A stretch of DNA of 64,000 nt from positions 1 to 64,000 of the forward strand of contig DAIDKE010000001.1 of assembly GCA_027450165.1 (NCBI GenBank), in the 5' to 3' direction. The notes under the pieces were generated by a model, which did not search any database, was not told where the DNA came from, and saw nothing but the letters and a program-made list of their open reading frames with translations. The first letter of the stretch is position 1; every line of letters starts with the position of its first letter. Position numbers and translations under genes: made by a program. This stretch comes from Candidatus Saccharimonadota bacterium (GTDB taxonomy: Bacteria > Patescibacteriota > Saccharimonadia > Saccharimonadales > Saccharimonadaceae). Shown one piece after another: positions 1-64,000 of this stretch.

Positions 1-2
1 CC

Positions 3-53
3 GAGCGCGACGGCATCGACTTCGATCAACCACCTACACGACCACTTGGGTAG
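3..53 (+). CDS. Possible 3' end of a cut-off gene
   Basis: An open frame from the window edge ends in TAG at 51-53 and reads ERDGIDFDQPPTRPLG. The G+C-rich composition matches the next genes. Another frame stays open to a TGA at 101-103 that overlaps the next start codon, so I cannot say which, if either, is real. Confidence 0.3.
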   Translation, partial: ERDGIDFDQPPTRPLG

Positions 54-99
54 CCAGAACTTTAGGTAGCGACGTCAGGCGGAAAGGAGGGATTTCACC

Positions 100-720
100 A
101 TGACAGCAACCAAGAACCAACCACGCGGCGCCCGTCAGTTCGCTGACGACATCAACCAGCTGCGCCATCTGCGCCGACTCGGACGGCGCCCCAACTTGCC
201 TGCCGCTCGTCGCCTGGCGGTCGCCCAGATTAGGCAGATCCGGCGCCGATGCGCCGCCGCAGGCCTAACCATCGATGAGTACGTCGGGCTGCAGCCGTCA
301 ATTCAGATCGTGCACGCCGCGCACCTGCCGGTGCCCGCACTCCTGGTACCCGGCAACGGTCCCGATGAGTGGGCGATCCACGTGCGCTCGACCAGCCCCG
401 ACGGGGAGCAGCGCTGCCAAATCGTCCGCGAGTTCAAGTACTGCCTTGACGCCCCACTCGTCCACCGGCTCTACAGCCCCCACGACAAGCTCAGCCACCA
501 GCAGGCAGCCGTGGCCGCTGACCGGTTCGCCGACGAGCTGCTCATGCCGGCCCGCCAGCTGCGCCAAGCCGCCCGCCAGGGCGACGGCACGCCGATCGAC
601 ATCGCGATCCGCTTCAACGTCACGCCTCAGCGCGCCGAGCAGCGCCTCATCGAACTCGGCCTGGCCCACCAGTCCGAACCCGCTGGCCACCCGGAGGGAG
701 GGCTACGCCATGGCCGATAA
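100..720 (+). CDS. ImmA/IrrE-like protein with degenerate zinc motif
   Basis: This 206-residue protein resembles the ImmA/IrrE family, metallopeptidases that in mobile elements cleave an immunity repressor. The family layout is visible: a helical N-terminus, the motif block at residues 110-114, then FADELLMP at 143-150 and a predicted helix-turn-helix around 165-185. In place of the expected HExxH the protein has REFKY, so both zinc-binding histidines are replaced and peptidase activity is doubtful. It may act as a DNA-binding or anti-repressor remnant. A strong ribosome site (GGAAAGGAGG, 81-90) supports the start. The stop overlaps the excisionase start, and the composition is far richer in G+C than the backbone after 2300. 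Confidence 0.7.
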   Translation: MTATKNQPRGARQFADDINQLRHLRRLGRRPNLPAARRLAVAQIRQIRRRCAAAGLTIDEYVGLQPSIQIVHAAHLPVPALLVPGNGPDEWAIHVRSTSPDGEQRCQIVREFKYCLDAPLVHRLYSPHDKLSHQQAAVAADRFADELLMPARQLRQAARQGDGTPIDIAIRFNVTPQRAEQRLIELGLAHQSEPAGHPEGGLRHGR

Positions 721-919
721 CCAACCGCTGGTCTACACCGTCCGGGAAGCTGCGGCCCGCCTCAAGGTCAGCCCCTGGACCATCAACCGACTGATCCAGC
801 TCAAGGAACTGGGCAGCATCCAGCTCGGCGCTCGGCGCCTCATCCCCTATGCCGACCTCGACGCTTTCATCGCTCGTCTGCGCAACGAACAAGACCCCCT
901 GGAGGCTCACCGTGGCTAG
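710..919 (+). CDS. Excisionase-type HTH protein
   Basis: A 69-residue protein of the helix-turn-helix 17 (Xis/MerR-like) family, with the pattern YTVREAAARLKVSPWTI near the N-terminus followed by a wing and RLIPYADLDAFI. Such proteins bend DNA at attachment sites and steer a tyrosine integrase towards excision. The ATG at 710 lies inside the last codons of the upstream gene, and its stop overlaps the integrase GTG by 8 bases, so the three genes look translationally coupled. Ribosome site GGAGGG at about 693-698. Confidence 0.8.
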   Translation: MADNQPLVYTVREAAARLKVSPWTINRLIQLKELGSIQLGARRLIPYADLDAFIARLRNEQDPLEAHRG

Positions 920-2294
920 GCGCAGCAACGGCGAGGGCACGATCTACCGGCGTGCCGACGGCCGCTACGAGGCAGCAGCCCTGGTCCATGTCGCTGGCGG
1001 GCAAAGACGACGCATCCGCGCCTACGCTTCCACGCGCGCCGACGCTCAGCGTCTCCTCCTGGAACGTCTCGACCGTGAGCGGCGCGGGATACCGGCGCCC
1101 GTCGAGCAGCCAAGCCTGGGCCATTACCTCGACCACTGGCTCGAGGACGTTGTGGCCAAGACCACCCGCCCGCTGACTCTAAAGTCCTACGAGGCGATCA
1201 TCCGCCTGTACATCAAGCCGCTGCTGGGCAAGAAAACGCTGACGCGACTCAGCGTCCAAGACGTCCAGCAGGCCATCGTCAGCCTGCAGAACGCCGGGCA
1301 TTCGGCTCGCACCATCCAGAAGTTCCGCGCCAACCTTCGGGCGGCCCTGCACAGCGCCATGCGCGAGGAACTCGTCTTCCGCAACGTCGCCTCGCTCGCC
1401 CAGATACCGAGGTGGGAGCGCAAGGAGATCAAGCCTTGGAGCCTTGAGGAAGCCGCCAAGTTCCTCGACGCCACGCGCCAGCATCGGCTTCATGTCGCCT
1501 TCCTGCTGCTCGTCGTCTACGGCATGCGTGAGGGTGAAGTCCTCGGCCTGCGCTGGAGCGACATCGACTTTGCAGCCAACACCCTGGTCGTGCGCCAGCA
1601 GATCCAGCGCCTCGACGGCAAACTGCGCGCCGTGCCCGTCAAGACCAGCGCTGGGCGGCGCACCCTGCCACTGGTGCCACGTGTTCGCACCGCGCTGCTG
1701 GATCTGGCAGCCCAGCGCGGCATCGACCTGCACACCATCACGCCATCCGGCGTCCAGAGTGAGTTCTCCACCGAGAACCTGGTTGTCGTCAGCACGGCCG
1801 GCGGCCCGATCGAGGCTCAGAACTTCCTGCGCACGTTCCGACGAGCCTGCCGCGACGCCGGACTGCGCGACATCGTCATCCACCACCTGCGTCACACCGC
1901 CGCCACGATGCTCAAGACCCTGGGCGTGCCCGCCCGCGACGCCCAGCTGATCCTGGGCCACGCCAACGTCGCCACCACCCAGCAGATCTACCAGCACGGA
2001 GACGTCGAAGAGCAGCGCAAGGCCGTCCTCGCGGTCCAGGACGCGCTGTCCCAGGCGCCACGCGAAGGCTCGACGATGAGCCTCACTGTGTCGCTACCTG
2101 CACCGCTGGGCACCCGTTGCCGTCAAACATTGCCGTCAAACGATTGCCAGACCATCAAAGGCACCGAAACGCAAGAACCCCCGTTGCGTGAAACAACGGG
2201 GGTCAGAGGGCTCGAATCATTTGGTGGCGCCACCTGGATTCGAACCAGGGACACAAGGCTCTTCAGGCCTCTGCTCTACCGGGCTGAGCTATAG
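912..2294 (+). CDS. Tyrosine site-specific integrase
   Basis: Phage/ICE-type tyrosine recombinase of about 460 residues. Order: an N-terminal arm-binding region (SNGEGTIYRRADGRYEA), a SAM-like core-binding domain at about 70-170, then the catalytic domain with Arg in YGMREGEVLGLRW (about 206), HHLRHTA (about 324-330), LGHANV (about 350) and the nucleophile Tyr in QQIYQH (about 360). I chose GTG 912 rather than an upstream ATG because GGAGG sits at 901-905 and the overlap with the excisionase is typical. The frame continues past the catalytic domain and ends inside the tRNA-Phe gene on the other strand, as integrases of tRNA-inserted elements often do. Probably of actinobacterial origin by composition (inference). 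Confidence 0.9.
   Translation: MARRSNGEGTIYRRADGRYEAAALVHVAGGQRRRIRAYASTRADAQRLLLERLDRERRGIPAPVEQPSLGHYLDHWLEDVVAKTTRPLTLKSYEAIIRLYIKPLLGKKTLTRLSVQDVQQAIVSLQNAGHSARTIQKFRANLRAALHSAMREELVFRNVASLAQIPRWERKEIKPWSLEEAAKFLDATRQHRLHVAFLLLVVYGMREGEVLGLRWSDIDFAANTLVVRQQIQRLDGKLRAVPVKTSAGRRTLPLVPRVRTALLDLAAQRGIDLHTITPSGVQSEFSTENLVVVSTAGGPIEAQNFLRTFRRACRDAGLRDIVIHHLRHTAATMLKTLGVPARDAQLILGHANVATTQQIYQHGDVEEQRKAVLAVQDALSQAPREGSTMSLTVSLPAPLGTRCRQTLPSNDCQTIKGTETQEPPLRETTGVRGLESFGGATWIRTRDTRLFRPLLYRAEL
2117..2148 (+). repeat. Tandem 12-bp repeats near the integrase end
   Basis: TTGCCGTCAAAC occurs at 2117-2128 and 2130-2141, one helical turn plus 2-3 bases apart, followed by a partial copy TTGCC at 2144-2148. 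Between an integrase and its tRNA target, such iterated sites are usually integrase arm-type or excisionase binding sites. That role is inferred from position. Confidence 0.6.
2177..2203. terminator. Hairpin between integrase and tRNA-Phe
   Basis: A perfect 10-bp stem, ACCCCCGTTG/CAACGGGGGT, with a 7-base loop. On the minus strand it is followed by TTCTTGCGTTT, a weak T-rich tail, so it could end tRNA-Phe transcription. On the plus strand it lies near the end of the integrase frame. It may belong to the element or to the host side. Confidence 0.55.
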
Positions 2295-2298
2295 CGCC
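2222..2298 (-). tRNA. tRNA-Phe (GAA)
   Basis: Full cloverleaf on the minus strand: a 7-bp acceptor (GGCGCTA with TGGCGCC-side pairing), D-arm GCTC/GAGC, anticodon stem GAGGC/GCCTT with loop CTGAAGA giving anticodon GAA, T-arm CCTGG/CCAGG around TTCGAAT, and an encoded CCA end. Its 3' end (2222) faces the integrase, the usual arrangement when an element inserts at the tRNA 3' end and restores it. Confidence 0.95.
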
Positions 2299-2336
2299 AC
2301 GCAAGCGACTCGGCGTCGAGCCGCTTGAACTTCATT

Positions 2337-2365
2337 ATTTTACAGTAGTCGGGCTGTTTTCACAA
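2337..2365 (-). promoter_or_regulatory. Promoter of tRNA-Phe
   Basis: On the minus strand TTGTGA (2360-2365) is followed after exactly 17 bases by TAAAAT (2337-2342), about 40 bases before the tRNA. A small CGGCTCG/CGAG hairpin lies in the leader. Confidence 0.65.
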
Positions 2366-2370
2366 GCCGT

Positions 2371-3117
2371 TTACTTTTTGGTCAGGCTGGAAACAGCATT
2401 CGACAAATCTGTTGGCAAAACAACGACTGTTTTTTGGCTTGGTTCAACAGCGATTTTTTCAAGCGTTTGCAGAGTACGAATATTGATACCACCAGGAACT
2501 TTCGCCAAGGTTCCAGCAGCTTCCGACACGGCAACAGCGGCTGCTTTTTCACCTTCAGCCACAATAATCACAGCTCGGCGCTCACGCTCAGCCTCGGCTT
2601 GCTTGGCCATGGCCCGCTTCATGTCTTGCGGCAGTTCAATGTTCTGAATCTTAACCGTCTCAACATCGATACCCCATTTTTCAGTCTGAATATCAACGAT
2701 TTTCTTGATCTGGGCACTAACTTCGTCGCGCTTGCTCAGCAGTGAATCAAGATCAACATTACCTGTCACATCACGCAAAGCTGCCTGAGCAAACTGGCTA
2801 CTGGCGTAGACAAAGTTGGCTACCTCAAGCACAGCTTTTTGGGCATCAACAACGCGAAAATAAACCACCGCGTCGACGTTAACCGTCACGTTATCTTTAG
2901 TAATTACTTCTTGTTTAGGAATGTCGATGGTACTGGTGCGCTGATCAACTTTAACAATCCGCTGAAAAATCGGAAAAACTACCCTTAAGCCCGGCTCACG
3001 TAAACCAGTAAAACGACCAAGCGTCAGTACAACGCCGCGCTCGTATTGATTAATAACCTTTAAACCGCCCAATATGTAGATCACCACAATGATGATTAGC
3101 CAAATTAGAACATCCAT
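2371..3117 (-). CDS. SPFH/band 7 (slipin-like) membrane protein
   Basis: A 248-residue stomatin/prohibitin-type protein. One hydrophobic N-terminal segment (about residues 3-18) is followed by the band 7 domain with the typical NQYERGVVLTLGRF and PGLRVVFPIFQRIVKVDQRT, and then an alanine/glutamate-rich helix (KQAEAERERRAVIIVAEGEKAAA, about 165-190). Family members oligomerise in the cytoplasmic membrane and organise microdomains or membrane proteases; no NfeD protease partner is adjacent. A good ribosome site (AAGGAGG) lies 5 bases before the ATG. It follows ddl on the same strand 33 bases away and may be co-transcribed with it. Confidence 0.9.
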   Translation of the reverse strand: MDVLIWLIIIVVIYILGGLKVINQYERGVVLTLGRFTGLREPGLRVVFPIFQRIVKVDQRTSTIDIPKQEVITKDNVTVNVDAVVYFRVVDAQKAVLEVANFVYASSQFAQAALRDVTGNVDLDSLLSKRDEVSAQIKKIVDIQTEKWGIDVETVKIQNIELPQDMKRAMAKQAEAERERRAVIIVAEGEKAAAVAVSEAAGTLAKVPGGINIRTLQTLEKIAVEPSQKTVVVLPTDLSNAVSSLTKK

Positions 3118-3150
3118 GAGAACCTCCTTATTTCTGACACTATTGTAGCA

Positions 3151-4152
3151 CTAAGCCAGTTCAATTAAGCGTGAAATCAGGTCGCTGTAACTAATGCCCG
3201 CCGCCTGCCAAGATTTTGGATACATACTAATGTTCGTAAAGCCCGGCATGGTGTTGACCTCGCCGAAGTAAACCTTGCCCTCTGGCGTCAAAAAGAAGTC
3301 AATCCGCGCCAGACCCTTGCCTTCGACGGCCTTGAAAACGGTGCGCGTTAGGGCTTTAATCTCTTCGGCCTTATCTTTTGGCAAATCGGCCGGCGTCATA
3401 ACTTTCGACTGGCTGTCCGGATCATACTTTGACTCATAAGAATAAAATTCACGGTCCGGCACCACTTCACCCGGCTCGCTGACTGCAAAATCGGTCACAT
3501 TACCAAGCACCGAAACTTCGATTTCGCGGCCAACAATCGCTTGCTCAATCAGAACTTTATCGTCGAGTTTCGCGGCCTCTATGAGCGCTGTCTGGAAATC
3601 AATTTCATTATCAACTTTGCTCACACCGACCGAAGAACCGAGTCGTGACGGCTTTACGAAAACAGTTGAGCCTAGTTTTTCGGTTACTTGCTGCCAGGCT
3701 GGCGTTTCTTCACCGCGGCGATATCCAATATAAGGCACGATGTTGACGCCGGCATGCTCGGCCACGCGCTTGGTTAATTCTTTATCAATGCTTACTACCG
3801 ACGCCTCAACGCCCGAGCCAACCATTGGAATATGCAGCAACTCCGCCAAACCCTGGACCGTGCCGTCTTCACCGTGTTCACCGTGCAAAATCGGCAAAAT
3901 CACGTCGACTTTTAGGTCCGAATCGTCGCTTAACTTGAACCAGCCGCCGCCAAGCACCGGCAATAATTCGTTCTGGCTGCCAGTCAAATCCTCAAAATCG
4001 TCAACCAGCCACCAGTGGCCAACCTTGTCGATATAGCCCAGACTCACGTCATATTCAGTTTTATCAATCGCACCAAATACATTTTTAGCAGAGGCAATTG
4101 AAACCTCGTGCTCTGATGATTCGCCACCAAATAACAATAAAACGCTTTTCAT
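3151..4152 (-). CDS. ddl: D-alanine--D-alanine ligase
   Basis: ATP-grasp ligase of 333 residues that joins two D-alanines for the peptidoglycan stem peptide. The N-terminal FGGESSEHEVSIASA matches the family signature. GSGVEASVVSIDKELTKR, VKPSRLGSSVGVSKV (ATP loop) and RIDFFLTPEGKVYFGEVNTMPGFT (Mg/ATP and substrate residues) occur in the expected order. Length is close to the usual 300-360. A TATAAT lies 10 bases before the ATG on the minus strand, and the gene is divergent from rarA with only 47 bases between starts. It implies the cell builds its own D-Ala-D-Ala peptidoglycan. Confidence 0.95.
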   Translation of the reverse strand: MKSVLLLFGGESSEHEVSIASAKNVFGAIDKTEYDVSLGYIDKVGHWWLVDDFEDLTGSQNELLPVLGGGWFKLSDDSDLKVDVILPILHGEHGEDGTVQGLAELLHIPMVGSGVEASVVSIDKELTKRVAEHAGVNIVPYIGYRRGEETPAWQQVTEKLGSTVFVKPSRLGSSVGVSKVDNEIDFQTALIEAAKLDDKVLIEQAIVGREIEVSVLGNVTDFAVSEPGEVVPDREFYSYESKYDPDSQSKVMTPADLPKDKAEEIKALTRTVFKAVEGKGLARIDFFLTPEGKVYFGEVNTMPGFTNISMYPKSWQAAGISYSDLISRLIELA

Positions 4153-4187
4153 ATTACCCCTGATTATATCATCCGGGCCGGGCGGCG

Positions 4188-4199
4188 TATAATTAGGCT
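4188..4199 (+). promoter_or_regulatory. -10 box of rarA; leaderless start
   Basis: TATAAT at 4188-4193 is followed by six bases and then the rarA ATG at 4200. With usual start-site spacing, transcription begins at or next to the ATG. No Shine-Dalgarno sequence is present and the -35 is weak. Confidence 0.65.
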
Positions 4200-5378
4200 A
4201 TGCAGCGAGTTCCCTTGGCCGAGAGGATGCGGCCAAAGACGTTAGATGAGGTGATTGGGCAAACCCATCTTTTAGGTGATGGCGAAATTTTGCGCCAAAT
4301 CGTTAAAAATAAAGAACCTGTCAGCTTGATTTTGTGGGGCCCGCCAGGCAGTGGTAAAACTACACTTGCCCGCATTATTGCCAGCGAAGTTAATGCTGAG
4401 TTTGTCGAGATCTCGGCCGTCACCAGTGGCAAAAAAGACGTTGAAAAAATTGTTGAACATGCCCGCCAAAACTGGAATCTAAATCTGCGGACGATCTTAT
4501 TTGTCGACGAAATTCACCGCTTTAACAAAGCACAGCAAGACGCCTTTTTGCCGCATGTCGAGTCTGGCTTAATCACCTTGATCGGTGCGACAACCGAAAA
4601 TCCAAGTTTCGAGGTCATTACACCCTTGCTTAGCCGCTCACGGGTGCTTGTACTAGAGCCCCTGACTAAAGACGAAATAATCAACATTTTAAGGCGCGGC
4701 ATGAAAGCCGAAAAAATTACCAGCAAGGTCACCAAAGAAGGTCTGGATTACTTAGCCGAATTATCTGGCGGCGATGCCCGGGTCGCCCTAAATAACCTCG
4801 AGCTAGCCATCAGCGTGGCGCGCGGCGCCAAAATCACGCCCGAGATCGTTAAAACTGCCGCCCAAAAACGCGTCCCCGGCTACGACAAAAAAGGCGAAAT
4901 GCATTACAACGTCATCAGCGCTTTTATTAAAAGTATGCGCGGCAGCAACGTCGACGCCACACTTTATTATCTGGCGCGAATGCTTGACGCCGGCGAAGAT
5001 CCGAAGTTTGTCGCCCGCCGCATGGTGATTTTTGCCAGTGAAGATATCGGCCTGGCCGGCAACGGCGCCCTTGGCCTGGCGCTCAATGCTTTTCAAGCTG
5101 TCGAACGCGTCGGCATGCCCGAATCACAATATATTTTGTTTCACGTTGCCACCGCTCTAGCCAAAAGTGAAAAATCGCGCCGCACCACTGATGCCATGGG
5201 CCGCGCCCAGGCCTTAGCTAAGCAATACCCGGACGCGCCGGTACCGTTGCACCTACGCAACGCGCCAACCAAACTTATGAAGGATCTCGGTTACAACAAA
5301 GGCTACAAATGGCAGGCCGGATTTGAACCAGACAAAGGCTTTTTGCCAGACGAAATCAAAGATCAACAGATTTTCTGA
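4200..5378 (+). CDS. rarA: Replication-associated AAA+ ATPase RarA (MgsA)
   Basis: A 392-residue clamp-loader-like AAA+ protein that works at stalled replication forks. The N-terminus [20 protein letters not shown] is typical of the family. Walker A is [11 protein letters not shown] (about residues 47-57), Walker B is [22 protein letters not shown], sensor 1 is [11 protein letters not shown], and the C-terminal tetramerisation region contains [22 protein letters not shown]-like sequence and [21 protein letters not shown]. Length is close to the 420-450 seen in other bacteria. Divergent from ddl; predicted leaderless mRNA. Confidence 0.93.
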
Positions 5379-5416
5379 CGTTGTTATTTTTACTAAGCAT
5401 TTTCTCAGAATTAGAC

Positions 5417-5445
5417 TTGGCAAGCTATCACGTGTCAGGCATAAT
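5417..5445 (+). promoter_or_regulatory. Promoter of the small coiled-coil gene
   Basis: TTGGCA (5417-5422), a 17-base spacer and CATAAT (5440-5445). The ATG follows after six bases, so the message should be leaderless. Confidence 0.65.
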
Positions 5446-5451
5446 AGACTT

Positions 5452-5721
5452 ATGACCAAGTCGGGCAAAACACTGGACCAACGTGTAGAAAACCTCGAAT
5501 ACCATATGGTAAAAGTTGAGGCGCGCCTTGATAATATCGAGGCATCAATGGCCACCAAAGATGACCTTGGCAAGCTTGATAATAAACTCGACTTTATCAT
5601 TGGCATGCTCGATAAAGACGAAACTGAACGTTTAGCTATGGGCGCCCAGCTCGGCCGCCATGAAGATTGGATTCAACGCGCCAGCGTCAAAAACGGCATC
5701 CGTTACAACCCTGGCGTATAG
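5452..5721 (+). CDS. Small coiled-coil protein, unknown function
   Basis: An 89-residue soluble protein. Residues 8-60 form heptad-like helices (LDQRVENLEYHMVKVEARLDNIE, then KDDLGKLDNKLDFIIGML), resembling small phage- or CPR-type coiled-coil proteins of unknown role. I prefer ATG 5452 over an upstream in-frame ATG at 5323, which would overlap rarA, because a good promoter ends six bases before 5452. No partner gene is obvious. Confidence 0.65.
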   Translation: MTKSGKTLDQRVENLEYHMVKVEARLDNIEASMATKDDLGKLDNKLDFIIGMLDKDETERLAMGAQLGRHEDWIQRASVKNGIRYNPGV

Positions 5722-5775
5722 TTATATTGCTCATGCTTGCAAAATACAAGTAAAACTTGTTAAATAGCGGCATTT

Positions 5776-6555
5776 ATGAGCGTGGATTTAACTCAGCAGG
5801 TGCAAGCGTTGCTCAGTCGGCCATCTAAATCGGATTTCGAACAAATTCGCCCTGTCTTTGACCTTGCAAATGCCCCACGTGAGGTCGTTCACGGCCTGAG
5901 CCTAACGCCCGCCAATCTGCTTCATTCCATGCACTGCGCCCGCAAGGAGCGCGAAAAAGCCGAATCTTACCGAGGTTTTAACGTTGGCGCAGCAGTCATG
6001 GGCCTTAGAATACGACCGGGGGCCTTTACGTTCGTCACCGGCCACAACATCAAGGATAGGCCGGGCGAAGCAGCGATCAATATCCACGCCGAACAATGCG
6101 CCCTTGAAAAAGCCAGACAGCTCGACCTACAGGCCGTCAGCATGGTCGTAGTAGTGAGCGAAACTCAGCCCGACCAACAAAGCGGACATGAAATGTGTAC
6201 ACTTCACCCCTGTGGTTTATGCCGCAGCGCCCTGGCAAGTAATCCAATGATCGATGCCGAAACAACGTTAATAGCTAGCGCCCTACCGAACTTTCGAACT
6301 ATCGAATTGTATAGTTTAGCGGCGCTGCGAAAGTTTCATGAGGGCAGCGCAGACGCTCAAATCACCCGTTTTGACTTACCTGCCCTAAAAATGTTCGAGC
6401 CGGTTGAAGCAACCGACAAACCTATACGTATCGAAGATGATGCAAGCACGAACGCCGAAGAAGCAATTTGGAACAATACCGTCGGCGCCTATTTGACCAA
6501 ACTTCGCATTGAACTTCTAAAGAATTCCAGCGCCCAAAGTTCACTAGAATCATAA
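5776..6555 (+). CDS. Cytidine deaminase-like zinc protein
   Basis: A 259-residue protein of the cytidine/deoxycytidylate deaminase superfamily. The zinc site is complete: HAEQCALEKA (HAE, about residues 104-106) and CTLHPCGLCRSAL (PCxxC, about 147-151). Upstream, SYRGFNVGAAVMG matches the substrate-side motif of cytidine deaminases (usually SxFxVGAA). An extension of about 45 residues precedes the domain and about 60 follow it; free cytidine deaminases are near 130 residues. The reaction is probably hydrolytic deamination of a cytosine nucleoside or nucleotide, but the extra regions leave the substrate uncertain. TTGCAA, 18 bases, TAAATA lies just upstream. Confidence 0.75.
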   Translation: MSVDLTQQVQALLSRPSKSDFEQIRPVFDLANAPREVVHGLSLTPANLLHSMHCARKEREKAESYRGFNVGAAVMGLRIRPGAFTFVTGHNIKDRPGEAAINIHAEQCALEKARQLDLQAVSMVVVVSETQPDQQSGHEMCTLHPCGLCRSALASNPMIDAETTLIASALPNFRTIELYSLAALRKFHEGSADAQITRFDLPALKMFEPVEATDKPIRIEDDASTNAEEAIWNNTVGAYLTKLRIELLKNSSAQSSLES

Positions 6556-6560
6556 CCGCC

Positions 6561-6618
6561 TTGCAAAACAGAGGTAAAAGTGCTATAATTCACAGCAAGG
6601 AAGCCGAGAGTAACTCGG
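6561..6618 (+). promoter_or_regulatory. typA promoter and leader hairpin
   Basis: TTGCAA (6561-6566), 17 bases, TATAAT (6584-6589). The short leader contains CCGAGAGTAACTCGG (6604-6618), a 5-bp stem followed by TAATTTTT and then the ATG at 6627. A hairpin with a T-run directly before the start could attenuate transcription or hide the start. Confidence 0.65.
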
Positions 6619-6626
6619 TAATTTTT

Positions 6627-8450
6627 ATGAACGACCCTAAACACATCCGCAACATTGCTATTATTGCCCACGTCGACCACGGTAAGACGACGCTGGTTGA
6701 TGGTCTTTTGAAGCAATCTAACACTTTTCGCGCTAACCAAGCCGAGATGGCCCAGTCGCTAATTATGGACTCTGGCGACCAAGAGCACGAGCGCGGCATC
6801 ACCATCACCGCCAAGCAAACCGCTGTTTATTACGACGGCTACAAAATCAACATTATCGACACACCAGGCCACGCCGACTTTTCGGGCGAGGTTGAACGCA
6901 CCCTTAATATGGCCGACGGCGTTCTATTGATTGTTGATGCCCAAGAAGGCCCAATGCCGCAGACTAAATTTGTGCTATCAAAAGCCTTGGAGCTCGGCTT
7001 AAAACCAGTGGTCGTCATTAACAAAATCGACAAACCTTCACGCCGAATCGCCGAAGTCGAAGACGAAATCGCCGACTTGTTCCTAGAATTAGCCGTCGAT
7101 GATTCACAACTTCACTACTCGACCTACTTCGCGATTGGCCGCGACGGCAAATCGTGGAAAGAACTACCGGACAACCCAGCCGAACACGCCGATTTAACTC
7201 CGTTATTCGATGCCATTATTAACGACATTCCGGCGCCAAGCGTTGACCTTGAAGGAACCGTACAAATGTTAGTCACCTCTTTGCAGTACGACTCATTCCA
7301 GGGTAAATATGCCATTGGCCGCATCAGTCGCGGTACTTTAAATTCCGGCCAGCAGGTTATGCTAATTAAGCGCGACGGTACCCAAATTGCCAGCAAAATC
7401 GATAAATTATTCGGCTACCGTGGTTTAACTCGCGAAGAGATCAAATCGGCTAGCGCCGGCGATATTGTGGCCGTAACCGGTGTGGGCGATGCGCACATTG
7501 GCGAAACAATTGCCGACCGCGACAATCCAGAAGCTTTGCCGGTAATTGAAGTTGAGGCACCGACCCTTAGCATGTACATGGGCCCAAACACTAGCCCGCT
7601 CAAAGGTCGCGAAGGTGAATTTACCACCGGACGCCAGCTCGGTGACCGCCTGCACAAAGAGCTCGAAACCAATGTCGCCCTGCAAGTTAAAGACGACGGC
7701 ATTGGCTTTGTCGTTTCAGGTCGCGGCGAATTGCACTTATCAGTTTTGATCGAGGCTTTGCGCCGTGAAGGTTATGAACTTGAGGTTGGTCGCCCACAGG
7801 TTGTGACAATCGAAAAAGAAGGCCACACCGAAGAGCCGGTTGAAGAATTAATGATTGAAGTTGGGCCAGAATTTGTCGGTACGGTTAGCCAAGAACTTGG
7901 TACACGTCGCGCCGAACTACTGGGTCAAGAAAACACCAGCACCGGTTCGGTTCGCCAAACTTACAAAATTACCACCCGTGGCATGATTGGTCTGCGCAAT
8001 CAGCTGCTGACGGCCACTAAAGGTACGGTCATCATGAACAGCCTGCCGCTCGGCTACCAACCGCTTGGCGCTAAACTTCCAAGTACCCGTAATGGCGCCC
8101 TGGTTGCCTTTGAGGCCGGTACTTCAACACCTTATGCTCTGCAAAACGCCGAAAGCCGCGGTGAATTATTTATTGGTCCAAGCGTCGAAGTTTACATGGG
8201 TATGATCGTCGGATTGAATAACCGCGGTGAAGACCTCGATATCAACGTCTGCAAGGCCAAGCATTTGACCAACATGCGCTCCAAATCGTCGGATGGCGCC
8301 GTACAGTTAACGCCATTTACTGAGCTTAGCCTTGAACAATGTATCGACTTTTTGGCCGACGACGAGCTGCTTGAAGTGACGCCAAAAAACTTGCGCCTGC
8401 GCAAGCGCTACCTCGACCCGCTCCAGCGTAAACGCGCCGCTAAAAATTAG
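6627..8450 (+). CDS. typA: Ribosome-associated GTPase TypA/BipA
   Basis: A 607-residue translational GTPase of the EF-G family involved in 50S assembly and stress adaptation. G1 is AHVDHGKTTL, followed by switch residues RGITITAKQTA, G3 DTPGHADFSGEVER and G4 NKIDKP. Domain II, the EF-G III/V-like domains (FVVSGRGELHLSVLIEALRREGYELEVGRPQV) and the TypA-specific C-terminus (GAKLPSTRNGALVAFEAGTSTPYAL through ELLEVTPKNLRLRKRYL) follow. I chose ATG 6627 (MNDPKHIRN) because the longer frame starts before the promoter -10 box. It stands alone between the deaminase and trehalase. Confidence 0.96.
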   Translation: MNDPKHIRNIAIIAHVDHGKTTLVDGLLKQSNTFRANQAEMAQSLIMDSGDQEHERGITITAKQTAVYYDGYKINIIDTPGHADFSGEVERTLNMADGVLLIVDAQEGPMPQTKFVLSKALELGLKPVVVINKIDKPSRRIAEVEDEIADLFLELAVDDSQLHYSTYFAIGRDGKSWKELPDNPAEHADLTPLFDAIINDIPAPSVDLEGTVQMLVTSLQYDSFQGKYAIGRISRGTLNSGQQVMLIKRDGTQIASKIDKLFGYRGLTREEIKSASAGDIVAVTGVGDAHIGETIADRDNPEALPVIEVEAPTLSMYMGPNTSPLKGREGEFTTGRQLGDRLHKELETNVALQVKDDGIGFVVSGRGELHLSVLIEALRREGYELEVGRPQVVTIEKEGHTEEPVEELMIEVGPEFVGTVSQELGTRRAELLGQENTSTGSVRQTYKITTRGMIGLRNQLLTATKGTVIMNSLPLGYQPLGAKLPSTRNGALVAFEAGTSTPYALQNAESRGELFIGPSVEVYMGMIVGLNNRGEDLDINVCKAKHLTNMRSKSSDGAVQLTPFTELSLEQCIDFLADDELLEVTPKNLRLRKRYLDPLQRKRAAKN

Positions 8451-8506
8451 TAAAACCACTCTTTTATCATTCGTCAATAACGCTTATACTTGTTAATGTA
8501 TAGGCT

Positions 8507-10114
8507 ATGTTAAAAGAAACATTTGACGCTAGTAAAGACATCTTAAAAGCCTCGCTGGTTCAGGCGGGTGCTTACTCGCCAATTCGTACTGAACCACGCT
8601 CACCCGATGAACTTTTAGGCGAATTGTTTAGCGATGTTCAGATCAATCAGGTTTATCCGGACGGCAAAACTTTTGTCGATCTAGTGCCAAAAGAACGTTT
8701 GCGTTCGATTCAGCAAGAATATCAGCTGCTTAAACAAGATCCGCATTTTGATTTGCGCGAATTCATTAAGCGGCACTTTTACGATATCGCCGAGACGACC
8801 CACAAACCAAAACCTTACGTTTTCGATAAAAATCAGACGATCGAAAAGCACATCGACGATCTATGGGAGCATCTAGAGCGCCGCAATCGCAAAGATCGCG
8901 GTTCACTGCTGGCGCTGCCGTACAAATATATCGTGCCGGGCGGTCGTTTTAACGAGCAATTTTACTGGGACAGCTATTTTATTATGATTGGTTTAGCCAC
9001 GGCCGGCCGCTGGCTTGAACTCGAGGCGATGCTCAAAAACTGCGCCTACATGATCCGCAAATACGGTTTTATTCCGACCGCCAATCGCAGTTATTTTTTG
9101 AGTCGTTCGCAGCCGCCATTTTTTTCGCACATGGTGCGCCTGCTGGCCGAACATAAAGGACGGCGCATTTTGATAGAATATCTGCCGCTCATGTTGGCCG
9201 AATATAAATTTTGGATGCGCGGACAGAACAAAATCACCGACCATGCCTTTCGGCGCGTTGTCAAACTGTCAAACGATCAAATCTTGAACCGTTATTACGA
9301 TAACAAATCAACCCCGCGACCAGAATCGTTGCGCCAAGACACCGCCACCGCCAATTCGCCTCATGCCAATAAGGCCAAGTTATTCCTGGACTTGCGCGCC
9401 GCCGCCGAATCGGGTTGGGATTTTAGCTCACGCTGGTTTAACGACCCGCAAGATATCAAAACCGTCGCTACAACCGATATTATTCCAGTCGATCTTAATG
9501 CCCTGCTTTATCACCTTGAACTAACGATTGCCGATGCCTACAAAACGCTGCTGCAGCCGCTTTTGGTTCGTAAATATACGATGCTTGCAGCTCGTCGCAA
9601 AGAATTAATTAGCAAATACTGCTGGGACGAAACGGCCGGTTTCTTTGTGGACTACAACTTTCGACGCAGTCGCAACACCGGCGTACTTAGTTTGGCATCG
9701 GTCGTGCCACTATACACCGGCGTCGCCACCAATGACCAAGCAGCGGCCGTGGCCAACCGACTAAAAAAAGATTTCTTAAAAACCGGCGGTCTGGTCACCA
9801 CTTTAAACGCCACCGGTCAGCAATGGGATGCCCCAAATGGCTGGGCGCCGCTGGAATACATGGCCATTAAGGGCTTGGAACGCTATGGACAAAATGAATT
9901 GGCCGCCACGATCGCCCGACGTTGGACCGACTTAAACAAACAAGTCTACAAAAAGACCTATCGATTAGTCGAGAAATATAACGTCATAGACTCCGGCGGC
10001 CTGGGTGGCGGCGGTGAATACCTGCTGCAAGACGGATTTGGCTGGACAAACGGCGTTTATTTAGCACTGGTCAAAGACCTTCAAAATAAAAAAAGGCCAA
10101 CGGCTAATAGTTAG
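8507..10114 (+). CDS. treF: Alpha,alpha-trehalase
   Basis: A GH37 trehalase of 535 residues that splits trehalose into two glucoses. Both family signatures are visible: PGGRFNEQFYWDSYF (about residues 144-158) and QWDAPNGWAPLEYMAIKGL (about 443-461). There is no signal peptide, so it acts in the cytoplasm like TreF. Family knowledge places the catalytic Asp and Glu in the conserved blocks SGWDFSSRW and the C-terminal GGGGEYLLQDGFGWTNGV. Trehalose is abundant in Actinobacteria, the usual hosts of Saccharibacteria, so the substrate may come from a host; that link is inference. The stop overlaps by 11 bases the 3' end of the convergent gene. Confidence 0.93.
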   Translation: MLKETFDASKDILKASLVQAGAYSPIRTEPRSPDELLGELFSDVQINQVYPDGKTFVDLVPKERLRSIQQEYQLLKQDPHFDLREFIKRHFYDIAETTHKPKPYVFDKNQTIEKHIDDLWEHLERRNRKDRGSLLALPYKYIVPGGRFNEQFYWDSYFIMIGLATAGRWLELEAMLKNCAYMIRKYGFIPTANRSYFLSRSQPPFFSHMVRLLAEHKGRRILIEYLPLMLAEYKFWMRGQNKITDHAFRRVVKLSNDQILNRYYDNKSTPRPESLRQDTATANSPHANKAKLFLDLRAAAESGWDFSSRWFNDPQDIKTVATTDIIPVDLNALLYHLELTIADAYKTLLQPLLVRKYTMLAARRKELISKYCWDETAGFFVDYNFRRSRNTGVLSLASVVPLYTGVATNDQAAAVANRLKKDFLKTGGLVTTLNATGQQWDAPNGWAPLEYMAIKGLERYGQNELAATIARRWTDLNKQVYKKTYRLVEKYNVIDSGGLGGGGEYLLQDGFGWTNGVYLALVKDLQNKKRPTANS

Positions 10115-10778
10115 CTTCGCCATTTAATTTTGACATAGCACTAATCCAACCTTGTATTTTTAGAAATAACCTGGCGTCTAGAACATACACGTCACATACA
10201 CCGTGAGGTAATGATGTTTTTCCAGTATTTTTGCTGGAAATATTCGGTTTATTGTATGTTTTAAAAAACTGCGCTCTAGGAATTTTTGTCACTTCGGACC
10301 AGTAGTTCTCAGCCTCATCAACATTCAATGATGAGTGAATATGAATGTGGCCTCGTAGCTTTTCTTCTGGTGCGCTACATATTTCTCTAAAAAAACGCAT
10401 CATTAAGATCATCATTTTGGGATCGCCATTTGAGAATCTAACGAGACGCTGAGTTTTACCCCCTTCGGCCCAGTAAAGAGCTGTGCCTACTAATAACAAT
10501 TCATAGGCCGACATAGACAAGATATCCTGCGCGGCTTCGTCTATAATTAGCTGCCTTTTGGTAGACTCGTTACGCAGGCGGCTATCTCTGCGAGCGGCTA
10601 TCATGGCCGGACTATGCCATCTCGCCTTAAGTAACATTGTTTGTTCATCAGACAAAACAATATCCCTAACCCAAACACTAACACTGCTTCGCGATGCACC
10701 GATCTTACGGGCAATAACGCTAATCGACTCGCCAGCCTGTCGCATCGTACGCGCCATTTCTTTTCGATTATCACTCAT
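10104..10778 (-). CDS. HTH protein with LAGLIDADG-like region
   Basis: A 224-residue protein. Residues 1-45 form a homeodomain-like helix-turn-helix of the resolvase/transposase type (MARTMRQAGESISVIARKIG, then SRSSVSVWVRDI). The middle segment ELLLVGTALYWAEGGK...VRFSNGDPKMMILMMRFFREI resembles a LAGLIDADG homing-endonuclease half-domain; this is a weak, pattern-based match. On the minus strand TATAAT lies six bases before the ATG, giving a leaderless start. It sits beside two tRNA genes, a common landing place for mobile DNA. Function unknown; DNA binding is likely. Confidence 0.6.
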   Translation of the reverse strand: MSDNRKEMARTMRQAGESISVIARKIGASRSSVSVWVRDIVLSDEQTMLLKARWHSPAMIAARRDSRLRNESTKRQLIIDEAAQDILSMSAYELLLVGTALYWAEGGKTQRLVRFSNGDPKMMILMMRFFREICSAPEEKLRGHIHIHSSLNVDEAENYWSEVTKIPRAQFFKTYNKPNISSKNTGKTSLPHGVCDVYVLDARLFLKIQGWISAMSKLNGEANY

Positions 10779-10827
10779 GCTAATATTATATACTACATAA
10801 GAGCCACTTAGACATTCGACATCAGCA

Positions 10828-10856
10828 TTGCCATAAAGGGTAAAACCCTGTATGAT
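10828..10856 (+). promoter_or_regulatory. Promoter of the tRNA-Val/tRNA-Leu pair
   Basis: TTGCCA (10828-10833), exactly 17 bases, TATGAT (10851-10856), 11 bases before tRNA-Val. A small AGGGTAAAACCCT inverted repeat lies in the spacer. Confidence 0.7.
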
Positions 10857-10867
10857 GGAATTAGTTT

Positions 10868-10944
10868 GGGTCGTTAGCTCAGTTGGCTAGAGCGCCTGAT
10901 TTACACTCAGGAGGTCGGGGGTTCGAGCCCCTCACGACCCACCA
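10868..10944 (+). tRNA. tRNA-Val (UAC)
   Basis: Acceptor GGGTCGT/ACGACCC, D-arm GCTC/GAGC, anticodon stem CCTGA/TCAGG with loop TTTACAC giving TAC, T-arm GGGGG/CCCTC-side pairing around TTCGAGC, and encoded ACCA. Confidence 0.95.
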
Positions 10945-10964
10945 TTATTATTTACTGTCGTCAT

Positions 10965-11051
10965 GCGCGCGTGCTGAAATTGGTAGACAGGCCAGCTTGA
11001 GGTGCTGGTGCCAGCAATGGCGTGGAAGTTCAAGTCTTCTCGCGCGCACCA
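10965..11051 (+). tRNA. tRNA-Leu (GAG)
   Basis: A class II tRNA of 87 bases. Acceptor GCGCGCG/CGCGCGC, anticodon stem CCAGC/GCTGG with loop TTGAGGT giving GAG, a long variable arm, TTCAAGT in the T-loop and encoded ACCA. It lies 20 bases after tRNA-Val and is probably in the same transcript. Confidence 0.94.
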
Positions 11052-11061
11052 AGAAATTATT

Positions 11062-11790
11062 TTAATTATTTTCTTCGCTCGTTGATTGCATACTACGAGC
11101 GATTTCTATTTCGGCCCTATAATAATCGGATAGCTGCCTGTCAACTGGTAATAAATCCGCCGCGTTATCCATTGTAACTATACTATATTCCGAAGAGTTA
11201 ACTAATTCGTGCAAACCGGCCAAGTAAAACACTTCCGTTCCCTGCGGTATGCCGTAGGTTGCTATTTCGCCGAAGTCCAATGACCCTGTAGGTTGCCTAA
11301 AAAGAACCGACGGCTCTTCGTCTTGATCAGCGGTTGAAGCTGCCCCAGCATTGCGACGTTGCTTATCGTAAGCAATATGAAACGATGGACGGGCTAGCTC
11401 AACAACAGCGGAACCGTCGTCATCGCGCCGAAAAACAGTATCACCAGGTTGGAGCCCTTTATAAATCCGGATATCGACTTTGGTGATTTCATGTTTTTCT
11501 GGTTGCCCAAAGCCATAACAGCCCGGAACGGTTCCGACACTATAACGACGCACAAGTGTGTAGGCCGGTGATTCAGATAGACTAGCGTACCACTTTTGCC
11601 AGAACTTAAGACGTGCAACACCAGCCGCTGTTGTATTATCAATTAATTCGGGGTGAATATCGGTAGCAATATCTAAACTAAACCCCGGTATTTCGGCTAG
11701 TTCCCTTAAGGCGTTAACGTGAGCGTCAAGACCGCCGAGTAGCTCTGCGCGCGTTTTTTGTAATCTAGCTTCTATTGCCCTTTCGTCCAT
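11062..11790 (-). CDS. Unknown soluble protein
   Basis: A 242-residue protein I do not recognise. It has no signal peptide or membrane segment. The N-terminal 50 residues are helical and charged, the middle is mixed alpha/beta with VELARPSFHIAYDKQ, and the C-terminus is acidic. A ribosome site GGGGGAGAG precedes the ATG, and a promoter with consensus spacing lies upstream. It converges on the tRNA pair with only 10 bases between. Confidence 0.6.
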   Translation of the reverse strand: MDERAIEARLQKTRAELLGGLDAHVNALRELAEIPGFSLDIATDIHPELIDNTTAAGVARLKFWQKWYASLSESPAYTLVRRYSVGTVPGCYGFGQPEKHEITKVDIRIYKGLQPGDTVFRRDDDGSAVVELARPSFHIAYDKQRRNAGAASTADQDEEPSVLFRQPTGSLDFGEIATYGIPQGTEVFYLAGLHELVNSSEYSIVTMDNAADLLPVDRQLSDYYRAEIEIARSMQSTSEENN

Positions 11791-11813
11791 ATCTCTCCCC
11801 CGTATATAATTGC

Positions 11814-11842
11814 ATAATAAATTCCATAACCAGTAAAGTCAA
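11814..11842 (-). promoter_or_regulatory. Promoter of the unknown gene ending at 11062
   Basis: On the minus strand TTGACT (11837-11842), 17 bases, TATTAT (11814-11819), 24 bases before the ATG. Confidence 0.65.
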
Positions 11843-12079
11843 GTGACGTTCACTTATGTCCTTTTGTGTATATTGGGTTCTCATTTAAGATTGTTTCGCT
11901 TGTGTCTTAGGACGTTTTTGCCACGCACCTTTAGGTGTGTTGCCGACTTATATATTCGTTCATCACAAAAGCAGCAGCGTGATATAAACTACAGGTGCTC
12001 GGTCATACTTATTCAGCCCGCCGAGTAAATTCTCATCGGTAGAGCGCTGACGGCTGCTCACAATCGGAAGGATCAAGCC
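11843..12079. other. Intergenic region before the G+C-rich peptide gene
   Basis: No open frame here is convincing. I see a palindrome AAGTGAcgtTCACTT around 11841-11855, a small CGCACCTTTAGGTGTG hairpin around 11924-11939, and several TATA-like boxes but no promoter with good spacing. Composition turns G+C-rich from about 12020. Confidence 0.4.
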
Positions 12080-12370
12080 GTGAAGCTGACTGGTACCAAC
12101 GGCAAGCGGCCACACCTCGTCACGGTGGTGTTGGCCATACTTCTGGCACTTGGACCAACCGCCGGCATCATCGCCTCGTCCACCCCTGCGGTGGCGGCCG
12201 TCGTGCCGAACCGAATGCTCTGTGAACCAGACACCGGCTGGTGTTACCAGACCAACCCGCCCACCAACAACAGTGCTCCACACTATTGCCAGTGGGACTA
12301 CCGGCTCAGCGGCCTGTACAGCGGTATGTGGTACACCGGCTGCGACGCCTGGGGACCGGCCATTTACTAG
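12080..12370 (+). CDS. Secreted four-cysteine mini-protein, G+C-rich gene
   Basis: A 96-residue precursor with a clear Sec signal: positive start (MKLTGTNGKR), a hydrophobic stretch at about 14-34 and AVAAVV as a plausible cleavage site near 41. The mature part of about 55 residues holds four cysteines (in MLCEPDTGWCYQ, HYCQW and YTGCDAW), suggesting two disulfides, and is rich in Trp and Tyr. I do not recognise it; a secreted toxin-like, adhesive or inhibitor peptide are possibilities only. GTG start with GGAAGGAT six bases upstream. Codon choice is strongly G/C-ending, unlike its neighbours, suggesting transfer. Confidence 0.65.
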   Translation: MKLTGTNGKRPHLVTVVLAILLALGPTAGIIASSTPAVAAVVPNRMLCEPDTGWCYQTNPPTNNSAPHYCQWDYRLSGLYSGMWYTGCDAWGPAIY

Positions 12371-12419
12371 CGCCCTGTACGACGATGAAACGGTAGTCTA
12401 GACCATAACTAGATAAAAC

Positions 12420-12498
12420 CTCGGACCCTCCGAGTGCGGATAGCCTATAGTAAGAGCTGCCCGGTGCAAGCCGGCATCTCTGAAAATATCCTATCCGC
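12420..12498. repeat. Short hairpin plus long nested hairpin
   Basis: CTCGGA/TCCGAG (12420-12434) is followed by a long structure with outer stem GCGGATAG/CTATCCGC (12436-12443 with 12491-12498) and inner pairs AGAG/CTCT and GCC/GGC. There is no T-run. It may end the upstream gene or be a structured leader of the gene at 12533. Confidence 0.55.
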
Positions 12499-12532
12499 TT
12501 AACCCGACAATAAAACACGGAGACATAGACTC

Positions 12533-13129
12533 ATGGCATGGCAGATCAAGCGCAAACATTTTTCCGACCACTATATAGTTATTATTTTGGCGCTGGCTGT
12601 CACTACGATTGTCGGCAGTTACATGGCGGTTAGTTATCAGCAGGCCGCCGCCGAGCGCGCGAAAGATACCGTAAAGACCGTGTTCTCATTCAATAGCGTA
12701 CCCGGCTGGACAAGAGGTCCGGTCAATGACACCTCTTTAGCTCTCTTTCACACCGGCACCGACGGCTGTTTTGTGTATGCCGAATATAAAAGCGGCAGTG
12801 TTAACGCAGCAAGTGAGCTAAAAAACTGGTCCGACTCGCTAAACAAGGGCGGCCAAACCATTACCGAAAAGTCGTCGCAGGCAATGACAATTAGCACGAA
12901 TTACGGCACCGAGAGCTACGATCTTCACCAATATTACGTCCCTGGCACCAAAGAAAACCCCACCATGGAAGGCGTAGAAGTTGGCTACCTGCAATTACCA
13001 ACGGGCTACATTAAATTTAACGGCGATTGCAATAGCTACGATCAGCTGCCGCTGACGATTGACGGCCTTCAATCTTTGAAGTTCAATGTCGACAAATCAT
13101 ACGAATTTTATATGACAGCCGCAAAATAA
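12533..13129 (+). CDS. Membrane-anchored extracytoplasmic protein, unknown
   Basis: A 198-residue protein with a basic start, one membrane helix at about residues 14-34 and a soluble outer domain of about 160 residues containing two cysteines. It looks like a signal-anchored surface protein. No family is recognised. A GGAG ribosome site lies upstream. It converges with the HxlR gene, leaving one base between stops. Its overall plan (membrane helix plus small beta-rich outer domain) resembles that of the gene at 13947. Confidence 0.6.
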   Translation: MAWQIKRKHFSDHYIVIILALAVTTIVGSYMAVSYQQAAAERAKDTVKTVFSFNSVPGWTRGPVNDTSLALFHTGTDGCFVYAEYKSGSVNAASELKNWSDSLNKGGQTITEKSSQAMTISTNYGTESYDLHQYYVPGTKENPTMEGVEVGYLQLPTGYIKFNGDCNSYDQLPLTIDGLQSLKFNVDKSYEFYMTAAK

Positions 13130-13130
13130 A

Positions 13131-13553
13131 TTAGCCGTTCATTCGAGCGCTCGGATCTCTTGGCACCATCCAGAGTGGACGTGTATCGCGGGAGTCATAG
13201 TCTACCCGGGCCTGTTCTATTTCGCAGTAATGAACTTGCGACCACTCATCGAGCGCCTTAACTATTGCCAGTAGTTCACCACCTAAACCGGTTAGGCCAT
13301 ATTCAACCCTAGGTGGCACGATCGGATAAACAAGCCGCCGTATCATGCCGTTACGCTCTAAATTGCGCAGAGTGACGGTTAGCGATTTTTGCTTGATATC
13401 GACAATTGCCTTGTCTATTTCGCTATACCGCTTCACTCCGGCCGACAGCTCGGCTAAAACTGGCACCGCCCATTTACTGGCCATAATGTCCAAAAGTAGC
13501 CGCGATTTAACGGCTGGCGCTTCATAAATACTAACCTTACCTATTTTATTCAT
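13131..13553 (-). CDS. HxlR-family transcription regulator
   Basis: A 140-residue winged-helix protein of the HxlR family. Typical elements are present: LLLDIMASKWAVPVLAEL, RYSEIDKAI, KSLTVTLRNLERNGMIRRLVYPIVPPRVEYGLTGLG and LLAIVKALDEW. HxlR proteins are dimeric regulators, often responding to reactive electrophiles or redox signals. I use ATG 13553 (MNKIGKVS) because the longer frame runs into the divergent padR gene. The 58-base gap to padR probably contains the operators of both. Confidence 0.85.
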   Translation of the reverse strand: MNKIGKVSIYEAPAVKSRLLLDIMASKWAVPVLAELSAGVKRYSEIDKAIVDIKQKSLTVTLRNLERNGMIRRLVYPIVPPRVEYGLTGLGGELLAIVKALDEWSQVHYCEIEQARVDYDSRDTRPLWMVPRDPSARMNG

Positions 13554-13611
13554 TATGCGTGTCAGTGATATATAGATTGATGATATATTATGACGTGCTA
13601 TAATGTCTAGT
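13554..13611. promoter_or_regulatory. Shared HxlR/PadR control region
   Basis: It contains the padR promoter TTGATG (13577-13582), 16 bases, TATAAT (13599-13604), seven bases before ATG 13612, so the message is leaderless. Repeated GATATAT motifs (TGATATATAGAT and TGATGATATATTA) are candidate operator half-sites. Confidence 0.6.
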
Positions 13612-13947
13612 ATGAAACGCAATTTGGAGTTATTGCCGCAGGTATCGTTTAGCATTCTTATGGCGCTAAGCCTTCGGCCACGACACGGCTACGAAATCAT
13701 GAAACAGGCCGAAGAAGATTCACTTGGCAAGGTAAAGCTTGCGCCGGGCACACTATACGGCACCATCAAATTACTACTAAAAGACGGTCTAATTGAAGAA
13801 ATTATGCCTAGATCATCGCAACAAAGCGGACGCCGCCGCTATTATCGCTTGACCAAAGACGGCTGGGACAGGCTGAACGCCGAACTCGAGTTTTACGACA
13901 ACATAGTCAGGATATCAAAAAAACGCTCTGCTTTTGAGAGATCTTAA
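13612..13947 (+). CDS. PadR-family transcription regulator
   Basis: A 111-residue PadR winged-helix protein. It shows the family pattern ILMALSLRPRHGYEIMKQ, KLAPGTLYGTIKLLLKDGLIEE and RRRYYRLTKDGWDRLNAELE. I chose ATG 13612, seven bases after TATAAT; the earlier ATG at 13603 overlaps the -10 box. The stop overlaps the start of the next gene by one base. PadR genes are often followed by a membrane protein whose expression they control, and that is the arrangement here. Confidence 0.88.
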   Translation: MKRNLELLPQVSFSILMALSLRPRHGYEIMKQAEEDSLGKVKLAPGTLYGTIKLLLKDGLIEEIMPRSSQQSGRRRYYRLTKDGWDRLNAELEFYDNIVRISKKRSAFERS

Positions 13948-14669
13948 TGGCCAGCGGCGAAAACCCGCACGAATTGCTGCTATCGATATACAAGAAACTT
14001 CTCTATTTGTATCCCAAACAATATCGTGATGACTACGGCGAGCAGTTGGTATTAACCGCCAACGACATGCTTGAAGACACCAGCACCAAAGCCGGGCGCC
14101 GCGCACTGTGGACGCACATATTATTTGACACTTTAGTGAGCGCCACAAAGGAACACTACGTCAACTTTGATGCAATAATCGCCGCCGATAATCAAGCGAC
14201 CGCTAAAAATCAACAATCAAAAAAGCGGCTTTTGATGTTTGGTTTGGCGGTAACAGCAGTTGTCGTGTCGCTACTGCTGCTCGCGCAACCAGCCAGCTCT
14301 ATTCCGCCTTTGTCGTCACTTAATACGGCGCGGACTTTGTCGCAAGGCACAAAAAATGCCTGTCTAACCAACGATAATCAGGCTGCCGAGCGGGTCCACT
14401 CAGACGACGCCGGCTTTACCTATGCTGGTATCACATATTCCAATTTCGAAGCAACCGCCAGCAGTGGAATCGCTGATGTACCAGCCGGCACAAACTACCA
14501 ACTCACGATCGCCAGCTACGACGGTAAACTTGCAAAGGGAACCATCACCTACGACGGCAATTACGGAACCTACGACTATATAATCAAAAAACTGCCCGGT
14601 GCTGGTAACTGGAATTTTGTGTCGATGGTCGCCTGTGGCGATAATATGTGGGTTCCGGCAATAAAATAA
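13947..14669 (+). CDS. PadR-linked membrane protein
   Basis: A 240-residue protein. Residues 8-60 (SIYKKLLYLYPKQYRDDYGEQLVLTANDML) match the cytoplasmic LYPxxFRxxYGEEM domain that commonly follows PadR genes. A single membrane helix at about 92-112 leads to a beta-rich outer domain of about 120 residues with two cysteines. Translationally coupled to padR by a one-base overlap, so they probably form a regulator-target pair. Role unknown; a stress or surface sensor is plausible. Confidence 0.65.
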   Translation: MASGENPHELLLSIYKKLLYLYPKQYRDDYGEQLVLTANDMLEDTSTKAGRRALWTHILFDTLVSATKEHYVNFDAIIAADNQATAKNQQSKKRLLMFGLAVTAVVVSLLLLAQPASSIPPLSSLNTARTLSQGTKNACLTNDNQAAERVHSDDAGFTYAGITYSNFEATASSGIADVPAGTNYQLTIASYDGKLAKGTITYDGNYGTYDYIIKKLPGAGNWNFVSMVACGDNMWVPAIK

Positions 14670-14696
14670 TTATAAAAATAACCCCACGTAAGGGGT
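14661..14696 (-). terminator. T-tailed terminator of the G+C-rich gene
   Basis: ACCCC/GGGGT stem (14681-14685 with 14692-14696). On the minus strand it is followed by TTATTTTTATAATTATTTTAT. It could also work on the plus strand for the gene ending at 14669. Confidence 0.7.
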
Positions 14697-14704
14697 GTTG
14701 CTTG

Positions 14705-14747
14705 CCGGCCCGAACCATCATCGCTGGCTGCGATGGGCTCGGGTCGG
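14705..14747 (-). repeat. Long G+C-rich hairpin after the cassette gene
   Basis: Nested pairs CCGG/(T)CGG, CCCGA/TCGGG, CC/GG and ATCGC/GCGAT around a TGGCT loop. It lies between the stop at 14757 and the T-tailed terminator, the same order as in the cassettes ending at 57753 and 58523. Confidence 0.65.
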
Positions 14748-14756
14748 CCGTTCGGG

Positions 14757-15320
14757 TCATCCCCGAATGAAGATATGGATGATGCTGGGCTCAGTATTGC
14801 CAGCCAGGGCATCGACACGGTGTCTGGCCGATCCCAGTGTCGATCGAACCATCATGGCGACCGCCCGGAGCGCTTGTTCCGCACCGAGACGCTGCTCGTC
14901 GGTCAGTTGGGCCCCCGTGCTGAACTTCAGCCAGTTCGCGGCGCCGTTGACAGTACTGTCGAGCAGATTTCGAATGGAATCTAGCGCCGCCAAAACTTCG
15001 CCGGCGCGAACCCATGTCACCTGGTCACACAGTTGTCCGTGTTGATCAAACCTCAGCTCCTGCCTCGTCTTGAGACTAAGGTCGACGACAGTGTTGTGCG
15101 CCATCTCGGCAACCCTGGCGAAGCTGTTGTTGAGTTGGCCCACTAGCATTGAGCGGAGCTTGTCGTAGTAGCGAACCGTCGTGTGGTTCAGAACCAGCTC
15201 ACCGAAGATGGGCTCCGCCGACTGACCGCCGCTTGCTTCCCGCCGAAAATGCTTGTCAACCGCAGTAAATATGCGGAGGGCTTCAACGGCAGGAATGAGC
15301 GCCCAATTGCCTCCGGGCAT
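14757..15320 (-). CDS. Unknown protein of a lone G+C-rich cassette
   Basis: A 187-residue soluble, mainly helical protein I do not recognise. It has no signal peptide. It contains HTTVRYYDKLRSMLVGQLNNSFARVAEMAHNTVVDL-like amphipathic helices and a long helical C-terminal half, suggesting a helical bundle. A GGAGG ribosome site precedes the ATG, and a consensus-spaced promoter lies upstream. G+C content and codon use differ sharply from both flanking operons. With its own promoter, long hairpin and terminator it is a self-contained transcription unit. Confidence 0.65.
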   Translation of the reverse strand: MPGGNWALIPAVEALRIFTAVDKHFRREASGGQSAEPIFGELVLNHTTVRYYDKLRSMLVGQLNNSFARVAEMAHNTVVDLSLKTRQELRFDQHGQLCDQVTWVRAGEVLAALDSIRNLLDSTVNGAANWLKFSTGAQLTDEQRLGAEQALRAVAMMVRSTLGSARHRVDALAGNTEPSIIHIFIRG

Positions 15321-15385
15321 TTTCCCTCCAGTGATCGTTGGGGTTCGGACCTAGGCTCTCATTATCACCTCAGTATCCGCACGCT

Positions 15386-15414
15386 ATCGTACAACTTCTG
15401 TGCGCTTCGGTCAA
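15386..15414 (-). promoter_or_regulatory. Promoter of the lone G+C-rich cassette
   Basis: On the minus strand TTGACC (15409-15414), exactly 17 bases, TACGAT (15386-15391). It begins 5 bases before the stop codon of the adjacent RnfD/FNR gene. Confidence 0.75.
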
Positions 15415-15418
15415 TCTT

Positions 15419-16933
15419 CTATATGTAGCCCGGGAAGTAGTCAACTTTGATTTTATGCCTTTTAGCACCACTGTGCTTCAAGGCCGTCTTCACAGCCTGA
15501 ACCATCACGTGACTGCCCGATATATAGAACGAGCGCTTGGCGGCATCTGGCACGATCGCGCTAATTGCCGCGGCATCGACATAGCCAGCCCGGCTTGTCG
15601 CATCCAGCGGTGCAGTTGGCTTGGCATAGACATAGATAACTTTTGCACCCAGCTGCGTCCTGGCCTGCTCAAAAATTTCACGATAAGCAATGTCGTCGGC
15701 ACTATCGGCGGCGTAAATTAACGTAATATCACGCTTCTCGTTTTTATCAATCAAGTACTTAATCATACTGCGAAAAGGCGTCACTCCAATGCCACCGGCA
15801 ATGAAAACCAATTTCTTGGACTTGTTGCGCGGCAGCGTAAAGTCGCCCACTACATGCGCCGCGACAACTTGATCGTCGCTCGTCATATTGAGCATTACCT
15901 GTTTGTAGGTGCTGCTTGGATTATAGAATTTAATCCCCAGCCGAACGTCCGACTCAGTCGGCGACGAAGCTAGCGTAAAGTAGCGCCGAATGCCGCGTGC
16001 GTCGGCATGAGTGTGGGGTAAAGTCCATTCCATGTATTGTCCCGGTTTGTAATTTAGCGGCCGGTCAGACGTAAAAACAAAATCGGCCGTATTGATAGCA
16101 ATTCGTTTGCGCTCGACAAGAACTGGAAAAATTCGCACCCGACGATCAATCACAAACGTCAGTAAGTTACCGATTACCAGCGCCAATTCGGGCGAAGTAT
16201 AAAAACTGCCGATATGAACTTGCGGCGCCGCCAAAAAACCAACCAAGGCACCGTAAACCAGCTGCTTGCCGCGCGTACCTGGCGAAGTTAAAGGCTCGGT
16301 CAGCATGACAAATCCCAAGAAAAAGGCCGCCGATGTCAAAACAGCTTCTTGCAGGCTGCGCATCGGATTCGACGGCGACAGCAAGACTGCCGACAACAAT
16401 GCAACCACCAAATATACAGCAAACATCCATTCGCGGCGAATTTTACGAATCACCAGCAAACCACCAATTATTACTAGCGGCAATAAGCTTGCTGTACCAA
16501 CCCACCAACTAGCACTTTGCTGCGGTCCGAGCGCCGTCAAAACCAGCGCGACCGCCGCCGGGTTAAAGATGTGCATGTCGGCAAACGTCAGCAGATATTT
16601 TGATGCCATCGCCAGGCCTGAGGCTGCCAGCAAAAAGGTTATATCATACAGCCCAAGTTTTGGGGTGATAATTAGCGCCATAATCAGCGAGGTAATGATT
16701 GCGGATTCTTGGTTAGCCGGCACCTTAAAGATATAGGCAAAAATCGCATTGATCGAATAACTAGCGGCTAGCAAAATTGCCGTCGAAATAATTAAATCGA
16801 ATGGACTAAAATTCAGCGCGCCAAATAAACTCAGCACCAGCGCCAAGACCAACAGCCCGCCCAGGTAATAAATCAGCAGCCGGTACATCGTTGTTTTATT
16901 CAGAAAATCGTCGATCAGCTTAAGCATAGACAT
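15419..16933 (-). CDS. RnfD/NqrB-like membrane protein fused to flavin reductase
   Basis: A 504-residue fusion. The first 260 residues contain about eight to ten membrane helices resembling NqrB/RnfD/RnfE-type subunits (with NPAAVALVLTALG). The C-terminal 240 residues are a ferredoxin-NADP reductase-type domain: PGQYMEWTLPH, the FAD motif RRYFTLASSP, the NAD(P) motif FIAGGIGVTPFRSM and the end YISGSHVMVQAVKTAL. It should pass electrons from cytoplasmic NAD(P)H through FAD to a membrane flavin or quinone and on to the partner FMN protein. It overlaps apbE by 14 bases and is the last gene of a three-gene operon. Confidence 0.85.
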   Translation of the reverse strand: MSMLKLIDDFLNKTTMYRLLIYYLGGLLVLALVLSLFGALNFSPFDLIISTAILLAASYSINAIFAYIFKVPANQESAIITSLIMALIITPKLGLYDITFLLAASGLAMASKYLLTFADMHIFNPAAVALVLTALGPQQSASWWVGTASLLPLVIIGGLLVIRKIRREWMFAVYLVVALLSAVLLSPSNPMRSLQEAVLTSAAFFLGFVMLTEPLTSPGTRGKQLVYGALVGFLAAPQVHIGSFYTSPELALVIGNLLTFVIDRRVRIFPVLVERKRIAINTADFVFTSDRPLNYKPGQYMEWTLPHTHADARGIRRYFTLASSPTESDVRLGIKFYNPSSTYKQVMLNMTSDDQVVAAHVVGDFTLPRNKSKKLVFIAGGIGVTPFRSMIKYLIDKNEKRDITLIYAADSADDIAYREIFEQARTQLGAKVIYVYAKPTAPLDATSRAGYVDAAAISAIVPDAAKRSFYISGSHVMVQAVKTALKHSGAKRHKIKVDYFPGYI

Positions 16934-17651
16934 ACTCCGTAAAATTGTTTGTTAAGGTCGCCATTCCCTGGTCGTCAATCATATAACCTTCCAGATTTTT
17001 AGTTTTATCAATAAATTCAATGCCCGCCCGGCCCATGGCAAACGCCGCCGTCGCAAATCGATCGGCCTCGTAAACGTTTGGCCCAACGACCGTCAAGCTA
17101 CGCACGCCCGACAGTTTACCGCCATGCGGATCATAAATATGTTGACCTCTAATGTAATCGCCAGAAGTCGCTATACCCTCGCCACTCAACTGCAGACTTT
17201 TAACGATTTCGTTGATATTAAATGGGTTACGAATACCGACACGCCACTTTTCGCCCTTGGCATTATGACCATGTGTCTGAATGTCACCACCAGCTTCAAT
17301 ATAAAAATCATTGACACCGGCATCGAGCAATTTTTGACTAGCCCGCCAAATCGACCAGCCCTTAACCACACCCGAAGGATCCAGTCTGCCATTGTGCTCA
17401 ATATTAAAATAGTCATCGGTTTGCCGCTTGGTTTGTTCGGCCAGTTCCATGATCTCACGCATTTCCGGGCTCCATTTTTCGGGCGTCAGACCACGATTGA
17501 TCTGACTAATTTCGCTGTCGTCTTTGTAGGTGCTAAATCGTGCGTCAACTGATCGAAAATAGTCAAATACCATTTTCATCAGCTGCTGATCATCAGCGCC
17601 TACAACCTCGACCGTTATCGGCATGCCCATAATTAATTTGGTTTGTTTCAT
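16920..17651 (-). CDS. apbE: FAD:protein FMN transferase
   Basis: ApbE family, 243 residues, somewhat short for the family. Visible features are MGMPITVEVVG, FDYFRSVDARFSTYKDDSEISQIN, LDPSGVVKGWSI, EAGGDIQTHG and the C-terminal ADRFATAAFAMGRAGIEF. It covalently attaches FMN through a phosphoester to a Thr or Ser in an S-G-A-T motif. The next upstream gene encodes exactly such a target. There is no signal peptide, so the transfer may take place on the inner side or the protein may be exported another way. Overlap of 4 bases with the FMN-binding gene shows tight coupling. Confidence 0.93.
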   Translation of the reverse strand: MKQTKLIMGMPITVEVVGADDQQLMKMVFDYFRSVDARFSTYKDDSEISQINRGLTPEKWSPEMREIMELAEQTKRQTDDYFNIEHNGRLDPSGVVKGWSIWRASQKLLDAGVNDFYIEAGGDIQTHGHNAKGEKWRVGIRNPFNINEIVKSLQLSGEGIATSGDYIRGQHIYDPHGGKLSGVRSLTVVGPNVYEADRFATAAFAMGRAGIEFIDKTKNLEGYMIDDQGMATLTNNFTEYVYA

Positions 17652-18142
17652 GAAGCTTGCGAAAGTGCGCTAGTTAATGATTGGATAAATGCTTGGCTAG
17701 TAAAGGTTGCGCCGCTAACAATGTCGACATTGGCATTTTGCGCCTTAATCGCCTCTTGCTTTAAGTATGGCATAGCCTGCTGGTTAATGTAGACCGACTC
17801 GGAGTGGGTGTTTGGATATTGCAGGAATGTAACGTCGGTAATTTTGCCGCCGCTGATCGAAGCCTGAACCTGAACGCTACCGTAATAGGCGTCGGCTACC
17901 GTACCGGTATAGCTACCGTCTTTATACTGTCCGTTTGACATGCCCATATTACTGCCCGACGACATATTGCTTGGTGGCGTACCCGAACCACTGGTCGTGG
18001 TACTGTTGGCATTAGACGTCGCTGATGAATTATTCGTCGTCAGCGATTGTGGCGCGCTTAATTGTGGCCGTTCGTGTCGAATAGCCACACTATAAATAAC
18101 TAATGCGCCAAGGACCAATAGACCGATAATTGCTTTTTTCAT
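17648..18142 (-). CDS. Membrane-anchored FMN-binding domain protein
   Basis: A 164-residue protein. An N-terminal membrane helix (about 4-21) and a Ser/Thr/Asn/Gly-rich linker (35-75) lead to an FMN-binding domain (about 76-164) with YKDGSYTGTVADAYYGSVQV and, near the end, DIVSGATFTSQAF. The Thr of SGAT (about residue 146) is the expected site of covalent FMN attachment by ApbE. This places a flavin on the outer face, similar in plan to RnfG/NqrC or the Listeria lipoprotein PplA. TACAAT lies seven bases before the ATG on the minus strand. First gene of the operon. Confidence 0.88.
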   Translation of the reverse strand: MKKAIIGLLVLGALVIYSVAIRHERPQLSAPQSLTTNNSSATSNANSTTTSGSGTPPSNMSSGSNMGMSNGQYKDGSYTGTVADAYYGSVQVQASISGGKITDVTFLQYPNTHSESVYINQQAMPYLKQEAIKAQNANVDIVSGATFTSQAFIQSLTSALSQAS

Positions 18143-18199
18143 ACTTGTGATTGTATATTAAAAACCTGTATTTTTGCTTGGAAAAGGTTGAAAATAAGT

Positions 18200-18221
18200 A
18201 TAAAAATGTGACTTTTGTCAC
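18200..18221 (-). terminator. Terminator of the solute-binding protein gene
   Basis: GTGAC/GTCAC (18208-18212 with 18217-18221) with a 4-base loop. On the minus strand it is followed by ATTTTTAT. The stem is short. Confidence 0.5.
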
Positions 18222-18228
18222 GCTTTGG

Positions 18229-20016
18229 TTAAGGGGTCGTAAAGACGGTTCGGCTACCAACCGACCAGTTCAAAACATCGGCATAACGATCTGTTGCGCT
18301 GATAAGCACGGATTTATCCGACAAGCCGTTGATATTTTTGTTAGCTACGTAATGAATCGTCGACTGATACAAACCGACCGCTGGGGCATCTTTGAGCCAT
18401 TGACCGGCAAATATCAGATACTTGGCGTTGCGAATGTCCGGCTCTAAGCGTGTTCGTGCCGTACCAAGGGCGTCATCGCTAATTGGATTAGAATAGTTTG
18501 AAAAGTTCGAGCCATTTGGAGTCGCCTGCGATGAATGCCAATAAGCATAGACATCGGGGTCAGAGCCGATGTTCATCGAGCTCAGCAGTACATCGAAGTT
18601 GCGCGGCTGCAAGATATTCTGAGATACATTTTGGTTTGGATCGGCCGGATTAACGATATTGGTCGTCACCGCTACGCCTATCTGACGCCATTGTGAAGTC
18701 AGTTGCTCAAGCGCTCTTTCGATATCAGTATCCAGCGTAGCAACAACCGTCAAACGCAGCTGCTTGCCATCTTTCGTGCGAATTGCCCCATCCAGCTTCC
18801 AGCCGTCTTTATCAAGCAGCTGCTTAGCCTGGTCTGGGTTATAAGCTGGCGCCGGCGGTAAATCGCCAGTTAGCTGGCCCTTAACAAACGGCAAGTAAAG
18901 CTCGGGCGCGTTATCGATAAGTTTACGGATCGGTTTAGTATCGGTGCCGACCTGAAGCGCCTGACGAACCGCTTGATCCTTTAGAATCGGACTCTGAGTA
19001 TTAAACAAAGCGTAAACACCACTGTTAATCGGCTTGTTTTCAATGTTGTAGCGGCTGGCGTCAACCTGGCCAATTTGACTAGCCGGCAAGTCGACCGCCG
19101 CGTTCACCTCAGCCGTCGACAAAGCATGTAAAATCTGATCGGTCGTACTATAAACATTTAGCTGGAACCGGTCAATCTTAGCCAAGCCGCCATAGTAATC
19201 GGTGTTGCGCAACATATGGATAATTTTTTTGTTACCACCGACATCTTGTAGCAGGCGAAAAACAAACGGACCGCTACCCACCGGCGCACTACTAAAGCTG
19301 CTTTCGCGAATCGACTCAGGAGCGATTCCCTTTAAAATATGCTCTGGCACGATTGGAAATGTTAGCGCCTGTTTAAAGGCAGCGTAGACTGACGGCAAAG
19401 TGAATTTTACGGTTAGATCATCGACGGCCCGGACAGTAATGTTGCCCCAGCCGCTACCGTAAACTGAGTGAAAAGCCGGGTTCTTGAGTAGTCCGGCCGT
19501 AAACACCACGTCATCGGCTGTGACAAAATAACCATCACTCCACTTGGCATCAGGTCGCAGCTTAACCGTGTATGTAGTATGGGCATCATCAATTGTTACG
19601 CTGGTCGCCAGATCGTTATTAAGGTGACCGGTGTCATCCATTGTCAGTAAGCTTGAAAACATCAGCTTGGCGGCTGATTGCTCGGCGCTAGTGCGGGCCA
19701 GTAGCGGATTCAAGGTGTCGACAGGACCTAAAACGGCCTCGGCATAAGTTCCATAAGTGGCGGCGGTCGTCGTGCGATAGCCCGCTTGATACCAAATGAA
19801 CTGCAGGCCAGCCGCGCCAATCAAAACACCCATAGCAATAACCCATAGTACAATCTGCTGACGGGCATCGCGGACGTTTGACCAACGACGAATCACAAAG
19901 CGTCTGGCGTGCCGAACCGAGGCGGTCTGGGCGCGCTTGAAGCGGCGCGACAAAGCGCGACGCGAGAAACTTTCTTTCGGCAAGCGTTTAAAACCGCTCG
20001 GCTTAATATCTGCCAT
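18229..20016 (-). CDS. Family 5 extracellular solute-binding protein, membrane-anchored
   Basis: A 595-residue protein of the oligopeptide-binding (DppA/OppA, SBP_bac_5) family. It begins with a basic cytoplasmic stretch of about 55 residues rich in Arg, followed by one membrane helix (about 56-77) instead of a lipobox. The binding domain follows with GPVDTLNPLL, LRPDAKWSDGYFVTADDVVFT, APVGSGPFVF and INSGVYALFNTQSPILKDQAVRQAL. No permease or ATPase genes are adjacent; the next gene is secG. Probable role is capturing peptides outside the cell, though with no transporter genes in view this remains open. Confidence 0.85.
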   Translation of the reverse strand: MADIKPSGFKRLPKESFSRRALSRRFKRAQTASVRHARRFVIRRWSNVRDARQQIVLWVIAMGVLIGAAGLQFIWYQAGYRTTTAATYGTYAEAVLGPVDTLNPLLARTSAEQSAAKLMFSSLLTMDDTGHLNNDLATSVTIDDAHTTYTVKLRPDAKWSDGYFVTADDVVFTAGLLKNPAFHSVYGSGWGNITVRAVDDLTVKFTLPSVYAAFKQALTFPIVPEHILKGIAPESIRESSFSSAPVGSGPFVFRLLQDVGGNKKIIHMLRNTDYYGGLAKIDRFQLNVYSTTDQILHALSTAEVNAAVDLPASQIGQVDASRYNIENKPINSGVYALFNTQSPILKDQAVRQALQVGTDTKPIRKLIDNAPELYLPFVKGQLTGDLPPAPAYNPDQAKQLLDKDGWKLDGAIRTKDGKQLRLTVVATLDTDIERALEQLTSQWRQIGVAVTTNIVNPADPNQNVSQNILQPRNFDVLLSSMNIGSDPDVYAYWHSSQATPNGSNFSNYSNPISDDALGTARTRLEPDIRNAKYLIFAGQWLKDAPAVGLYQSTIHYVANKNINGLSDKSVLISATDRYADVLNWSVGSRTVFTTP

Positions 20017-20024
20017 AGTCTCCT

Positions 20025-20255
20025 TTAGATAATCGATGGTAGCAACAAACTAGCCAGAATCGACAATACGAAAATCATGGCCAGAACAATCGTGACTTCG
20101 AACAAATTCTTGTCGATACCGCGGCGAGTGGTGTATAGCTCACCCGAGCTACCAAAACCAGCACCAAGCGTGGCACCACGCTGCTGTAACAAGATAACAA
20201 TAACCATCAGAATGGCGGAAACAACGGTGATAATCTGCAAAATTGTATCTAACAT
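20025..20255 (-). CDS. secG: Preprotein translocase subunit SecG
   Basis: A 76-residue protein with two membrane helices and the SecG signature between them (VIVILLQQRGATLGAGFGSSGELYTTRRGIDK). It assists SecYE in protein export. A ribosome site AAGGAG is 5 bases upstream. It is nine bases before the solute-binding protein gene on the same strand and probably co-transcribed with it. Confidence 0.92.
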   Translation of the reverse strand: MLDTILQIITVVSAILMVIVILLQQRGATLGAGFGSSGELYTTRRGIDKNLFEVTIVLAMIFVLSILASLLLPSII

Positions 20256-20269
20256 ATTTCTCCTTCGGC

Positions 20270-20635
20270 CTAACGCGAGTCCAGCGTCGCACTTACTACA
20301 TAGTTTAACAGACTTAAGATAATTCCGCTAAGAATCGAGTGGAAAAATGACATCGAAATGCCAGTGATGGCCAGCGATATATAGACCAAAAAGCCGTTAA
20401 CCACCAGCGTGAATAAACCAAGCGTAATCAAGATAGCCGGCAAAGACAAGATGATTAGCAATGGTTTTAAGACACTGTTGGCAATCGAAAAAATCAACCC
20501 CGCCAGCAAGAAGCCCGAGATACCAACGGTGACTTCGACGTTGTTCAAACCGGTACCAAGCAGCTGCACCGCTAGCCATAGGCCAAAGGCGTTTAATACC
20601 CACCGAAAGATAAGCAAACTAATTTTGCGTAGCAT
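20270..20635 (-). CDS. YvlD/phage holin 4-type membrane protein
   Basis: A 121-residue protein with four membrane helices in the pattern of the PF04020 family: LLIFRWVLNAFGLWLAVQLLG, GFLLAGLIFSIANSVLKPLLIILSLPAILITLGLFTLVVNG and a final helix pair. Family members are widespread membrane proteins of unclear role, not proven holins. TATAAT lies 12 bases before the ATG. Fourteen bases separate it from secG. Confidence 0.8.
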   Translation of the reverse strand: MLRKISLLIFRWVLNAFGLWLAVQLLGTGLNNVEVTVGISGFLLAGLIFSIANSVLKPLLIILSLPAILITLGLFTLVVNGFLVYISLAITGISMSFFHSILSGIILSLLNYVVSATLDSR

Positions 20636-20653
20636 AATACTGTAGATATTATA

Positions 20654-21853
20654 TCATAGGTCGGTCGATAAACTGATGCTAAGATTTTGGTGACCACTGT
20701 CGGTAATCAAAATATCGTCCTCAATCCGCACGCCAATTCCCTCTTCGGGTATGTAAATTCCCGGTTCAACCGTCAAAATCATACCGGGCTTAAGTTCGAG
20801 CGGCGCGCCTAGCGAGTCGTGAACATCCACACCCAGGCCATGACTAATAGCGTGCGGGAAGTAACGTCGATAGGTATCGTTGTCGGCTGGGTTATTTAAA
20901 AGATCTAGCTCGATTAACTTCTGTTTCATGATTTCGTCAACCGTTTCAGAGTACTCTTGTGGCGACAAGCCGGGTTTCAACAAAGAAATAATCTCTTTTT
21001 GAGCCACTTGAACGGCCGCGTGCACCTCTTGACTGCGCTTACTCGGCGAGCCGGTTGCGTAGGTGCGCGTGATATCCGCCGGGTAACCGTCGACTTTAGC
21101 ACCAATATCAATTAAAACCAGGCTATTTTTACGGACCGGCATTGAGTTGCTGCTGTAGTGCAGAGTCACGGCGTTGGCGCCAGCCGCTACAATCGGGTCG
21201 TAAGCATGATTAGCGCCAGCCCGACGAAAAGCCCCTGTAAATTCGGCTTCAATTTCGTACTCAAATTTAAAGTCATCAAAGCGCTGTTTAACTTCGACAA
21301 AAGTTTTATTGGTCAATTTTATAGCGCGTTTTATTGCCTGAATCTCTTCGGGTTTTTTAATTGCCCGCTGGCGCGCCAACTCTGCCCTAACGTCTTGAAC
21401 TTCGTTAAAAATGCGATCAAGCTGACGCCATAATTCTTTTGGCGCTGGATTAATCGCAAAGTCGTAGTATTTGGCATAAGGATCGTCGCCCAGGCTATAC
21501 ACCAAACTGTGCTGGTGTGCCAAATCGCGCAGTAACTTATTGGCGTCGTCGTACTTCAAGACTTCGTCGGCGCCACTAATTTTTATAGCATCTTCGGCCG
21601 ACAGACTGCCGTTGAATACTTCATGCGAATCATCGACCTCTGGCATAATCAGCCAAGTTTTGTGACTATCGATAATCACCCGCCAGTCAGGCGCCTCAAT
21701 ACCGGTCAGATACCAAAAGTTGGCTTCTTGTTCAAACTTATGCGCTTCGTCAAGCGTGCGCTGCATTTTGGTGTAAGCGCCAAGTACGTACAATCCGCCC
21801 TTTTTGACTAGTTGTTTTCGATTATCTTTAAAAAAAGTCGCAGGAAGTGTCAT
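20654..21853 (-). CDS. pepP: Xaa-Pro aminopeptidase (M24)
   Basis: A 399-residue aminopeptidase P homologue that removes N-terminal residues preceding proline. The N-terminal creatinase-like domain (LVKKGGLYVLGAYTKMQRTLD...) is followed by the pita-bread catalytic domain. Metal ligands are visible in LIDIGAKVDGYPADITRTYATG (two Asp), HAISHGLGVDVHD (His), LTVEPGIYIPE (Glu) and VRIEDDIL (Glu). No signal peptide. It may recycle peptides taken from the surroundings. Confidence 0.93.
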   Translation of the reverse strand: MTLPATFFKDNRKQLVKKGGLYVLGAYTKMQRTLDEAHKFEQEANFWYLTGIEAPDWRVIIDSHKTWLIMPEVDDSHEVFNGSLSAEDAIKISGADEVLKYDDANKLLRDLAHQHSLVYSLGDDPYAKYYDFAINPAPKELWRQLDRIFNEVQDVRAELARQRAIKKPEEIQAIKRAIKLTNKTFVEVKQRFDDFKFEYEIEAEFTGAFRRAGANHAYDPIVAAGANAVTLHYSSNSMPVRKNSLVLIDIGAKVDGYPADITRTYATGSPSKRSQEVHAAVQVAQKEIISLLKPGLSPQEYSETVDEIMKQKLIELDLLNNPADNDTYRRYFPHAISHGLGVDVHDSLGAPLELKPGMILTVEPGIYIPEEGIGVRIEDDILITDSGHQNLSISLSTDL

Positions 21854-21873
21854 ATGAATTTATTATACAAACT

Positions 21874-23421
21874 TTAAAGATACTGGCGAATAATTGCCGC
21901 TGTTTTTTGGCCAACAATGCTCGCCAATTGCACCTCATCAGCGGTTTTGACGCCGCGCAGGCTACCAAAAGCCCGAATTAATTTGCGCCGCGTGGCCGGG
22001 CCAACACCCGGTATATCCTCTAGACTGCTAGCGGTCTGCTTTTGTTTGGCCAGTACGCTATGATAACTAATTGCAAAACGGTGCGACTCATCACGTACCC
22101 GCTGAAACAACTTAACAATATCCGAATAACGATTATATTGTGGCGCCCCGCGTAGATTTTTAGAGTGCGATGAGGCGTTGAGCTGGCCGGGGTGTAAGTT
22201 AACAACACAAAAGTCACCATCTAGCTTGACCGTGATTTCATTGCTTGGTTGCTGACGAATCTGCTCTAGCCGCGCGATGTCGATATTTGAGCGGCTTCGA
22301 TGAATTAATATTTCCTCTTCGCGTTTGGCAATACTAATAATTGGAATCTTAACCTGCTGCTCTTCGGCCGCCTGAATGGCCGCATCAAGCTGCGGCTTAC
22401 CGCCGTCAATCAAAATCAAGTCCGGCTTGCCCCAGGCCGTCAAATTCTTTTCGCTTAAACGCCGGAACAAAGTTTCATGCATATTATAAGTATCATTATT
22501 GTGCTCAATCCAGGTTTTAAATTTGCGGTAATTTGCCCGGTCGCTAGCGCCGTTGGTAAAAACAACCATACTGGCCACGACGTTCGTGCCGCTCATGTGA
22601 CTTATATCATAACCTTCAATGCGCGCTGGCGGCTTGGCTAGCTTCAGCAGGTCCGTCAAGTCGCTTAGCGCTCGGTCTTTGCTGATGTCCATGAATTCCT
22701 TGTCACCGAACATAATGCGCCGCTGCAATTCACGCAGATCGTTCAAACGATTACGCAAAATTGCCGCGTTTTCAAAATCGTGCAATTTAGCCGCCAGCTG
22801 CATCTCGCGTTCAATATCCCGGGCAATACCTTTGCGGCCGCCGTCTGAATAACGAATTAACTGACGCAGATTAGCCTTGTAGTCGGCGCTGCTAGTGCCA
22901 GGTTTTGGACTTAAACCAATGTGCGCGTCAAGCTCGGCCCGGGCGCCCGGTTTTGGCGGTTTAGTGTAGTACGGAAAAATCTTGCGCAAATAACGCAGCG
23001 CTTTTTTAATCGCGAAACCATTGTAGTATGGCCCAAAATAATCGGCGCCATCGTCGGCCGGATTGCGCGTAAAGCTAACGTAAGGCCATTCACTTTTCAT
23101 ATCAATCCGCACAAACATTTGCGACTTGTCGTCGCGCAGCAAAATATTGAACCGTGGCATGTAGCGCTTGACCATTTCACTTTCAAGAAACAGCGCGTCA
23201 ATTTCGCTTTCCGTCTCGGTCCAATCGGTGTCATCGATCTCAGCCACCAAAGCCCGCGTTTTAACATCCATGTCGCGCTGACTTTGAAAATACTGTCGCA
23301 CGCGATTTTTTAGTACCGCCGCTTTGCCAACGTAAATAATCTCGCCGGTTTTCGATTTATGAAAATAAACACCCGGCGAGCGCGGCAGTGTTTTGAGTTT
23401 TGCTTCAAGTTTCGCGTTCAT
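21874..23421 (-). CDS. uvrC: Excinuclease ABC subunit C
   Basis: UvrC makes the two incisions in nucleotide-excision repair. The 515 residues are a little short but complete: N-terminal GIY-YIG nuclease (SPGVYFHKSKTGEIIYVGKA, then NRVRQYF), the UVR motif for UvrB contact (LHDFENAAILRNRLNDL), the RNase H-like C-terminal nuclease (EGYDISHMSGTNVVASMVVF, LILIDGGKPQLDAA) and HhH repeats (IPGVGPATRRKLIRAFGS). A TATACG box lies shortly before the ATG on the minus strand. uvrA and uvrD are elsewhere in the window; uvrB is not. Confidence 0.96.
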   Translation of the reverse strand: MNAKLEAKLKTLPRSPGVYFHKSKTGEIIYVGKAAVLKNRVRQYFQSQRDMDVKTRALVAEIDDTDWTETESEIDALFLESEMVKRYMPRFNILLRDDKSQMFVRIDMKSEWPYVSFTRNPADDGADYFGPYYNGFAIKKALRYLRKIFPYYTKPPKPGARAELDAHIGLSPKPGTSSADYKANLRQLIRYSDGGRKGIARDIEREMQLAAKLHDFENAAILRNRLNDLRELQRRIMFGDKEFMDISKDRALSDLTDLLKLAKPPARIEGYDISHMSGTNVVASMVVFTNGASDRANYRKFKTWIEHNNDTYNMHETLFRRLSEKNLTAWGKPDLILIDGGKPQLDAAIQAAEEQQVKIPIISIAKREEEILIHRSRSNIDIARLEQIRQQPSNEITVKLDGDFCVVNLHPGQLNASSHSKNLRGAPQYNRYSDIVKLFQRVRDESHRFAISYHSVLAKQKQTASSLEDIPGVGPATRRKLIRAFGSLRGVKTADEVQLASIVGQKTAAIIRQYL

Positions 23422-23426
23422 AATAA

Positions 23427-23455
23427 AGAGGTGACGTATAATTTACGCCGCCTCT
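23427..23455 (-). terminator. Hairpin between rplY and uvrC
   Basis: AGAGG/CCTCT outer stem with CGTA/TACG inside. On the minus strand TTTATT follows, so it may end rplY transcription. The uvrC -10-like box lies within it. Confidence 0.5.
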
Positions 23456-23474
23456 AATTATACTACTGTTAAGC

Positions 23475-24170
23475 TTATTTCTTTTCTTCGGACGCTTCAG
23501 AATCTGGTTTTTCTTCACTAGCTTCTTCGCCACCGTTTTCGGCTTCAACTTCTTCGGCCGCTTCAGGCTCGGCGTCGCCACCAGCGGCTTCGTTAGCCGC
23601 CTGCAAGGCGCTTGGTTCGTAGACGTTGGCGATAACCAGCTCAAGGTCCTGCTCGTTATCGGCAAAACTGACGCCAGCTGGCAATTTAATGTCCGCAAGG
23701 CTGATCTTATCTTCGGTGGTCGTTAGACCCTCAACCGAGAGTTCAAGTGCTTCCGGCAAATCGGCCGGCTTAGCCTTTACTTCAACGCGCTCTAACGCCT
23801 GCAAGACGACTAAACCTGCCCGCTCGGCTGGGCTCTCACCGACACCAACCAGAACAATTGGCACTTCGGCCTCAATCACTTCGTTTTGTTTAACGGCGTG
23901 AAACGATACGTGTCGGACAACGTGCCTAACTGGATCGTAATCAACCGACTTAATCATGGCAAGACGTTTCTTGCCGTCGATCGTTAAGTTAACTGGTGTA
24001 TGCTTGCCGGCCTCGCGCACGACGCGCGTTGTGTCGACGACTGACGACTGCGCCTTGATCGGCTCCTGGTGACCGCCGTAGATTACACTTGGAACCAGGC
24101 CATCTTCGCGCAATTTAGCAACTTTTTTACCTTCGATTTCCCTTGTCTGAAGTTTCAGTGAAATATCCAT
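23475..24170 (-). CDS. rplY: Large ribosomal subunit protein bL25 (Ctc form)
   Basis: A 231-residue L25/TL5/Ctc protein that binds 5S rRNA. The start SLKLQTREIEGKKVAKLREDGLVPSVIYGG is typical of the L25 domain, with RVVREAGKHTPVNLTI. A beta-rich C-terminal domain (DLPEALELSVEGL...SLADIKLPAGVSF) follows. The tail of about 40 residues is unusually acidic and Glu-rich. A good ribosome site (GGAGG) and TATAAT lie upstream on the minus strand; divergent from the dedA gene. Confidence 0.93.
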   Translation of the reverse strand: MDISLKLQTREIEGKKVAKLREDGLVPSVIYGGHQEPIKAQSSVVDTTRVVREAGKHTPVNLTIDGKKRLAMIKSVDYDPVRHVVRHVSFHAVKQNEVIEAEVPIVLVGVGESPAERAGLVVLQALERVEVKAKPADLPEALELSVEGLTTTEDKISLADIKLPAGVSFADNEQDLELVIANVYEPSALQAANEAAGGDAEPEAAEEVEAENGGEEASEEKPDSEASEEKK

Positions 24171-24241
24171 TGTTCCTCCGTGTTTGTAATATCTATTATA
24201 GCATATGGCCGACCCGGCTTGGCATGCTACAATAGATACTA

Positions 24242-24910
24242 GTGAATACCTTAATGGATCTTATTCTTAGTTTTGGCGTTTTAGCGATCTTATTCGTTAT
24301 CTATGCTGAATCTGGCCTGCTGATTGGTTTTGTTTTCCCGGGCGACAGTTTGCTGTTTGCATCCGGCTTCTTGTTTCAAAAAGGTATTTTGCCGGGCAGT
24401 TTGCCGATTCCAATTTACGTTTTTGCGCTCTTGTTGTTTATCGCCGCCTCGCTTGGCCAGAGCACGGGTTACGTGTTTGGTAAAAAAATTGGCCGAAAAT
24501 TGTTTGACCGACCGAATTCACGCTTTTTCCGCAAAGAAAACCTAGCCCGCACCGAAGAATTCTACGAAAAACATGGTCCAATCGCCATCGTTTTAGCCTG
24601 CTTTGTGCCAATCGTGCGTACTTTTGTGCCGATCGTCGCCGGAATCAGCAAGATGAGCTACAAACAATTCATCCCATTCAATTTAATCGGCGCCTTTACC
24701 TGGACGTTTGGCTTCACCTACCTCGGTTATTTCGCTGGCGCGCAGCTCGAAAAATTGGGCATCAACGTCGAAGTCGCGGCCATTATTATAATCATCATTT
24801 CGATCTCACCAATGCTTTATCACGCCCTCAAAAACCGCGACCGTCGCCAAGCCTTATGGCAGGGCACCAAGCGCGAACTGGCAATTATCTTTAAACGCCA
24901 ATCCCGTTAA
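24242..24910 (+). CDS. DedA-family membrane protein
   Basis: A 222-residue DedA/SNARE-associated protein, a family that includes flippases for undecaprenyl phosphate or phospholipids. Conserved parts are FVFPGDSLLFASGF, GQSTGYVFGKKIGRKLF, FYEKHGPIAIVLACFVPIVRTFVPIVAGISKMSYKQFIPFNLIGAFTW and several membrane helices. GTG start eight bases after TACAAT, so probably leaderless. Recycling the lipid carrier would fit the peptidoglycan genes of this window (inference). Confidence 0.9.
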   Translation: MNTLMDLILSFGVLAILFVIYAESGLLIGFVFPGDSLLFASGFLFQKGILPGSLPIPIYVFALLLFIAASLGQSTGYVFGKKIGRKLFDRPNSRFFRKENLARTEEFYEKHGPIAIVLACFVPIVRTFVPIVAGISKMSYKQFIPFNLIGAFTWTFGFTYLGYFAGAQLEKLGINVEVAAIIIIIISISPMLYHALKNRDRRQALWQGTKRELAIIFKRQSR

Positions 24911-24911
24911 C

Positions 24912-24940
24912 TTGCTTAAACATAAGCATGGCGTCATAAT
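24912..24940 (+). promoter_or_regulatory. Promoter of the GH13 gene; leaderless
   Basis: TTGCTT (24912-24917), 17 bases, CATAAT (24935-24940), then eight bases to ATG 24949. Confidence 0.68.
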
Positions 24941-24948
24941 GGGCGCAT

Positions 24949-26715
24949 ATGAGTCGGCAATCAAGTTCAAAACTGGGCGCTTATTCTCAGCACCGCGGCG
25001 TTATGTTTCGCGTCTGGGCGCCGTTTGCTAAAAGCGTTGCCGTTACTGGCGACTGGAATAACTGGGGCACCGACGAGCTAATCGCCGAAGAAGGCGGTAT
25101 TTGGTCTGGTTTAATTGAAGCGGCCGAGGTTGGTCAAACCTACCGCTATCTTATTACTACCGCCGACGGACAGGTTTTAAAGCACAACGATCCGCGCGCC
25201 CGTGCCCTGACCAACTCCGACACCGGTAATTCAATTATTGTCGACGACACTTTTGAATGGCACGACGACAACTTTCAGCCACAGCCAATTGAAAAGCAGA
25301 TTATCTATGAGCTGCACGTCGGCACATTTCATCGCCCAGACCCAGCTACTCCGGGCACCTTTGAGACGGCTGTCGAAAAGCTCGATTACCTAAAAGAACT
25401 TGGTATCACAACCATCGAACTAATGCCCATCACCAGTATGATGTCGAGCAGCGGCTGGGGTTACGCGCCAAATTATATTTTTGCCGTCGAAAGCTCGCTT
25501 GGCGGCCGACGCGGTCTGATGGAATTTGTCGAGGCCTGCCACGAACGTGGTTTAAGCGTAATTTTGGATATCGTTTACAACCACTTCTTTCCGAAGACTG
25601 ACGTTTGGCAGTTTGATGGCTGGAGCGAGAATGGCCGGGGCGGTATTTACTTTTATAACGACGAGCGCGGCGACACACCGTGGGGCGGTCGGCCAGATTA
25701 TGGACGTCAAGAAGTCCGCGACTACCTGCTTGATAACCTTGCGATGTGGCTAGTCGAGTACCACGTCGATGGTTTTCGGGTTGATTCAACCGTTTATATG
25801 CGTAATACCAAAGGCCCCGAAGGCGGTCCGGACACCGACATACCAGATGCCTGGAGCTTACTAGCCGAAATGACGCAGCTGGCACACAAAATCAAGCCAA
25901 CCACACTTATGATCGCCGAAGATTCATCGAACAATCCAGGCCTGACCGACAGTATTGAAAATGGCGGCGCTGGCTTTGACGCCCAGTGGGGGCTGGCCTT
26001 TCCTTACGCCCTGCGGCGAGGTTTTGGTTTGGTTGACGGCGACCCGTCGATTGAACCGATTGCTGGCGAACTAATGCATTTTTATAATGACCGGGTTTTT
26101 AGCAAAGTCATTTTCAGCGATTCACACGATACCGCCGCCAACGGTTCGGTGCGTCTTAACGAAGCCGTCGACCCGGATGGCGGCGACGACCTACTGGCGC
26201 GTAAGCGTGTGCTGTTAGCCAGCGCTGTGGCTTTAACTGGCGCCGGCATCCCGATGATGCTCCAGGGCCAAGAATTCATGCAAGACGGCAGTTTCAACGA
26301 TTGGCAGGACCTAGAATGGCACAAAGCGACTCAATTTCGCGGCATTGTTTTAGCACACCAGCACCTCACCGCTTTACGTCATAATTTCTATGGCAACACG
26401 GTCGGTCTAACTGGCGCAAACATCGAGATCTTTCACAAAGATACCATCAATAATGTTATTGCCTATCGCCGCTTTACGCACGGCGTAAAATACAGCAGCA
26501 CGATTATCATTATTAATTTTGGCGGCAACCGCTTCGATAATTACGATATTTATCTGCCAGTTAAAGGCACCTGGAACGTGCGTTTTAACAGTAGTTGGCG
26601 CGGTTACAGCAACGCCTTTCACGAGGTTAATATCGGCAGCATTGAGTCTGGCGATAAAAACAAAATCACCATCCCACTTGGCGATTATCAAGTTTTAATT
26701 TTGTCGCGTAATTAA
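24949..26715 (+). CDS. GH13 alpha-glucan branching enzyme-like protein
   Basis: A 588-residue alpha-amylase superfamily enzyme. A CBM48-type N-terminal domain ([22 protein letters not shown]) precedes a TIM barrel with [21 protein letters not shown] (nucleophile Asp), [12 protein letters not shown] (acid/base Glu) and [18 protein letters not shown] (third acidic residue), followed by an all-beta C-terminal domain. The SHD-NG pattern and CBM48 favour a branching enzyme or a related glucan hydrolase; trehalohydrolase is an alternative. No signal peptide. No glycogen synthase is nearby, so the physiological role is open. The stop overlaps the uvrA stop by 4 bases. Confidence 0.82.
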
Positions 26716-29525
26716 AGCAGCGGCTTCAAATACTGGCCAGTGTAAGAGCTTGGCACCTTGGTGATTTCCTCGGGCGTACCCGTAGCAATCACCTGACCAC
26801 CACCCTGGCCGCCTTCTGGGCCCATGTCGATGATGTAGTCGGCGGTCTTAATCACATCTAGATTGTGCTCAATCACCACCATGCTATTACCGTTCTGAAC
26901 CAGTTGCTGCAAAATACTCAGCAGACGCTTAACATCGGCGCTATGCAGTCCGGTTGTTGGCTCGTCCAGAATATAAAGCGTCTTGCCGGTCGCGCGGCGA
27001 CTTAATTCGCTGGCTAATTTAATGCGCTGCGCTTCACCACCACTAAAGGTCGTGGCTGGCTGACCCAGGCGAATATAGCCGAGCCCAACCTCAACCAAAG
27101 TATCGAGCTTGCGTGAAATCGCTGGAATATTCTCGAAGAACTTAGCCGCTTGCTCAACTGTCATCTCTAAGACGTCGCTAATTGTGGCGTTTTTGTACTT
27201 AATTTCGAGCGCCTCGCGGTTGTAGCGCTTGCCCTTACAAACATCACAGGTCACGTAAACATCTGGCAAAAAGTGCATCTCAATCTTGATCACACCATCA
27301 CCCTGACAGTTCTCACAACGGCCGCCCTTGACGTTAAAGCTAAACCGACCGGCCTTGTAGCCGCGAATGTTGGCTTCCGGCGTGCTGGCAAACAGCTCAC
27401 GAATCGGCGTGAATACACCAGTATAAGTCGCTGGGTTGGAACGTGGCGTGCGACCAATCGCCGATTGATCAATCACGATCGCTTTGTCGAGCTGCTTAAT
27501 ACCTTCGACCGAATCGTGTGCGCCAGGAACTTCGTGCGCGCGGTGGAGCCGAGCCAAAAGTTCCTTGGCCAAAATGTCATTTACTAAAGTCGACTTGCCA
27601 CTACCCGAAACACCGCTGACTACCGTCAAGACACCCAGCGGAAACGCCACGTCGATGTTTTTAAGATTATTTTCGCGGGCATTAGTAACCAGCAGTTGGC
27701 GATCTTTCATAACCGGACGGCGCTTTTTAGGAACCTCGATTTTTTCGGCGCCACTTAGGTAACGTCCAGTAATACTATTGTTATTGGCCGCCACTTCGTC
27801 GGGCGTACCGGCCGCTACAACTTCGCCACCAGCCACACCGGCACCAGGGCCAATATCAAGCAGGTAATCTGCCTGACGGATTGTATCTTCGTCGTGCTCA
27901 ACGACTAAAACAGTATTGCCAAGATCACGCAGGTGCTTCAAAGTCGCAATCAAGCGGTCGTTGTCGCGCTGGTGCAAACCAATCGACGGCTCATCTAGCA
28001 CGTACAACACACCCTGCAAACCCGAACCAATCTGGGTCGCCAAGCGAATACGCTGCGCCTCGCCGCCACTTAAAGTATTGGCCGCGCGCGAAAGTTCCAG
28101 ATAGCTCAAACCGACATCATTCATGAAACCAAGCCGCGCTTTGATCTCTTTCATGATTTGGGTCGCGATAAACTGCTCTTGCTCAGTAAGATTCAGGTCC
28201 TTTTCGATCAATTCCAGAGCCGCATCGACGCTTAAGTTGCTGATGTCGACAATGTTTAAGCCGTGAATCGTTACCGCTAGAACAACTGGTTTCAAGCGAG
28301 CACCATGACAAGCCGTACATTCGCGTTCACGCATAAAGCGCTCAATATCACGGCGCATAAAGTCGCTGTCGGTTTCTTTGTGGCGGCGTTCCAAGTTTGG
28401 AATCACGCCTTCATAGGTCGTTTCATAAAAACGGCCGTCGCCCAAAGCAACACGATAAGTGTCGCTGCCAGTGCCATAAAGAATCTTCTGTAAATCTTCG
28501 GGCTTCAAGTCACGCACCGGCATCCGCAGACTAAAGCCATGGCGCTCAGCCACTGCGGCCAGGCGTTTCATATACCAAGCGTCAGAATTAATCCGGTTGT
28601 ATGGGCGAATCGCGCCTTCAGCAATCGTCAAATTCGGGTTAAAGACTAGTTCTGGGTCAACCTCAAGCCGGCTACCCAGGCCAGTACAGACCGGGCAAGC
28701 GCCTTGCGGTGCATTAAAGCTAAACAGACGCGGTTCAAGCTCAGGAATCTCTTCGCCCGGATGGTCAATACAAGCGTAACGCTGGCTAAAAATCTGACTA
28801 TCACCACTGTCGCTGTCCAGAATCTCAACCACACCATCGGCCAGGTTCAAAGCCTGTTCAACCGACTGCGCTACGCGGCCGCGAATCTCTTGATTCAGAA
28901 CGATACGATCAACCACCAGCTCGATATCATGTTTGTAATTCTTGTCGAGCTCCGGAAACTCATCGAGCGCATAAATCACGCCGTCAACCCGCACGCGCGC
29001 AAAACCAAGCCGGCTATATTGCTCCGGCACATGGATAAATTCACCTTTTTTAGCTTTAACGATCGGCGCCAAGATGATCAAACGGCTGCCGTCGGTCAAT
29101 TTCATGACCTCGTCGACAATCATTTCCGGCGTCCGGCGAGTCACTGGTTTGCCGCAAATCGGACAATGCGGCACGCCAATCCGGGCGTACAAAAGTCGCA
29201 AATAATCATAGATTTCGGTGACAGTCGCCACGGTCGAACGCGGGTTACGGCTGGTCGATTTTTGGTCAATGCTAATCGCCGGACTTAAACCATCAATCTG
29301 GTCAACATCCGGTTTTTCCATTAGACCCAGGAACTGGCGCGCATAGCTACTCAAACTCTCAACATAACGGCGCTGGCCTTCGGCATAAATCGTATCAAAA
29401 GCTAGCGACGACTTGCCCGAACCGGACAGACCGGTAATCACGACAAATTTATCGCGTGGAATCTCGACGTTAATATTCTTGAGGTTATGTTCCCTAGCCC
29501 CAACGACTTTAATCACCTCTGACAT
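26712..29525 (-). CDS. uvrA: Excinuclease ABC subunit A
   Basis: A 937-residue damage-recognition ATPase of nucleotide-excision repair. It has two ABC modules with Walker [12 protein letters not shown] and [11 protein letters not shown], signature blocks [19 protein letters not shown] and [15 protein letters not shown], Walker [12 protein letters not shown] and [11 protein letters not shown], and zinc cysteines in [17 protein letters not shown] and [18 protein letters not shown] take ATG 29525 ([14 protein letters not shown]) because TATAAT ends nine bases upstream, leaving the six extra N-terminal codons inside the promoter. A repeat element lies just upstream of the promoter. Confidence 0.97.
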
Positions 29526-29569
29526 ATCCGTCCAATTATACACTTTATAGTAAAGTTTGAACAGACCTC

Positions 29570-29680
29570 TAGAGGATTAGTATCTCTTTCGCTCGGCTGT
29601 CCTCGCGCCTTTAATTTCACGTGTCAGCGATGTAAAATTGAGGGCTGCGGGGCCTTCGCTCGAGAGATACTAATCCTCTA
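29570..29680. repeat. Nested inverted-repeat element, copy 1
   Basis: An 18-bp perfect outer stem joins 29570-29587 and 29663-29680. Its right arm contains the last two sense codons and stop of the NUDIX gene. The enclosed core of about 75 bases (29588-29662) has an inner imperfect stem (CCTTTAATTTCAC with GTAAAATTGAGGG). By hand alignment it differs at 4 positions from the reverse complement of copy 2 at 50502-50578. There is no T-run, so it is not a standard terminator. Confidence 0.85.
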
Positions 29681-30158
29681 ACCCTGCAACAAGCTCAATT
29701 AGGTGTTCACCGACCTTGCCATATTTGATCGCGTGATTAAGATCAGCTAGATTAATTAGTTTGTAGCCTATAACGCTCCCACCCGGGTCATTCGTAAATT
29801 CGCCGATCTTCTCCAGTTTTGCGAAGACCCGCGCTTGATAAACGGCGTCGCCCCGTCCGGAGGTAAGCTTTTGATAGCCGAGCATCGACCATTCAATAAC
29901 CCGACAATTCATTTCTTCTTGAATTTCACGACGCATAGTTTGCTCAATAGTTTCACCTGGGTCAACGTGACCACCTGGGAGATTAACTTTGCCGTTTTTA
30001 TCAATCACTAGCGGTACTTTATTATCCAGGTTGGCAATTGCATAAACTTGCTGCCATTTGACGTCCGGTAATTTATCAGCCGAATCGACATCAAACCATT
30101 CAACATTAATTGTTTGGCCGTCATAGACGAACGAGTCGTGGATGTCAGGCTCGACCAT
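29670..30158 (-). CDS. NUDIX hydrolase
   Basis: A 162-residue NUDIX protein. The box GGHVDPGETIEQTMRREIQEEM fits GX5EX7REUXEE, with the usual metal-binding glutamates. NUDIX enzymes cleave nucleoside diphosphates linked to another group; the substrate cannot be read from sequence. I use ATG 30158 (MVEPDIHD), two bases after the exonuclease stop, rather than a longer frame overlapping it. Its last codons and stop form one arm of repeat element copy 1. Confidence 0.85.
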   Translation of the reverse strand: MVEPDIHDSFVYDGQTINVEWFDVDSADKLPDVKWQQVYAIANLDNKVPLVIDKNGKVNLPGGHVDPGETIEQTMRREIQEEMNCRVIEWSMLGYQKLTSGRGDAVYQARVFAKLEKIGEFTNDPGGSVIGYKLINLADLNHAIKYGKVGEHLIELVAGLED

Positions 30159-30160
30159 AG

Positions 30161-33018
<2,858 letters not shown>

Positions 33019-33027
<9 letters not shown>

Positions 33028-34284
33028 GAAGTTGCTTGGCCAGTTGGCGTCGCCAGGGTAAATGTGTTGGCCACCACGATTGTCAATCCTATCGAAACCA
33101 CCATAAGCATAGTTGTTCATTTCACTAATCGTAATGCTGCCATCGTCATAGACCCCCTCAACAACGGCAACGTGACCCCAGTACAATGAACCTCCTTGGT
33201 ACTGGTTCCATTGTGCAACTGCGCCCACTGATGGCGTACCGTCAACCAGGCGCGAATCGCGGGCGGCAAGCGCCCAAGTCCGAGCGTCGCCCCAGTTACT
33301 ACCGACCGGCAGACCCATTTGCATGCGGCGATTGTACACATACCAGGTACAGTTTCCAAAAGCGTAAGTGTTGCCAGCATATACAGTGCCGCCGCTCCAC
33401 CACGTCGCGCCGCTATTATTAAACGTCATTTTTTGCGGAGCGACGTAGCCTGGTCGTTCAGTTGTTGGCAAAACACCATCTGGCAGAATTAATTGCTGAC
33501 CAGTGGCGACAGTGCCGTTGGTTAGGTCGTTAATCAAAGTTACACGGGTTATATCAGAATGATATTTATCGGCAATCGACTGTAGAGTATCGCCGTCTTT
33601 AACGGTATAAAGTATGCCGTCAACTGGCAAAATCTTCAGACTAGTACCTGGGGTCAAGGTGTCAGCGGCAAGGTCATTAGCCCATTCAACGGTATTGGCC
33701 GTTACACCAAATTTCGCCGCAACACTGTTAACATCATCACCGGCAACCGACACGTAAGTCTTGATCGAGTAGTCGGTGCTGGTTGATTGAGCGATGCTAG
33801 GCTTGGAGATCGTAGTTGAGTCGGCAACCTGCGGCATTTGACTGGTAATTTGCGCCGATATTGCCTGGCTGGCCACGGCCGGAGCCACGGACATATCAGC
33901 CGCATTAGCGACGTTGGCCGCTATCGCAGTGGCCACGACGTCGTCAACCGAGGGGTCAGCCTGGCGTTGAGGCACGACCAGCGAGCTGCTGGTTTGCGTT
34001 ACACTGGCAACCGTACTGGCGCCATTAGCGGATTTTGGCGACTGATAACCAATCGCCACCATAACGACTAGGAGTACAAAAACACTCGCATAAATTGCGA
34101 CGGTTGACAGTTTAGGACGGCTTTTTGTCTTGCGACGCTGACGCTTTATTTCTGTCGGTACGGGCTGCGATGCAGCGCTAGATCGGTCCTGGGCAATGCC
34201 CGAAGTGATCTGGTTACTAATTTTAGTTCTCCTGCCGCTCGGATTACTCTCGAGGGCATCTACCGTAGTATGTCTTACTTTCAT
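33019..34284 (-). CDS. LysM-CHAP peptidoglycan hydrolase
   Basis: A 421-residue envelope protein. A basic cytoplasmic region (to about 55), one membrane helix (about 60-80) and a low-complexity Ser/Ala/Gln linker lead to two LysM repeats (YVSVAGDDVNSVAAKFGVTANTV and YTVKDGDTLQSIADKYHSDITRV). A C-terminal CHAP amidase/endopeptidase domain follows, with the catalytic Cys in FGNCTWYV, His in YWGHVAVVEG and an Asn in SEMNNY. It cuts peptidoglycan for growth or for attack on neighbours. Its stop codon lies within the arm of repeat element 3. The promoter is about 150 bases upstream with a structured leader. Confidence 0.92.
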
Positions 34285-34435
34285 TGTGGTGAAACGGGGT
34301 ACAAATCGACCAATATTTAATTACTGTTTAGTAGTACCCGTAACGACTGTTCCGGCAGGCTCATCCTTATACTCTGCTCTCCCACTCCTGTTGCCACTTT
34401 ATGTGACACAAGCAGACAGAAGTGCAGGATGTGCT
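34285..34435 (-). other. Long structured 5' leader of the LysM-CHAP gene
   Basis: About 150 transcribed bases without an open frame. A stretch ACGGGTAC (around 34339-34347) can pair with GTACCCCGT (around 34293-34301) just before the ATG. A 5' part can form CCTG/CAGG and CACTT/AAGTG stems. I recognise no riboswitch class, and the start has no Shine-Dalgarno. Confidence 0.5.
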
Positions 34436-34441
34436 TTTACT

Positions 34442-34470
34442 AGTTTATCAACTATTGCTAAATATGTCAA
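34442..34470 (-). promoter_or_regulatory. Promoter of the LysM-CHAP gene
   Basis: On the minus strand consensus TTGACA (34465-34470), exactly 17 bases, TAAACT (34442-34447). Confidence 0.75.
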
Positions 34471-34490
34471 TTTATGTCACAATATAATAA

Positions 34491-35690
34491 TTATTGCGCT
34501 TGGCACTTGACCTGGCAGTGTTCGATGATATTCTGCTCGTGTTGCTGCTCGGTGGTGGCGGTATAGAGCTTGTTATCGTCGCCCGACAAAAAGAACAGCG
34601 CACCTGTTGGGGCTGGGTTAGCGACAGCCTTGAGAGCCGGCTCACCAGGGTTACCGATTGGCCCAGCTGGTAAACCGGTATGAATTCGAGTGTTATAGGG
34701 TGAATCGTAGCCAATTGCAACAGAGGTAGCCGCAATATTGTCGCTTGGCAGATCAATACCGGCTTGGCGAGCGCCGTATAGCGCCGTTACGTCTGATCCG
34801 AGCGTCATTCCGGCTGCCAGGCGGTTATAGAAAATCTGTGCCACCGTGGCCTGATACGTCGGATTATTCTCTTCGGCCTGCACCACTGAAGCCAAGGTTA
34901 TCGCCTGATACATATTGAGGCCATGTGCCGTATAGCTTGGCGCCAATTTATCGTCAGTTATAACCTGATTTAGCCGCTCAATAGCCGTACGCACGACAGT
35001 TTGAGCCGAGACGCCAACACTAAAGTAGTACGTGTCATTGTAAAGGTAACCCTCGAGACTGGCGCTAGCCGGCTTATCTTTAATAACCGGAATATCACTA
35101 TAGTCGGCCTGCAAAGCGGCGTCTATTTCCGCCGCACTAAAGCCGGCCTTGGCCAGAACTGTTTTATCGATAGCTAAGGTTGAGCCACCGCCAAAGGTAA
35201 TCTTTAATTGTTTGACATCACCCTTTTCAAGATGAGCAACAATTTGCGGTGTCGATTCTGACGGCTTCAACAGATATGATCCGGCTTGCAAGTTATTACG
35301 CGAACGCGACAAACGGGTGTAGAGCCTAAAGGCCCACGAACTACGAATAACACCTTTTTTCTCTAGTAAATCAGCGATTTGAGGTGGCGTTAGGCCGGAC
35401 GTAATATCTACCGATAGCGCCTGCTGAGTGTTACTCGACGCCGGCGATAGCTCGTAGCGGAACCAAAGGATTGATGCCGCCAGGGCCACAATTATAATCC
35501 CCAGAACAATGCCACCCCAAATCAAAATCAAGCGGCCAACTTTTCGAGGTTTCTGGGGTTTCTTCCCAGACGAAAGCTCCTCGATAATCGGTGGTGGCTG
35601 CAGCAGTGGTTCGGCTGGCGGTGGTGGTAATTGACCCGGCGGATTGAGCGGTCGCTTGCCAGGCATTTGAGGTGGACGAACATCAATCAT
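34491..35690 (-). CDS. mltG: Endolytic murein transglycosylase MltG
   Basis: A YceG-like protein of 399 residues that cuts nascent glycan strands near the membrane. A Pro-rich cytoplasmic start, one membrane helix (about 57-77), then the LysM-like and YceG domains with LLEKKGVIRSSWAFRLY, GSYLLKPSESTPQIVAHLEKG, LEGYLYNDTYYFS and, near the catalytic Glu, ITLASVVQAEENN and YNTRIHTGLPAGPIGNPGEPAL. I take ATG 35690 (MIDVRPP), overlapping ruvX by 8 bases; the longer frame would read back through ruvX. ruvX-mltG adjacency is common in bacteria. Confidence 0.93.
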   Translation of the reverse strand: MIDVRPPQMPGKRPLNPPGQLPPPPAEPLLQPPPIIEELSSGKKPQKPRKVGRLILIWGGIVLGIIIVALAASILWFRYELSPASSNTQQALSVDITSGLTPPQIADLLEKKGVIRSSWAFRLYTRLSRSRNNLQAGSYLLKPSESTPQIVAHLEKGDVKQLKITFGGGSTLAIDKTVLAKAGFSAAEIDAALQADYSDIPVIKDKPASASLEGYLYNDTYYFSVGVSAQTVVRTAIERLNQVITDDKLAPSYTAHGLNMYQAITLASVVQAEENNPTYQATVAQIFYNRLAAGMTLGSDVTALYGARQAGIDLPSDNIAATSVAIGYDSPYNTRIHTGLPAGPIGNPGEPALKAVANPAPTGALFFLSGDDNKLYTATTEQQHEQNIIEHCQVKCQAQ

Positions 35691-36090
35691 AGTGCGTCTC
35701 GATATAATCTTGCAAAATAATCGCTGCCGCCTGGGCATCAATGTCACTTCGTCGGTAAGGCCGGCCGTGAGCCGCCAAACGCTCTTCGGCGACGACACTT
35801 GTCAAAGATTCATCTTGAAATTCAACCTGCGCCGGAATACCGGTTAGCTTTTTTGCAAAATCTTCGACGTAGGCAGTCTGTTTGGTAGGTTCGCCAGATT
35901 GATTGCGCGGATAACCGACCACGATTAAATGGGCCTTTTCGCGAGCCACTAAATCAGCAATTGACTGAACTTCGGTGCCGTTTACTGACAACGTGTCATA
36001 GGGCACGGCAATCTTTACCCCTAAGTCAGCCAGAGCGACGCCGATACGTTTTTCGCCGACATCCAGGCTAATAATTGTCTTGCTTATCAT
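35683..36090 (-). CDS. ruvX: Holliday-junction resolvase-like RuvX/YqgF
   Basis: A 135-residue RNase H-fold nuclease of the YqgF family with ISLDVGEKRIGVALAD, VGYPRNQSGEPTKQT, FQDESLTSVVAEERL and DAQAAAIILQDYIE. In other bacteria it takes part in 16S rRNA 5' maturation and possibly junction resolution. The start overlaps the upstream gene by 4 bases. Part of a four-gene operon (37799 to 34491). Confidence 0.93.
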   Translation of the reverse strand: MISKTIISLDVGEKRIGVALADLGVKIAVPYDTLSVNGTEVQSIADLVAREKAHLIVVGYPRNQSGEPTKQTAYVEDFAKKLTGIPAQVEFQDESLTSVVAEERLAAHGRPYRRSDIDAQAAAIILQDYIETHYD

Positions 36091-37796
36091 GAGCTAATCT
36101 TAAACTCAACCGTGATCTTGTTCGGGTCGTTCGGAACCTTATCAACCCAGAAATAAGAGTATTTAACCTTAACGTCGTTCACACCATCAATCGCGCCAAT
36201 CGTAGCCTGAACTTGACCGGTCTTTTGCCCGGCAACCTGTTTTTTGATATCAGATGCCTGTAGATTTGGACCAATATAACCGACGGCATTGATGTTGGCC
36301 GATGCGGCCACGCCGTTGGCGGCCGGGGTGTAGTTCGAGAAGGCGATTTTTTCGTTACCCTGATAGATGCGCAGCTTGGTTTTGTCGTTAATTTGTGCGG
36401 TTAAAGCGGCCGTCATGTAGGTCTGAGCGGCCGATTTTGGTACTGCCGTCATAGTATAGGTCGTGGTGACAGTTAAGGTAGCCTGGGTCGTGCCATCCGG
36501 GAGGGCCTCACCGACGGCCGGTGTTGATACGGCGTCACCTGGCGTAGCCGTAAAGCTATCGCTTATAACAATCTGGTCACTAGTAAACTTGGCTTGAAGT
36601 TGCTTTTTAATCGCGTCTTGGCTAGTGCCTTGTAGTTTGGCCTTAGCCTGATCAAAGTCGCTTTGACTGACTGCCTTAACGGTTTGGCTGGTGCCGCCAG
36701 TAATATCTGTTGTAGCTGTTGCAGTTACGTTGCTCGACTGACCAGCGACACTAAACGTATCACCACTTGTCGTATTGTAGGCACTACCGACATCGGCCGC
36801 CGTAATCTGAACGGCATCTGACTGGCCGGGCACAACACAGGCTGAACCACCGCCACAGTTGCCAAGGGCTGCCGCCGGGATAGTTACCTGTGACTGTGTG
36901 ACGTAATTGTTGCCTTCAGACGAGGTAATCGTCGTTCCAGAGGCAATCGTCACATCGCTAATCGTCTTGTTGCTAAATTTAACGCTACCGGCCGCCTTGT
37001 TGCCAATTTGCTTGCTACCAGTGGCGTCAAAGGTAACCTTGTTATCTTGTTTAATGGTTTGGGTCACCGAACTAACGATGCCCTTCGAAAAATCGGTCGC
37101 TTGGCTGTCACCCAGGGTGACCGTGGCGTTGATATTGGTTGCCGCGGCTTTAGCTGTAACGGTAATCGTCGCCGCTGGCGCAAAAACATACATCCAAATC
37201 AACAGGCCGGTCAATGCAAGCGCGCCAATAATGCCCAAGAAAAGCTTTTTCCTAAAACTGTTAAAGTTAGGGATCTTACTTTTTGCCTTTTTGCTACTAG
37301 CCGGCGGCGCCTTGGTGGCTACCGCGCCGCTAGCAGCGGCCTTGACAGGGTCACCGTCGATATCGATATTTTCTAGTTCACTACTGTCGACAATCGGCAC
37401 AACGTTAGTCTTTGGCTTAATCAATGGTTCGTGCGTCTTAGACATTGCAGCATGATCACCAACCGGCAGCTGTGAGCCGTCGATAATATCGTCGTCATCA
37501 TCAACCACTAAGGCAGGAACTTCGGCCAACTCAGGTTTAGACTGCAGATTTTTAGCGACCGGAATCATGGCCGCCGATGCTAGGGCTATTAAAGCCTGAT
37601 TATTGGTCACAACAACCAGTTGCTTGCTGGCGCCTTTAGCCATTCGCTCAAGTAAGCGCAAATTGACGGCACTCTGAAGCACCGTGCTGTGGCGCGGTGG
37701 CACTAGAGCAACGATCTTCTCTTTGCTGGCTTTGATTTTGCCGATAATGGCGGTGATGTCGTCTTCGACATCAATATAAATGACATCTTTATTCAT
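36087..37796 (-). CDS. Large membrane-anchored protein, CPR baseplate-J-like type
   Basis: A 569-residue protein. The first 100 residues form a cytoplasmic alpha/beta domain (MNKDVIYIDVEDDITAIIGKI, IVALVPPRHSTVLQSAVNLRLLERMA). A linker and one membrane helix (about 190-212) follow, and then about 350 outer residues rich in Thr, Ser, Ala and Val with repeated beta segments (VTVTAKAAATNINATVTLG, GSVKFSNKTISDVTIASGTTI). Similar CPR proteins are often labelled baseplate J-like; I regard that as a name, not a function. Three bases from the PilM/FtsA-like gene, suggesting a shared envelope or pilus-assembly role. Confidence 0.7.
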   Translation of the reverse strand: MNKDVIYIDVEDDITAIIGKIKASKEKIVALVPPRHSTVLQSAVNLRLLERMAKGASKQLVVVTNNQALIALASAAMIPVAKNLQSKPELAEVPALVVDDDDDIIDGSQLPVGDHAAMSKTHEPLIKPKTNVVPIVDSSELENIDIDGDPVKAAASGAVATKAPPASSKKAKSKIPNFNSFRKKLFLGIIGALALTGLLIWMYVFAPAATITVTAKAAATNINATVTLGDSQATDFSKGIVSSVTQTIKQDNKVTFDATGSKQIGNKAAGSVKFSNKTISDVTIASGTTITSSEGNNYVTQSQVTIPAAALGNCGGGSACVVPGQSDAVQITAADVGSAYNTTSGDTFSVAGQSSNVTATATTDITGGTSQTVKAVSQSDFDQAKAKLQGTSQDAIKKQLQAKFTSDQIVISDSFTATPGDAVSTPAVGEALPDGTTQATLTVTTTYTMTAVPKSAAQTYMTAALTAQINDKTKLRIYQGNEKIAFSNYTPAANGVAASANINAVGYIGPNLQASDIKKQVAGQKTGQVQATIGAIDGVNDVKVKYSYFWVDKVPNDPNKITVEFKISS

Positions 37797-37798
37797 AG

Positions 37799-39076
37799 TT
37801 AAATTCGAAGAATCCGGTTGAGTTTTTCTTTAATCGACCCGCCGTCTCCACTACCAATTATTGTATCATAGCCAACCCGGAGCAGCCCCATGGCGGTAAT
37901 GAAAGTGTGGTCTTTAATATCACCGGTGTCATCTGTTACACCAATGACTTCTGACGGACTAATGTAATGGACGGTCGGCTTGCGCGTGAACGGTAATTCT
38001 TTGTGCCAATCTTCACCTTCAAGTGCGGTGACGACCTTCGACAGGCTGGCACCACCACCACAGAGCAAGATTCGGTTCGGTAAATGGTCAAGCGAGTCAA
38101 ACTCACCCAGCGCCAGTTCAACACCGGCCAGCCAAACTTCGAGCGTTTTATCAATCGCCGCGTTAACTTCCTTGGCAATCGTTGGTTTTATGTGACTACT
38201 GTCAACATTGACCTTTAGCTTTTCGGCGTCGTCATAAGAAAGATTCATATTGCTAGCAATCGTTTGCGTAAAGCTGCGACCACCGATGCCAAACATCTTG
38301 GTACCCTCGACGCCACCGTCGTTCACCACGGCAATATCGGTCGTACCGCCACCAATATCAGCTAAAATTGCCGTAAACGTACTGCTGGCGTCGTTGCCCA
38401 ACACGCTACGGCTAACCGCAAACGGCTCGGCCGCCACGGCCAACAACTCTAGTGAAAGCTCGTCGGCCACACGTTCCAGCGCTCCAATGTGAACCATCGG
38501 CGCAAAAGCAGTATAAATCTGCACAGCCACATCACGTCCCTGGAAGCCAATTGGGTTCGACACCTTGTAGCCGTCAATGTGGATACCCACCAAGGCGCTG
38601 TTGACCAGCTTAACCTCGACATCTTCGTTGCCAGTTTCCAGAGCAATCTGTTTTTGAGCCTTAACCTGGGCGCGCTCCTGAACCTTTTCGATAATAAATT
38701 CCATCTCCGAACTATCGAGCGGACGGTCTGGCTGTGGTCGACGATAGCGAATCGTATCTGTTACACCCTTTACTAATTCGCCGGCAATACCAATCACAAC
38801 CCGCTTAGCCTGCAAACCGGCCTGTTGCTCGGCGTCGTTAAGCGCTGCTTCACAGTGGCGCACCACACCCGCAATATCGGCAATCGCACCCGAATGCATA
38901 TCGCTGACATCTTGTCGTGCCCGGCCGACACCAATAATTTTTAGCTGGTCATCTTCGATCTTGGCAATTAGCGCCTTAACGAACTCCGTACCAATATCAA
39001 GCGCTACAACATAGTCGTCGGCGTCGACTGATTTTCTAACCGAATCTCTAACTGAACGTAATTTTTGCAATACCAT
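37799..39076 (-). CDS. FtsA/PilM-like actin-family ATPase
   Basis: A 425-residue actin-like ATPase with phosphate 1 DYVVALDIGTEFVKALI, an SHS2/1C-type insert (SSEMEFIIEKVQERAQ to GIHIDGYKVSNP), phosphate 2 ILADIGGGTTDIAVV and adenosine motif RILLCGGGASLSKV. The fold matches FtsA (cell division) and PilM (type IV pili). No ftsZ is adjacent, and the downstream large membrane protein fits either an assembly platform or a divisome. Promoter TTAGAC, 17 bases, TATAAT lies upstream on the minus strand, with AGAAGG before the ATG. Confidence 0.82.
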   Translation of the reverse strand: MVLQKLRSVRDSVRKSVDADDYVVALDIGTEFVKALIAKIEDDQLKIIGVGRARQDVSDMHSGAIADIAGVVRHCEAALNDAEQQAGLQAKRVVIGIAGELVKGVTDTIRYRRPQPDRPLDSSEMEFIIEKVQERAQVKAQKQIALETGNEDVEVKLVNSALVGIHIDGYKVSNPIGFQGRDVAVQIYTAFAPMVHIGALERVADELSLELLAVAAEPFAVSRSVLGNDASSTFTAILADIGGGTTDIAVVNDGGVEGTKMFGIGGRSFTQTIASNMNLSYDDAEKLKVNVDSSHIKPTIAKEVNAAIDKTLEVWLAGVELALGEFDSLDHLPNRILLCGGGASLSKVVTALEGEDWHKELPFTRKPTVHYISPSEVIGVTDDTGDIKDHTFITAMGLLRVGYDTIIGSGDGGSIKEKLNRILRI

Positions 39077-39120
39077 AATTGCCTTCTATTATACACCCGT
39101 CAAGCTTATGGTCTAATGGG

Positions 39121-39149
39121 TTGTGTTTTCAGTATAATTATTGTATAAT
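39121..39149 (+). promoter_or_regulatory. Promoter of the unknown gene at 39158; leaderless
   Basis: TTGTGT (39121-39126), 17 bases, TATAAT (39144-39149), then eight bases to ATG 39158. Confidence 0.68.
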
Positions 39150-39157
39150 TACATGAA

Positions 39158-40117
39158 ATGAGTAAGTCAGGTGAAAATATCGCTGTGCCACGCGTGTTTC
39201 ATTCAAGCAGTAAGACGTTGGGCCTTGATCCAGCGGAACAAGCATGCCTAGTCGACGCAATGCGCACCACCACTGACGAATTACGCTTTTCGGATGCTAC
39301 GCCAGAACTATCTCGACTAAGAATGCTTAGTAGCAAGGCCGGCGCCAAGACTATGGACATTACATCGGTATCGCTTGATTTAAATTTACCGAATAAAATC
39401 GGCGAGCAGGGTGCTATTCATATCGCCAGCAGGGACTCAATCAACACCGCAACCTATGTATACGAGCCCGACTACAATGTCTGGAAAGTCATCAGACCCT
39501 ACGCTAGAGCAAAACAGGGTCGTTTGGATAATGCCGGCATCGCAGCCATGCTCTCAGAGAGTCTGGAAGACGGCAATGTCTTTGACGACTTTATGGATAA
39601 AACTGATGTTTCGGCGCATGACATCACTGACACGCTCACCAATTACCTGAGATCTCTTCGAGCTGGGTTGAAGACGCGTGAACTTTATCAACTTTCAACG
39701 CGTAAACACAGACGTTTTAACTACCATGTCAACACCGATGATCCGACACATCGATTAACCATTACTGACGGTTTTGACGCTGCACTTGATTATTCCGAAA
39801 CCAACTTTAAGCGGCGGTACAAACTGGCGCTTGGCGCCGTGTATCAAGTCGGATTAATCGACCCAAAAGAGATCACTAAACGGTATGAGTACGCTTTTGG
39901 CGTAGACAAGATTGATAAAGACAACACCGAAAAAGTCAGTTTAGGCACCGGCGCGGTTACAATTGGTAGTTTTGATCAAATTAACGAACGCGAGCTCGCC
40001 GCCATGGCTAGAATTGATCAATTCGGCTATCCATCGATTGACGCCCTGTATGTCGGCCTGAACGCCCTGCGCCGTAAACATCAACTCGGCGATTTTCGCG
40101 CGCCATTGGTAGCCTAG
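39158..40117 (+). CDS. Unknown cytoplasmic protein
   Basis: A 319-residue soluble protein with no recognised domain. The first 130 residues are mixed alpha/beta, the rest mainly helical and charged (NFKRRYKLALGAVYQVGLIDPKEITKRYEYAFG). No signal peptide or membrane segment. Its composition is backbone-like. It has a clear leaderless promoter. Its TAG overlaps the alaS stop by 4 bases (CTAG), so the two genes converge with no terminator between them. Confidence 0.65.
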   Translation: MSKSGENIAVPRVFHSSSKTLGLDPAEQACLVDAMRTTTDELRFSDATPELSRLRMLSSKAGAKTMDITSVSLDLNLPNKIGEQGAIHIASRDSINTATYVYEPDYNVWKVIRPYARAKQGRLDNAGIAAMLSESLEDGNVFDDFMDKTDVSAHDITDTLTNYLRSLRAGLKTRELYQLSTRKHRRFNYHVNTDDPTHRLTITDGFDAALDYSETNFKRRYKLALGAVYQVGLIDPKEITKRYEYAFGVDKIDKDNTEKVSLGTGAVTIGSFDQINERELAAMARIDQFGYPSIDALYVGLNALRRKHQLGDFRAPLVA

Positions 40118-42075
40118 GCTAAAACAGCTTTAATCCGGCGAATACCGGCGCTACTGGCTTCTTCTTTGACGATTTTGAATTTCTTGCCGTCTTCGCCGAG
40201 TTGGCCGGTGTGATCGACGTGCGGTCCGCCGCAGATTTCGAGGCTGGCCATGTGTTCGCCCTCGCCCATTTGGTAAACTTTGACGGTTTCGCCGTAGCGC
40301 TCACCAAATGGCCCGATTGCGCCCATATCGAGCGCCTCTTGAGTTGGGTATTCTTTAAAGGTCACTGGCAAATCTTCGGCAATCCAGCCGTTGACTAGAT
40401 CTTCAATTTTGTGTAAATCTTCTTCTGGCAATTTGCCGTCGTGATTGAAGTCAAACCGCAGACGTTCTTCGGTGATGTTACTGCCGTGCTGGCGCAATTC
40501 CGGACCATAAAGCTGGCGCAAAGCTGATTGCAACAAGTGAGTCGCGGTATGGTATTTTTTGTGGATTAGCGAGTCGCCGCCTAGGCCGCCTTTGAATTCA
40601 CCCTTGGTAGCGGTGCGGGAGCGGTTGCGCTGCTCTTCCAATTTTTCATCGAACTGGGTACGCCAATTTTCGGGCAGTTCAATTCCCTGACGAAAAGCTT
40701 CTTCGGTCGAGAGCTCAACTGGGAATCCATAGGTATCATAAAGAATGAATAATTTTTCACCCAGAGAAGCTTCCTTATGTTTTAATTTCGATTGTAGGTC
40801 TTGTTCTGAACCAGTAAGACTCGCAGCTGAACCTATCGTTATATTTGGAGACAAAAACATCTTTCCAAACTCTTTCAAGCCATTGCGTAGTGTTTGTCGA
40901 AAGGCTTTTTCTTCTTTGACAAGAACCGCAATAACTTCGTCGCGATGTTCGGCAACTTCTGGAAAATCGCTATGATACAGATCGGCGATAATGGGAACTA
41001 CTTGCTCCAAAAAGTTCTGCTCAACGCCCAAATCAAAGGCAAATCGGATAGCGCGGCGAATCAATCGTCGCATCACATAGCCCTGCTCTTTGTTGCTTGG
41101 CACGCAGCCGTCGACAGCCAAGAAAGTTGCGGCGCGCAAATGGTCGGCAATAACACGCATACTTTCGGTGTGCGAGTCATATTTTTTGCCGCTCAGAGCT
41201 TCAAGTTTAGCAATAATCGGCCACATAACGCTGATTTTAAAGACATCCGGGTCGCCGAGTTTAGCAGCAGCAATGCGCTCTAGGCCAGAACCGTGGTCGA
41301 TGTTCTTTTGCTCAAGCTCTTCAAATTTACCTTCAGCAACTTTGCGGTAAGCCATGAAAACGTTGTTGCCGATTTCCATAAAGCGGCCGCAATCGCAGTT
41401 CGGATGGCAAAATTCGCCAAATTCCGGGTTATGTTCGACGTCCAAAAATTCGTAGAACATTTCGCTGTCGGGGCCACATGGGTCACCGACCGGCGTGGTT
41501 TCGGGTGAACCATTGCGACTCCACCAGTTCTTACTGCCATCGTAATAGAAAATTCGTTCGCCATCATGAATGCCGCGCTTGTAGCCGTCGGCTTCGGAAC
41601 CAATTTGGGCCTCGCCGGCGCTTAAACCGTGCTGCTCAAATAGACGCTTCCAGACGCTCGATGCTTCGGTGTCTTTGGGAATTCCATAGCGCTCGTCGCC
41701 AATGTAACAAGTGACGTACAAACGGCTCATATCCAGCCCCACAACTTGGCTCAAAAACTCGAACATCCATTCGATTTGCTGCTCTTTAAAGTAGTCACCC
41801 ATACTCCAGTTGCCGAGCATTTCGAAAAAAGTCGTGTGGCGGTTGTCGCCGATATCGTCAATATCTTGGGCACGCAAGCAAGTTTGCGAGTCGGTAATGC
41901 GCTGACCTTCCGGATGCGGTTGTCCCAGTAGATAAGGAATCATCGGCTGCATACCGGAACCGGTAAATAAGGTCGTCGGGTCGTCTTTAAGAACTAACGG
42001 GGCGCGTTTAACAATTTTGTGGCCGCGTTCTTCGAAAAATTTAAGATACGCGTTGCGAATTTCTTGGGCGTTCAT
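40114..42075 (-). CDS. alaS: Alanyl-tRNA synthetase, short form
   Basis: AlaS of 653 residues against about 875 in most bacteria. The class II catalytic domain (FFEERGHKIVKRAPLVLKDDPTTLFTGSGMQPM, TFFEMLGNWSMGDYFK) and the tRNA-recognition region are present. The editing domain keeps its zinc residues in HTATHLLQSAL and CGGPHVDHTG. The C-terminal oligomerisation (C-Ala) domain is missing, as in other CPR genomes. A stretch of about 40 residues before LFILYDTYGFP seems longer than usual. TTACAA, 16 bases, TACAAT ends seven bases before the ATG on the minus strand, so it is leaderless. Confidence 0.95.
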   Translation of the reverse strand: MNAQEIRNAYLKFFEERGHKIVKRAPLVLKDDPTTLFTGSGMQPMIPYLLGQPHPEGQRITDSQTCLRAQDIDDIGDNRHTTFFEMLGNWSMGDYFKEQQIEWMFEFLSQVVGLDMSRLYVTCYIGDERYGIPKDTEASSVWKRLFEQHGLSAGEAQIGSEADGYKRGIHDGERIFYYDGSKNWWSRNGSPETTPVGDPCGPDSEMFYEFLDVEHNPEFGEFCHPNCDCGRFMEIGNNVFMAYRKVAEGKFEELEQKNIDHGSGLERIAAAKLGDPDVFKISVMWPIIAKLEALSGKKYDSHTESMRVIADHLRAATFLAVDGCVPSNKEQGYVMRRLIRRAIRFAFDLGVEQNFLEQVVPIIADLYHSDFPEVAEHRDEVIAVLVKEEKAFRQTLRNGLKEFGKMFLSPNITIGSAASLTGSEQDLQSKLKHKEASLGEKLFILYDTYGFPVELSTEEAFRQGIELPENWRTQFDEKLEEQRNRSRTATKGEFKGGLGGDSLIHKKYHTATHLLQSALRQLYGPELRQHGSNITEERLRFDFNHDGKLPEEDLHKIEDLVNGWIAEDLPVTFKEYPTQEALDMGAIGPFGERYGETVKVYQMGEGEHMASLEICGGPHVDHTGQLGEDGKKFKIVKEEASSAGIRRIKAVLA

Positions 42076-42082
42076 CTCTGTT

Positions 42083-42110
42083 ATTGTAACAGTTATTTTA
42101 ATTTTTGTAA
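42083..42110 (-). promoter_or_regulatory. alaS promoter; leaderless
   Basis: On the minus strand TTACAA (42105-42110), 16 bases, TACAAT (42083-42088), then seven bases to the ATG. Confidence 0.65.
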
Positions 42111-42115
42111 CCTCT

Positions 42116-42143
42116 TTGACATTTATAAAATTTGGAGTATGGT
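42116..42143 (+). promoter_or_regulatory. Promoter of the G+C-rich membrane peptide gene
   Basis: Consensus TTGACA (42116-42121), 16 bases, TATGGT (42138-42143), about 50 bases before the ATG. It lies back to back with the alaS promoter. Confidence 0.65.
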
Positions 42144-42193
42144 GATATTAAGCCAATCATCCGCACCAATTGTCAAGAGAGGAAGTGAGTGAT

Positions 42194-42433
42194 ATGGCCG
42201 CAACCCGCAAGAACAAGCTGATTTGCCTGGTGGCCTTGGTCATCACGCTCGCCTGTTCCATCGTCATCAAGTACGCCGCCACCATCCGCGAGCTGGCCAA
42301 GCTGCCCGTGAAGCAGTTCCTACTAGTCATCGGCGGTATCTTGCTCGTCCTTTCCATCAGCGGCGGCGTCGCCGTCTACATGATGGCGCAGATGCTCGAC
42401 AACTACTTCGAGCCCAAGCAGGTCGACAAGTGA
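42194..42433 (+). CDS. Two-helix membrane mini-protein, lone G+C-rich cassette
   Basis: A 79-residue protein with two membrane helices (about 9-25 and 40-64), a short basic start (MAATRKNK) and an acidic-basic tail (NYFEPKQVDK). No family recognised. ATG 42194 is preceded by GAGAGGAAGTGAG, a Shine-Dalgarno-like stretch; an upstream in-frame start at 42170 has none. Codons end mostly in G or C, unlike alaS and mnmA on either side. With its own promoter and a strong terminator it forms a complete insert of about 380 bases. Confidence 0.7.
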   Translation: MAATRKNKLICLVALVITLACSIVIKYAATIRELAKLPVKQFLLVIGGILLVLSISGGVAVYMMAQMLDNYFEPKQVDK

Positions 42434-42452
42434 TGGCTACGGGACGCACCAA

Positions 42453-42491
42453 GCCGGCTCCATGACTAGTAAATCTAGTTGTGGAGCCGGC
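42453..42491 (+). terminator. Strong hairpin after the membrane mini-protein gene
   Basis: GCCGGCTCCA/TGGAGCCGGC (42453-42462 with 42482-42491) with inner ACTAG/CTAGT, followed by GCTTTAAATTTT. It may also block read-through from mnmA on the other strand. Confidence 0.75.
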
Positions 42492-42512
42492 GCTTTAAAT
42501 TTTCGAAGGATG

Positions 42513-43700
42513 TTAAGCGACGATGCCGCCGCCCAGGCAGACCTCGCCATCATAAATCACGACCGATTGACCAGCCGCCACGGCTCGTTCTGGCGAGGTT
42601 GGCTTCAAGATTACCTTATCGCCGTCATAGGACAAATGCGCATCAACTAGCGCCGCACGGTGACGGACACGAATTTTATAATCGCCCTCGCTTGGCGCTT
42701 CATTAATCCAATGCACTTCGTCTAGTTCGACTTCCGGCTTCCATAGACTGTCGTCATTCAAATTGGTCGTGACGTAAACTTCGTTCTTGTCCATATCTTT
42801 GCCGACGACGTAATACGGCAAACCACCGCCCAAATCCAGGCCGTGACGCTGACCGATTGTGTAAAAAATTGCGCCATCATGACGGCCCAAAACTTTACCA
42901 GTCGTTTTATCGATAATGTCACCCGGCACCTGCTCGACGTACTGGCTCAAAAAGTCGCGAATGCCAATCTGGCCAACAAAACAAATTCCCTGGCTGTCTT
43001 TTTTGGCCGCCGTGTAAAGACCACGCTCGCGCGCCATTTCACGAACCTGCGGTTTAGTAAAACTACCGAGCGGGAATAGCACTTTTTGTAGCGCTTCGCC
43101 TGAAACGCGGTAAAGAAAATAGGTTTGGTCTTTGTTGGTATCGGCGGCTAATTTGAGCTGTGCCAGCCGGCCGGAGACTGTGAAATCGGTCTTGCGACCG
43201 ATTTCAGCCGAACGCTCAGACGCAAGTGCCGGCGGCACTTCGTCTGAAGAGTGTGCTCCGGCAGGCTGTGCATAGCTTGAATTAGCCATCGCTGAGTCAG
43301 AGGCCGAATTATCTACTCTAGCATAGTGACCAGTGGCGATCAAATCAGCGCCATCTTCCAGCGCTGTTTCCAAAAACAACTTAAACTTCACCTCTTGGTT
43401 GCACATAATATCGGGGTTTGGCGTGCGGCCGCGCTTGTATTCATCGATCATGTAGTCGACGACTTTGTGACGGTATTCATTTTCAAAATCAAAAACTTTG
43501 AAATCAATCCCCAGCTGCACGGCCACCCGTTTGGCGTCGGCCAAATCGTCGGCCCAAGGACAGCGCATGCCTGGCATATCCTGAGTCCAGTTTTTCATAT
43601 AAACCCCAGTGACATCATAGCCCTGCTCTTTAAGCAGCGCTGCCGTTAGCGACGAGTCAACGCCGCCGCTCATACCCACATAAACCTTAGGCACTGCCAA
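42513..43700 (-). CDS. mnmA: tRNA 2-thiouridylase MnmA with internal insert
   Basis: A 395-residue enzyme (usually about 360) that puts sulfur on U34 of Lys, Glu and Gln tRNAs. Motifs are VGMSGGVDSSLTAALL (PP-loop), the first catalytic Cys in PNPDIMCNQEVKF, TGHYARV, NKDQTYFLYRV and the second Cys in GICFVGQ. Between TGHYARVDN and KLAADTNKDQ lies an extra low-complexity segment of about 45 residues (SASDSAMANSSYAQPAG and following), encoded by two perfect or near-perfect palindromes at 43181-43206 and 43216-43247. The frame is intact. The cysteine desulfurase two genes upstream in the same operon would supply sulfur. Confidence 0.95.
   Translation of the reverse strand: MAVPKVYVGMSGGVDSSLTAALLKEQGYDVTGVYMKNWTQDMPGMRCPWADDLADAKRVAVQLGIDFKVFDFENEYRHKVVDYMIDEYKRGRTPNPDIMCNQEVKFKLFLETALEDGADLIATGHYARVDNSASDSAMANSSYAQPAGAHSSDEVPPALASERSAEIGRKTDFTVSGRLAQLKLAADTNKDQTYFLYRVSGEALQKVLFPLGSFTKPQVREMARERGLYTAAKKDSQGICFVGQIGIRDFLSQYVEQVPGDIIDKTTGKVLGRHDGAIFYTIGQRHGLDLGGGLPYYVVGKDMDKNEVYVTTNLNDDSLWKPEVELDEVHWINEAPSEGDYKIRVRHRAALVDAHLSYDGDKVILKPTSPERAVAAGQSVVIYDGEVCLGGGIVA
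43181..43247. repeat. Two palindromes inside mnmA
   Basis: An 11-bp perfect stem with TTGC loop (TGAAATCGGTC/GACCGATTTCA, 43181-43206) and a 14-bp stem with one bulge (TCAGACG-AAGTGCC/GGCACTT-CGTCTGA, 43216-43247). They coincide with the in-frame extra segment of MnmA. Confidence 0.8.
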
Positions 43701-44295
43701 CTCCGGTAATATGCAAGATTATAATCTTAGCCAGTTCGCCCAAAGCTAGCCACCAGCCGCGCGGCGTTAGCCACCACCAAAACGACCAATCCTTGTCGGT
43801 TAGCACCGGCTTGTTATAGATAGCGACACCCTTGTCGGCACGCTCAAATTCCAGGTAAGCCCGGCGCTGATGATAACCGGAGGTAGTCAAAATGATGCTT
43901 GTAACGCCTAATTCATCAAGAATACTTTTACTGTTGGTAGCGTTCTGCTCGGTGCTTGAAGCGTATTCATCGATATAAATTACACTCGCCGGCACACCCT
44001 CGTTAATCGCCTGGGTTTTCATGGCCGCGGCATTACTCGGGCCGGATTTGTCTTGGGCGGCACCCGAAAAAATAACGTAACTACCCCAGCCATTTTTGTA
44101 CAGTTGAATTGCCGACTCGGTACGCGCCGAGGTGTCGCCACCGCTAATGGCCACGATGGCATCAGCTCGCACGCACTTGCCTTCGCCGGTCGGTTTGTTG
44201 GAACAGCCAGCAAAATCATTAGGCTGCAAATACCAACTTAAGCCGCCAATGATTAGCCCTAATAAAATTACAGCACCCAATAGCCACCTAATCAT
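43687..44295 (-). CDS. YdcF/SanA-like DUF218 membrane protein
   Basis: A 202-residue protein with an N-terminal membrane helix (about 5-24) and an outer DUF218 domain (ADAIVAISGGDTSARTESAIQLY, GWGSYVIFSGAAQDKSGPSNAAAM, SSTEQNATNSKSILDELG, ILTTSGYHQRRAYLEF). Family members influence envelope integrity; the chemistry is not settled. The gene overlaps the mnmA start by 14 bases and the desulfurase stop by 4. Confidence 0.85.
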   Translation of the reverse strand: MIRWLLGAVILLGLIIGGLSWYLQPNDFAGCSNKPTGEGKCVRADAIVAISGGDTSARTESAIQLYKNGWGSYVIFSGAAQDKSGPSNAAAMKTQAINEGVPASVIYIDEYASSTEQNATNSKSILDELGVTSIILTTSGYHQRRAYLEFERADKGVAIYNKPVLTDKDWSFWWWLTPRGWWLALGELAKIIILHITGVGSA

Positions 44296-45446
44296 CGCTT
44301 GACCCGTTCCATTTCGCGTTTAATTTCTTCAATAATAATTTCGCCAGCCTGAGCAATCGAAACCTCATCATTCAAATGACCAAGAGTTAATCGTAAACTA
44401 CCGTCGGCAACTTCGGGCGCTAAGCCAATCGCCGTCAAAACATGCGACCTGGTCCCCTGGTTGGCGGCGCAGGCACTGCCGGTAGCAACCAAAACGTCAC
44501 GGTTTTCGAGCGCAAAAACAATCCGCTCAGCATCGACCCCAGGAAATGAAATATGCAGATGGCCAGCCAAACGATGCCGCGGATGGCCCGATAGAACAGC
44601 TTGCGGAAAAGCTTCAACCAAAGTTTTTTCAAGTTGATCACGCAGCTGGGCCAGGCGATCCGACTCGTATTTTCGATGTTCGGTCGCAAGCTCCAAGGCT
44701 TTGGCAAAACCAATCACACCGGCCACGTTTTCGGTGCCGCTGCGCAAGTTACGCTCTTGGCCACCACCAACGATTTGCGGAGTTAGCCGCACGTCAGACG
44801 CCGCCCACAATAAACCAACTTGCTTAGGGCCGTAAATTTTAGCGGCATTTAAAGTCAGCATGTCGACACCAAGTCGCGCAACATTAACATCCAGTTGGCC
44901 AACACCCTGTGAAGCGTCGCAGTGCAAATAAATTAGCGTTCGATTACCGCGATCTAATCGGGCGCGGCGCTCATTCCTAACGACTTCGGCGATTTCGCGC
45001 AGTGGTTGAACCGTACCAAGCTCATTATTGGCCAGTGCAATGCTAACAAGTTGCGTATCTGGCCGAATTGCCAGCTTAACGGCCTCGGCCGACACCAAAC
45101 CGTGCTCATCGCTTTTTACTAGAGTGTGGTCGTGCTTTTCGGACGCCCGCAAAACAGCGTGATGCTCAATTTCGGCCGTCACGACATGCCCAGAAATTCC
45201 ACCAAATGCCAAATTAATTGATTCAGTCGCGCCGGCGGTCATCACCAATTCGTCCGGACGCGCGCCAATCGAATGCGCCAAGCTGGCTTTAGCCGCTTCA
45301 TAATCACGGCGCACTTCAATAGACGGCGCATATGGACTCGACGGATTAAAAAATCGATCGGTGTAATATGGCGCCATAGCTTTCGCTACGCGCTCATCAA
45401 GCGGCGTCGCAGCGGCATGGTCAAGATAGATAAAGTCTCTTTTCAC
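44292..45446 (-). CDS. Cysteine desulfurase (IscS/NifS type)
   Basis: A 384-residue PLP enzyme that moves sulfur from cysteine to carriers for tRNA thiolation or Fe-S clusters. Features: YLDHAAATPLDERV, TAGATESINLAFG, HCDASQGVGQLDVNV, the PLP lysine in NAAKIYGPKQVG, GGGQERNLRSGTENV and the active Cys in VATGSACAANQG. GTG start seven bases after TATACT, so probably leaderless. It heads the operon with the DUF218 gene and mnmA, which makes supply of sulfur to MnmA the most likely role. Confidence 0.93.
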   Translation of the reverse strand: MKRDFIYLDHAAATPLDERVAKAMAPYYTDRFFNPSSPYAPSIEVRRDYEAAKASLAHSIGARPDELVMTAGATESINLAFGGISGHVVTAEIEHHAVLRASEKHDHTLVKSDEHGLVSAEAVKLAIRPDTQLVSIALANNELGTVQPLREIAEVVRNERRARLDRGNRTLIYLHCDASQGVGQLDVNVARLGVDMLTLNAAKIYGPKQVGLLWAASDVRLTPQIVGGGQERNLRSGTENVAGVIGFAKALELATEHRKYESDRLAQLRDQLEKTLVEAFPQAVLSGHPRHRLAGHLHISFPGVDAERIVFALENRDVLVATGSACAANQGTRSHVLTAIGLAPEVADGSLRLTLGHLNDEVSIAQAGEIIIEEIKREMERVKR

Positions 45447-45465
45447 TCAATTAAGTATACCAGTT

Positions 45466-46155
45466 TTAAGCAGCCAGATCGTAGTCGGGCTTGTAGATTT
45501 TTTCGACAATTTGCTGGTAATAAAGATCTGATGCCAAACGCAACTTGCTGTACTCGCCGGCATCGATATATTGCCAGGCATAGTGATAGCCTTGCGGATT
45601 TTGGTTATCTTGAATCCGCGCCACCTCCAAAACACCGTTGTCGTGAATTTCGTAGCGCATTTCTTTGTCGTAATGCAAGCTACCGTCGTTTTGTGGAACC
45701 GTTTCCGTAAAGAACCAAGCTTGGTGTTGCGCCGTGTCGTCATAAAAGAAGCGTCGCGTGACTTTATGATCAACTGCTCCAAAAACAGCACCGCCAATCA
45801 GACTTTCACGCTCAACCAAAATATCACGTTTGATTTTTGATTGAAACTCAGGGCTCGCAGCCTGCGGGTTAGAAACCCCAAACATTTTATTAACAACTGA
45901 CGAAAATCCAGCCGCCATTTTAGCAAGACGACTATTGGCGCGTTCGGCCTCGATACTAACGGCTTGCTCGCGCAAATTCGATATCCTATTGCCCAGATCG
46001 CGTAAATCCAAAATCTCACCGGACACCATATTAGGACGAGTATCCTGAACTGGCGGCTTGTCGAAGCTCTTATCGACAGCGTTTTGCAATGACGAAAAAT
46101 CAGGACCCTGAGGGTTCTGCGGTTGGATCTGATATTGTTCAATGCTTGGCGTCAT
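45466..46155 (-). CDS. Unknown soluble protein
   Basis: A 229-residue protein with no recognised family. A Gln/Pro-rich start is followed by a coiled-coil-like helix (LRDLGNRISNLREQAVSIEAERANSRLAKM, about 52-82), and the second half is beta-rich and aromatic (HQAWFFTETVPQNDGSLHYDKEMRYEIH). No signal peptide. The start overlaps the tatD stop by 4 bases, so it is the last gene of the metG-tatD run. Confidence 0.65.
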   Translation of the reverse strand: MTPSIEQYQIQPQNPQGPDFSSLQNAVDKSFDKPPVQDTRPNMVSGEILDLRDLGNRISNLREQAVSIEAERANSRLAKMAAGFSSVVNKMFGVSNPQAASPEFQSKIKRDILVERESLIGGAVFGAVDHKVTRRFFYDDTAQHQAWFFTETVPQNDGSLHYDKEMRYEIHDNGVLEVARIQDNQNPQGYHYAWQYIDAGEYSKLRLASDLYYQQIVEKIYKPDYDLAA

Positions 46156-46904
46156 AATTTGAATAGTTTATGCGCGTTCGCGGTTGTTGCGGCAGCAATT
46201 TCATCAAGGCTAATACCTTTGACGTCCACCCAATATTCGGCCACATTCCTCACAAACGCTGGCTCGTTTATTTTACCACGAAATGGCAATGGCGTCAAAA
46301 ATGGGGCATCGGTTTCAAAAAGTAGACGCTCCAGCGGAACACTGGCAAAAACGGCCTTTTGCGCCTCGTCTCGCGTAAAGGTACTGATTCCATTAGCGCC
46401 AACATATAGACCGCGCCTTAGAACCTGCTCCAGGTTAATTTCCGAATCGGTAAAACTGTGTAGCACACCACGAATACCGTGAAAATTATCAAACACCGGC
46501 CAAAAATCATCAAAAGCATCACGAACATGAAAACTAATTGGCAAACCATACTGCAGCGCCCATTCAATTTGCTGCTCCAGGGCCTCGATTTGGGTTTCCC
46601 GAGGACTATAGCCGTAATAATAATCAAGGCCAATTTCACCAATGCCAACCAGCTTATCGCTGCCCTGCGACAACAGGTCGCCAATGACCGACCAGCCGTG
46701 TTTACTTTCGTGTGGATGAACGCCAATTACAGCGTAGGTTTCCGTGTGCTCGTTAGCAAACTTAACCGCACCGGTCGAACTTTGTTCAGACGTGCCAACA
46801 CAAAGCATTTTATCAACACCCGCCGCATGCGCACGCGCCAAAACTTCTGTTGCTGGTAACGGATAGTCGGCTTCGTGAATGTGGCAGTGTGTGTCGACTA
46901 ACAT
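46152..46904 (-). CDS. tatD: TatD-family metal-dependent hydrolase
   Basis: A 250-residue TatD DNase. Metal ligands are visible in LVDTHCHIHEADY, GEIGLDYYYG, PISFHVRDAFDDF, RGVLHSFTDS and LFETDAPFLTPLP. Members are 3'-5' DNases acting in repair and DNA turnover. The ATG overlaps the metG stop by one base. metG-tatD-rsmA is a common bacterial neighbourhood and holds here. Confidence 0.93.
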   Translation of the reverse strand: MLVDTHCHIHEADYPLPATEVLARAHAAGVDKMLCVGTSEQSSTGAVKFANEHTETYAVIGVHPHESKHGWSVIGDLLSQGSDKLVGIGEIGLDYYYGYSPRETQIEALEQQIEWALQYGLPISFHVRDAFDDFWPVFDNFHGIRGVLHSFTDSEINLEQVLRRGLYVGANGISTFTRDEAQKAVFASVPLERLLFETDAPFLTPLPFRGKINEPAFVRNVAEYWVDVKGISLDEIAAATTANAHKLFKL

Positions 46905-48412
46905 TACTTGCTCGGTGTCGTGGTTGCGCTACGCGGGTCGGGCGTATGATGATAAATCTTCGGAAACAGCGGCGCAGGCGGCATCTTAACAACACCGCTG
47001 CCAAAAATATCGTGAATCGCCGCAGCGGTCGTCGGCAAAAATGGCACCAGCAGGTCACCAATTTGCAAAATAGCTACCGCCGCATATGACAGAACCTCGC
47101 TAAGATGCTCTTTTTCGTCGGCGTCTTTATCGGCTAGTTTGGCAATTTCCCATGGCTTAACGTTATCAATGTATTGATTTAGGCTACGCACCATCAGCCA
47201 AACTTCGTCCATAGCGCGATTAAATTCCAGCTGATCGATAGCGGTGTGATAAGCACCCATGTCGTGTTCGCTCTGCTGAGCCTCGCCAATAACACCGGCC
47301 TCATAACGCGTCAACATACTGGCCACGCGCTGGACTAAGTTGCCCAAATCGTTGCCGAGTTCGGTGTTGTAAGAAGTTTCAAACTTTTCCCAGGTAAAGT
47401 CACCGTCATCAAGCGTTGGAATATGCCTGGCAAAAAAGTAGCGGAAGGCATCAACGCCGTAATTATCGATGATTTCATTCGGATCAACAACATTGCCAAC
47501 CGTCTTGCTCATCTTGGCACCACCAACGTTCACAAAGCCGTGCACCATCAGCTTTTTCGGTAACTGCAGGCCGCAGCCAATCAACATGGCCGGCCAAATT
47601 CCGGCGTGAAAACGCAAAATGTCCTTGCCAATTATCTGCACGTCGGCTGGCCAATATTGTTGCCACTCGGGATTGTCGGGATAGCCGATAACCGTAATAT
47701 AGTTCGCCAGCGCATCGATCCAAACATACATGATTTGTTCCGGGTCGTCGGGCACCGGAATGCCCCAAGTCAAATTCTTTTTCGGTCGCGACACACTAAC
47801 ATCTGGCAAGCCGTTTTTGATCAGCTCAAGAAACTCATTTTTACGAAATTCCGGCACAATTTGCATCGTGCCGTCATTGATGGCGGCCCTGATCTTATCT
47901 GTAAAAGCACTGGTCTTAAAGAAATAATTGTCTTCACTAACTTGCTGATACGGCGTTTGGTGATCTGGACAAATACCACCAGTTTCTTGAACTTCTTTGT
48001 CGGTAAAAAACGCCTCATGACCAATGCAATACCAACCGCTGTAGGTACCTTTGTAAATGTACGGCTTGAGCTGCTGCCAAATATATTGCACAGCGCGCTC
48101 GTGGTGCGGATCGGTCGTTCGAATAAAATCAGTGAACTGGGCGCCGACTTTTTTCATCAAAGCTTCAAAGTTAAGATACATTTGGTCGGTAAAGGTTTTC
48201 GGGTCAAGTCCACTGGCGGCGGCTTTAGCGGCAATTTTATTACCATGTTCGTCGGTACCAACTTGGAAACGCACATCGTGACCATTTTGCTTTTGGTATC
48301 GTGTCCAAATATCGGCCAATAAATAGTCCAGCGCATTGCCAATATGCGGCGTCCCATTAACATACGGAATAGCCGTCGTAATATAGAGTTTCTTTGTTTG
48401 CTCGGGTTCCAT
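46904..48412 (-). CDS. metG: Methionyl-tRNA synthetase
   Basis: A 502-residue class I synthetase with YITTAIPYVNGTPHIGNALDYLLAD (HIGH as HIGN), a connective peptide with only a few cysteines (WYCIGHEAF, GICPDH), VWIDALANY and KMSKT in GGAKMSKTVGN. The C-terminal tRNA-binding extension found in many bacteria is missing. TATAAT lies eight bases before the ATG on the minus strand, so the message is probably leaderless. Confidence 0.95.
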   Translation of the reverse strand: MEPEQTKKLYITTAIPYVNGTPHIGNALDYLLADIWTRYQKQNGHDVRFQVGTDEHGNKIAAKAAASGLDPKTFTDQMYLNFEALMKKVGAQFTDFIRTTDPHHERAVQYIWQQLKPYIYKGTYSGWYCIGHEAFFTDKEVQETGGICPDHQTPYQQVSEDNYFFKTSAFTDKIRAAINDGTMQIVPEFRKNEFLELIKNGLPDVSVSRPKKNLTWGIPVPDDPEQIMYVWIDALANYITVIGYPDNPEWQQYWPADVQIIGKDILRFHAGIWPAMLIGCGLQLPKKLMVHGFVNVGGAKMSKTVGNVVDPNEIIDNYGVDAFRYFFARHIPTLDDGDFTWEKFETSYNTELGNDLGNLVQRVASMLTRYEAGVIGEAQQSEHDMGAYHTAIDQLEFNRAMDEVWLMVRSLNQYIDNVKPWEIAKLADKDADEKEHLSEVLSYAAVAILQIGDLLVPFLPTTAAAIHDIFGSGVVKMPPAPLFPKIYHHTPDPRSATTTPSK

Positions 48413-48442
48413 TAAGGGTAATTATAACATAACTGCCGACGC

Positions 48443-49213
48443 TTAAATTCGTTTAGCGAGCTCGATCCAGTCGTTAATGGTCAAATCTTGGGCGCGGACG
48501 TCTGGGTCAATGCCCGCCGATGATAACAAAAGCACAGCCTTATCTTTATCAATCCCCAACCCTCCAGCCAGTGAGCTGCGCAATTTCTTACGTTTGGCCG
48601 AAAAACCGGCCCGCACAATTCTAAAAAAGTTACGCTCGTCGACACCCGCCAGCAAAGAACGTTTGCGCAAATTCAAGATAACAGTCTGGCTATCGACTTT
48701 TGGTGGTGGTGTGAAATATTCGGCCGGCACCAAAACGCCCAAACTAACGTCAGCATAAACTTGGGCGCTAACCGCCAAAATACTCATATCACCAGCCTCG
48801 GCCGCCAGACGCTCGGCAACTTCTTTTTGCACCAGCAGCACGATTCGGCGCGGTTTGTTGGCGGCATTCAGCAACAATTGCACGATTTTGGCCGTAATGT
48901 AATACGGCACATTGGCCACCACGACATAATCTTTCGGCAAGTTTGTCAGATCAAAAGTTAAAATATCTTGATTAACAATCTGAAGGTTTTTACCTGGAAA
49001 CTGCCCCGGTAATTTGCGCGCCAAATCTTGGTCAAGCTCAACAGCGACAACTTTTTCGGCCCGGCGCAGCAGTTCGCTCGTCAAGGTCCCTAAACCGGGA
49101 CCGATCTCCAGAACCGTATCTGCAGGTTGGATTTCGGCCGCATCGGCAATTTCCGCTAAGATATCGCGGTCTTTCAACCAATGCTGCCCGAGTGATTTTT
49201 TGGGTGCGCTCAT
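48443..49213 (-). CDS. rsmA: 16S rRNA dimethyladenosine transferase
   Basis: KsgA family, 256 residues; dimethylates two adenines near the 3' end of 16S rRNA. Motifs are KKSLGQHWLKDRDILAEI, VLEIGPGLGTLTSELL (SAM), VAVELDQDLA and the NxPY motif in VVANVPYYITAKIV, with PPPKVDSQTVIL in the C-terminal half. TATAAT is 12 bases before the ATG. Confidence 0.95.
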   Translation of the reverse strand: MSAPKKSLGQHWLKDRDILAEIADAAEIQPADTVLEIGPGLGTLTSELLRRAEKVVAVELDQDLARKLPGQFPGKNLQIVNQDILTFDLTNLPKDYVVVANVPYYITAKIVQLLLNAANKPRRIVLLVQKEVAERLAAEAGDMSILAVSAQVYADVSLGVLVPAEYFTPPPKVDSQTVILNLRKRSLLAGVDERNFFRIVRAGFSAKRKKLRSSLAGGLGIDKDKAVLLLSSAGIDPDVRAQDLTINDWIELAKRI

Positions 49214-49216
49214 ATA

Positions 49217-50464
49217 CTACCTACCATTATAATCGGTCCAGTCGGCCGCAATGTCGAAACCATCTGGGTAACGCGACACAAAACCACCGGTGTCATACAC
49301 CATACCAAGCCCCACGCTGGTCTCGACAATGCTACAGCGCGGATAGCGATATAAGTCGGCCGCCACCATCACATAGCCGCTTTGGTCAACCTTGACACCG
49401 TCGGCACGGACAACATAAATGCCGCCATTACCACAGTTGGTCGCGACACGGCTCATGTCTAAGTCATAGTAGGTCTCACGGTGCGTTACACCATTACTGT
49501 CGGTGAAGAAATCAACACCCTTGTTTTTCGTCAGCCCACCGGTCGATTTCACTCCGATGGCCACAACTTCAGTCGTTGGGGCCTGAGTTTGAATGGCGGC
49601 AATCTTGGTACGACTGACCTCTTGGCCGTTTTCAATATCAATTTCGTAGGTCACGGTCTGCTTGCCCGGCTGCCCTGGCGTGCGCGTTTCACGCCAGCCA
49701 ACCATATGGTCGCCGTCTTGGATATACTGCGTATCAAACGGCACGTCTTCTTGGACAGTGATTGTCTGCTTGCCTTCACGCCAGACACGGACGTTCATAC
49801 CAGGGGTAATTGGCGTGTTAAGCGGCGGCACAACGTGGTCTTTAGCCGTGAGGTTAATTTTCTTTTCGCGCAGCATACCGCCAACAGTAGTAGCTTGCGT
49901 ACGAATAGTCGTAATTTGACCATAAAAATCGAGCGTAATTGGTATAGCTCGCTTAACAGTCATCATTAAACCGGCGCCGCTGCCAGCGACATCACTACTA
50001 TTGATTTGGCTTAAAGTAGCTTCGTCTTCTGGGTAAAGTGAAATGCCGGCGTCTTGAGCAATCTGCGCCGGGGTTTGATAGGCCGTCATCACCTTGACGC
50101 GGGTCGTACCGTCAACCACCAACACCGGTCGCGCCCGGTAAATATTGACGTAGTACGACGATGCAATCATCTTTGTGCTAGTACTCGGCTCAACGTTGTC
50201 GCGAGCATCGAGTTTGATTTTAGCCTGCTTCAAAGCATCACCAATGGTATTGACACTGGTTAAAATGACCTGTTTGGCATCGCGATCGTAAATCGTAACT
50301 AAGTGTTCGGTTTTTGCACTCCGGCTAGGCGCGGCCGATGATTTAGCAACGAAATAAAAACCAACAACTATCAAAATCAGACCAGCCAAGCAAGCGAGCG
50401 CTATAGCCAGTCGACGACTAATGGTAATTTTTAGTTTCCCACGTCCAAACACGTTAATAATCAT
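49217..50464 (-). CDS. DUF348-G5-3D cell-wall protein (YabE-like)
   Basis: A 415-residue secreted or anchored protein. N-terminal membrane helix (about 16-36), then DUF348 repeats (VTIYDRDAKQVILTSVNTIGDALKQAKIKL and later copies), a G5 domain (TITVQEDVPFDTQYIQDGDHMVGWRETR...GKQTVTYEI) and a 3D domain ending GFDIAADWTDYNGR with Asp residues typical of MltA-like transglycosylases. It resembles Rpf/YabE-type wall enzymes. A -10 TATAAT overlaps the ATG at 50464, so translation may really begin at the GTG at 50452. The -35 (TTGGGT) lies in the arm of repeat element copy 2. Confidence 0.85.
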   Translation of the reverse strand: MIINVFGRGKLKITISRRLAIALACLAGLILIVVGFYFVAKSSAAPSRSAKTEHLVTIYDRDAKQVILTSVNTIGDALKQAKIKLDARDNVEPSTSTKMIASSYYVNIYRARPVLVVDGTTRVKVMTAYQTPAQIAQDAGISLYPEDEATLSQINSSDVAGSGAGLMMTVKRAIPITLDFYGQITTIRTQATTVGGMLREKKINLTAKDHVVPPLNTPITPGMNVRVWREGKQTITVQEDVPFDTQYIQDGDHMVGWRETRTPGQPGKQTVTYEIDIENGQEVSRTKIAAIQTQAPTTEVVAIGVKSTGGLTKNKGVDFFTDSNGVTHRETYYDLDMSRVATNCGNGGIYVVRADGVKVDQSGYVMVAADLYRYPRCSIVETSVGLGMVYDTGGFVSRYPDGFDIAADWTDYNGR

Positions 50465-50476
50465 TATAGCTTAAAT

Positions 50477-50603
50477 AAGATTTGAACCCAAGAAATTGCT
50501 CTCGAGCGAAGGCCTCGCAGCCCTTTAATTTACATCGCTGACACGTGAAATTAAAGGCGCGAGGACAGCCGAGCGAAAGAGTAATTTTTTGGGTTCAAAT
50601 CTT
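50477..50603. repeat. Nested inverted-repeat element, copy 2
   Basis: Outer stem of 25 pairs with two mismatches joins 50477-50501 and 50579-50603. The right arm contains the end and TGA of uvrD. The core 50502-50578 is the reverse complement of the copy 1 core with about 4 differences in 75. An inner stem CCTTTAATTT/AAATTAAAGG is perfect here. The arms are unrelated to those of copy 1. Confidence 0.85.
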
Positions 50604-52721
50604 TTCCAACCGGGCGTATTCGGCGTTCAGTTTTTTGGTTGTGCCGTTTTCAAACTGAATTGTTACCGCTAAACCATCAGTGGCAATAACTTCGCCGACG
50701 CCAAAAGCGGCCGAGCGCACCATATCGCCAGTACTAAACATTTCATCACTGTAAAAATCTTGCGATTCATTATCAAACGAGCTGCGAAAACCATTACTAC
50801 TCGGAGCCGTCATCGCCAGACCTTCGCCCATGTCAGCAATAAACCTCGACACCGGGTTGTAGTTGGGCTGACCAAACTGAAGCCGTCTGGCGGCGTAACT
50901 AAGGTGTAATTCTTCTTTAGCTCGCGTCATACCGACATAACAGAGTCGACGCTCTTCCTCTAATTCGGCCGGGCCGGCCTCAAATACCCGGGCATGCGGC
51001 ATAATTCCCTCTTCAAGACCAATCATAAAGACCACTGGAAATTCCAGCCCCTTGGCAGCGTGGAGCGTCATGAGTGTCACTTTGGCGTCATCGCTAGCCG
51101 TATCGGCGCTCGACATCAAAGCAACTTCTTCTAGAAAATCTTGTAAGCTAGCGAAATTGCCGGCGTCAGAAACCAACGAGCCCAAGTTTTCTTCGCGCTC
51201 TTCGCCACCCGGCGTGCCGTCGTTAATGTAGTGTTTGTAATCGGTCGCCTTGAGAATTCGTTCGATAATCTCGGCTGGCGAGCTCGTCTCAAGATCGGCC
51301 TGAATGGCGCGTAGTTTATTGCCAAGGTCGATTAGCGAAGTTTTGGCCTTGCCGCCAGCCATGACATTTGAGGTCTGTTCTAGTTGACCAAGCGCCTCAA
51401 GGATATCTAAACCGCTATCTGATTGCCAGGTTAAAAAGCGCTCTAGGCTCGTCGGACCGACACCGCGCGTTGGCACGTTAGCAACTCGGCTAAAGCTCAT
51501 GCGGTCATTGGGCTGAAACAACAATTTAAGATAAGCGATGATATCTTTTATTTCTTTACGGTCATAGAAACGAATTCCGCCAACGATCTGGTATGGAATA
51601 CGCATCTGAATAAAGGCGCGCTCTAGCGTGTAACTAAGGGCGTTAGTACGATAAAGCACCGCAAAATCACTGTACGAACGAGCTTTCATCATGACATGTG
51701 AGGCAATGCGCTCGGCCACCATGCGCGACTCTTCGGTTTCATCGTAAACACCGTGGACCTGCACTGGCGCACCGGCGCCGGCGGCCGTCCATAGTTTTTT
51801 GTCGGTCCGCTGGACGTTTTTGGAAATTACGTTATGCGCAGCGTCCAAAATATTGCCGGTTGAGCGATAGTTTTGCTCCAATTTAATTACTTTGGCACCC
51901 TTAAAATCGCGTTCAAAGTTCAAAATGTTGGTAAAATCAGCGCCACGCCAACTATAAATCGACTGCCAGTCATCACCGACAACGCAAATATTTTTGTCGT
52001 CGTTGACCAGCAACTTGACGATCTGATACTGAGCGGCGTTAGTGTCCTGATACTCATCGATTAAAATGTGCTTGAACTGTCGACGCCAATTTTCGCGTAA
52101 ATCTGGATGATCGCGCAACAGGCGCACCGTCTCGAGCAGTAAATCATCGAAATCAAGCGCCCCGGCCGCACTGCGTAATTTTTCATATAGCGCATAGATT
52201 TTGGCGACATTTTTTTGATAAGGGTAATGAACCGTTAATTCGAACTCCGGCGGCGTAATCAAATCATTTTTGGCCTTGGAAATTGCCGCCACGGCCGCCG
52301 ACGGCTTGATGTCGCGATCACTAATCGATAGTTGCTTCATGGCTTGCTTGACCAGCGCCAAACGATCGTCTTCGTCGTAAATTACATAATTGCGGGCAAT
52401 GCCAATCGCTTGACCCTCCATGCGCAGCAAACGGACACAAATTCCATGAAAAGTACCCATCCACGGCATAAAATCACGCCGCTGACTGTTTTCGTTAAGC
52501 AGCTTGCCAAGGCGTTCGCGCATTTCACGCGCTGCTTTATTGGTGAAAGTTACCGCTAGAATCTGGTTCGGCCAAATCGCTTGCTCGGAAATTAGGTAGG
52601 CAATGCGATGAGTTAGCGTTTTCGTCTTACCGCTGCCAGCGCCAGCTAAAATTAACAGCGGACCAGACGTCGTCTGCACCGCTTCAAGCTGAGCGTCATT
52701 TAACCCCTCGAGAATATTCAT
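50595..52721 (-). CDS. uvrD: DNA helicase UvrD/PcrA
   Basis: A 708-residue superfamily 1A helicase. Motif I is LAGAGSGKTKTLTHR, II LIDEYQDTN, III VVGDDWQSIYSWRGAD (Trp where Asp is usual), IV LEQNYRST, V MTLHAAKGLEFPVVFM and VI LCYVGMTRAKEEL. A C-terminal Tudor-like domain (GDMVRSAAFGVGEVIATDGLAVTIQFENGTTKKL) matches PcrA. It unwinds DNA in excision and mismatch repair. TATAAT is ten bases before the ATG. Its 3' end is part of the repeat-element arm. Confidence 0.96.
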   Translation of the reverse strand: MNILEGLNDAQLEAVQTTSGPLLILAGAGSGKTKTLTHRIAYLISEQAIWPNQILAVTFTNKAAREMRERLGKLLNENSQRRDFMPWMGTFHGICVRLLRMEGQAIGIARNYVIYDEDDRLALVKQAMKQLSISDRDIKPSAAVAAISKAKNDLITPPEFELTVHYPYQKNVAKIYALYEKLRSAAGALDFDDLLLETVRLLRDHPDLRENWRRQFKHILIDEYQDTNAAQYQIVKLLVNDDKNICVVGDDWQSIYSWRGADFTNILNFERDFKGAKVIKLEQNYRSTGNILDAAHNVISKNVQRTDKKLWTAAGAGAPVQVHGVYDETEESRMVAERIASHVMMKARSYSDFAVLYRTNALSYTLERAFIQMRIPYQIVGGIRFYDRKEIKDIIAYLKLLFQPNDRMSFSRVANVPTRGVGPTSLERFLTWQSDSGLDILEALGQLEQTSNVMAGGKAKTSLIDLGNKLRAIQADLETSSPAEIIERILKATDYKHYINDGTPGGEEREENLGSLVSDAGNFASLQDFLEEVALMSSADTASDDAKVTLMTLHAAKGLEFPVVFMIGLEEGIMPHARVFEAGPAELEEERRLCYVGMTRAKEELHLSYAARRLQFGQPNYNPVSRFIADMGEGLAMTAPSSNGFRSSFDNESQDFYSDEMFSTGDMVRSAAFGVGEVIATDGLAVTIQFENGTTKKLNAEYARLEKI

Positions 52722-52749
52722 TACTAGGGTTATTATACCCTATCTTGGC

Positions 52750-53889
52750 CTAGCCTAGCAAAGGTAAGACAAAGTAATAAATTGCTACGCCGGCCCCGGC
52801 GCCTAAAACAATTAGCAAGAAAATCCAAAGGACGATCATCCAGCCATGCTTTTTGGATGGTTTCTTCTTCGGAGTTAGCGGCTTGTGATAAGATTCGGTA
52901 TCGTAAATCGCGCCCGATGCTGGTGCTGCTGTGGCTAGTTTTTCCTTATATTGCTGAACAATCGAAGTTGGTGCGCTATCAGATCCCGCCGCCGTAACGG
53001 TGTTTGGTGTCGCGGTGACCGCAGCCGGTGCCGACGGTACCTTAACTTCATCAGACTCAAGCGACAGAACGTCACTCTGCAATTCGGCTGGCATAGGCGT
53101 CGTGTCATCAACTACAGGTGTGGTTGGTGTATCAACCGCCAAACCGGCATCGGCGCTTGATGGCGTATCGACACTAGCAGCTGCTGGTGTGTCCGAGACC
53201 GCTGGAGTTACTGGCGATGCTGGCGTTGGAGTTGGCATATCAAATTTAACTTCGTCACGATGGTCCATCAGCTCATCGCTGCTACTGCCAGAAGACATTG
53301 GCGATGCAAAACTACCTAGTGGGCGCTTTTCAACTTTTGTACCTGGCAAGAATGGTGTTGTGGCCGGCGAATCAACCGGCGAAAGTTCACCTTCATCGAC
53401 ATCCGAAAGATCGACCGAGGGTGGCGCGTCTGACGGCTGCGCCTCTGGCTGCTGGTCTTCGTCATCATGAAGCTCAGGTTTTGGTTCATCGAGCTTTGGC
53501 GACTCATCGGTAGCATTATCTGGCGCCTTGTCGGCCATAAAATCAATCGGGTCAGGCCAATCGTTCGCCGACGGGGCTTCGGTTTCGTTCGATTGAGGCG
53601 TAGTATCAACGGCCGGTTGCACAGTCGTATTTACTGGCGTCACCGGAGTAGAAGCAATAGATGCTGGACGATTAGTTGGCCGAATGTCCATGAAACGGCC
53701 GTTGCCGCGTCGAGCCGCCGGAGGTGTAGCTGGCACTGAACTGGCTGGTGCCGGAGTAACTGGCGCCATCGGACTATTTGTTTGCGAATTGTCAGCCGAC
53801 TGCGAAGTGCTGGCATCATCTTTACTGCCTAGCAAAGAGTTTACCGCCTTGTCCAATTCGTCGAAATCAATGTCTGATGCCATCTCCAC
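52750..53889 (-). CDS. Low-complexity protein with C-terminal membrane anchor
   Basis: A 379-residue protein. About 330 residues are rich in Pro, Ser, Thr, Ala and Asp and likely disordered, with short acidic segments (DELDKAVNSLLGSKDDAS at the start). A basic patch (KKKPSKKHG) precedes one membrane helix at the C-terminus (about 353-377). This is a tail-anchored layout with the disordered part in the cytoplasm. No family recognised. It abuts tpiA with no gap and shares the strand with the glycolysis genes. Confidence 0.7.
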   Translation of the reverse strand: MEMASDIDFDELDKAVNSLLGSKDDASTSQSADNSQTNSPMAPVTPAPASSVPATPPAARRGNGRFMDIRPTNRPASIASTPVTPVNTTVQPAVDTTPQSNETEAPSANDWPDPIDFMADKAPDNATDESPKLDEPKPELHDDEDQQPEAQPSDAPPSVDLSDVDEGELSPVDSPATTPFLPGTKVEKRPLGSFASPMSSGSSSDELMDHRDEVKFDMPTPTPASPVTPAVSDTPAAASVDTPSSADAGLAVDTPTTPVVDDTTPMPAELQSDVLSLESDEVKVPSAPAAVTATPNTVTAAGSDSAPTSIVQQYKEKLATAAPASGAIYDTESYHKPLTPKKKPSKKHGWMIVLWIFLLIVLGAGAGVAIYYFVLPLLG

Positions 53890-54675
53890 CTATCCTTTTT
53901 TTACTACTGTCGATTTTGAGTGCGCCTTATCAACAATTTCACTAAAAATGTGCGCATCTAAACTGGCGCCGCCAACCAACAAACCGTCGACATCTGGAAT
54001 CGCCAAATAATCAGCCGCGCTTTCAGCCGTTACGCTACCGCCGTACAAAATTGCAATATTTTCGGCGGCTTTAGCACCATACAGGTGTTTAATCTGACTA
54101 CGAATACCACGAGCGGCAATGGTGACATCGTACGGCAAAGCGTTTTGGCCGCTGCCGATCGCCCAAACTGGCTCATAGGCAATCGTCACATCTTCTAGCT
54201 CTTCACTGGTGATATTGGCCAGGCCGCCGATCAGCTGATCATTAATAACATCTAGCGTCTCACCCCAAGCGCGTTCACTGGCAGTCTCGCCAATGCAAAG
54301 AATCGGTTTAATATTATTGCGAATTGCTGCCTGAACCTTAGCTCGAATATCTTTGTCTGACTCATGAAAAATATTACGTCGCTCGGAATGTCCAACCAAA
54401 CCATATTGAACAATGCCGCGCAGCATCGTTGCTGAAACTTCACCGGTAAAAGCGCCGTGATCGCGCCAATAAAAATTCTGTGCCGCCAGCTTGAACTGAC
54501 GGTGATTAATTTGAACACTCAAAGTCTGCAGAGCTAAAGTTTCAGGGGCCAAAACCACCTCAACGTCACGCCTAGGCTGAATCATGCGCGATAATTCGTG
54601 CAAATATAAGCTGGACTCATGCACGCCCATGTTCATCTTCCAGTTAGCGACGATTAGTTTCTTATCCCTGGCCAT
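53890..54675 (-). CDS. tpiA: Triosephosphate isomerase
   Basis: A 261-residue TIM barrel interconverting DHAP and glyceraldehyde 3-phosphate. Active-site parts are IVANWKMNMG (Asn, Lys), GLVGHSERR (His), IAYEPVWAIGSG (Glu) and the phosphate loop ILYGGSVTAESA. It lies in a cluster with pgk and pyk, giving the lower half of glycolysis. Co-directional with pgk 34 bases upstream. Confidence 0.96.
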   Translation of the reverse strand: MARDKKLIVANWKMNMGVHESSLYLHELSRMIQPRRDVEVVLAPETLALQTLSVQINHRQFKLAAQNFYWRDHGAFTGEVSATMLRGIVQYGLVGHSERRNIFHESDKDIRAKVQAAIRNNIKPILCIGETASERAWGETLDVINDQLIGGLANITSEELEDVTIAYEPVWAIGSGQNALPYDVTIAARGIRSQIKHLYGAKAAENIAILYGGSVTAESAADYLAIPDVDGLLVGGASLDAHIFSEIVDKAHSKSTVVKKG

Positions 54676-54709
54676 ATTCTACTTATGCTTAATTAATTTT
54701 TAGTGTACT

Positions 54710-55939
54710 CTATTTACGCCCGTCGAGCAAACTTTCCACTCCTGGAAGTTTAGCGCCCGACATTAATTCCAAACTTGCGCCGCCGCCGGTTGAAATGTGG
54801 CCGAAATCCTTGCCGTCACCACCGTCCCATTTGAGGACAAAATCAGCCGTATCACCACCGCCGATAATCGACATGGTGCGCTTCTTTTGGCTGGCAAGTG
54901 CCAAAGCAATCCGAGCCGAGCCATGAGCAAATTCATCTAATTCCGACCAGCCAACCGGGCCATTCCAAACTACGGTTTTAGCCTTATCGACCTCTCGCGC
55001 AAACCTTTCAATTGACTTATCGCCAATATCAAGCGCCAATTCATCGAAGCCAACTTCGCTCACCGCGACGTTTTTACGTTTTGCCTCCGGCGAAATCTCA
55101 CGCGCCACGGCCACATCGGTTGGCAAGATTATAAAATCATCAATATGTTCGCCGCCGACTTTTTCACCGGCCGCCCAATAAATCTTGTCGAGCGTCTCTT
55201 TTTGGTCGAGCTCCAGCTTGCTAGCGCCCATCGCAAAACCTTTGTAATCCAGAAATGTATTAGCCATCGCGCCACCGATCAAAATCTTGTCGGCCACGTG
55301 CACGAATCGCTCAATCACGCCAATCTTATCACTAACCTTGGCGCCACCCAGAATTGCCACCAACGGTCGCGCCGGGTCTTCCATGGCTTTAGTAATGACC
55401 GAATATTCACGCTCTAGCAGCAGACCGGCCACGCTCGGAATAAACTGGGTGATCGCTGCCGTACTGGCATGCGCCCGGTGAACTACGCCAAAACCATCTT
55501 GTACAAAGTAACGGGCAGCCGTAGCCTTGGCAATTTTTTCGGCAAAACCAGCATCGTTGGCCTCTTCTTCTTTATAAAAGCGCAGATTTTCAAGTAGCAA
55601 AACACCGGTAAAAGCCGTGGAACGAACCGCCGATGCCACCTTGTCGCCAATACAATCGTCGACAAAATTAACTTTTCGGCCCAATAATTCTTCTAGCCGC
55701 TCGGCCACCGGCTTCAGGCTGAGGGACTCGTCGCGGCCCTCTGGTCGTCCCAAATGGCTCATAATCACCACCTTGCAACCGCGGTCTAACAGATAGTTTA
55801 GCGTTGGCAGGCTTGAGCGAATTCGAAAATCATCGCTAATCTTGCCATCACTGGTCAAAGGTACGTTGTAATCAGCCCGCACTAAAACAACTTTGTGTTC
55901 AAGCGGTACGTCGCGAATTGTCAGCTTAAAGAAACTCAT
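54710..55939 (-). CDS. pgk: Phosphoglycerate kinase
   Basis: A 409-residue kinase that makes ATP from 1,3-bisphosphoglycerate. KVVLVRADYNVPL (substrate Arg), IMSHLGRP, VAILGGAKVSDKI, KTVVWNGPVGWSE and the nucleotide loop SIIGGGDTADFV are in order. A ribosome site AAAGGGTGGG precedes the ATG. Twenty bases from pyk. Confidence 0.96.
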   Translation of the reverse strand: MSFFKLTIRDVPLEHKVVLVRADYNVPLTSDGKISDDFRIRSSLPTLNYLLDRGCKVVIMSHLGRPEGRDESLSLKPVAERLEELLGRKVNFVDDCIGDKVASAVRSTAFTGVLLLENLRFYKEEEANDAGFAEKIAKATAARYFVQDGFGVVHRAHASTAAITQFIPSVAGLLLEREYSVITKAMEDPARPLVAILGGAKVSDKIGVIERFVHVADKILIGGAMANTFLDYKGFAMGASKLELDQKETLDKIYWAAGEKVGGEHIDDFIILPTDVAVAREISPEAKRKNVAVSEVGFDELALDIGDKSIERFAREVDKAKTVVWNGPVGWSELDEFAHGSARIALALASQKKRTMSIIGGGDTADFVLKWDGGDGKDFGHISTGGGASLELMSGAKLPGVESLLDGRK

Positions 55940-55958
55940 CCCACCCTTTCTTTTGATT

Positions 55959-57374
55959 TTATTCTATCACACGAACTTTAATCGTGTCAGTACCACCAGC
56001 CACCCCGGGCTGCTGTCCGCTAACAATCACCACTGTCGCTCGCCCATCGCCAAAGTAGCCATCATTTTTTAACTCGCTGGCCAATTTAAACCCGGCTTCG
56101 GCGTCGTCTGGGCGAACATAGCTCTTGGTAGCGTAGCGCAAACTGAGCTGCTGGGCTACATAAGGCTGCGAGGTCACGCTCACAATCGGTAAATCAGGCC
56201 GGTGCACCGCCACATTTGCGGCTGTAGCGCCAGATTTAGTTTCGGCAATAATGGCATTAGCGCGCAACTGCTCGGCCAATTTGACCGCCGCACCACTGAT
56301 AGCGTCGCGCTGATTATGCTCGGCTCTGGCGTGGCCGATGGCTGGCGCCACCTCTACGTGCTCTTGGGTATAAACAATCACCCGCTTCATTGCCGCCACT
56401 GTTTCAAGCGGATAATTACCATTGGCCGTTTCGTCAGATAGCATCACCGTGTCAGCGCCTTGGATTACCGCGCTAGCCACATCGCTCACCTCGGCACGCG
56501 TTGGCTCCGGACTATCAACCATACTAGCCATCATCTGCGTCGCCACAATGCTCAATTTGCCATACTTACGGCATAATTCAATCAGTTGGCGCTGCACCGC
56601 CGGCACCACCTCGGCACCAGCCTCAACCGCCAAATCGCCGCGCGCCACCATGACACCATCGGTTAACTTGACGATTTCTTCCATCTCGGTTTCGTCGATA
56701 GCCGCTTTGGTCTCAATTTTAGCCACAATCTGAGCCCGCGACCCACAATCGGTCAAAATCTGACGCAGCCGACGAATATCTTCGGTACTCTGAACAAAAC
56801 TAAGAGCCACATAGTCAATATCTTGATGCAAGCCGTACTCAATGTCCCTGAGGTCCTTTGGCGTCAAAATATCGCCGCCAAAATCGGTGTCCGGCAGATT
56901 GATGCCCTTCTTGCTACTTAACACGCCGTCATTTTCAACCCGAACCTTAATTGCCGTCGCTGAAGTGATTTCTAGAACCGTCGTGCGCACCTTGCCGTCA
57001 AAGATATAGATCGGCTGACCGGTTTTAACCTTTTCGGCCAGATTGTACTGAACTGGCAAAGTTAGGCCATTGTGGCTCGCCGCAAAATCCAGCACCAACT
57101 CATCACCCTTTTTAACGTGCACATCTTCGTTCAAAACGCCCAGGCGAATCTTCGGACCCTGCAGATCCTGCAAAATAGCCACCGGCTTGCCCAGTTTGGC
57201 GCTGGCCTCGCGAATCCATTTAATCTGATCGTCGCGCTCGTTATATTCACCGTGGCTAAAATTCAGGCGAAAACCATTCACCCCAGCCGTAATCAGCTGC
57301 TCGATCATTTCCGGATTTGATGTTTTTGGGCCAATTGTAGCCAGGATTTTGGTGCGTTTAAAAATAGAGGTCAT
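55959..57374 (-). CDS. pyk: Pyruvate kinase
   Basis: A 471-residue enzyme giving pyruvate and ATP. TKILATIGPKTSNPEMIEQLITAGVNGFRLNFSHG, the K+/Mg region AILQDLQGPKIRLG, VAKIETKAAI, MVARGDLAVEAGAE and TQMMASMVDSPEPTRAEVSDVASAVIQGAD are typical. ATG 57374 (MTSIFKRTK) is chosen because the longer frame starts inside the tRNA-Glu gene and reads through its terminator. A TAGAAT box lies 11 bases upstream on the minus strand. Confidence 0.96.
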   Translation of the reverse strand: MTSIFKRTKILATIGPKTSNPEMIEQLITAGVNGFRLNFSHGEYNERDDQIKWIREASAKLGKPVAILQDLQGPKIRLGVLNEDVHVKKGDELVLDFAASHNGLTLPVQYNLAEKVKTGQPIYIFDGKVRTTVLEITSATAIKVRVENDGVLSSKKGINLPDTDFGGDILTPKDLRDIEYGLHQDIDYVALSFVQSTEDIRRLRQILTDCGSRAQIVAKIETKAAIDETEMEEIVKLTDGVMVARGDLAVEAGAEVVPAVQRQLIELCRKYGKLSIVATQMMASMVDSPEPTRAEVSDVASAVIQGADTVMLSDETANGNYPLETVAAMKRVIVYTQEHVEVAPAIGHARAEHNQRDAISGAAVKLAEQLRANAIIAETKSGATAANVAVHRPDLPIVSVTSQPYVAQQLSLRYATKSYVRPDDAEAGFKLASELKNDGYFGDGRATVVIVSGQQPGVAGGTDTIKVRVIE

Positions 57375-57402
57375 AACTAGGGTGTATTCTACCATATCAA
57401 CA

Positions 57403-57435
57403 CCTACGAAAAAAGCCCACCGCAAGAGGTGAGCT
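57403..57435 (-). terminator. Terminator of tRNA-Glu
   Basis: On the minus strand GCTCACC, CTCTTGC, GGTGGGC form a hairpin followed by TTTTTTCG, between tRNA-Glu and pyk. Confidence 0.8.
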
Positions 57436-57443
57436 GTTTTCGT

Positions 57444-57518
57444 TGGTGATCTCACCGGGAATCGAACCCGAATTGCCAGGATGAAAACCTGGTGTCCTAA
57501 CCTTTAGACGATGAGACC
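57444..57518 (-). tRNA. tRNA-Glu (UUC)
   Basis: Acceptor GGTCTCA/TGAGATC, anticodon stem CCAGG/CCTGG with TTTTCAT giving TTC, T-arm CGGG/CCCG around TTCGATT, and encoded CCA. Its first five bases also form the arm of a long inverted repeat upstream. Confidence 0.95.
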
Positions 57519-57601
57519 AAATTGCTAGTGAAAAGCAACAAAAATGCTCGCATTTTTACGCTTTTCCTCGCAATTTGGTCTTCCTATGGCCAAGGGCCAT
57601 A
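57514..57601. repeat. Nested perfect palindrome upstream of tRNA-Glu
   Basis: Three perfect stems are stacked: AGACCAAATTGC/GCAATTTGGTCT (57514-57525 with 57570-57581), GAAAAGC/GCTTTTC, and AAAAATGC/GCATTTTT. The outer arm takes in bases 1-5 of tRNA-Glu. A separate TATGGCC/GGCCATA hairpin follows at 57585-57601. Confidence 0.85.
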
Positions 57602-57648
57602 TGATACCGGAGTAAAAGCGCTTGCTTTCCGACTCGCGCTATTTTACC
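57602..57648. repeat. Inverted repeat in the tRNA-Glu upstream region
   Basis: GTAAAAGCGC and GCGCTATTTTAC (about 57612-57648) can pair around a 14-base loop. No gene is seen here. A tRNA-Glu promoter should lie in 57520-57650, but I find none with good spacing. Confidence 0.5.
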
Positions 57649-57673
57649 AAAAAAAATCCCCTTTGGCTAGGGG
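57649..57673 (-). terminator. T-tailed terminator of the island's left arm
   Basis: CCCCT/AGGGG stem (57658-57662 with 57669-57673). On the minus strand it is followed by ATTTTTTTT. Confidence 0.8.
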
Positions 57674-57692
57674 GTGACTGGCGTTTTACCTT

Positions 57693-57744
57693 CCCGTCGG
57701 GGAGCGCCGATAGCCTGTGGCGGCTCCGGCGCTCCCCGTACGGG
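57693..57744 (-). repeat. Long G+C-rich hairpin after the cassette gene
   Basis: CGGGGAGCGCCG/CGGCGCTCCCCG (57698-57709 with 57727-57738), a perfect 12-bp stem extended by CCCGT/ACGGG after a one-base bulge, to 17 pairs. It lies between the stop at 57753 and the T-tailed terminator. Confidence 0.8.
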
Positions 57745-57752
57745 TTTTGGGG

Positions 57753-58310
57753 CTATGCTGCCCCGATGGACATCCCCGGTGCCAGACCGAGCTGACGAGC
57801 GCGACGCCTCCCCTGACGGCTCGGCCGGCCATGCCAGTTGCGCTGGTCGAAAAACACCCGGTCGGCCATGCGATGCGAGCGGTCGTAGATCACCCGCAGT
57901 TCGCACGAGTAGAGCCAGTCGTCGTCGAGAGGCCAGATCAGCCCCTCCTCGAGCAGCTCGCCAATCGCCAACCGCACCATCTCGGCACGAAGCCTAGGCA
58001 GGATCATGTCCCACTCGCAGCGCTTCAGCTTGATCCGGTGCTTCGGCAGCTGCTTGTGGTCGTAGACACCATTCAGGTTGACGTTCTCGTGCACGTACTT
58101 CACGATCGACTCGACGTCACTGCCGATACCGCGAACCACGTTGTCGTGCTCATCGGTCTTCACACCGGTCTTCCGGCAGTACTGAACCACCAGGAGTTCG
58201 GCGATTCGCAGGAGAACGCCTGCGACCACGTTTTCCAACCAGCGGCGGTTGGCGTCGTCGTCTTCATATGGCAGGTAGTCTGCCACGCGGACATTGGTGT
58301 AGTTAACCAA
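57753..58310 (-). CDS. Unknown protein, G+C-rich island gene A
   Basis: A protein of about 185 residues that I do not recognise. It is soluble, with helical segments (NRRWLENVVAGVLLRIAELLVVQYCRKTG, PRLRAEMVRLAIGELLEEGLIWPLDDDWLYS) and a basic C-terminus (GRPSRQGRRRARQLG). The start is uncertain. TTG 58310 has AGAAAGG seven bases upstream, while the longer frame from TTG 58340 has no ribosome site. Codons are strongly G/C-ending. Its own promoter lies at 58380-58408, and a long hairpin plus terminator follow. Confidence 0.6.
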   Translation of the reverse strand: MVNYTNVRVADYLPYEDDDANRRWLENVVAGVLLRIAELLVVQYCRKTGVKTDEHDNVVRGIGSDVESIVKYVHENVNLNGVYDHKQLPKHRIKLKRCEWDMILPRLRAEMVRLAIGELLEEGLIWPLDDDWLYSCELRVIYDRSHRMADRVFFDQRNWHGRPSRQGRRRARQLGLAPGMSIGAA

Positions 58311-58379
58311 GACGAGCCTTTCTCGGGATGTCCAGAGCAACGGTCACGTCAGAAACGCTGGTAGATGCTCATGCTGTTA

Positions 58380-58408
58380 TCTATACTCTTGAAATTAAAA
58401 TTGGTCAA
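58380..58408 (-). promoter_or_regulatory. Promoter of island gene A
   Basis: On the minus strand TTGACC (58403-58408), 17 bases, TATAGA (58380-58385). It begins two bases after the T-run of the preceding gene's terminator. Confidence 0.75.
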
Positions 58409-58410
58409 TT

Positions 58411-58433
58411 AAAAAACACTCCACTTGGAGTGT
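58411..58433 (-). terminator. T-tailed terminator of island gene B
   Basis: ACACTCC/GGAGTGT with a 4-base loop (58416-58433). On the minus strand it is followed by TTTTT. Confidence 0.8.
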
Positions 58434-58437
58434 GTAG

Positions 58438-58480
58438 CCGGTGGGGCGCGCTGACAGGTCATTGTCAGGCGCCCCACCGG
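58438..58480 (-). repeat. Long G+C-rich hairpin after island gene B
   Basis: CCGGTGGGGCGC/GCGCCCCACCGG (58438-58449 with 58469-58480), perfect, with inner CTGACA/TGTCAG. Same order (gene, long hairpin, short terminator) as the cassettes at 57753 and 14757. Confidence 0.85.
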
Positions 58481-58522
58481 AGTCTTGGGGACTACCGTTC
58501 TAGGTAAGAACAGCTAGTCGGG

Positions 58523-59011
58523 TCAGACGGTCGCGGTCGCCATGGCGACGCTCGACTTCGTTCTCCGGATCGCCGGCTCGACAGAAGCGATCAGCTGCCC
58601 GGTCGAGTCCTCGATCTTGAAGCCACGCGCCCACAGAACCAACCGCAAGTGACGCAGTCGGCAGCGCGGGTCCTCGATGTTCCACTGCTTCGGCATCGCG
58701 ATCTTCGGTTCGATGATCTCCTTGATGATGGCATCCAGGTCGACACCGCGCACGAGCAGGTAGCCGATCAGCTGAATGACGTCGCCGTAGGCAACCCCGT
58801 CAGCGCCGCTGCACAAACCCAACATCGCCAGCTGGCCGGCCGTGTCGGCCGGGTAACCTTGGTCGAGGAACTCGTCGAACTTGGCCTCGTGGGCCGCGTC
58901 GACGACGATCGTGTCGGCCTTGGCGCAGTCCGGCGTGTAACTCACCGTGTCCATGGCAGTAACTCGAACTGTGTAGGCCAACGGTGACAACGACTCGTTC
59001 ACATCAGTCAT
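58523..59011 (-). CDS. Unknown protein, G+C-rich island gene B
   Basis: A 162-residue acidic, soluble protein without a recognised family. It has two cysteines, a central helical part (AGQLAMLGLCSGADGVAYGDVIQLIGYLLVRGVDLDAIIKEII) and a basic segment RCRLRHLRLVLWARGFKIED. ATG 59011 is preceded by GGGAGA nine bases upstream; the longer frame to 59092 runs through the promoter. Divergent from gene C, with a near-consensus promoter. Strong G/C third-position bias. Confidence 0.6.
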   Translation of the reverse strand: MTDVNESLSPLAYTVRVTAMDTVSYTPDCAKADTIVVDAAHEAKFDEFLDQGYPADTAGQLAMLGLCSGADGVAYGDVIQLIGYLLVRGVDLDAIIKEIIEPKIAMPKQWNIEDPRCRLRHLRLVLWARGFKIEDSTGQLIASVEPAIRRTKSSVAMATATV

Positions 59012-59083
59012 ACCAACAGGTCTCCCTTGCGACAGTGCACGTCTAGCTTCGGAGAACACCCCCGAGACGTACATAACCGAGCA

Positions 59084-59112
59084 ATATAGCACCGGCTCCG
59101 CACCCTGTCAAA
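59084..59112 (-). promoter_or_regulatory. Consensus promoter of island gene B
   Basis: On the minus strand TTGACA (59107-59112), exactly 17 bases, TATATT (59084-59089). Confidence 0.85.
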
Positions 59113-59164
59113 TAGCGTCATATGTGGAGCATTTAGTCGGAATTTAACACTATATATAGCGTAT

Positions 59165-59180
59165 TGTGACCTAGATCACA
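59165..59180. promoter_or_regulatory. CRP/GlxR-like operator
   Basis: TGTGACCTAGATCACA. It fits the actinobacterial GlxR pattern TGTGANNTANNTCACA and the core of the E. coli CRP site TGTGA-N6-TCACA. It lies between the two divergent promoters, roughly 84 and 95 bases upstream of their predicted start sites. Confidence 0.7.
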
Positions 59181-59221
59181 TTATAAAGCTTGTGCTTTAC
59201 TTATTTTTATTATATTGTATA

Positions 59222-59250
59222 TTGACTTTTTCGACCTTTTATGATACATT
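59222..59250 (+). promoter_or_regulatory. Promoter of island gene C
   Basis: TTGACT (59222-59227), 17 bases, TACATT (59245-59250). The leader to the GTG at 59403 is about 145 bases. Confidence 0.65.
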
Positions 59251-59402
59251 TAGACCATCAGTTATTTGAGGTGGAGACCCCAGGTAGCGGAGGTCGTTAA
59301 CAAGTCAGATCATTACAGTGCATGTCCTATTGCGTTTTTACGCACAGGATAGATACTGTTGTCAGCTCAAGTCAGCTCAAGTCAGAGACCCAAGGAGACA
59401 CC

Positions 59403-59825
59403 GTGGCTACCACCATTACGATCGACGTCAGGACCGCCCTCGAGGCAGCCCTCACCAAGGCCGCCGTTAGTGGTCAGGCCTGGAGGGACGCCTACGCGGC
59501 GTTCAGGAAGTCGGCCAAGACCAAGAACATCGGGGCGTCGCTCAACGACGCCTTGAAGGTCGCGGCCCCCAACAACGGCCAGCGTCAACGGGATGGCCGC
59601 GCGGCCTTCTACAGGGCGCTCGGCCAGGGGATGTTGATCGAGAGCCCAGCGGTTGCAGCGCAGCCTCCGGTTCCCGCAAATTCCCCTGCTTCGCCTGCCC
59701 CCCGACGGGGCCGCTCGTCCATCTTCGAGTTCGTCGGTGCAGAGACCGGCAAGACGGTCACGCAGCACCTCCAGGGTGCACGTCAGGTCGTCCGCCGGTC
59801 CACCAAGCGCGCCGACAAGAAGTAG
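59403..59825 (+). CDS. Unknown basic protein, G+C-rich island gene C
   Basis: A 140-residue protein with no recognised family. N-terminal helical domain (VRTALEAALTKAAVSGQAWRDAYAAFRKSAKTKN...RAAFYRALGQGML), a Pro/Ala linker (about 85-105) and a basic C-terminus (VVRRSTKRADKK). GTG 59403 has CAAGGAGA six bases upstream; an earlier in-frame start at 59322 has none. It precedes gene D by 64 bases on the same strand, probably in one transcript. Confidence 0.6.
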   Translation: MATTITIDVRTALEAALTKAAVSGQAWRDAYAAFRKSAKTKNIGASLNDALKVAAPNNGQRQRDGRAAFYRALGQGMLIESPAVAAQPPVPANSPASPAPRRGRSSIFEFVGAETGKTVTQHLQGARQVVRRSTKRADKK

Positions 59826-59889
59826 TTCCAAGCGCCGAGCGTCAAAAGCTCGGTCCCACCCAACCATCAACGGAAAGGGGTGATGCGCG

Positions 59890-61350
59890 ATGACCATCGC
59901 GCTCATCATCGGGGCCGTGCTGGTTCTCGCCGGCGCCGCCCTTTGGGCTCTGGGAGCACCCAGTGGCCTGTTCTGGATCCCGATGGTGGCCCTCGTGGTC
60001 ATCATCGGGATGCACGCAACGCACCACAACCACGTCCCGTGGTTGGGCTGGGTCGCTTCGGCGATCCTGCTCATCGTCGCGCTGCTAATTGCGTGGTTCG
60101 TCAACGAGACCCCCAAAAACCACAAGCTCTGGGCATGGCTGCCCGGCGCGGTGGCTGCGGGACTCGTAATCGGCCTGGCCCTCACGTCGTCCGCCACCAC
60201 CGCTTCGGCGGCAAATGGCGACGGCAACGGGCAGTCCGGCGCGACGAACGTCGCGTTCGACCCAGCCGTGGACCTGATCCCCGGTGCGGCCAAGTGCACC
60301 ACCGACACCTACAACACGGTTTCGGCGATGCCGGCCAAGCCGGGTGACAACAACGCTCGGCAGTTCCCAACGGCAGTTAGCTCGCCCTTCAAGGCGACGA
60401 CGGCCAGCGGCGTCACGACGGAAACCATGACTGAAGTCTGCACGAACCCGACGTGGTTCGAGCAGGCTCTCCAGTTCATGGAGACCCCAGAGTGGCGCGC
60501 CATTCCCGGCGCCACGTCCAACGACGGTTGGCTCAAGACGATCCGTAGCGACATCGCGTCGCACGGCCTCGAGGGCTTCATCGTTAAGGACGAGGCGTCA
60601 GGGGCGCTGACCACGACGGACACGTACCGCAAGTACGCGTCGTGGATCAACGTGGTGCTCATGCGCTTCAGCGAGACGGGCGAGCAGTCGCCCACCTCGA
60701 AGAAGAACTGGGAACTGAGTGTGGCCCAGGACCCGACCAAGATTCCGGTGACGCAGCTTGCTGCCGACCAGGAATCGAAGCCGGCCTGGACGTACGACGC
60801 CGTCGACAAGAACGGTAAGTGCCTCTTCGTCTGGGGTGTCAACGCCCTGGACAAGCGGCTCGAGCTGTTCGAGTGCGGTGGTACAACGCCGTACTCGTCG
60901 ACGCCGCCGACCACACCCGGCACGCCGACACACCCGTCGACGCCGTCGACGACGCCACCCACAACACCGACCTGCGAGTCGGTCTACGGTGCGGGGTGGA
61001 CGGGGCACTACCCCGTCTGCAAGGACCCTGCATCGCAAGACCCGCAGCCACAGGGCCACAACAAGCCCGGTGGTGGCGGGGTTGCTCCGCCCGTGACGAC
61101 GGGACCGAGTGCGCCGGCCGCTGGCAACCCGCCGGCGACCTACGTGCCGCCGGCTCCGCCGGCAGCGACGCACACGACCCCGCCGCAGGTCAACACGGCA
61201 ACACAGCCTTCATCGGGCTCGGTACCGACCGTTGACCCTGCCACACAGCCGCCGAACAACGGCGTCGTTGGGAACAGTGGTAACCCCACCAACCCCGACC
61301 CGGTTCCAAGTAGCGGTGGCAGCTGCAACTCGGTCTTCCAGTCCTGCTGA
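59890..61350 (+). CDS. Large surface protein with Pro/Thr-rich tail, island gene D
   Basis: A 486-residue protein. Three or four membrane helices lie in the first 105 residues (MTIALIIGAVLVLAGAALWAL and following, the last ending SSATTASAANG). An outer globular domain follows (about 110-325; with TNPTWFEQALQFMETPEWRAIPGA and NVVLMRFSETGEQSP), and then a long Pro/Thr/Gly-rich tail (330-475) containing CESVYGAGWTGHYPVCKD and a terminal pair of cysteines. It looks like a wall-spanning or adhesive surface protein. I do not recognise a family. Ribosome site AAGGGG ten bases upstream; very G+C-rich codons. Confidence 0.65.
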   Translation: MTIALIIGAVLVLAGAALWALGAPSGLFWIPMVALVVIIGMHATHHNHVPWLGWVASAILLIVALLIAWFVNETPKNHKLWAWLPGAVAAGLVIGLALTSSATTASAANGDGNGQSGATNVAFDPAVDLIPGAAKCTTDTYNTVSAMPAKPGDNNARQFPTAVSSPFKATTASGVTTETMTEVCTNPTWFEQALQFMETPEWRAIPGATSNDGWLKTIRSDIASHGLEGFIVKDEASGALTTTDTYRKYASWINVVLMRFSETGEQSPTSKKNWELSVAQDPTKIPVTQLAADQESKPAWTYDAVDKNGKCLFVWGVNALDKRLELFECGGTTPYSSTPPTTPGTPTHPSTPSTTPPTTPTCESVYGAGWTGHYPVCKDPASQDPQPQGHNKPGGGGVAPPVTTGPSAPAAGNPPATYVPPAPPAATHTTPPQVNTATQPSSGSVPTVDPATQPPNNGVVGNSGNPTNPDPVPSSGGSCNSVFQSC

Positions 61351-61366
61351 GAGATCGCGCTGCACC

Positions 61367-61448
61367 GCGCAGGGTGGACGGCCCTTAAAAGCTGTCCACC
61401 CTGCGCACGCAATACAGATTTAATTCCCGTTTGAGCTTCGGCTCACGG
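61367..61448 (+). terminator. Double hairpin after island gene D
   Basis: GCGCAGGGTGGAC/GTCCACCCTGCGC (61367-61379 with 61394-61406) is followed by CCGT-GAGC-TTCG-GCTC-ACGG (61427-61448). Again a long G+C-rich hairpin comes first and a short one second; here the second has no T-run. Confidence 0.7.
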
Positions 61449-61598
61449 TAGAGTTCAATCTGCTGAGCTTTAAGGCTCGGACATGCACTAGTTGTAATGA
61501 TCTGATTTGTTACGTTTAACAAATAGGCTTAGGAATTTAAAAATAATTTGTTAATTTAATTTGATTTACTCTGCGAGATAAATCAAGAAGGAGATGCT
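61449..61598. other. A+T-rich region before the sortase-anchored protein gene
   Basis: No gene seen. It contains the palindrome TTTGTTacgtttAACAAA around 61507-61524 and several A+T-rich boxes, without a promoter I can place confidently. The G+C-rich island ends here. Confidence 0.45.
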
Positions 61599-62945
61599 AT
61601 GAATAAATTAATTTCATTGCTAAAACGTGCTCCAAAACGAACCGCCGCTGCGCTTTTGATGCTGGCTCTTGCCATCATCGTTCCGGCTACCCTGTTCGCT
61701 TGGGGTCCAGACCGACCGACGTATACTTCCGAACACCCGGCCGACCATGTAACATTTAACTCAATCACCGACAACCCAAATGTTGGTGACGAGCGCAACT
61801 TCGTTGTCGCCAAAGACGCCGCCAACACCAGCGATGGTGGTTGGTCGGACAATGTCACCGTACAGCCGGGCCACGAATATCTAATTCGTATCTACGCCCA
61901 CAACAACGCTGCCAGCTCTTTGAATTTGACAGCCATCAATACTCGCGTTAGCGCAACGGTTCCAACAACCACCGGTACGAATGTACCTGTTAGTGGTTTT
62001 GTGACCGCCGATAATGCCAACCCGAAGCAAGTCTGGGACGATGTTAACTTTAACTCATCCCAAAACTTCAACCTGGCTTACATACCAGGTTCAGCCGAAA
62101 TCTGGAATAACGGCTACGCCAAAAATGGCGCGTCGCTGCCAGACAGCATCGTCACTAGTAGTGGTGCCCTGATCGGCTACAATGGCCCAGACGGTAAAGT
62201 TCCTGGCTGTTTCCAGTACGCTAACTACATCTACATCAAAGTTAAGCCACAATTTGCAACGCCAACCCCTAACTTTTCAGTTAGCAAGCAGGTTCGCAAA
62301 GACGGCGACAAAACTTTTGTTGACTCGGTTAACGCCAATCCTGGTGACACCCTCAACTACCGCGTTACTTTTGCTGACACCGGCGACACTCAGCTTGACA
62401 ACGTTAGCCTAAAAGACACCCTGCCTGCAGGCATAAGCTTTGTTCCTGGTACGGTGCAGATTTTAAACGCCAACAACCCAAGTGGCGCCTACATTAAGGA
62501 TGGCGACAACTTGTTTGGTAGTGGTATTAACATCGGCAGCTACACAGCAGGCTCAAACGCCGTTGTGGTCTTTAACGCTAAAGTTGCCACTAACGACCAA
62601 CTGCCAACCTGTGGCATGAACTCGCTTGTTAACTCCGCTAGCGCAACCGTTAACGGATCAACTCAAAGCGACACCGCTACTGTTACCGTTAACAAGACCT
62701 GTCAGCCAAACACTGCCAGCGCTTGTAACCTCGACACCAAACAAGTCGAGACCGTTGATGTATCAAAGATCGACGACATTCACTACACTAAAGACCTTAG
62801 TCGCTGTGAAAGCACTCCGCCAACTACTCCACCAGAATTGCCGCACACCGGTCCTTCTGGCACGGTTGCCGGTATCGTTGGTCTTGGTTCAATTGTCCTA
62901 AGCCTAAGTTACTACATTGCCAGCCGTCGCGCTGCCTTGAAGTAA
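61599..62945 (+). CDS. DUF11 surface protein with LPHTG sorting signal
   Basis: A 448-residue exported protein. Signal peptide (KRTAAALLMLALAIIVPATLFAW, about 15-37), a beta-rich region (40-215), one DUF11 repeat (NPGDTLNYRVTFADTGDTQLDNVSLKDTLPAGISFVPGT, about 240-330), and at the end LPHTG with a membrane helix and RRAALK, a sortase recognition signal. It should be covalently fixed to the wall. The strong ribosome site AAGGAG and the terminator after it suggest a highly expressed single gene. Backbone-like codon use. Confidence 0.88.
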   Translation: MNKLISLLKRAPKRTAAALLMLALAIIVPATLFAWGPDRPTYTSEHPADHVTFNSITDNPNVGDERNFVVAKDAANTSDGGWSDNVTVQPGHEYLIRIYAHNNAASSLNLTAINTRVSATVPTTTGTNVPVSGFVTADNANPKQVWDDVNFNSSQNFNLAYIPGSAEIWNNGYAKNGASLPDSIVTSSGALIGYNGPDGKVPGCFQYANYIYIKVKPQFATPTPNFSVSKQVRKDGDKTFVDSVNANPGDTLNYRVTFADTGDTQLDNVSLKDTLPAGISFVPGTVQILNANNPSGAYIKDGDNLFGSGINIGSYTAGSNAVVVFNAKVATNDQLPTCGMNSLVNSASATVNGSTQSDTATVTVNKTCQPNTASACNLDTKQVETVDVSKIDDIHYTKDLSRCESTPPTTPPELPHTGPSGTVAGIVGLGSIVLSLSYYIASRRAALK

Positions 62946-62992
62946 AGAGTCTGACCGCTCCACCAAAGTCTGAAGCGATTTAGACAAACCAT

Positions 62993-63023
62993 GTACCCCT
63001 TGCCGTAAAGCGAGGGGTATTTT
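62993..63023 (+). terminator. Terminator of the LPHTG protein gene
   Basis: TACCCCT/AGGGGTA stem followed by TTTTGG. Confidence 0.75.
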
Positions 63024-63039
63024 GGTATATACTAGATTT

Positions 63040-63258
63040 ATGGCGAAACAAAAGAAAAAACGCAACAAGCCTTACACCGGCGCCGATGCGGCAATGGCAA
63101 AACCGAATATTATTCGAATTGAGGCCGCTAATCGCAACAAATTAGCTCAGTGGTGGTTTGATCACAAGCGAATCGCAAAGCCGGTTTTGATTACCGTCGG
63201 CGTGGTTTTGGTGATCATTGTTTGTATACTCGAACTAATTCACCTATCGACCGGCTAA
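63040..63258 (+). CDS. Small basic single-helix membrane protein
   Basis: A 72-residue protein with a very basic start (MAKQKKKRNKPYTG) and one membrane helix near the C-terminus (about 47-70). No family recognised. ATG 63040 follows TATACT (63028-63033) by six bases, so a leaderless message is likely; the in-frame ATG at 63022 lies before the -10 box. Convergent with the histidine kinase, one base between stops. Confidence 0.65.
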   Translation: MAKQKKKRNKPYTGADAAMAKPNIIRIEAANRNKLAQWWFDHKRIAKPVLITVGVVLVIIVCILELIHLSTG

Positions 63259-63259
63259 T

Positions 63260-64000
63260 TTATTTGCTAATTTTTAGTTTGGCAATCGGCAAGCTAAAGC
63301 CGAATGTGCTACCTTTGTTCTCTTGTGACTCAAAAATTATTTTGCCGCCATGGCCGTCAATCACCCGTTTTGCCAAGAATAAGCCAACACCAGTGCCGTC
63401 TGGTCGCTGTTTGCGGGCATTGGTAGCCCGGAAAAACTTCTGGAATAGCTGCGCCTGCTGATCGGCTGGCACGCCAATGCCGTGATCTTTGACAGTAAAG
63501 ACTATGTCCTGGCGACTAACTTTTAGCGTCACGTCAATCGAACCGCCGTCCTTTGAGTAGTAAATGGCATTGTCCGAAAAGTTCATGATCACCTGGCGAA
63601 TCTTGGTTTCGTCGAGGTTGAGTGTCGGGAAGCGGCTTGGCTTATGATAGCGAAACTTCAAGCCACGGGCCGCGGCATTCGGCGCCAAGCCCTCGATTTC
63701 CTCACTCACTACTTTTGCCAAGTTGGTTGGCTGCTTTTCAATGATAAACTTGCCGGTTTGCAGACGCGAAACGTTCAAGAAGTCGCCAATCAGCCGCACC
63801 ATGCGCTCACTACTGGCAAACGCTTCGTTTAGCAGGCGTTTTTGGTCGGCCGAAACCGGACCGGCATCACCTTCGAGCACCATGCTAATGTAGCCCTTAA
63901 CCGTCGTTAGCGGTGTACGCAGTTGGTGCGAGGCCATACTCATAAACTCATCTTTGACTTCATCCAGTCGTTGTAGCTGCGCGTTTGACTGACGCAGCTC
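63260..64000 (-). CDS. Sensor histidine kinase, 5' part outside window
   Basis: The C-terminal 247 residues of a two-component kinase. The frame is open to the window edge, with coiled helix LRQSNAQLQRLDEVKDEFMSMASHQLRTPLT containing the phosphorylated His (H-box). The HATPase domain follows: N-box QVIMNFSDNAIYYS, G1 VKDHGIGVPADQ, F-box LFQKFFRA and G2 GTGVGLFLAKRVIDGHGG. The sensor domain and response regulator are outside the window. Confidence 0.93.
   Translation of the reverse strand, partial: ELRQSNAQLQRLDEVKDEFMSMASHQLRTPLTTVKGYISMVLEGDAGPVSADQKRLLNEAFASSERMVRLIGDFLNVSRLQTGKFIIEKQPTNLAKVVSEEIEGLAPNAAARGLKFRYHKPSRFPTLNLDETKIRQVIMNFSDNAIYYSKDGGSIDVTLKVSRQDIVFTVKDHGIGVPADQQAQLFQKFFRATNARKQRPDGTGVGLFLAKRVIDGHGGKIIFESQENKGSTFGFSLPIAKLKISK

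Follow-up and report, generated by a model that had tools for sequence, protein, structure and literature searches.

The window analyzed here (64 kb) is the beginning of contig C1 (370,694 bp) in a draft assembly of 794 kb (7 contigs, 99.5% complete, with three contigs of 500–597 bp masked N). The host is identified as a Saccharibacterium by a 16S fragment at the C1 end, which includes ACTGGGCGTAAAGAGTTGC, the site of primer TM7-580F (primer sequence in PMC6073563 and PMC7651992). Bases 1–2300 of the window have a G+C content of ~66%, versus ~50% for the rest. Three genes lie in this stretch (Table 1), and, as described in a first-pass annotation of the window, they are coupled and G+C-rich (66–67%): the start of xis overlaps the stop of the M78 gene, and the start of int overlaps the stop of xis. 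The contig start cuts a further gene, of which bases 3–53 probably encode the C-terminus of the element's XRE (Cro/C1) repressor, judging by a short match and by position. The same position is occupied in Tsukamurella (L039) by an XRE repressor (HTH_3) ending ...YGIQFNRDTDGPRTGEDE, and in another Saccharibacterium (L043) by a repressor-like ORF that reads ...AEREGVNLHGPAPGEDE....

The label ImmA/IrrE-like, given earlier to the first of the three genes, holds at the level of the Pfam match but probably not at the level of chemistry. ImmA-type anti-repressor proteases of the M78 family carry an HExxH zinc motif, and in the alignment this motif is replaced by REFKY. Most relatives have HE(F/Y/L)KH or HEFGH, and the motif is missing also in L060. 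Because of this loss, the M78 protein is probably inactive as a protease. ImmA-like proteolysis thus appears unlikely, and repression must be lifted in another way or no longer at all. Int, on the other end of the gene set, has a complete set of catalytic residues (R206, K244, HxxR 324–327, H350 and Y360). The genes had been said to end exactly at the 3′ end of tRNA-Phe; Int does adjoin the tRNA, but its frame passes through the tRNA 3′ end and stops at 2292–2294, inside the tRNA gene. The 3′ part supplied by the element leaves the tRNA gene whole, and an identical 79-bp sequence is present in sister species G692, of the same genus. The tandem 12-bp repeats reported ahead of the tRNA are also present. 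The copies of TTGCCGTCAAAC lie at about 2117 and 2130 (TGCCGTCAA at 2118 and 2131), and a matching pair follows the core at the other end of the element (C3 ~123308–123329). Paired TG(C/T)(C/T)GTCA motifs flank the attP core on both sides in L038, L039 and L073 as well.

Table 1. Features of the two recovered parts of the element (C1, window positions; L008, locus on contig C3 counted from the left-att side).
Feature	Position	Strand	Remarks
C-terminus of gene cut by contig start	C1 3..53	+	reads ERDGIDFDQPPTRPLG, then stop
M78/IrrE-ImmA-like protein	C1 100..720	+	PF06114 E=1.2e-7
Xis, excisionase-type HTH protein	C1 710..919	+	TIGR01764 47.7 bits (cut-off 28.8); PF12728
Tyrosine integrase (Int)	C1 912..2294	+	460 aa when integrated; PF00589 E=2.9e-26; PF14659
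Tandem arm-type 12-bp repeats	C1 2117..2142	+	TTGCCGTCAAAC, 2 copies, period 13
Inverted repeat	C1 2177..2203	none	ACCCCCGTTG/CAACGGGGGT; between arms and core, downstream of tRNA 3′ end
att core, 47 bp	C1 2220..2266	+	tRNA-Phe from anticodon to just past 3′ end
tRNA-Phe(GAA), integration target	C1 2222..2298	-	ARAGORN
Second att core	C3:123174-123220 (L008 175-221)		direct copy, 46/47 identical
Large serine recombinase	L008 483-2732	+	
Pseudopilin with NHL repeats	L008 2809-4161	-	
GajB	L008 4238-5671	-	PADLOC E=2.3e-133, 444 bits
GajA	L008 5664-7400	-	PADLOC E=1.8e-162, 540 bits
HsdR	L008 7418-10522	-	
HsdS	L008 10525-11757	-	
Gene without assigned function	L008 11754-12308	-	
HsdM	L008 12305-13879	-	
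Second pseudopilin	L008 14679-15713	-	
CopG-like gene	ends at L008 16266	+	
Start of further gene	after CopG-like gene		last 32 codons of C3 (MTKGIYLPADD...)

A search for a second attachment site had been recommended, and one is found on contig C3. When the first 2.6 kb of the window are compared with the rest of the genome, there is one further match, C3:123173–123220, which holds a copy of the 47-bp core with one mismatch. To its left, C3 is ordinary chromosome of the same organism, with a dedA-like gene and ~50% G+C, rather than the unrelated chromosome that had been named as grounds for abandoning the idea. As far as assemblies can show, this condition and the other one named, reads that fail to span 2200–2300, are thereby answered. 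To its right, G+C stays at 59–68% until C3 ends at 139,527, and the step falls exactly at the core. Since the second core coincides with this step, and since the orientation of the two copies is that predicted for integration into a tRNA, we read the element as C3:123174–139527, a gap, and C1:1–2266. The recovered sequence thus amounts to at least 18.6 kb, including the last 16.3 kb of C3. No overlap was found between the end of C3 and the start of C1. Synteny with L039, where 0.7 kb separates the CopG end from the M78 start, suggests that the gap may be ~1 kb. The core occurs twice in the genome, on C1 and C3, and no more. The earlier suggestion that the element could be the source of other G+C-rich cassettes finds no support here; the block at 57.6–61.4 kb of the window encodes proteins without a convincing Pfam match.

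The C3 part of the element begins with a large serine recombinase and continues with cargo. GajA (ATPase plus TOPRIM, with an AAEG...DND TOPRIM-like motif) adjoins GajB (UvrD-like helicase), as in Gabija, and both PADLOC models are matched over almost their full length. Together with the type I restriction-modification genes, these genes would give the carrier a predicted defence island, to which the pseudopilins are added. Gabija and type I restriction-modification islands with this content (GajA ATPase-TOPRIM and GajB helicase; HsdM/S/R) are known; what differs here is the carrier, an island integrated at a tRNA in the streamlined genome of a CPR bacterium. The best plasmid match of GajA is to a Corynebacterium glutamicum plasmid (56%). 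For HsdM, identity is 81% to a protein of an Arthrobacter plasmid and 75–78% to proteins in several other Saccharibacteria, values too close for HsdM to serve alone as an indicator of the donor. Both pseudopilins are of Saccharibacteria type, and the element is therefore a mosaic. The CopG-like protein near the end of C3 is 65% identical to the CopG upstream of Xis-Int in L038. The 32-codon stretch that follows may be DUF3846-like, but it has no plasmid match and no Pfam match, and the name is given no weight here. The genes recovered (18.6 kb) include neither a relaxase, Rep or FtsK/Tra gene nor one for a phage structural protein.

Sister species G692 offers a second view of the site. Its contig C50 (4.1 kb) reads dedA flank, 1.5 kb of G+C-rich DNA, tRNA-Phe, Band7 and Ddl. 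As one contig holds both flanks, the left flank on C3 and the right flank on C1 are chromosomal neighbours. The 1.5-kb remnant contains a pseudopilin with 84% and 75% DNA identity to L008:14487–14816 and 15298–15700, and also the right arm of the element (82% identity, or 82.4%, without the tRNA); integrase and left att are absent from it. The identity of the arm is close to that of the chromosome (79.8%), which means either that an element has been at the site since before the species split, or that the site was used twice. The right end of the element looks as old as the split from G692. The remnant of G692 is the nearest thing to an empty tRNA-Phe site that we found; no fully empty site was seen. 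Another G692 contig, C44, carries a further tRNA-Phe and a second Band7 at 61%; it is probably a contaminant of that bin and was left aside.

The integrase has relatives in two phyla. In named genomes the nearest are those of Nocardia caishijiensis (51%), Streptomyces (43%), an Actinomycetes MAG (42%) and Tsukamurella (42%). At E<1e-60, matches occur in 18 of 298 genomes from the order of Tsukamurella, with up to 51% identity, and in 6 of 296 genomes drawn across the phylum. Within the window's own class, 19 of 392 genomes, counting that of the window, pass E<1e-10, and the closest integrase among the others is 49% identical. The Int of the window is only ~50% identical to its nearest relatives. 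Phages were considered as a source of the integrase and rejected, their best identity being about 30–31% (mycobacteriophage Giles and kin). In a tree of 49 integrases (IQ-TREE), the Int of the window falls in a clade that mixes Mycobacteriales and Saccharibacteria (support 84/96), with a polytomy around its exact place. At least two cross-phylum nestings are well supported: Saccharibacteria L018 pairs with Mycobacteriales L075 (100/99) and L017 with L063 (100/100), both within Mycobacteriales rows. Well-supported branches force at least three changes of label. Saccharibacteria rows are not confined to one part of the tree; seven of them form a clade that adjoins the mixed one.

Gene order points the same way. 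In Tsukamurella asaccharolytica HKU71 (L039) and an Actinomycetes MAG (L038), the order is ATPase, Replic_Relax, CopG, XRE or ArdA, M78 (in L039), Xis, Int, large serine recombinase and tRNA-Leu; in L039 the ATPase matches TrwB_AAD_bind, and Replic_Relax is matched as well. Int followed by a serine recombinase is seen also in Nocardia L036 (N. caishijiensis), L057, L058, L059, L061 and L063. Between the two recombinases of L039 and L038 lies an unrecombined attP, consisting of a tRNA-Lys or tRNA-Met 3′ half with arm repeats; tRNA-Phe cores lie inside the Int tails of L073, L066 and L075. If the circle of such a Mycobacteriales element is opened at attP, the layout of the present element results, with the serine recombinase at one end and CopG...M78-Xis-Int at the other, the CopG-M78 link spanning the assembly gap. 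The L039, L038 and L036 elements and ours share the gene series from CopG to serine recombinase, the attP in the Int 3′ tail, the arm repeats and a tRNA target. They differ in the site that was used: in the former, the Int attP is intact and the serine recombinase end lies at tRNA-Leu or tRNA-Pro, whereas here the Int attP (tRNA-Phe) has been used. They differ also in content. Replic_Relax and the coupling (TrwB/TraG-like) ATPase, carried by L039, are absent upstream of CopG in our element, and a pseudopilin and HsdM, part of its set of defence genes and pseudopilins, stand in the place of the transfer genes. Two other Saccharibacteria have related integrases beside a tRNA. In G263 (L043), a repressor-like gene, M78, Xis and Int, with 60–70% G+C, adjoin tRNA-Lys, and Replic_Relax is kept. 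G116 (L044), a single-contig genome, has a complete att-bounded element of 5.4 kb at tRNA-Phe beside ddl, the same locus as in the window; this element is ameliorated (44–52% G+C), unlike the larger and G+C-rich one described here. Both lie on separate branches of the Int tree and carry other cargo.

Joining the ends of the element in silico yields an Int frame of 539 codons that runs on across attP and ends in a TGA overlapping the serine recombinase ATG. The two recombinases would thus form one coupled operon in the predicted circle, and integration would truncate Int and split the operon. The open frame is a property of the family that the present element shares: the Int frame is open past the core in every one of the 15 sequences that were read as attP. 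After the last catalytic motif, the open length has a median of 137 codons in the Int frame versus 17–18 in the other frames (Wilcoxon p=4e-4, with relatedness among the 15 sequences uncorrected). We envisage that the repressor holds the XRE-M78-Xis-Int operon quiet and that, once repression is relieved, Int and Xis would recombine the two 47-bp cores, releasing the circle and restoring the tRNA. Upon integration, the Int tail would be swapped for one encoded by the host tRNA (giving the 460-aa form), and the serine recombinase would be parted from the operon. Truncation of Int and uncoupling of the serine recombinase may together act as a switch. Without detectable transfer genes, spread between cells would need outside help, such as helper conjugation or natural transformation, or else genes hidden in the assembly gap.

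How should the element be classified? It has the hallmarks of a tRNA-targeted integrative element or genomic island, with Int adjoining the tRNA 3′ end, a direct repeat at the far end, and flanks that are adjacent in G692 but for the 1.5-kb remnant. It also resembles actinobacterial integrative and conjugative elements (AICEs) of the pSAM2 type, as defined in PMC3218068, in having Int and Xis at a tRNA 3′ end and an att-...-xis-int-att layout, AICEs using a serine or tyrosine integrase. AICEs have in addition RepSA, RepAM or Prim-Pol and an FtsK/SpoIIIE-type Tra. None of these is among the recovered genes, the gap remaining, and an element whose recovered sequence lacks both Rep and Tra is not an AICE by definition. 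From its gene content, it is probably not self-transmissible.

Taken together, it is very probable that bases 1–2266 are the integrase end of a genomic island that spans 18.6 kb or more and entered a Saccharibacteria tRNA-Phe gene through the action of its own tyrosine integrase, the last 16.3 kb of C3 being the rest. The island displays two att copies with a switch of base composition at both, an intact tRNA, neighbouring flanks, Int/Xis homology, and a gene order and Int phylogeny in common with Mycobacteriales. A draft assembly in which C1 starts and C3 ends inside the element, with a sharp difference in base composition, could instead be a chimera of assembly or binning, joining actinobacterial to Saccharibacteria contigs via the conserved tRNA-Phe. 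This account is nearly refuted. It would have to produce two separate junctions, on contigs of 371 kb and 140 kb, each placed precisely at the 47-bp core and oriented as expected from integration. The core is of Saccharibacteria type, the C1 copy being identical to that of G692, whereas Mycobacteriales tRNA-Phe cores are 85% identical. Moreover, the right arm and pseudopilin recur at the same site in the independently assembled G692, and the single contig of G116 holds a complete element with a related Int at the same locus. We give as little credence to the idea that the element is a cryptic prophage and not an integrative element of plasmid-like kind. Distant relatives of Int do occur in mycobacteriophage Giles and kin (30%), but the recovered element has no capsid, terminase, portal or tail gene, and the elements that hold much closer integrases carry Replic_Relax and an ATPase of the coupling type.

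The claim of an integrative element in a Saccharibacteria chromosome, made in the first-pass annotation, is thus borne out by the second att, the same organism's chromosome beyond it, the adjacent flanks in G692 and the 16S. Its actinobacterial affinity is likewise upheld, in that Mycobacteriales have the most similar element architecture and integrases, and the two phyla are mixed in the Int tree. Our data support an actinobacterial-type element; a polarity opposite to this, with a family native to Saccharibacteria from which the Mycobacteriales copies derive, seems improbable. The scattered Saccharibacteria rows of the Int tree, including the 7-row clade, the Saccharibacteria-like pseudopilins, and the possibility that at least one end is older than the separation from G692 (82.4% for the arm versus 79.8% for the chromosome) would all fit a native family. 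However, the G+C of 60–68% fits Actinobacteria and not a host of ~50%, the fullest organisation, with transfer genes, is found in Mycobacteriales, and L017 and L018 are nested in Mycobacteriales rows with full support. It is also conceivable, but rather unlikely, that the element is an old immobile relic, fixed in place with a degenerate M78, no transfer module and cargo that benefits the host. The lost zinc motif of M78, the lack of relaxase, Rep and Tra in the recovered 18.6 kb and the mere remnant retained by G692 are in keeping with such a relic; the intact Int, Xis, arms and both att cores, and the complete catalytic residues of Int, are not.

Actinobacteria are the hosts on which Saccharibacteria live, and our results suggest that such islands cross between these parasites and the phylum of their hosts. 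Exchange between epibiont and host phylum had been proposed for this locus; the mixed Int tree and shared gene order agree with it, although neither establishes the direction or date of transfer. As a tentative model, which may well prove wrong, we propose a family of two-recombinase elements with attP within the Int frame. In this family, integration would truncate Int and uncouple the serine recombinase (a molecular latch), and targeting of tRNA 3′ halves conserved across phyla would have repeatedly carried defence islands between Mycobacteriales and Saccharibacteria epibionts. How streamlined parasites such as Saccharibacteria acquire genes is largely an open question. The present case is a bounded vehicle whose mechanism can be read: both ends are known, one site is occupied and another nearly empty, and the presumed host phylum has sister elements. 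Gene flow between epibiont and host phylum thereby becomes directly testable. Earlier work has described phages that spacers of both Saccharibacteria and Actinobacteria target (PMC10746230), and horizontal transfer into Patescibacteria (PMC12455944). In the literature searched, coverage of which was incomplete, we found no account of this element family, nor of such elements in Saccharibacteria.

The proposed latch bears a likeness to the immunity switches of mycobacteriophages, in which attP lies inside the repressor gene and recombination at attP alters the 3′ end of that gene. In the present element the gene affected is instead that of the integrase itself, and a second recombinase is uncoupled as well. 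The term integration-dependent immunity is used for the phage systems in papers such as PMC9635641 and PMC10865867. An int gene with attP built into it, joined to a second recombinase in the circle only, would constitute a testable control switch.

The tRNA-Phe gene beside ddl is a recurrent integration site in Saccharibacteria. In two genera of this group, represented by the window and by the one-contig genome G116 (locus L044), the integrases found there are related and fall on separate branches. Entry of the window's integrase frame into tRNA-Phe is paralleled in two Mycobacteriales elements, L038 (an Actinomycetes MAG) and L039 (Tsukamurella asaccharolytica HKU71), where the frame of the serine recombinase extends into tRNA-Leu(CAA), at what looks like the border with the chromosome. 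Both recombinases of this element family may carry the att site inside their own 3′ ends.

Coordinates of the features discussed
Feature	Sequence	Position	Remark
tRNA-Phe-ddl locus occupied by integrase	window	2222-4152	
tRNA-Phe-ddl locus occupied by integrase	L044	17394-18482	
Serine recombinase frame entering tRNA-Leu(CAA)	L038	7615-9690	
Serine recombinase frame entering tRNA-Leu(CAA)	L039	7509-9230	
G+C-rich pseudopilin	L008	2809-4161	
G+C-rich pseudopilin	L008	14679-15713	
G+C-rich pseudopilin	G692 C50	281-1571	
G+C-rich pseudopilins	L105	1587-5684	
Small gene interrupted by end of contig C3	L008	16430-16528	product begins MTKGIYLPADDSAPLEVREFADFMDYQSVVGG...
tRNA-Glu	window	57444-57518	minus strand
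Second G+C-rich block	window	57601-61450	G+C up to 65%

The window's second G+C-rich block begins next to a tRNA gene, but at its 5′ side; it holds no copy of the tRNA-Phe core (the att repeat), and its proteins gave no convincing Pfam matches. On L008, the locus holding the element's other end, the small terminal gene, possibly DUF3846-like, had no library match.

G+C-rich pseudopilins accompany the element; their C-terminal domains differ, one containing NHL repeats. Relatives form a tandem array at another place in the sister genome G692. The pseudopilins are possible host-contact adhesins. Contig C44 of G692 (L104) carries another tRNA-Phe and a second, different Band7, both genes being already represented in that bin, and likely derives from another Saccharibacterium.

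Follow-up and report, generated by a model that had tools for sequence, protein, structure and literature searches.

A dispersed hairpin element of Saccharibacteria with a conserved core and arms that differ at every locus

Two hairpins at gene junctions

The window analysed here is a stretch of 64,000 nucleotides from a Saccharibacteria genome (G000). It holds two copies of a hairpin in which a core is flanked by complementary arms. Copy A has its core at 29588-29662 (plus strand), within which the centre model described below matches 29599-29652 and the centre stem covaries. Its first arm (29570-29587) lies on the non-coding side of the NUDIX-uvrA intergenic space, and its second (29663-29680) overlaps the final codons of the NUDIX gene (29670-30197, minus strand) together with the TAG that ends it. 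Copy B has its core at 50503-50577 (minus strand), with a centre-model match at 50513-50566. One arm (50477-50502) adjoins the start region of a gene at 49217-50464 (minus strand), and the other (50578-50603) overlaps the end of uvrD/pcrA (50595-52721, minus strand), which reads AAG ATT TGA. The arms are 18 bp long and 100% complementary in copy A, and 26 bp long and 92% complementary, with two mismatches, in copy B. Compared with dinucleotide-shuffled sequence, both copies are much more stable when folded, whichever strand is taken (z -7.6 to -9.4). The core of copy A runs antiparallel to its flanking genes, and that of copy B is parallel to uvrD.

The first-pass annotation had described two nearly identical cores, matching at about 71 of 75 positions, inside unrelated outer stems. 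Both statements hold. The cores are identical at 72 of 76 positions (4 differences), and the arms are matched only within their own locus: alignment of each left flank with the reverse complement of its right flank scores 36 for copy A and 42 for copy B, against a mean of 11.5 and a 99th percentile of 20 when flanks of different loci are paired. A third copy in this genome lies on contig C3. Copies b and c of G000 have cores that differ at 1 of 76 positions and arms that are unrelated. The arms thus did not travel with the core, unless the cores alone have been homogenised.

Other structures occur in the same window. A 20-bp inverted repeat (57514-57533 and 57562-57581, 85% complementary) abuts a tRNA gene at 57447-57518. 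A lysM-TM7 RNA (34229-34360, minus strand; Rfam RF03005, 78.9 bits) precedes a gene for a LysM/CHAP-type protein, as is consistent with a Saccharibacteria genome.

Distribution of the core

When 394 genomes from the same GTDB family of Saccharibacteria were scanned with a covariance model of the 54-nt centre, 15 proved to carry the element. They hold 31 copies in all, spread over about 22 loci, with one to eight copies per genome. The collection holds one genome per species, many of them incomplete metagenome-assembled genomes (MAGs), and the filters applied to large samples were strict, so these counts may miss diverged copies. In the class sample (153 genera; the family sample spans 61 genera), families other than this one give no match to the model. 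Carriers in a GTDB-wide pattern scan are Saccharibacteria or Patescibacteria MAGs. Pattern matches in Paenibacillus, Maribacter and others outside Saccharibacteria, and in one viral contig, were rejected as they have the loop motif without the stem, in numbers expected by chance.

The centre stem is supported by covariation, with 23 cells altered on both sides, a value that 0 of 500 shuffles equal. Its loop contains the invariant letters TTTCACG...AGCGATGTAAA, and the flanking GCGCC/GGGCT pairing includes conserved unpaired bases. The conserved core is 54 nt long in all genera and extends to about 76 nt in the genus of G000. Copies are intergenic, occur more than once per genome and form hairpins, and their presence is patchy even inside one genus. 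No Rfam family fits the element at gathering or lax thresholds. On the best reading, the core is the inherited unit of a short dispersed hairpin family that, in the genomes sampled, is limited to a single Saccharibacteria family. This adds an uncatalogued repeat family to a group whose small genomes have few known repeats.

A cognate transposase was sought with PF01797, the Y1 transposase domain of the TnpA-REP (RAYT) type. There is none in G000 (99.5% complete) or in its sister species G041 (81% complete). Among 14 carriers, 4 have the domain, and these belong to a single genus; among 20 non-carriers, 1 has it. No core occurs in the sequence examined around PF01797 genes. Dependence on a REP/RAYT system was rejected: that one genus aside, the carriers with most copies have no transposase, and the genes do not sit beside cores. 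Also rejected was a core pair flanking a transposase gene, as the two cores 2.7 kb apart in G036 each lie at an ordinary gene junction of their own. Y1/RAYT-like proteins with an HFH motif are encoded in some genomes of one genus (L142, L143, L144 and L148).

Arms that are self-complementary and specific to each locus

When the flank comparison is applied to every copy and all cross-locus pairs, nearly every copy has self-complementary arms of its own, and arms from different loci are unrelated. Own-arm scores range from 13 to 58, and in 25 of the 31 copies no cross-locus pair reaches the copy's own score. The weakest pairing belongs to G199c, and none of the 31 copies is armless. The outer arms end at a mean of 31 nt (sd 3.6) from the 54-nt centre, and the arms that look youngest are perfect across 18-28 bp. 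The possibilities that the core exists nowhere else, or that its copies in other genomes share the same outer arms, are both contradicted by these data.

The proposal that the stem is rebuilt at each site is borne out in that arms differ by locus and stay paired. It applies less fully in other genera, where the inner arm, with an internal loop and a bulge in constant position, is part of the element and locus specificity is restricted to the outer arm. Arm sequences have no second occurrence in their own genomes. The idea that arms act as guides or spacers copied from elsewhere was rejected since they are present at their own loci only. At the ksgA-metG site of G041 (L045 1213-1347), two copies about 110 bp apart lie in opposite orientation, and their neighbouring arms share bases.

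Empty sites and the origin of the arms

Several arms contain the ends of host genes. In G000 an arm of copy A includes the NUDIX stop and the codons just before it, and an arm of copy B the last codons of uvrD. In G041 the arms take in the ends of uvrD, NUDIX and lepA and, at trxB, the two stops that face each other. The uvrD end, KI-stop, lies in an arm in both species, and the lepA end, KRD-stop, in a G041 arm. At uvrD, NUDIX and lepA one arm is the gene end and the other is an inverted copy of it. The non-coding NUDIX arm of G041 scores 34 against the coding end of G000 and 28 against its own coding end, the pattern that an older arm, copied in inverted form from the gene end, would leave.

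Empty sites in relatives add to this picture. At lepA, the coding end in G000 is again KRD-stop, and the site is free of any palindrome. At trxB, the outer arm edge in G041 coincides with TAA stops that pre-exist on both sides of the G000 site, and neither core nor palindrome is present there or at the ksgA/rsmA-metG site of G000 (48413-48442), the place where G041 has its two copies. The glyA site is likewise empty in congeners of the carrier, and the gapdh-rpiB site in relatives. Neither arm can be recognised in these two empty sites or their flanks, and host origin of the whole arm therefore lacks support there. The earlier suggestion that arms come from the host locus thus stands for uvrD, NUDIX and lepA, and the glyA and gapdh-rpiB arms are untraced. 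No direct target-site duplication is seen beside copies that have relatives for comparison, although the empty sites compared are strongly diverged; sister-species flanks are at best about 75-80% identical, too diverged for an insertion to be followed base by base.

These sites bear on the idea that palindromes already in place, such as intrinsic terminators, receive the core in their loops. The arms of G157 and G226 end in A and T runs and so resemble a bidirectional terminator. However, relatives have no matching palindrome at any of the empty lepA, trxB, ksgA-metG, glyA and gapdh-rpiB sites. In addition, arms extend into coding sequence, and the T run of an intrinsic terminator is missing after most copies, including both copies in the window. 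We regard insertion into palindromes as very improbable.

Change at orthologous sites

Orthologous copies are found at gltX (four species), uvrD, NUDIX-uvrA and rplJ-rplL, and both arms have changed there with pairing kept. At gltX and uvrD it is the outer arm sequence that differs. The core itself is flipped at three of six orthologous loci: uvrD (G000 versus G041), gltX (G036 and G199 versus G226 and G217) and PulE/TrmH (G041 versus G214). It is unflipped at NUDIX-uvrA, at rplJ-rplL and at the site shared by G036a and G199c. The opposite orientations noted by the first-pass annotation are real. They are not fixed per site and so tell little about insertion.

At PulE/TrmH, G000 has a smaller hairpin with different arms around TTTCGCTCGAGA. 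This probably reflects deletion of a core between its two TTCGCTC repeats. A G199 copy (L064 1501-1554) has tRNA genes on one side and the 3' end of the 16S rRNA gene on the other, and is about 250 bases or less from the anti-Shine-Dalgarno sequence.

Strand asymmetry and the RNA question

Mismatches within arms, read in the orientation of the core, are unequal: A.C outnumbers G.T by 35 to 11 and C.T outnumbers A.G by 49 to 10, a skew that comes in part from the conserved internal loop of other genera and from repeated counting of orthologous copies. For G000 and G041 alone, A.C against G.T is only 7 to 5. The direction of the skew implies that changes are better tolerated on the complementary strand, where they give G.U or G.T and G.A pairs, and this strand also folds slightly better (mean energy -55.8 versus -52.0). 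The pattern suggests that one folded strand may matter and be under selection.

Such selection is what would be expected of a structured RNA gene or of an element in 3' or 5' UTRs, where selection on the transcript would keep the stem while the outer stem drifts with compensatory changes. The wobble-compatible mismatches, the better folding of one strand and the conservation of the rplJ-rplL copy in two species are all compatible with this explanation. That copy is an addition rather than a leader, as a standard L10 leader precedes rplJ in the same genome (L065 2221-2355, minus strand). However, the element takes either orientation relative to transcription and flips at orthologous sites, unrelated arms surround near-identical cores, no Rfam family corresponds to it, and its presence is patchy even within a genus. 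An RNA explanation is, on balance, unlikely. The earlier preference for a DNA element over a strand-specific RNA signal agrees with the mixed and flipped orientations, while the A.C to G.T imbalance leaves room for a strand-specific structure. A transcript-sense RNA was rejected on orientation. A replication-strand signal was rejected because copies A and B, 21 kb apart, are in opposite orientation, as are the two G041 copies at about 110 bp.

How the arms may form

Short-range template switching at inverted repeats can copy a flank as its reverse complement, cause multi-base compensatory change, invert the spacer and homogenise the arms (PMC8794818; PMC8604942). Such outcomes are seen here: one arm is the reverse complement of the ancestral flank at uvrD, NUDIX and lepA, and the spacer is inverted between related genomes at uvrD, gltX and PulE/TrmH. 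We hold, with somewhat more belief than doubt, that the hairpin is a small dispersed element and that short-range template switching, taking place where the core folds, both builds its arms out of local DNA and later renews them. The core would lodge between genes. Its stable hairpin would bring both flanks together during replication and nucleate template switching at each site, and one flank would be copied, inverted, onto the opposite side. This would give a stem about 20-30 bp long whose arms come from the host. Later switching events would repair arm mismatches and at times flip the core.

Template switching as the cause of the arms is what we infer from these patterns. It would account for the arms, and the spread of the core lies outside it; that the core itself moves seems probable from its presence and absence among relatives. 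Some observations count against this reading. The distance from the centre to the outer arm ends varies rather little, and random switching would be less uniform. The strand-skewed mismatches, the lack of armless copies and the untraced arms at glyA and gapdh-rpiB also weigh against it. Template switching alone leaves the constant arm length unexplained, which gives room for a dedicated insertion chemistry or for selection for a set stem length.

One form of such chemistry is a mobile single-stranded hairpin that copies about 20-30 nt of its target in inverted form at insertion, so that each copy would be born with arms from the host locus. We consider this unlikely, though it deserves mention. 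In a more specific version, which we judge rather unlikely, the hairpin would be joined at a nick in the target and would then prime its own copying, in rolling-hairpin fashion, of about 20-25 nt of the flank, which would create an inverted target duplication. This agrees with the presence of arms of similar length on every copy and with the perfection of the youngest-looking arms. The core hairpin also has conserved extra-helical bases, a feature recognised by single-strand transposases in other systems. Yet no enzyme was found, PF01797 being missing from G000, G041 and 10 of the 14 carriers tested. Furthermore, arms also change at old orthologous sites, and a mechanism confined to insertion is therefore insufficient. 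We know of no precedent for inverted target-site duplication in bacterial transposition, and a literature search for it, or for a matching bacterial repeat, gave no match. If insertion does make the arms, it would represent a new transposition chemistry. The same core at about 22 loci, with stems of differing local origin and visible inversions, would offer a repeated natural experiment on how long perfect stems arise and remain paired.

Comparison with known systems

The first-pass annotation knew of no REP, BIME or MITE of this build, and the comparisons made here, like the literature search, agree. REP, BIME and REPIN sequences mobilised with TnpA-REP (RAYT) are also short intergenic hairpins with several copies per genome, conserved unpaired bases and both orientations. 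The Saccharibacteria element differs in its far fewer copies, in the long locus-specific arms outside its conserved part and in the absence of a Y1 transposase from G000 and G041. By inspection, no REP-type foot motif (GTAG or similar) at the hairpin base is common to the 31 aligned copies. MITEs are likewise short, non-coding and dispersed, with an inverted-repeat structure. Their terminal repeats, however, stay the same from copy to copy and have direct target duplications beside them, whereas those of the present element differ at every locus.

Template-switch hairpins share the reverse-complement flank arms, multi-base compensatory changes and spacer inversion (PMC8794818; PMC8604942). Those cases are single hairpins or RNA genes, whereas here the process would recur around one dispersed, conserved core. 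The repetitive hairpin elements, double-hairpin elements and GC clusters of mitochondria are small intergenic hairpin repeats that also spread without a known enzyme (PMC2800124). In the mitochondrial repeats, however, the stems are conserved and the loops vary, while in Saccharibacteria it is the outer stem that varies around a conserved centre. Integron attC sites resemble the element in being imperfect hairpins with extra-helical bases and variable stem sequence. An attC site has a conserved base and a variable middle. The Saccharibacteria element is the reverse, with its middle conserved and its base variable.
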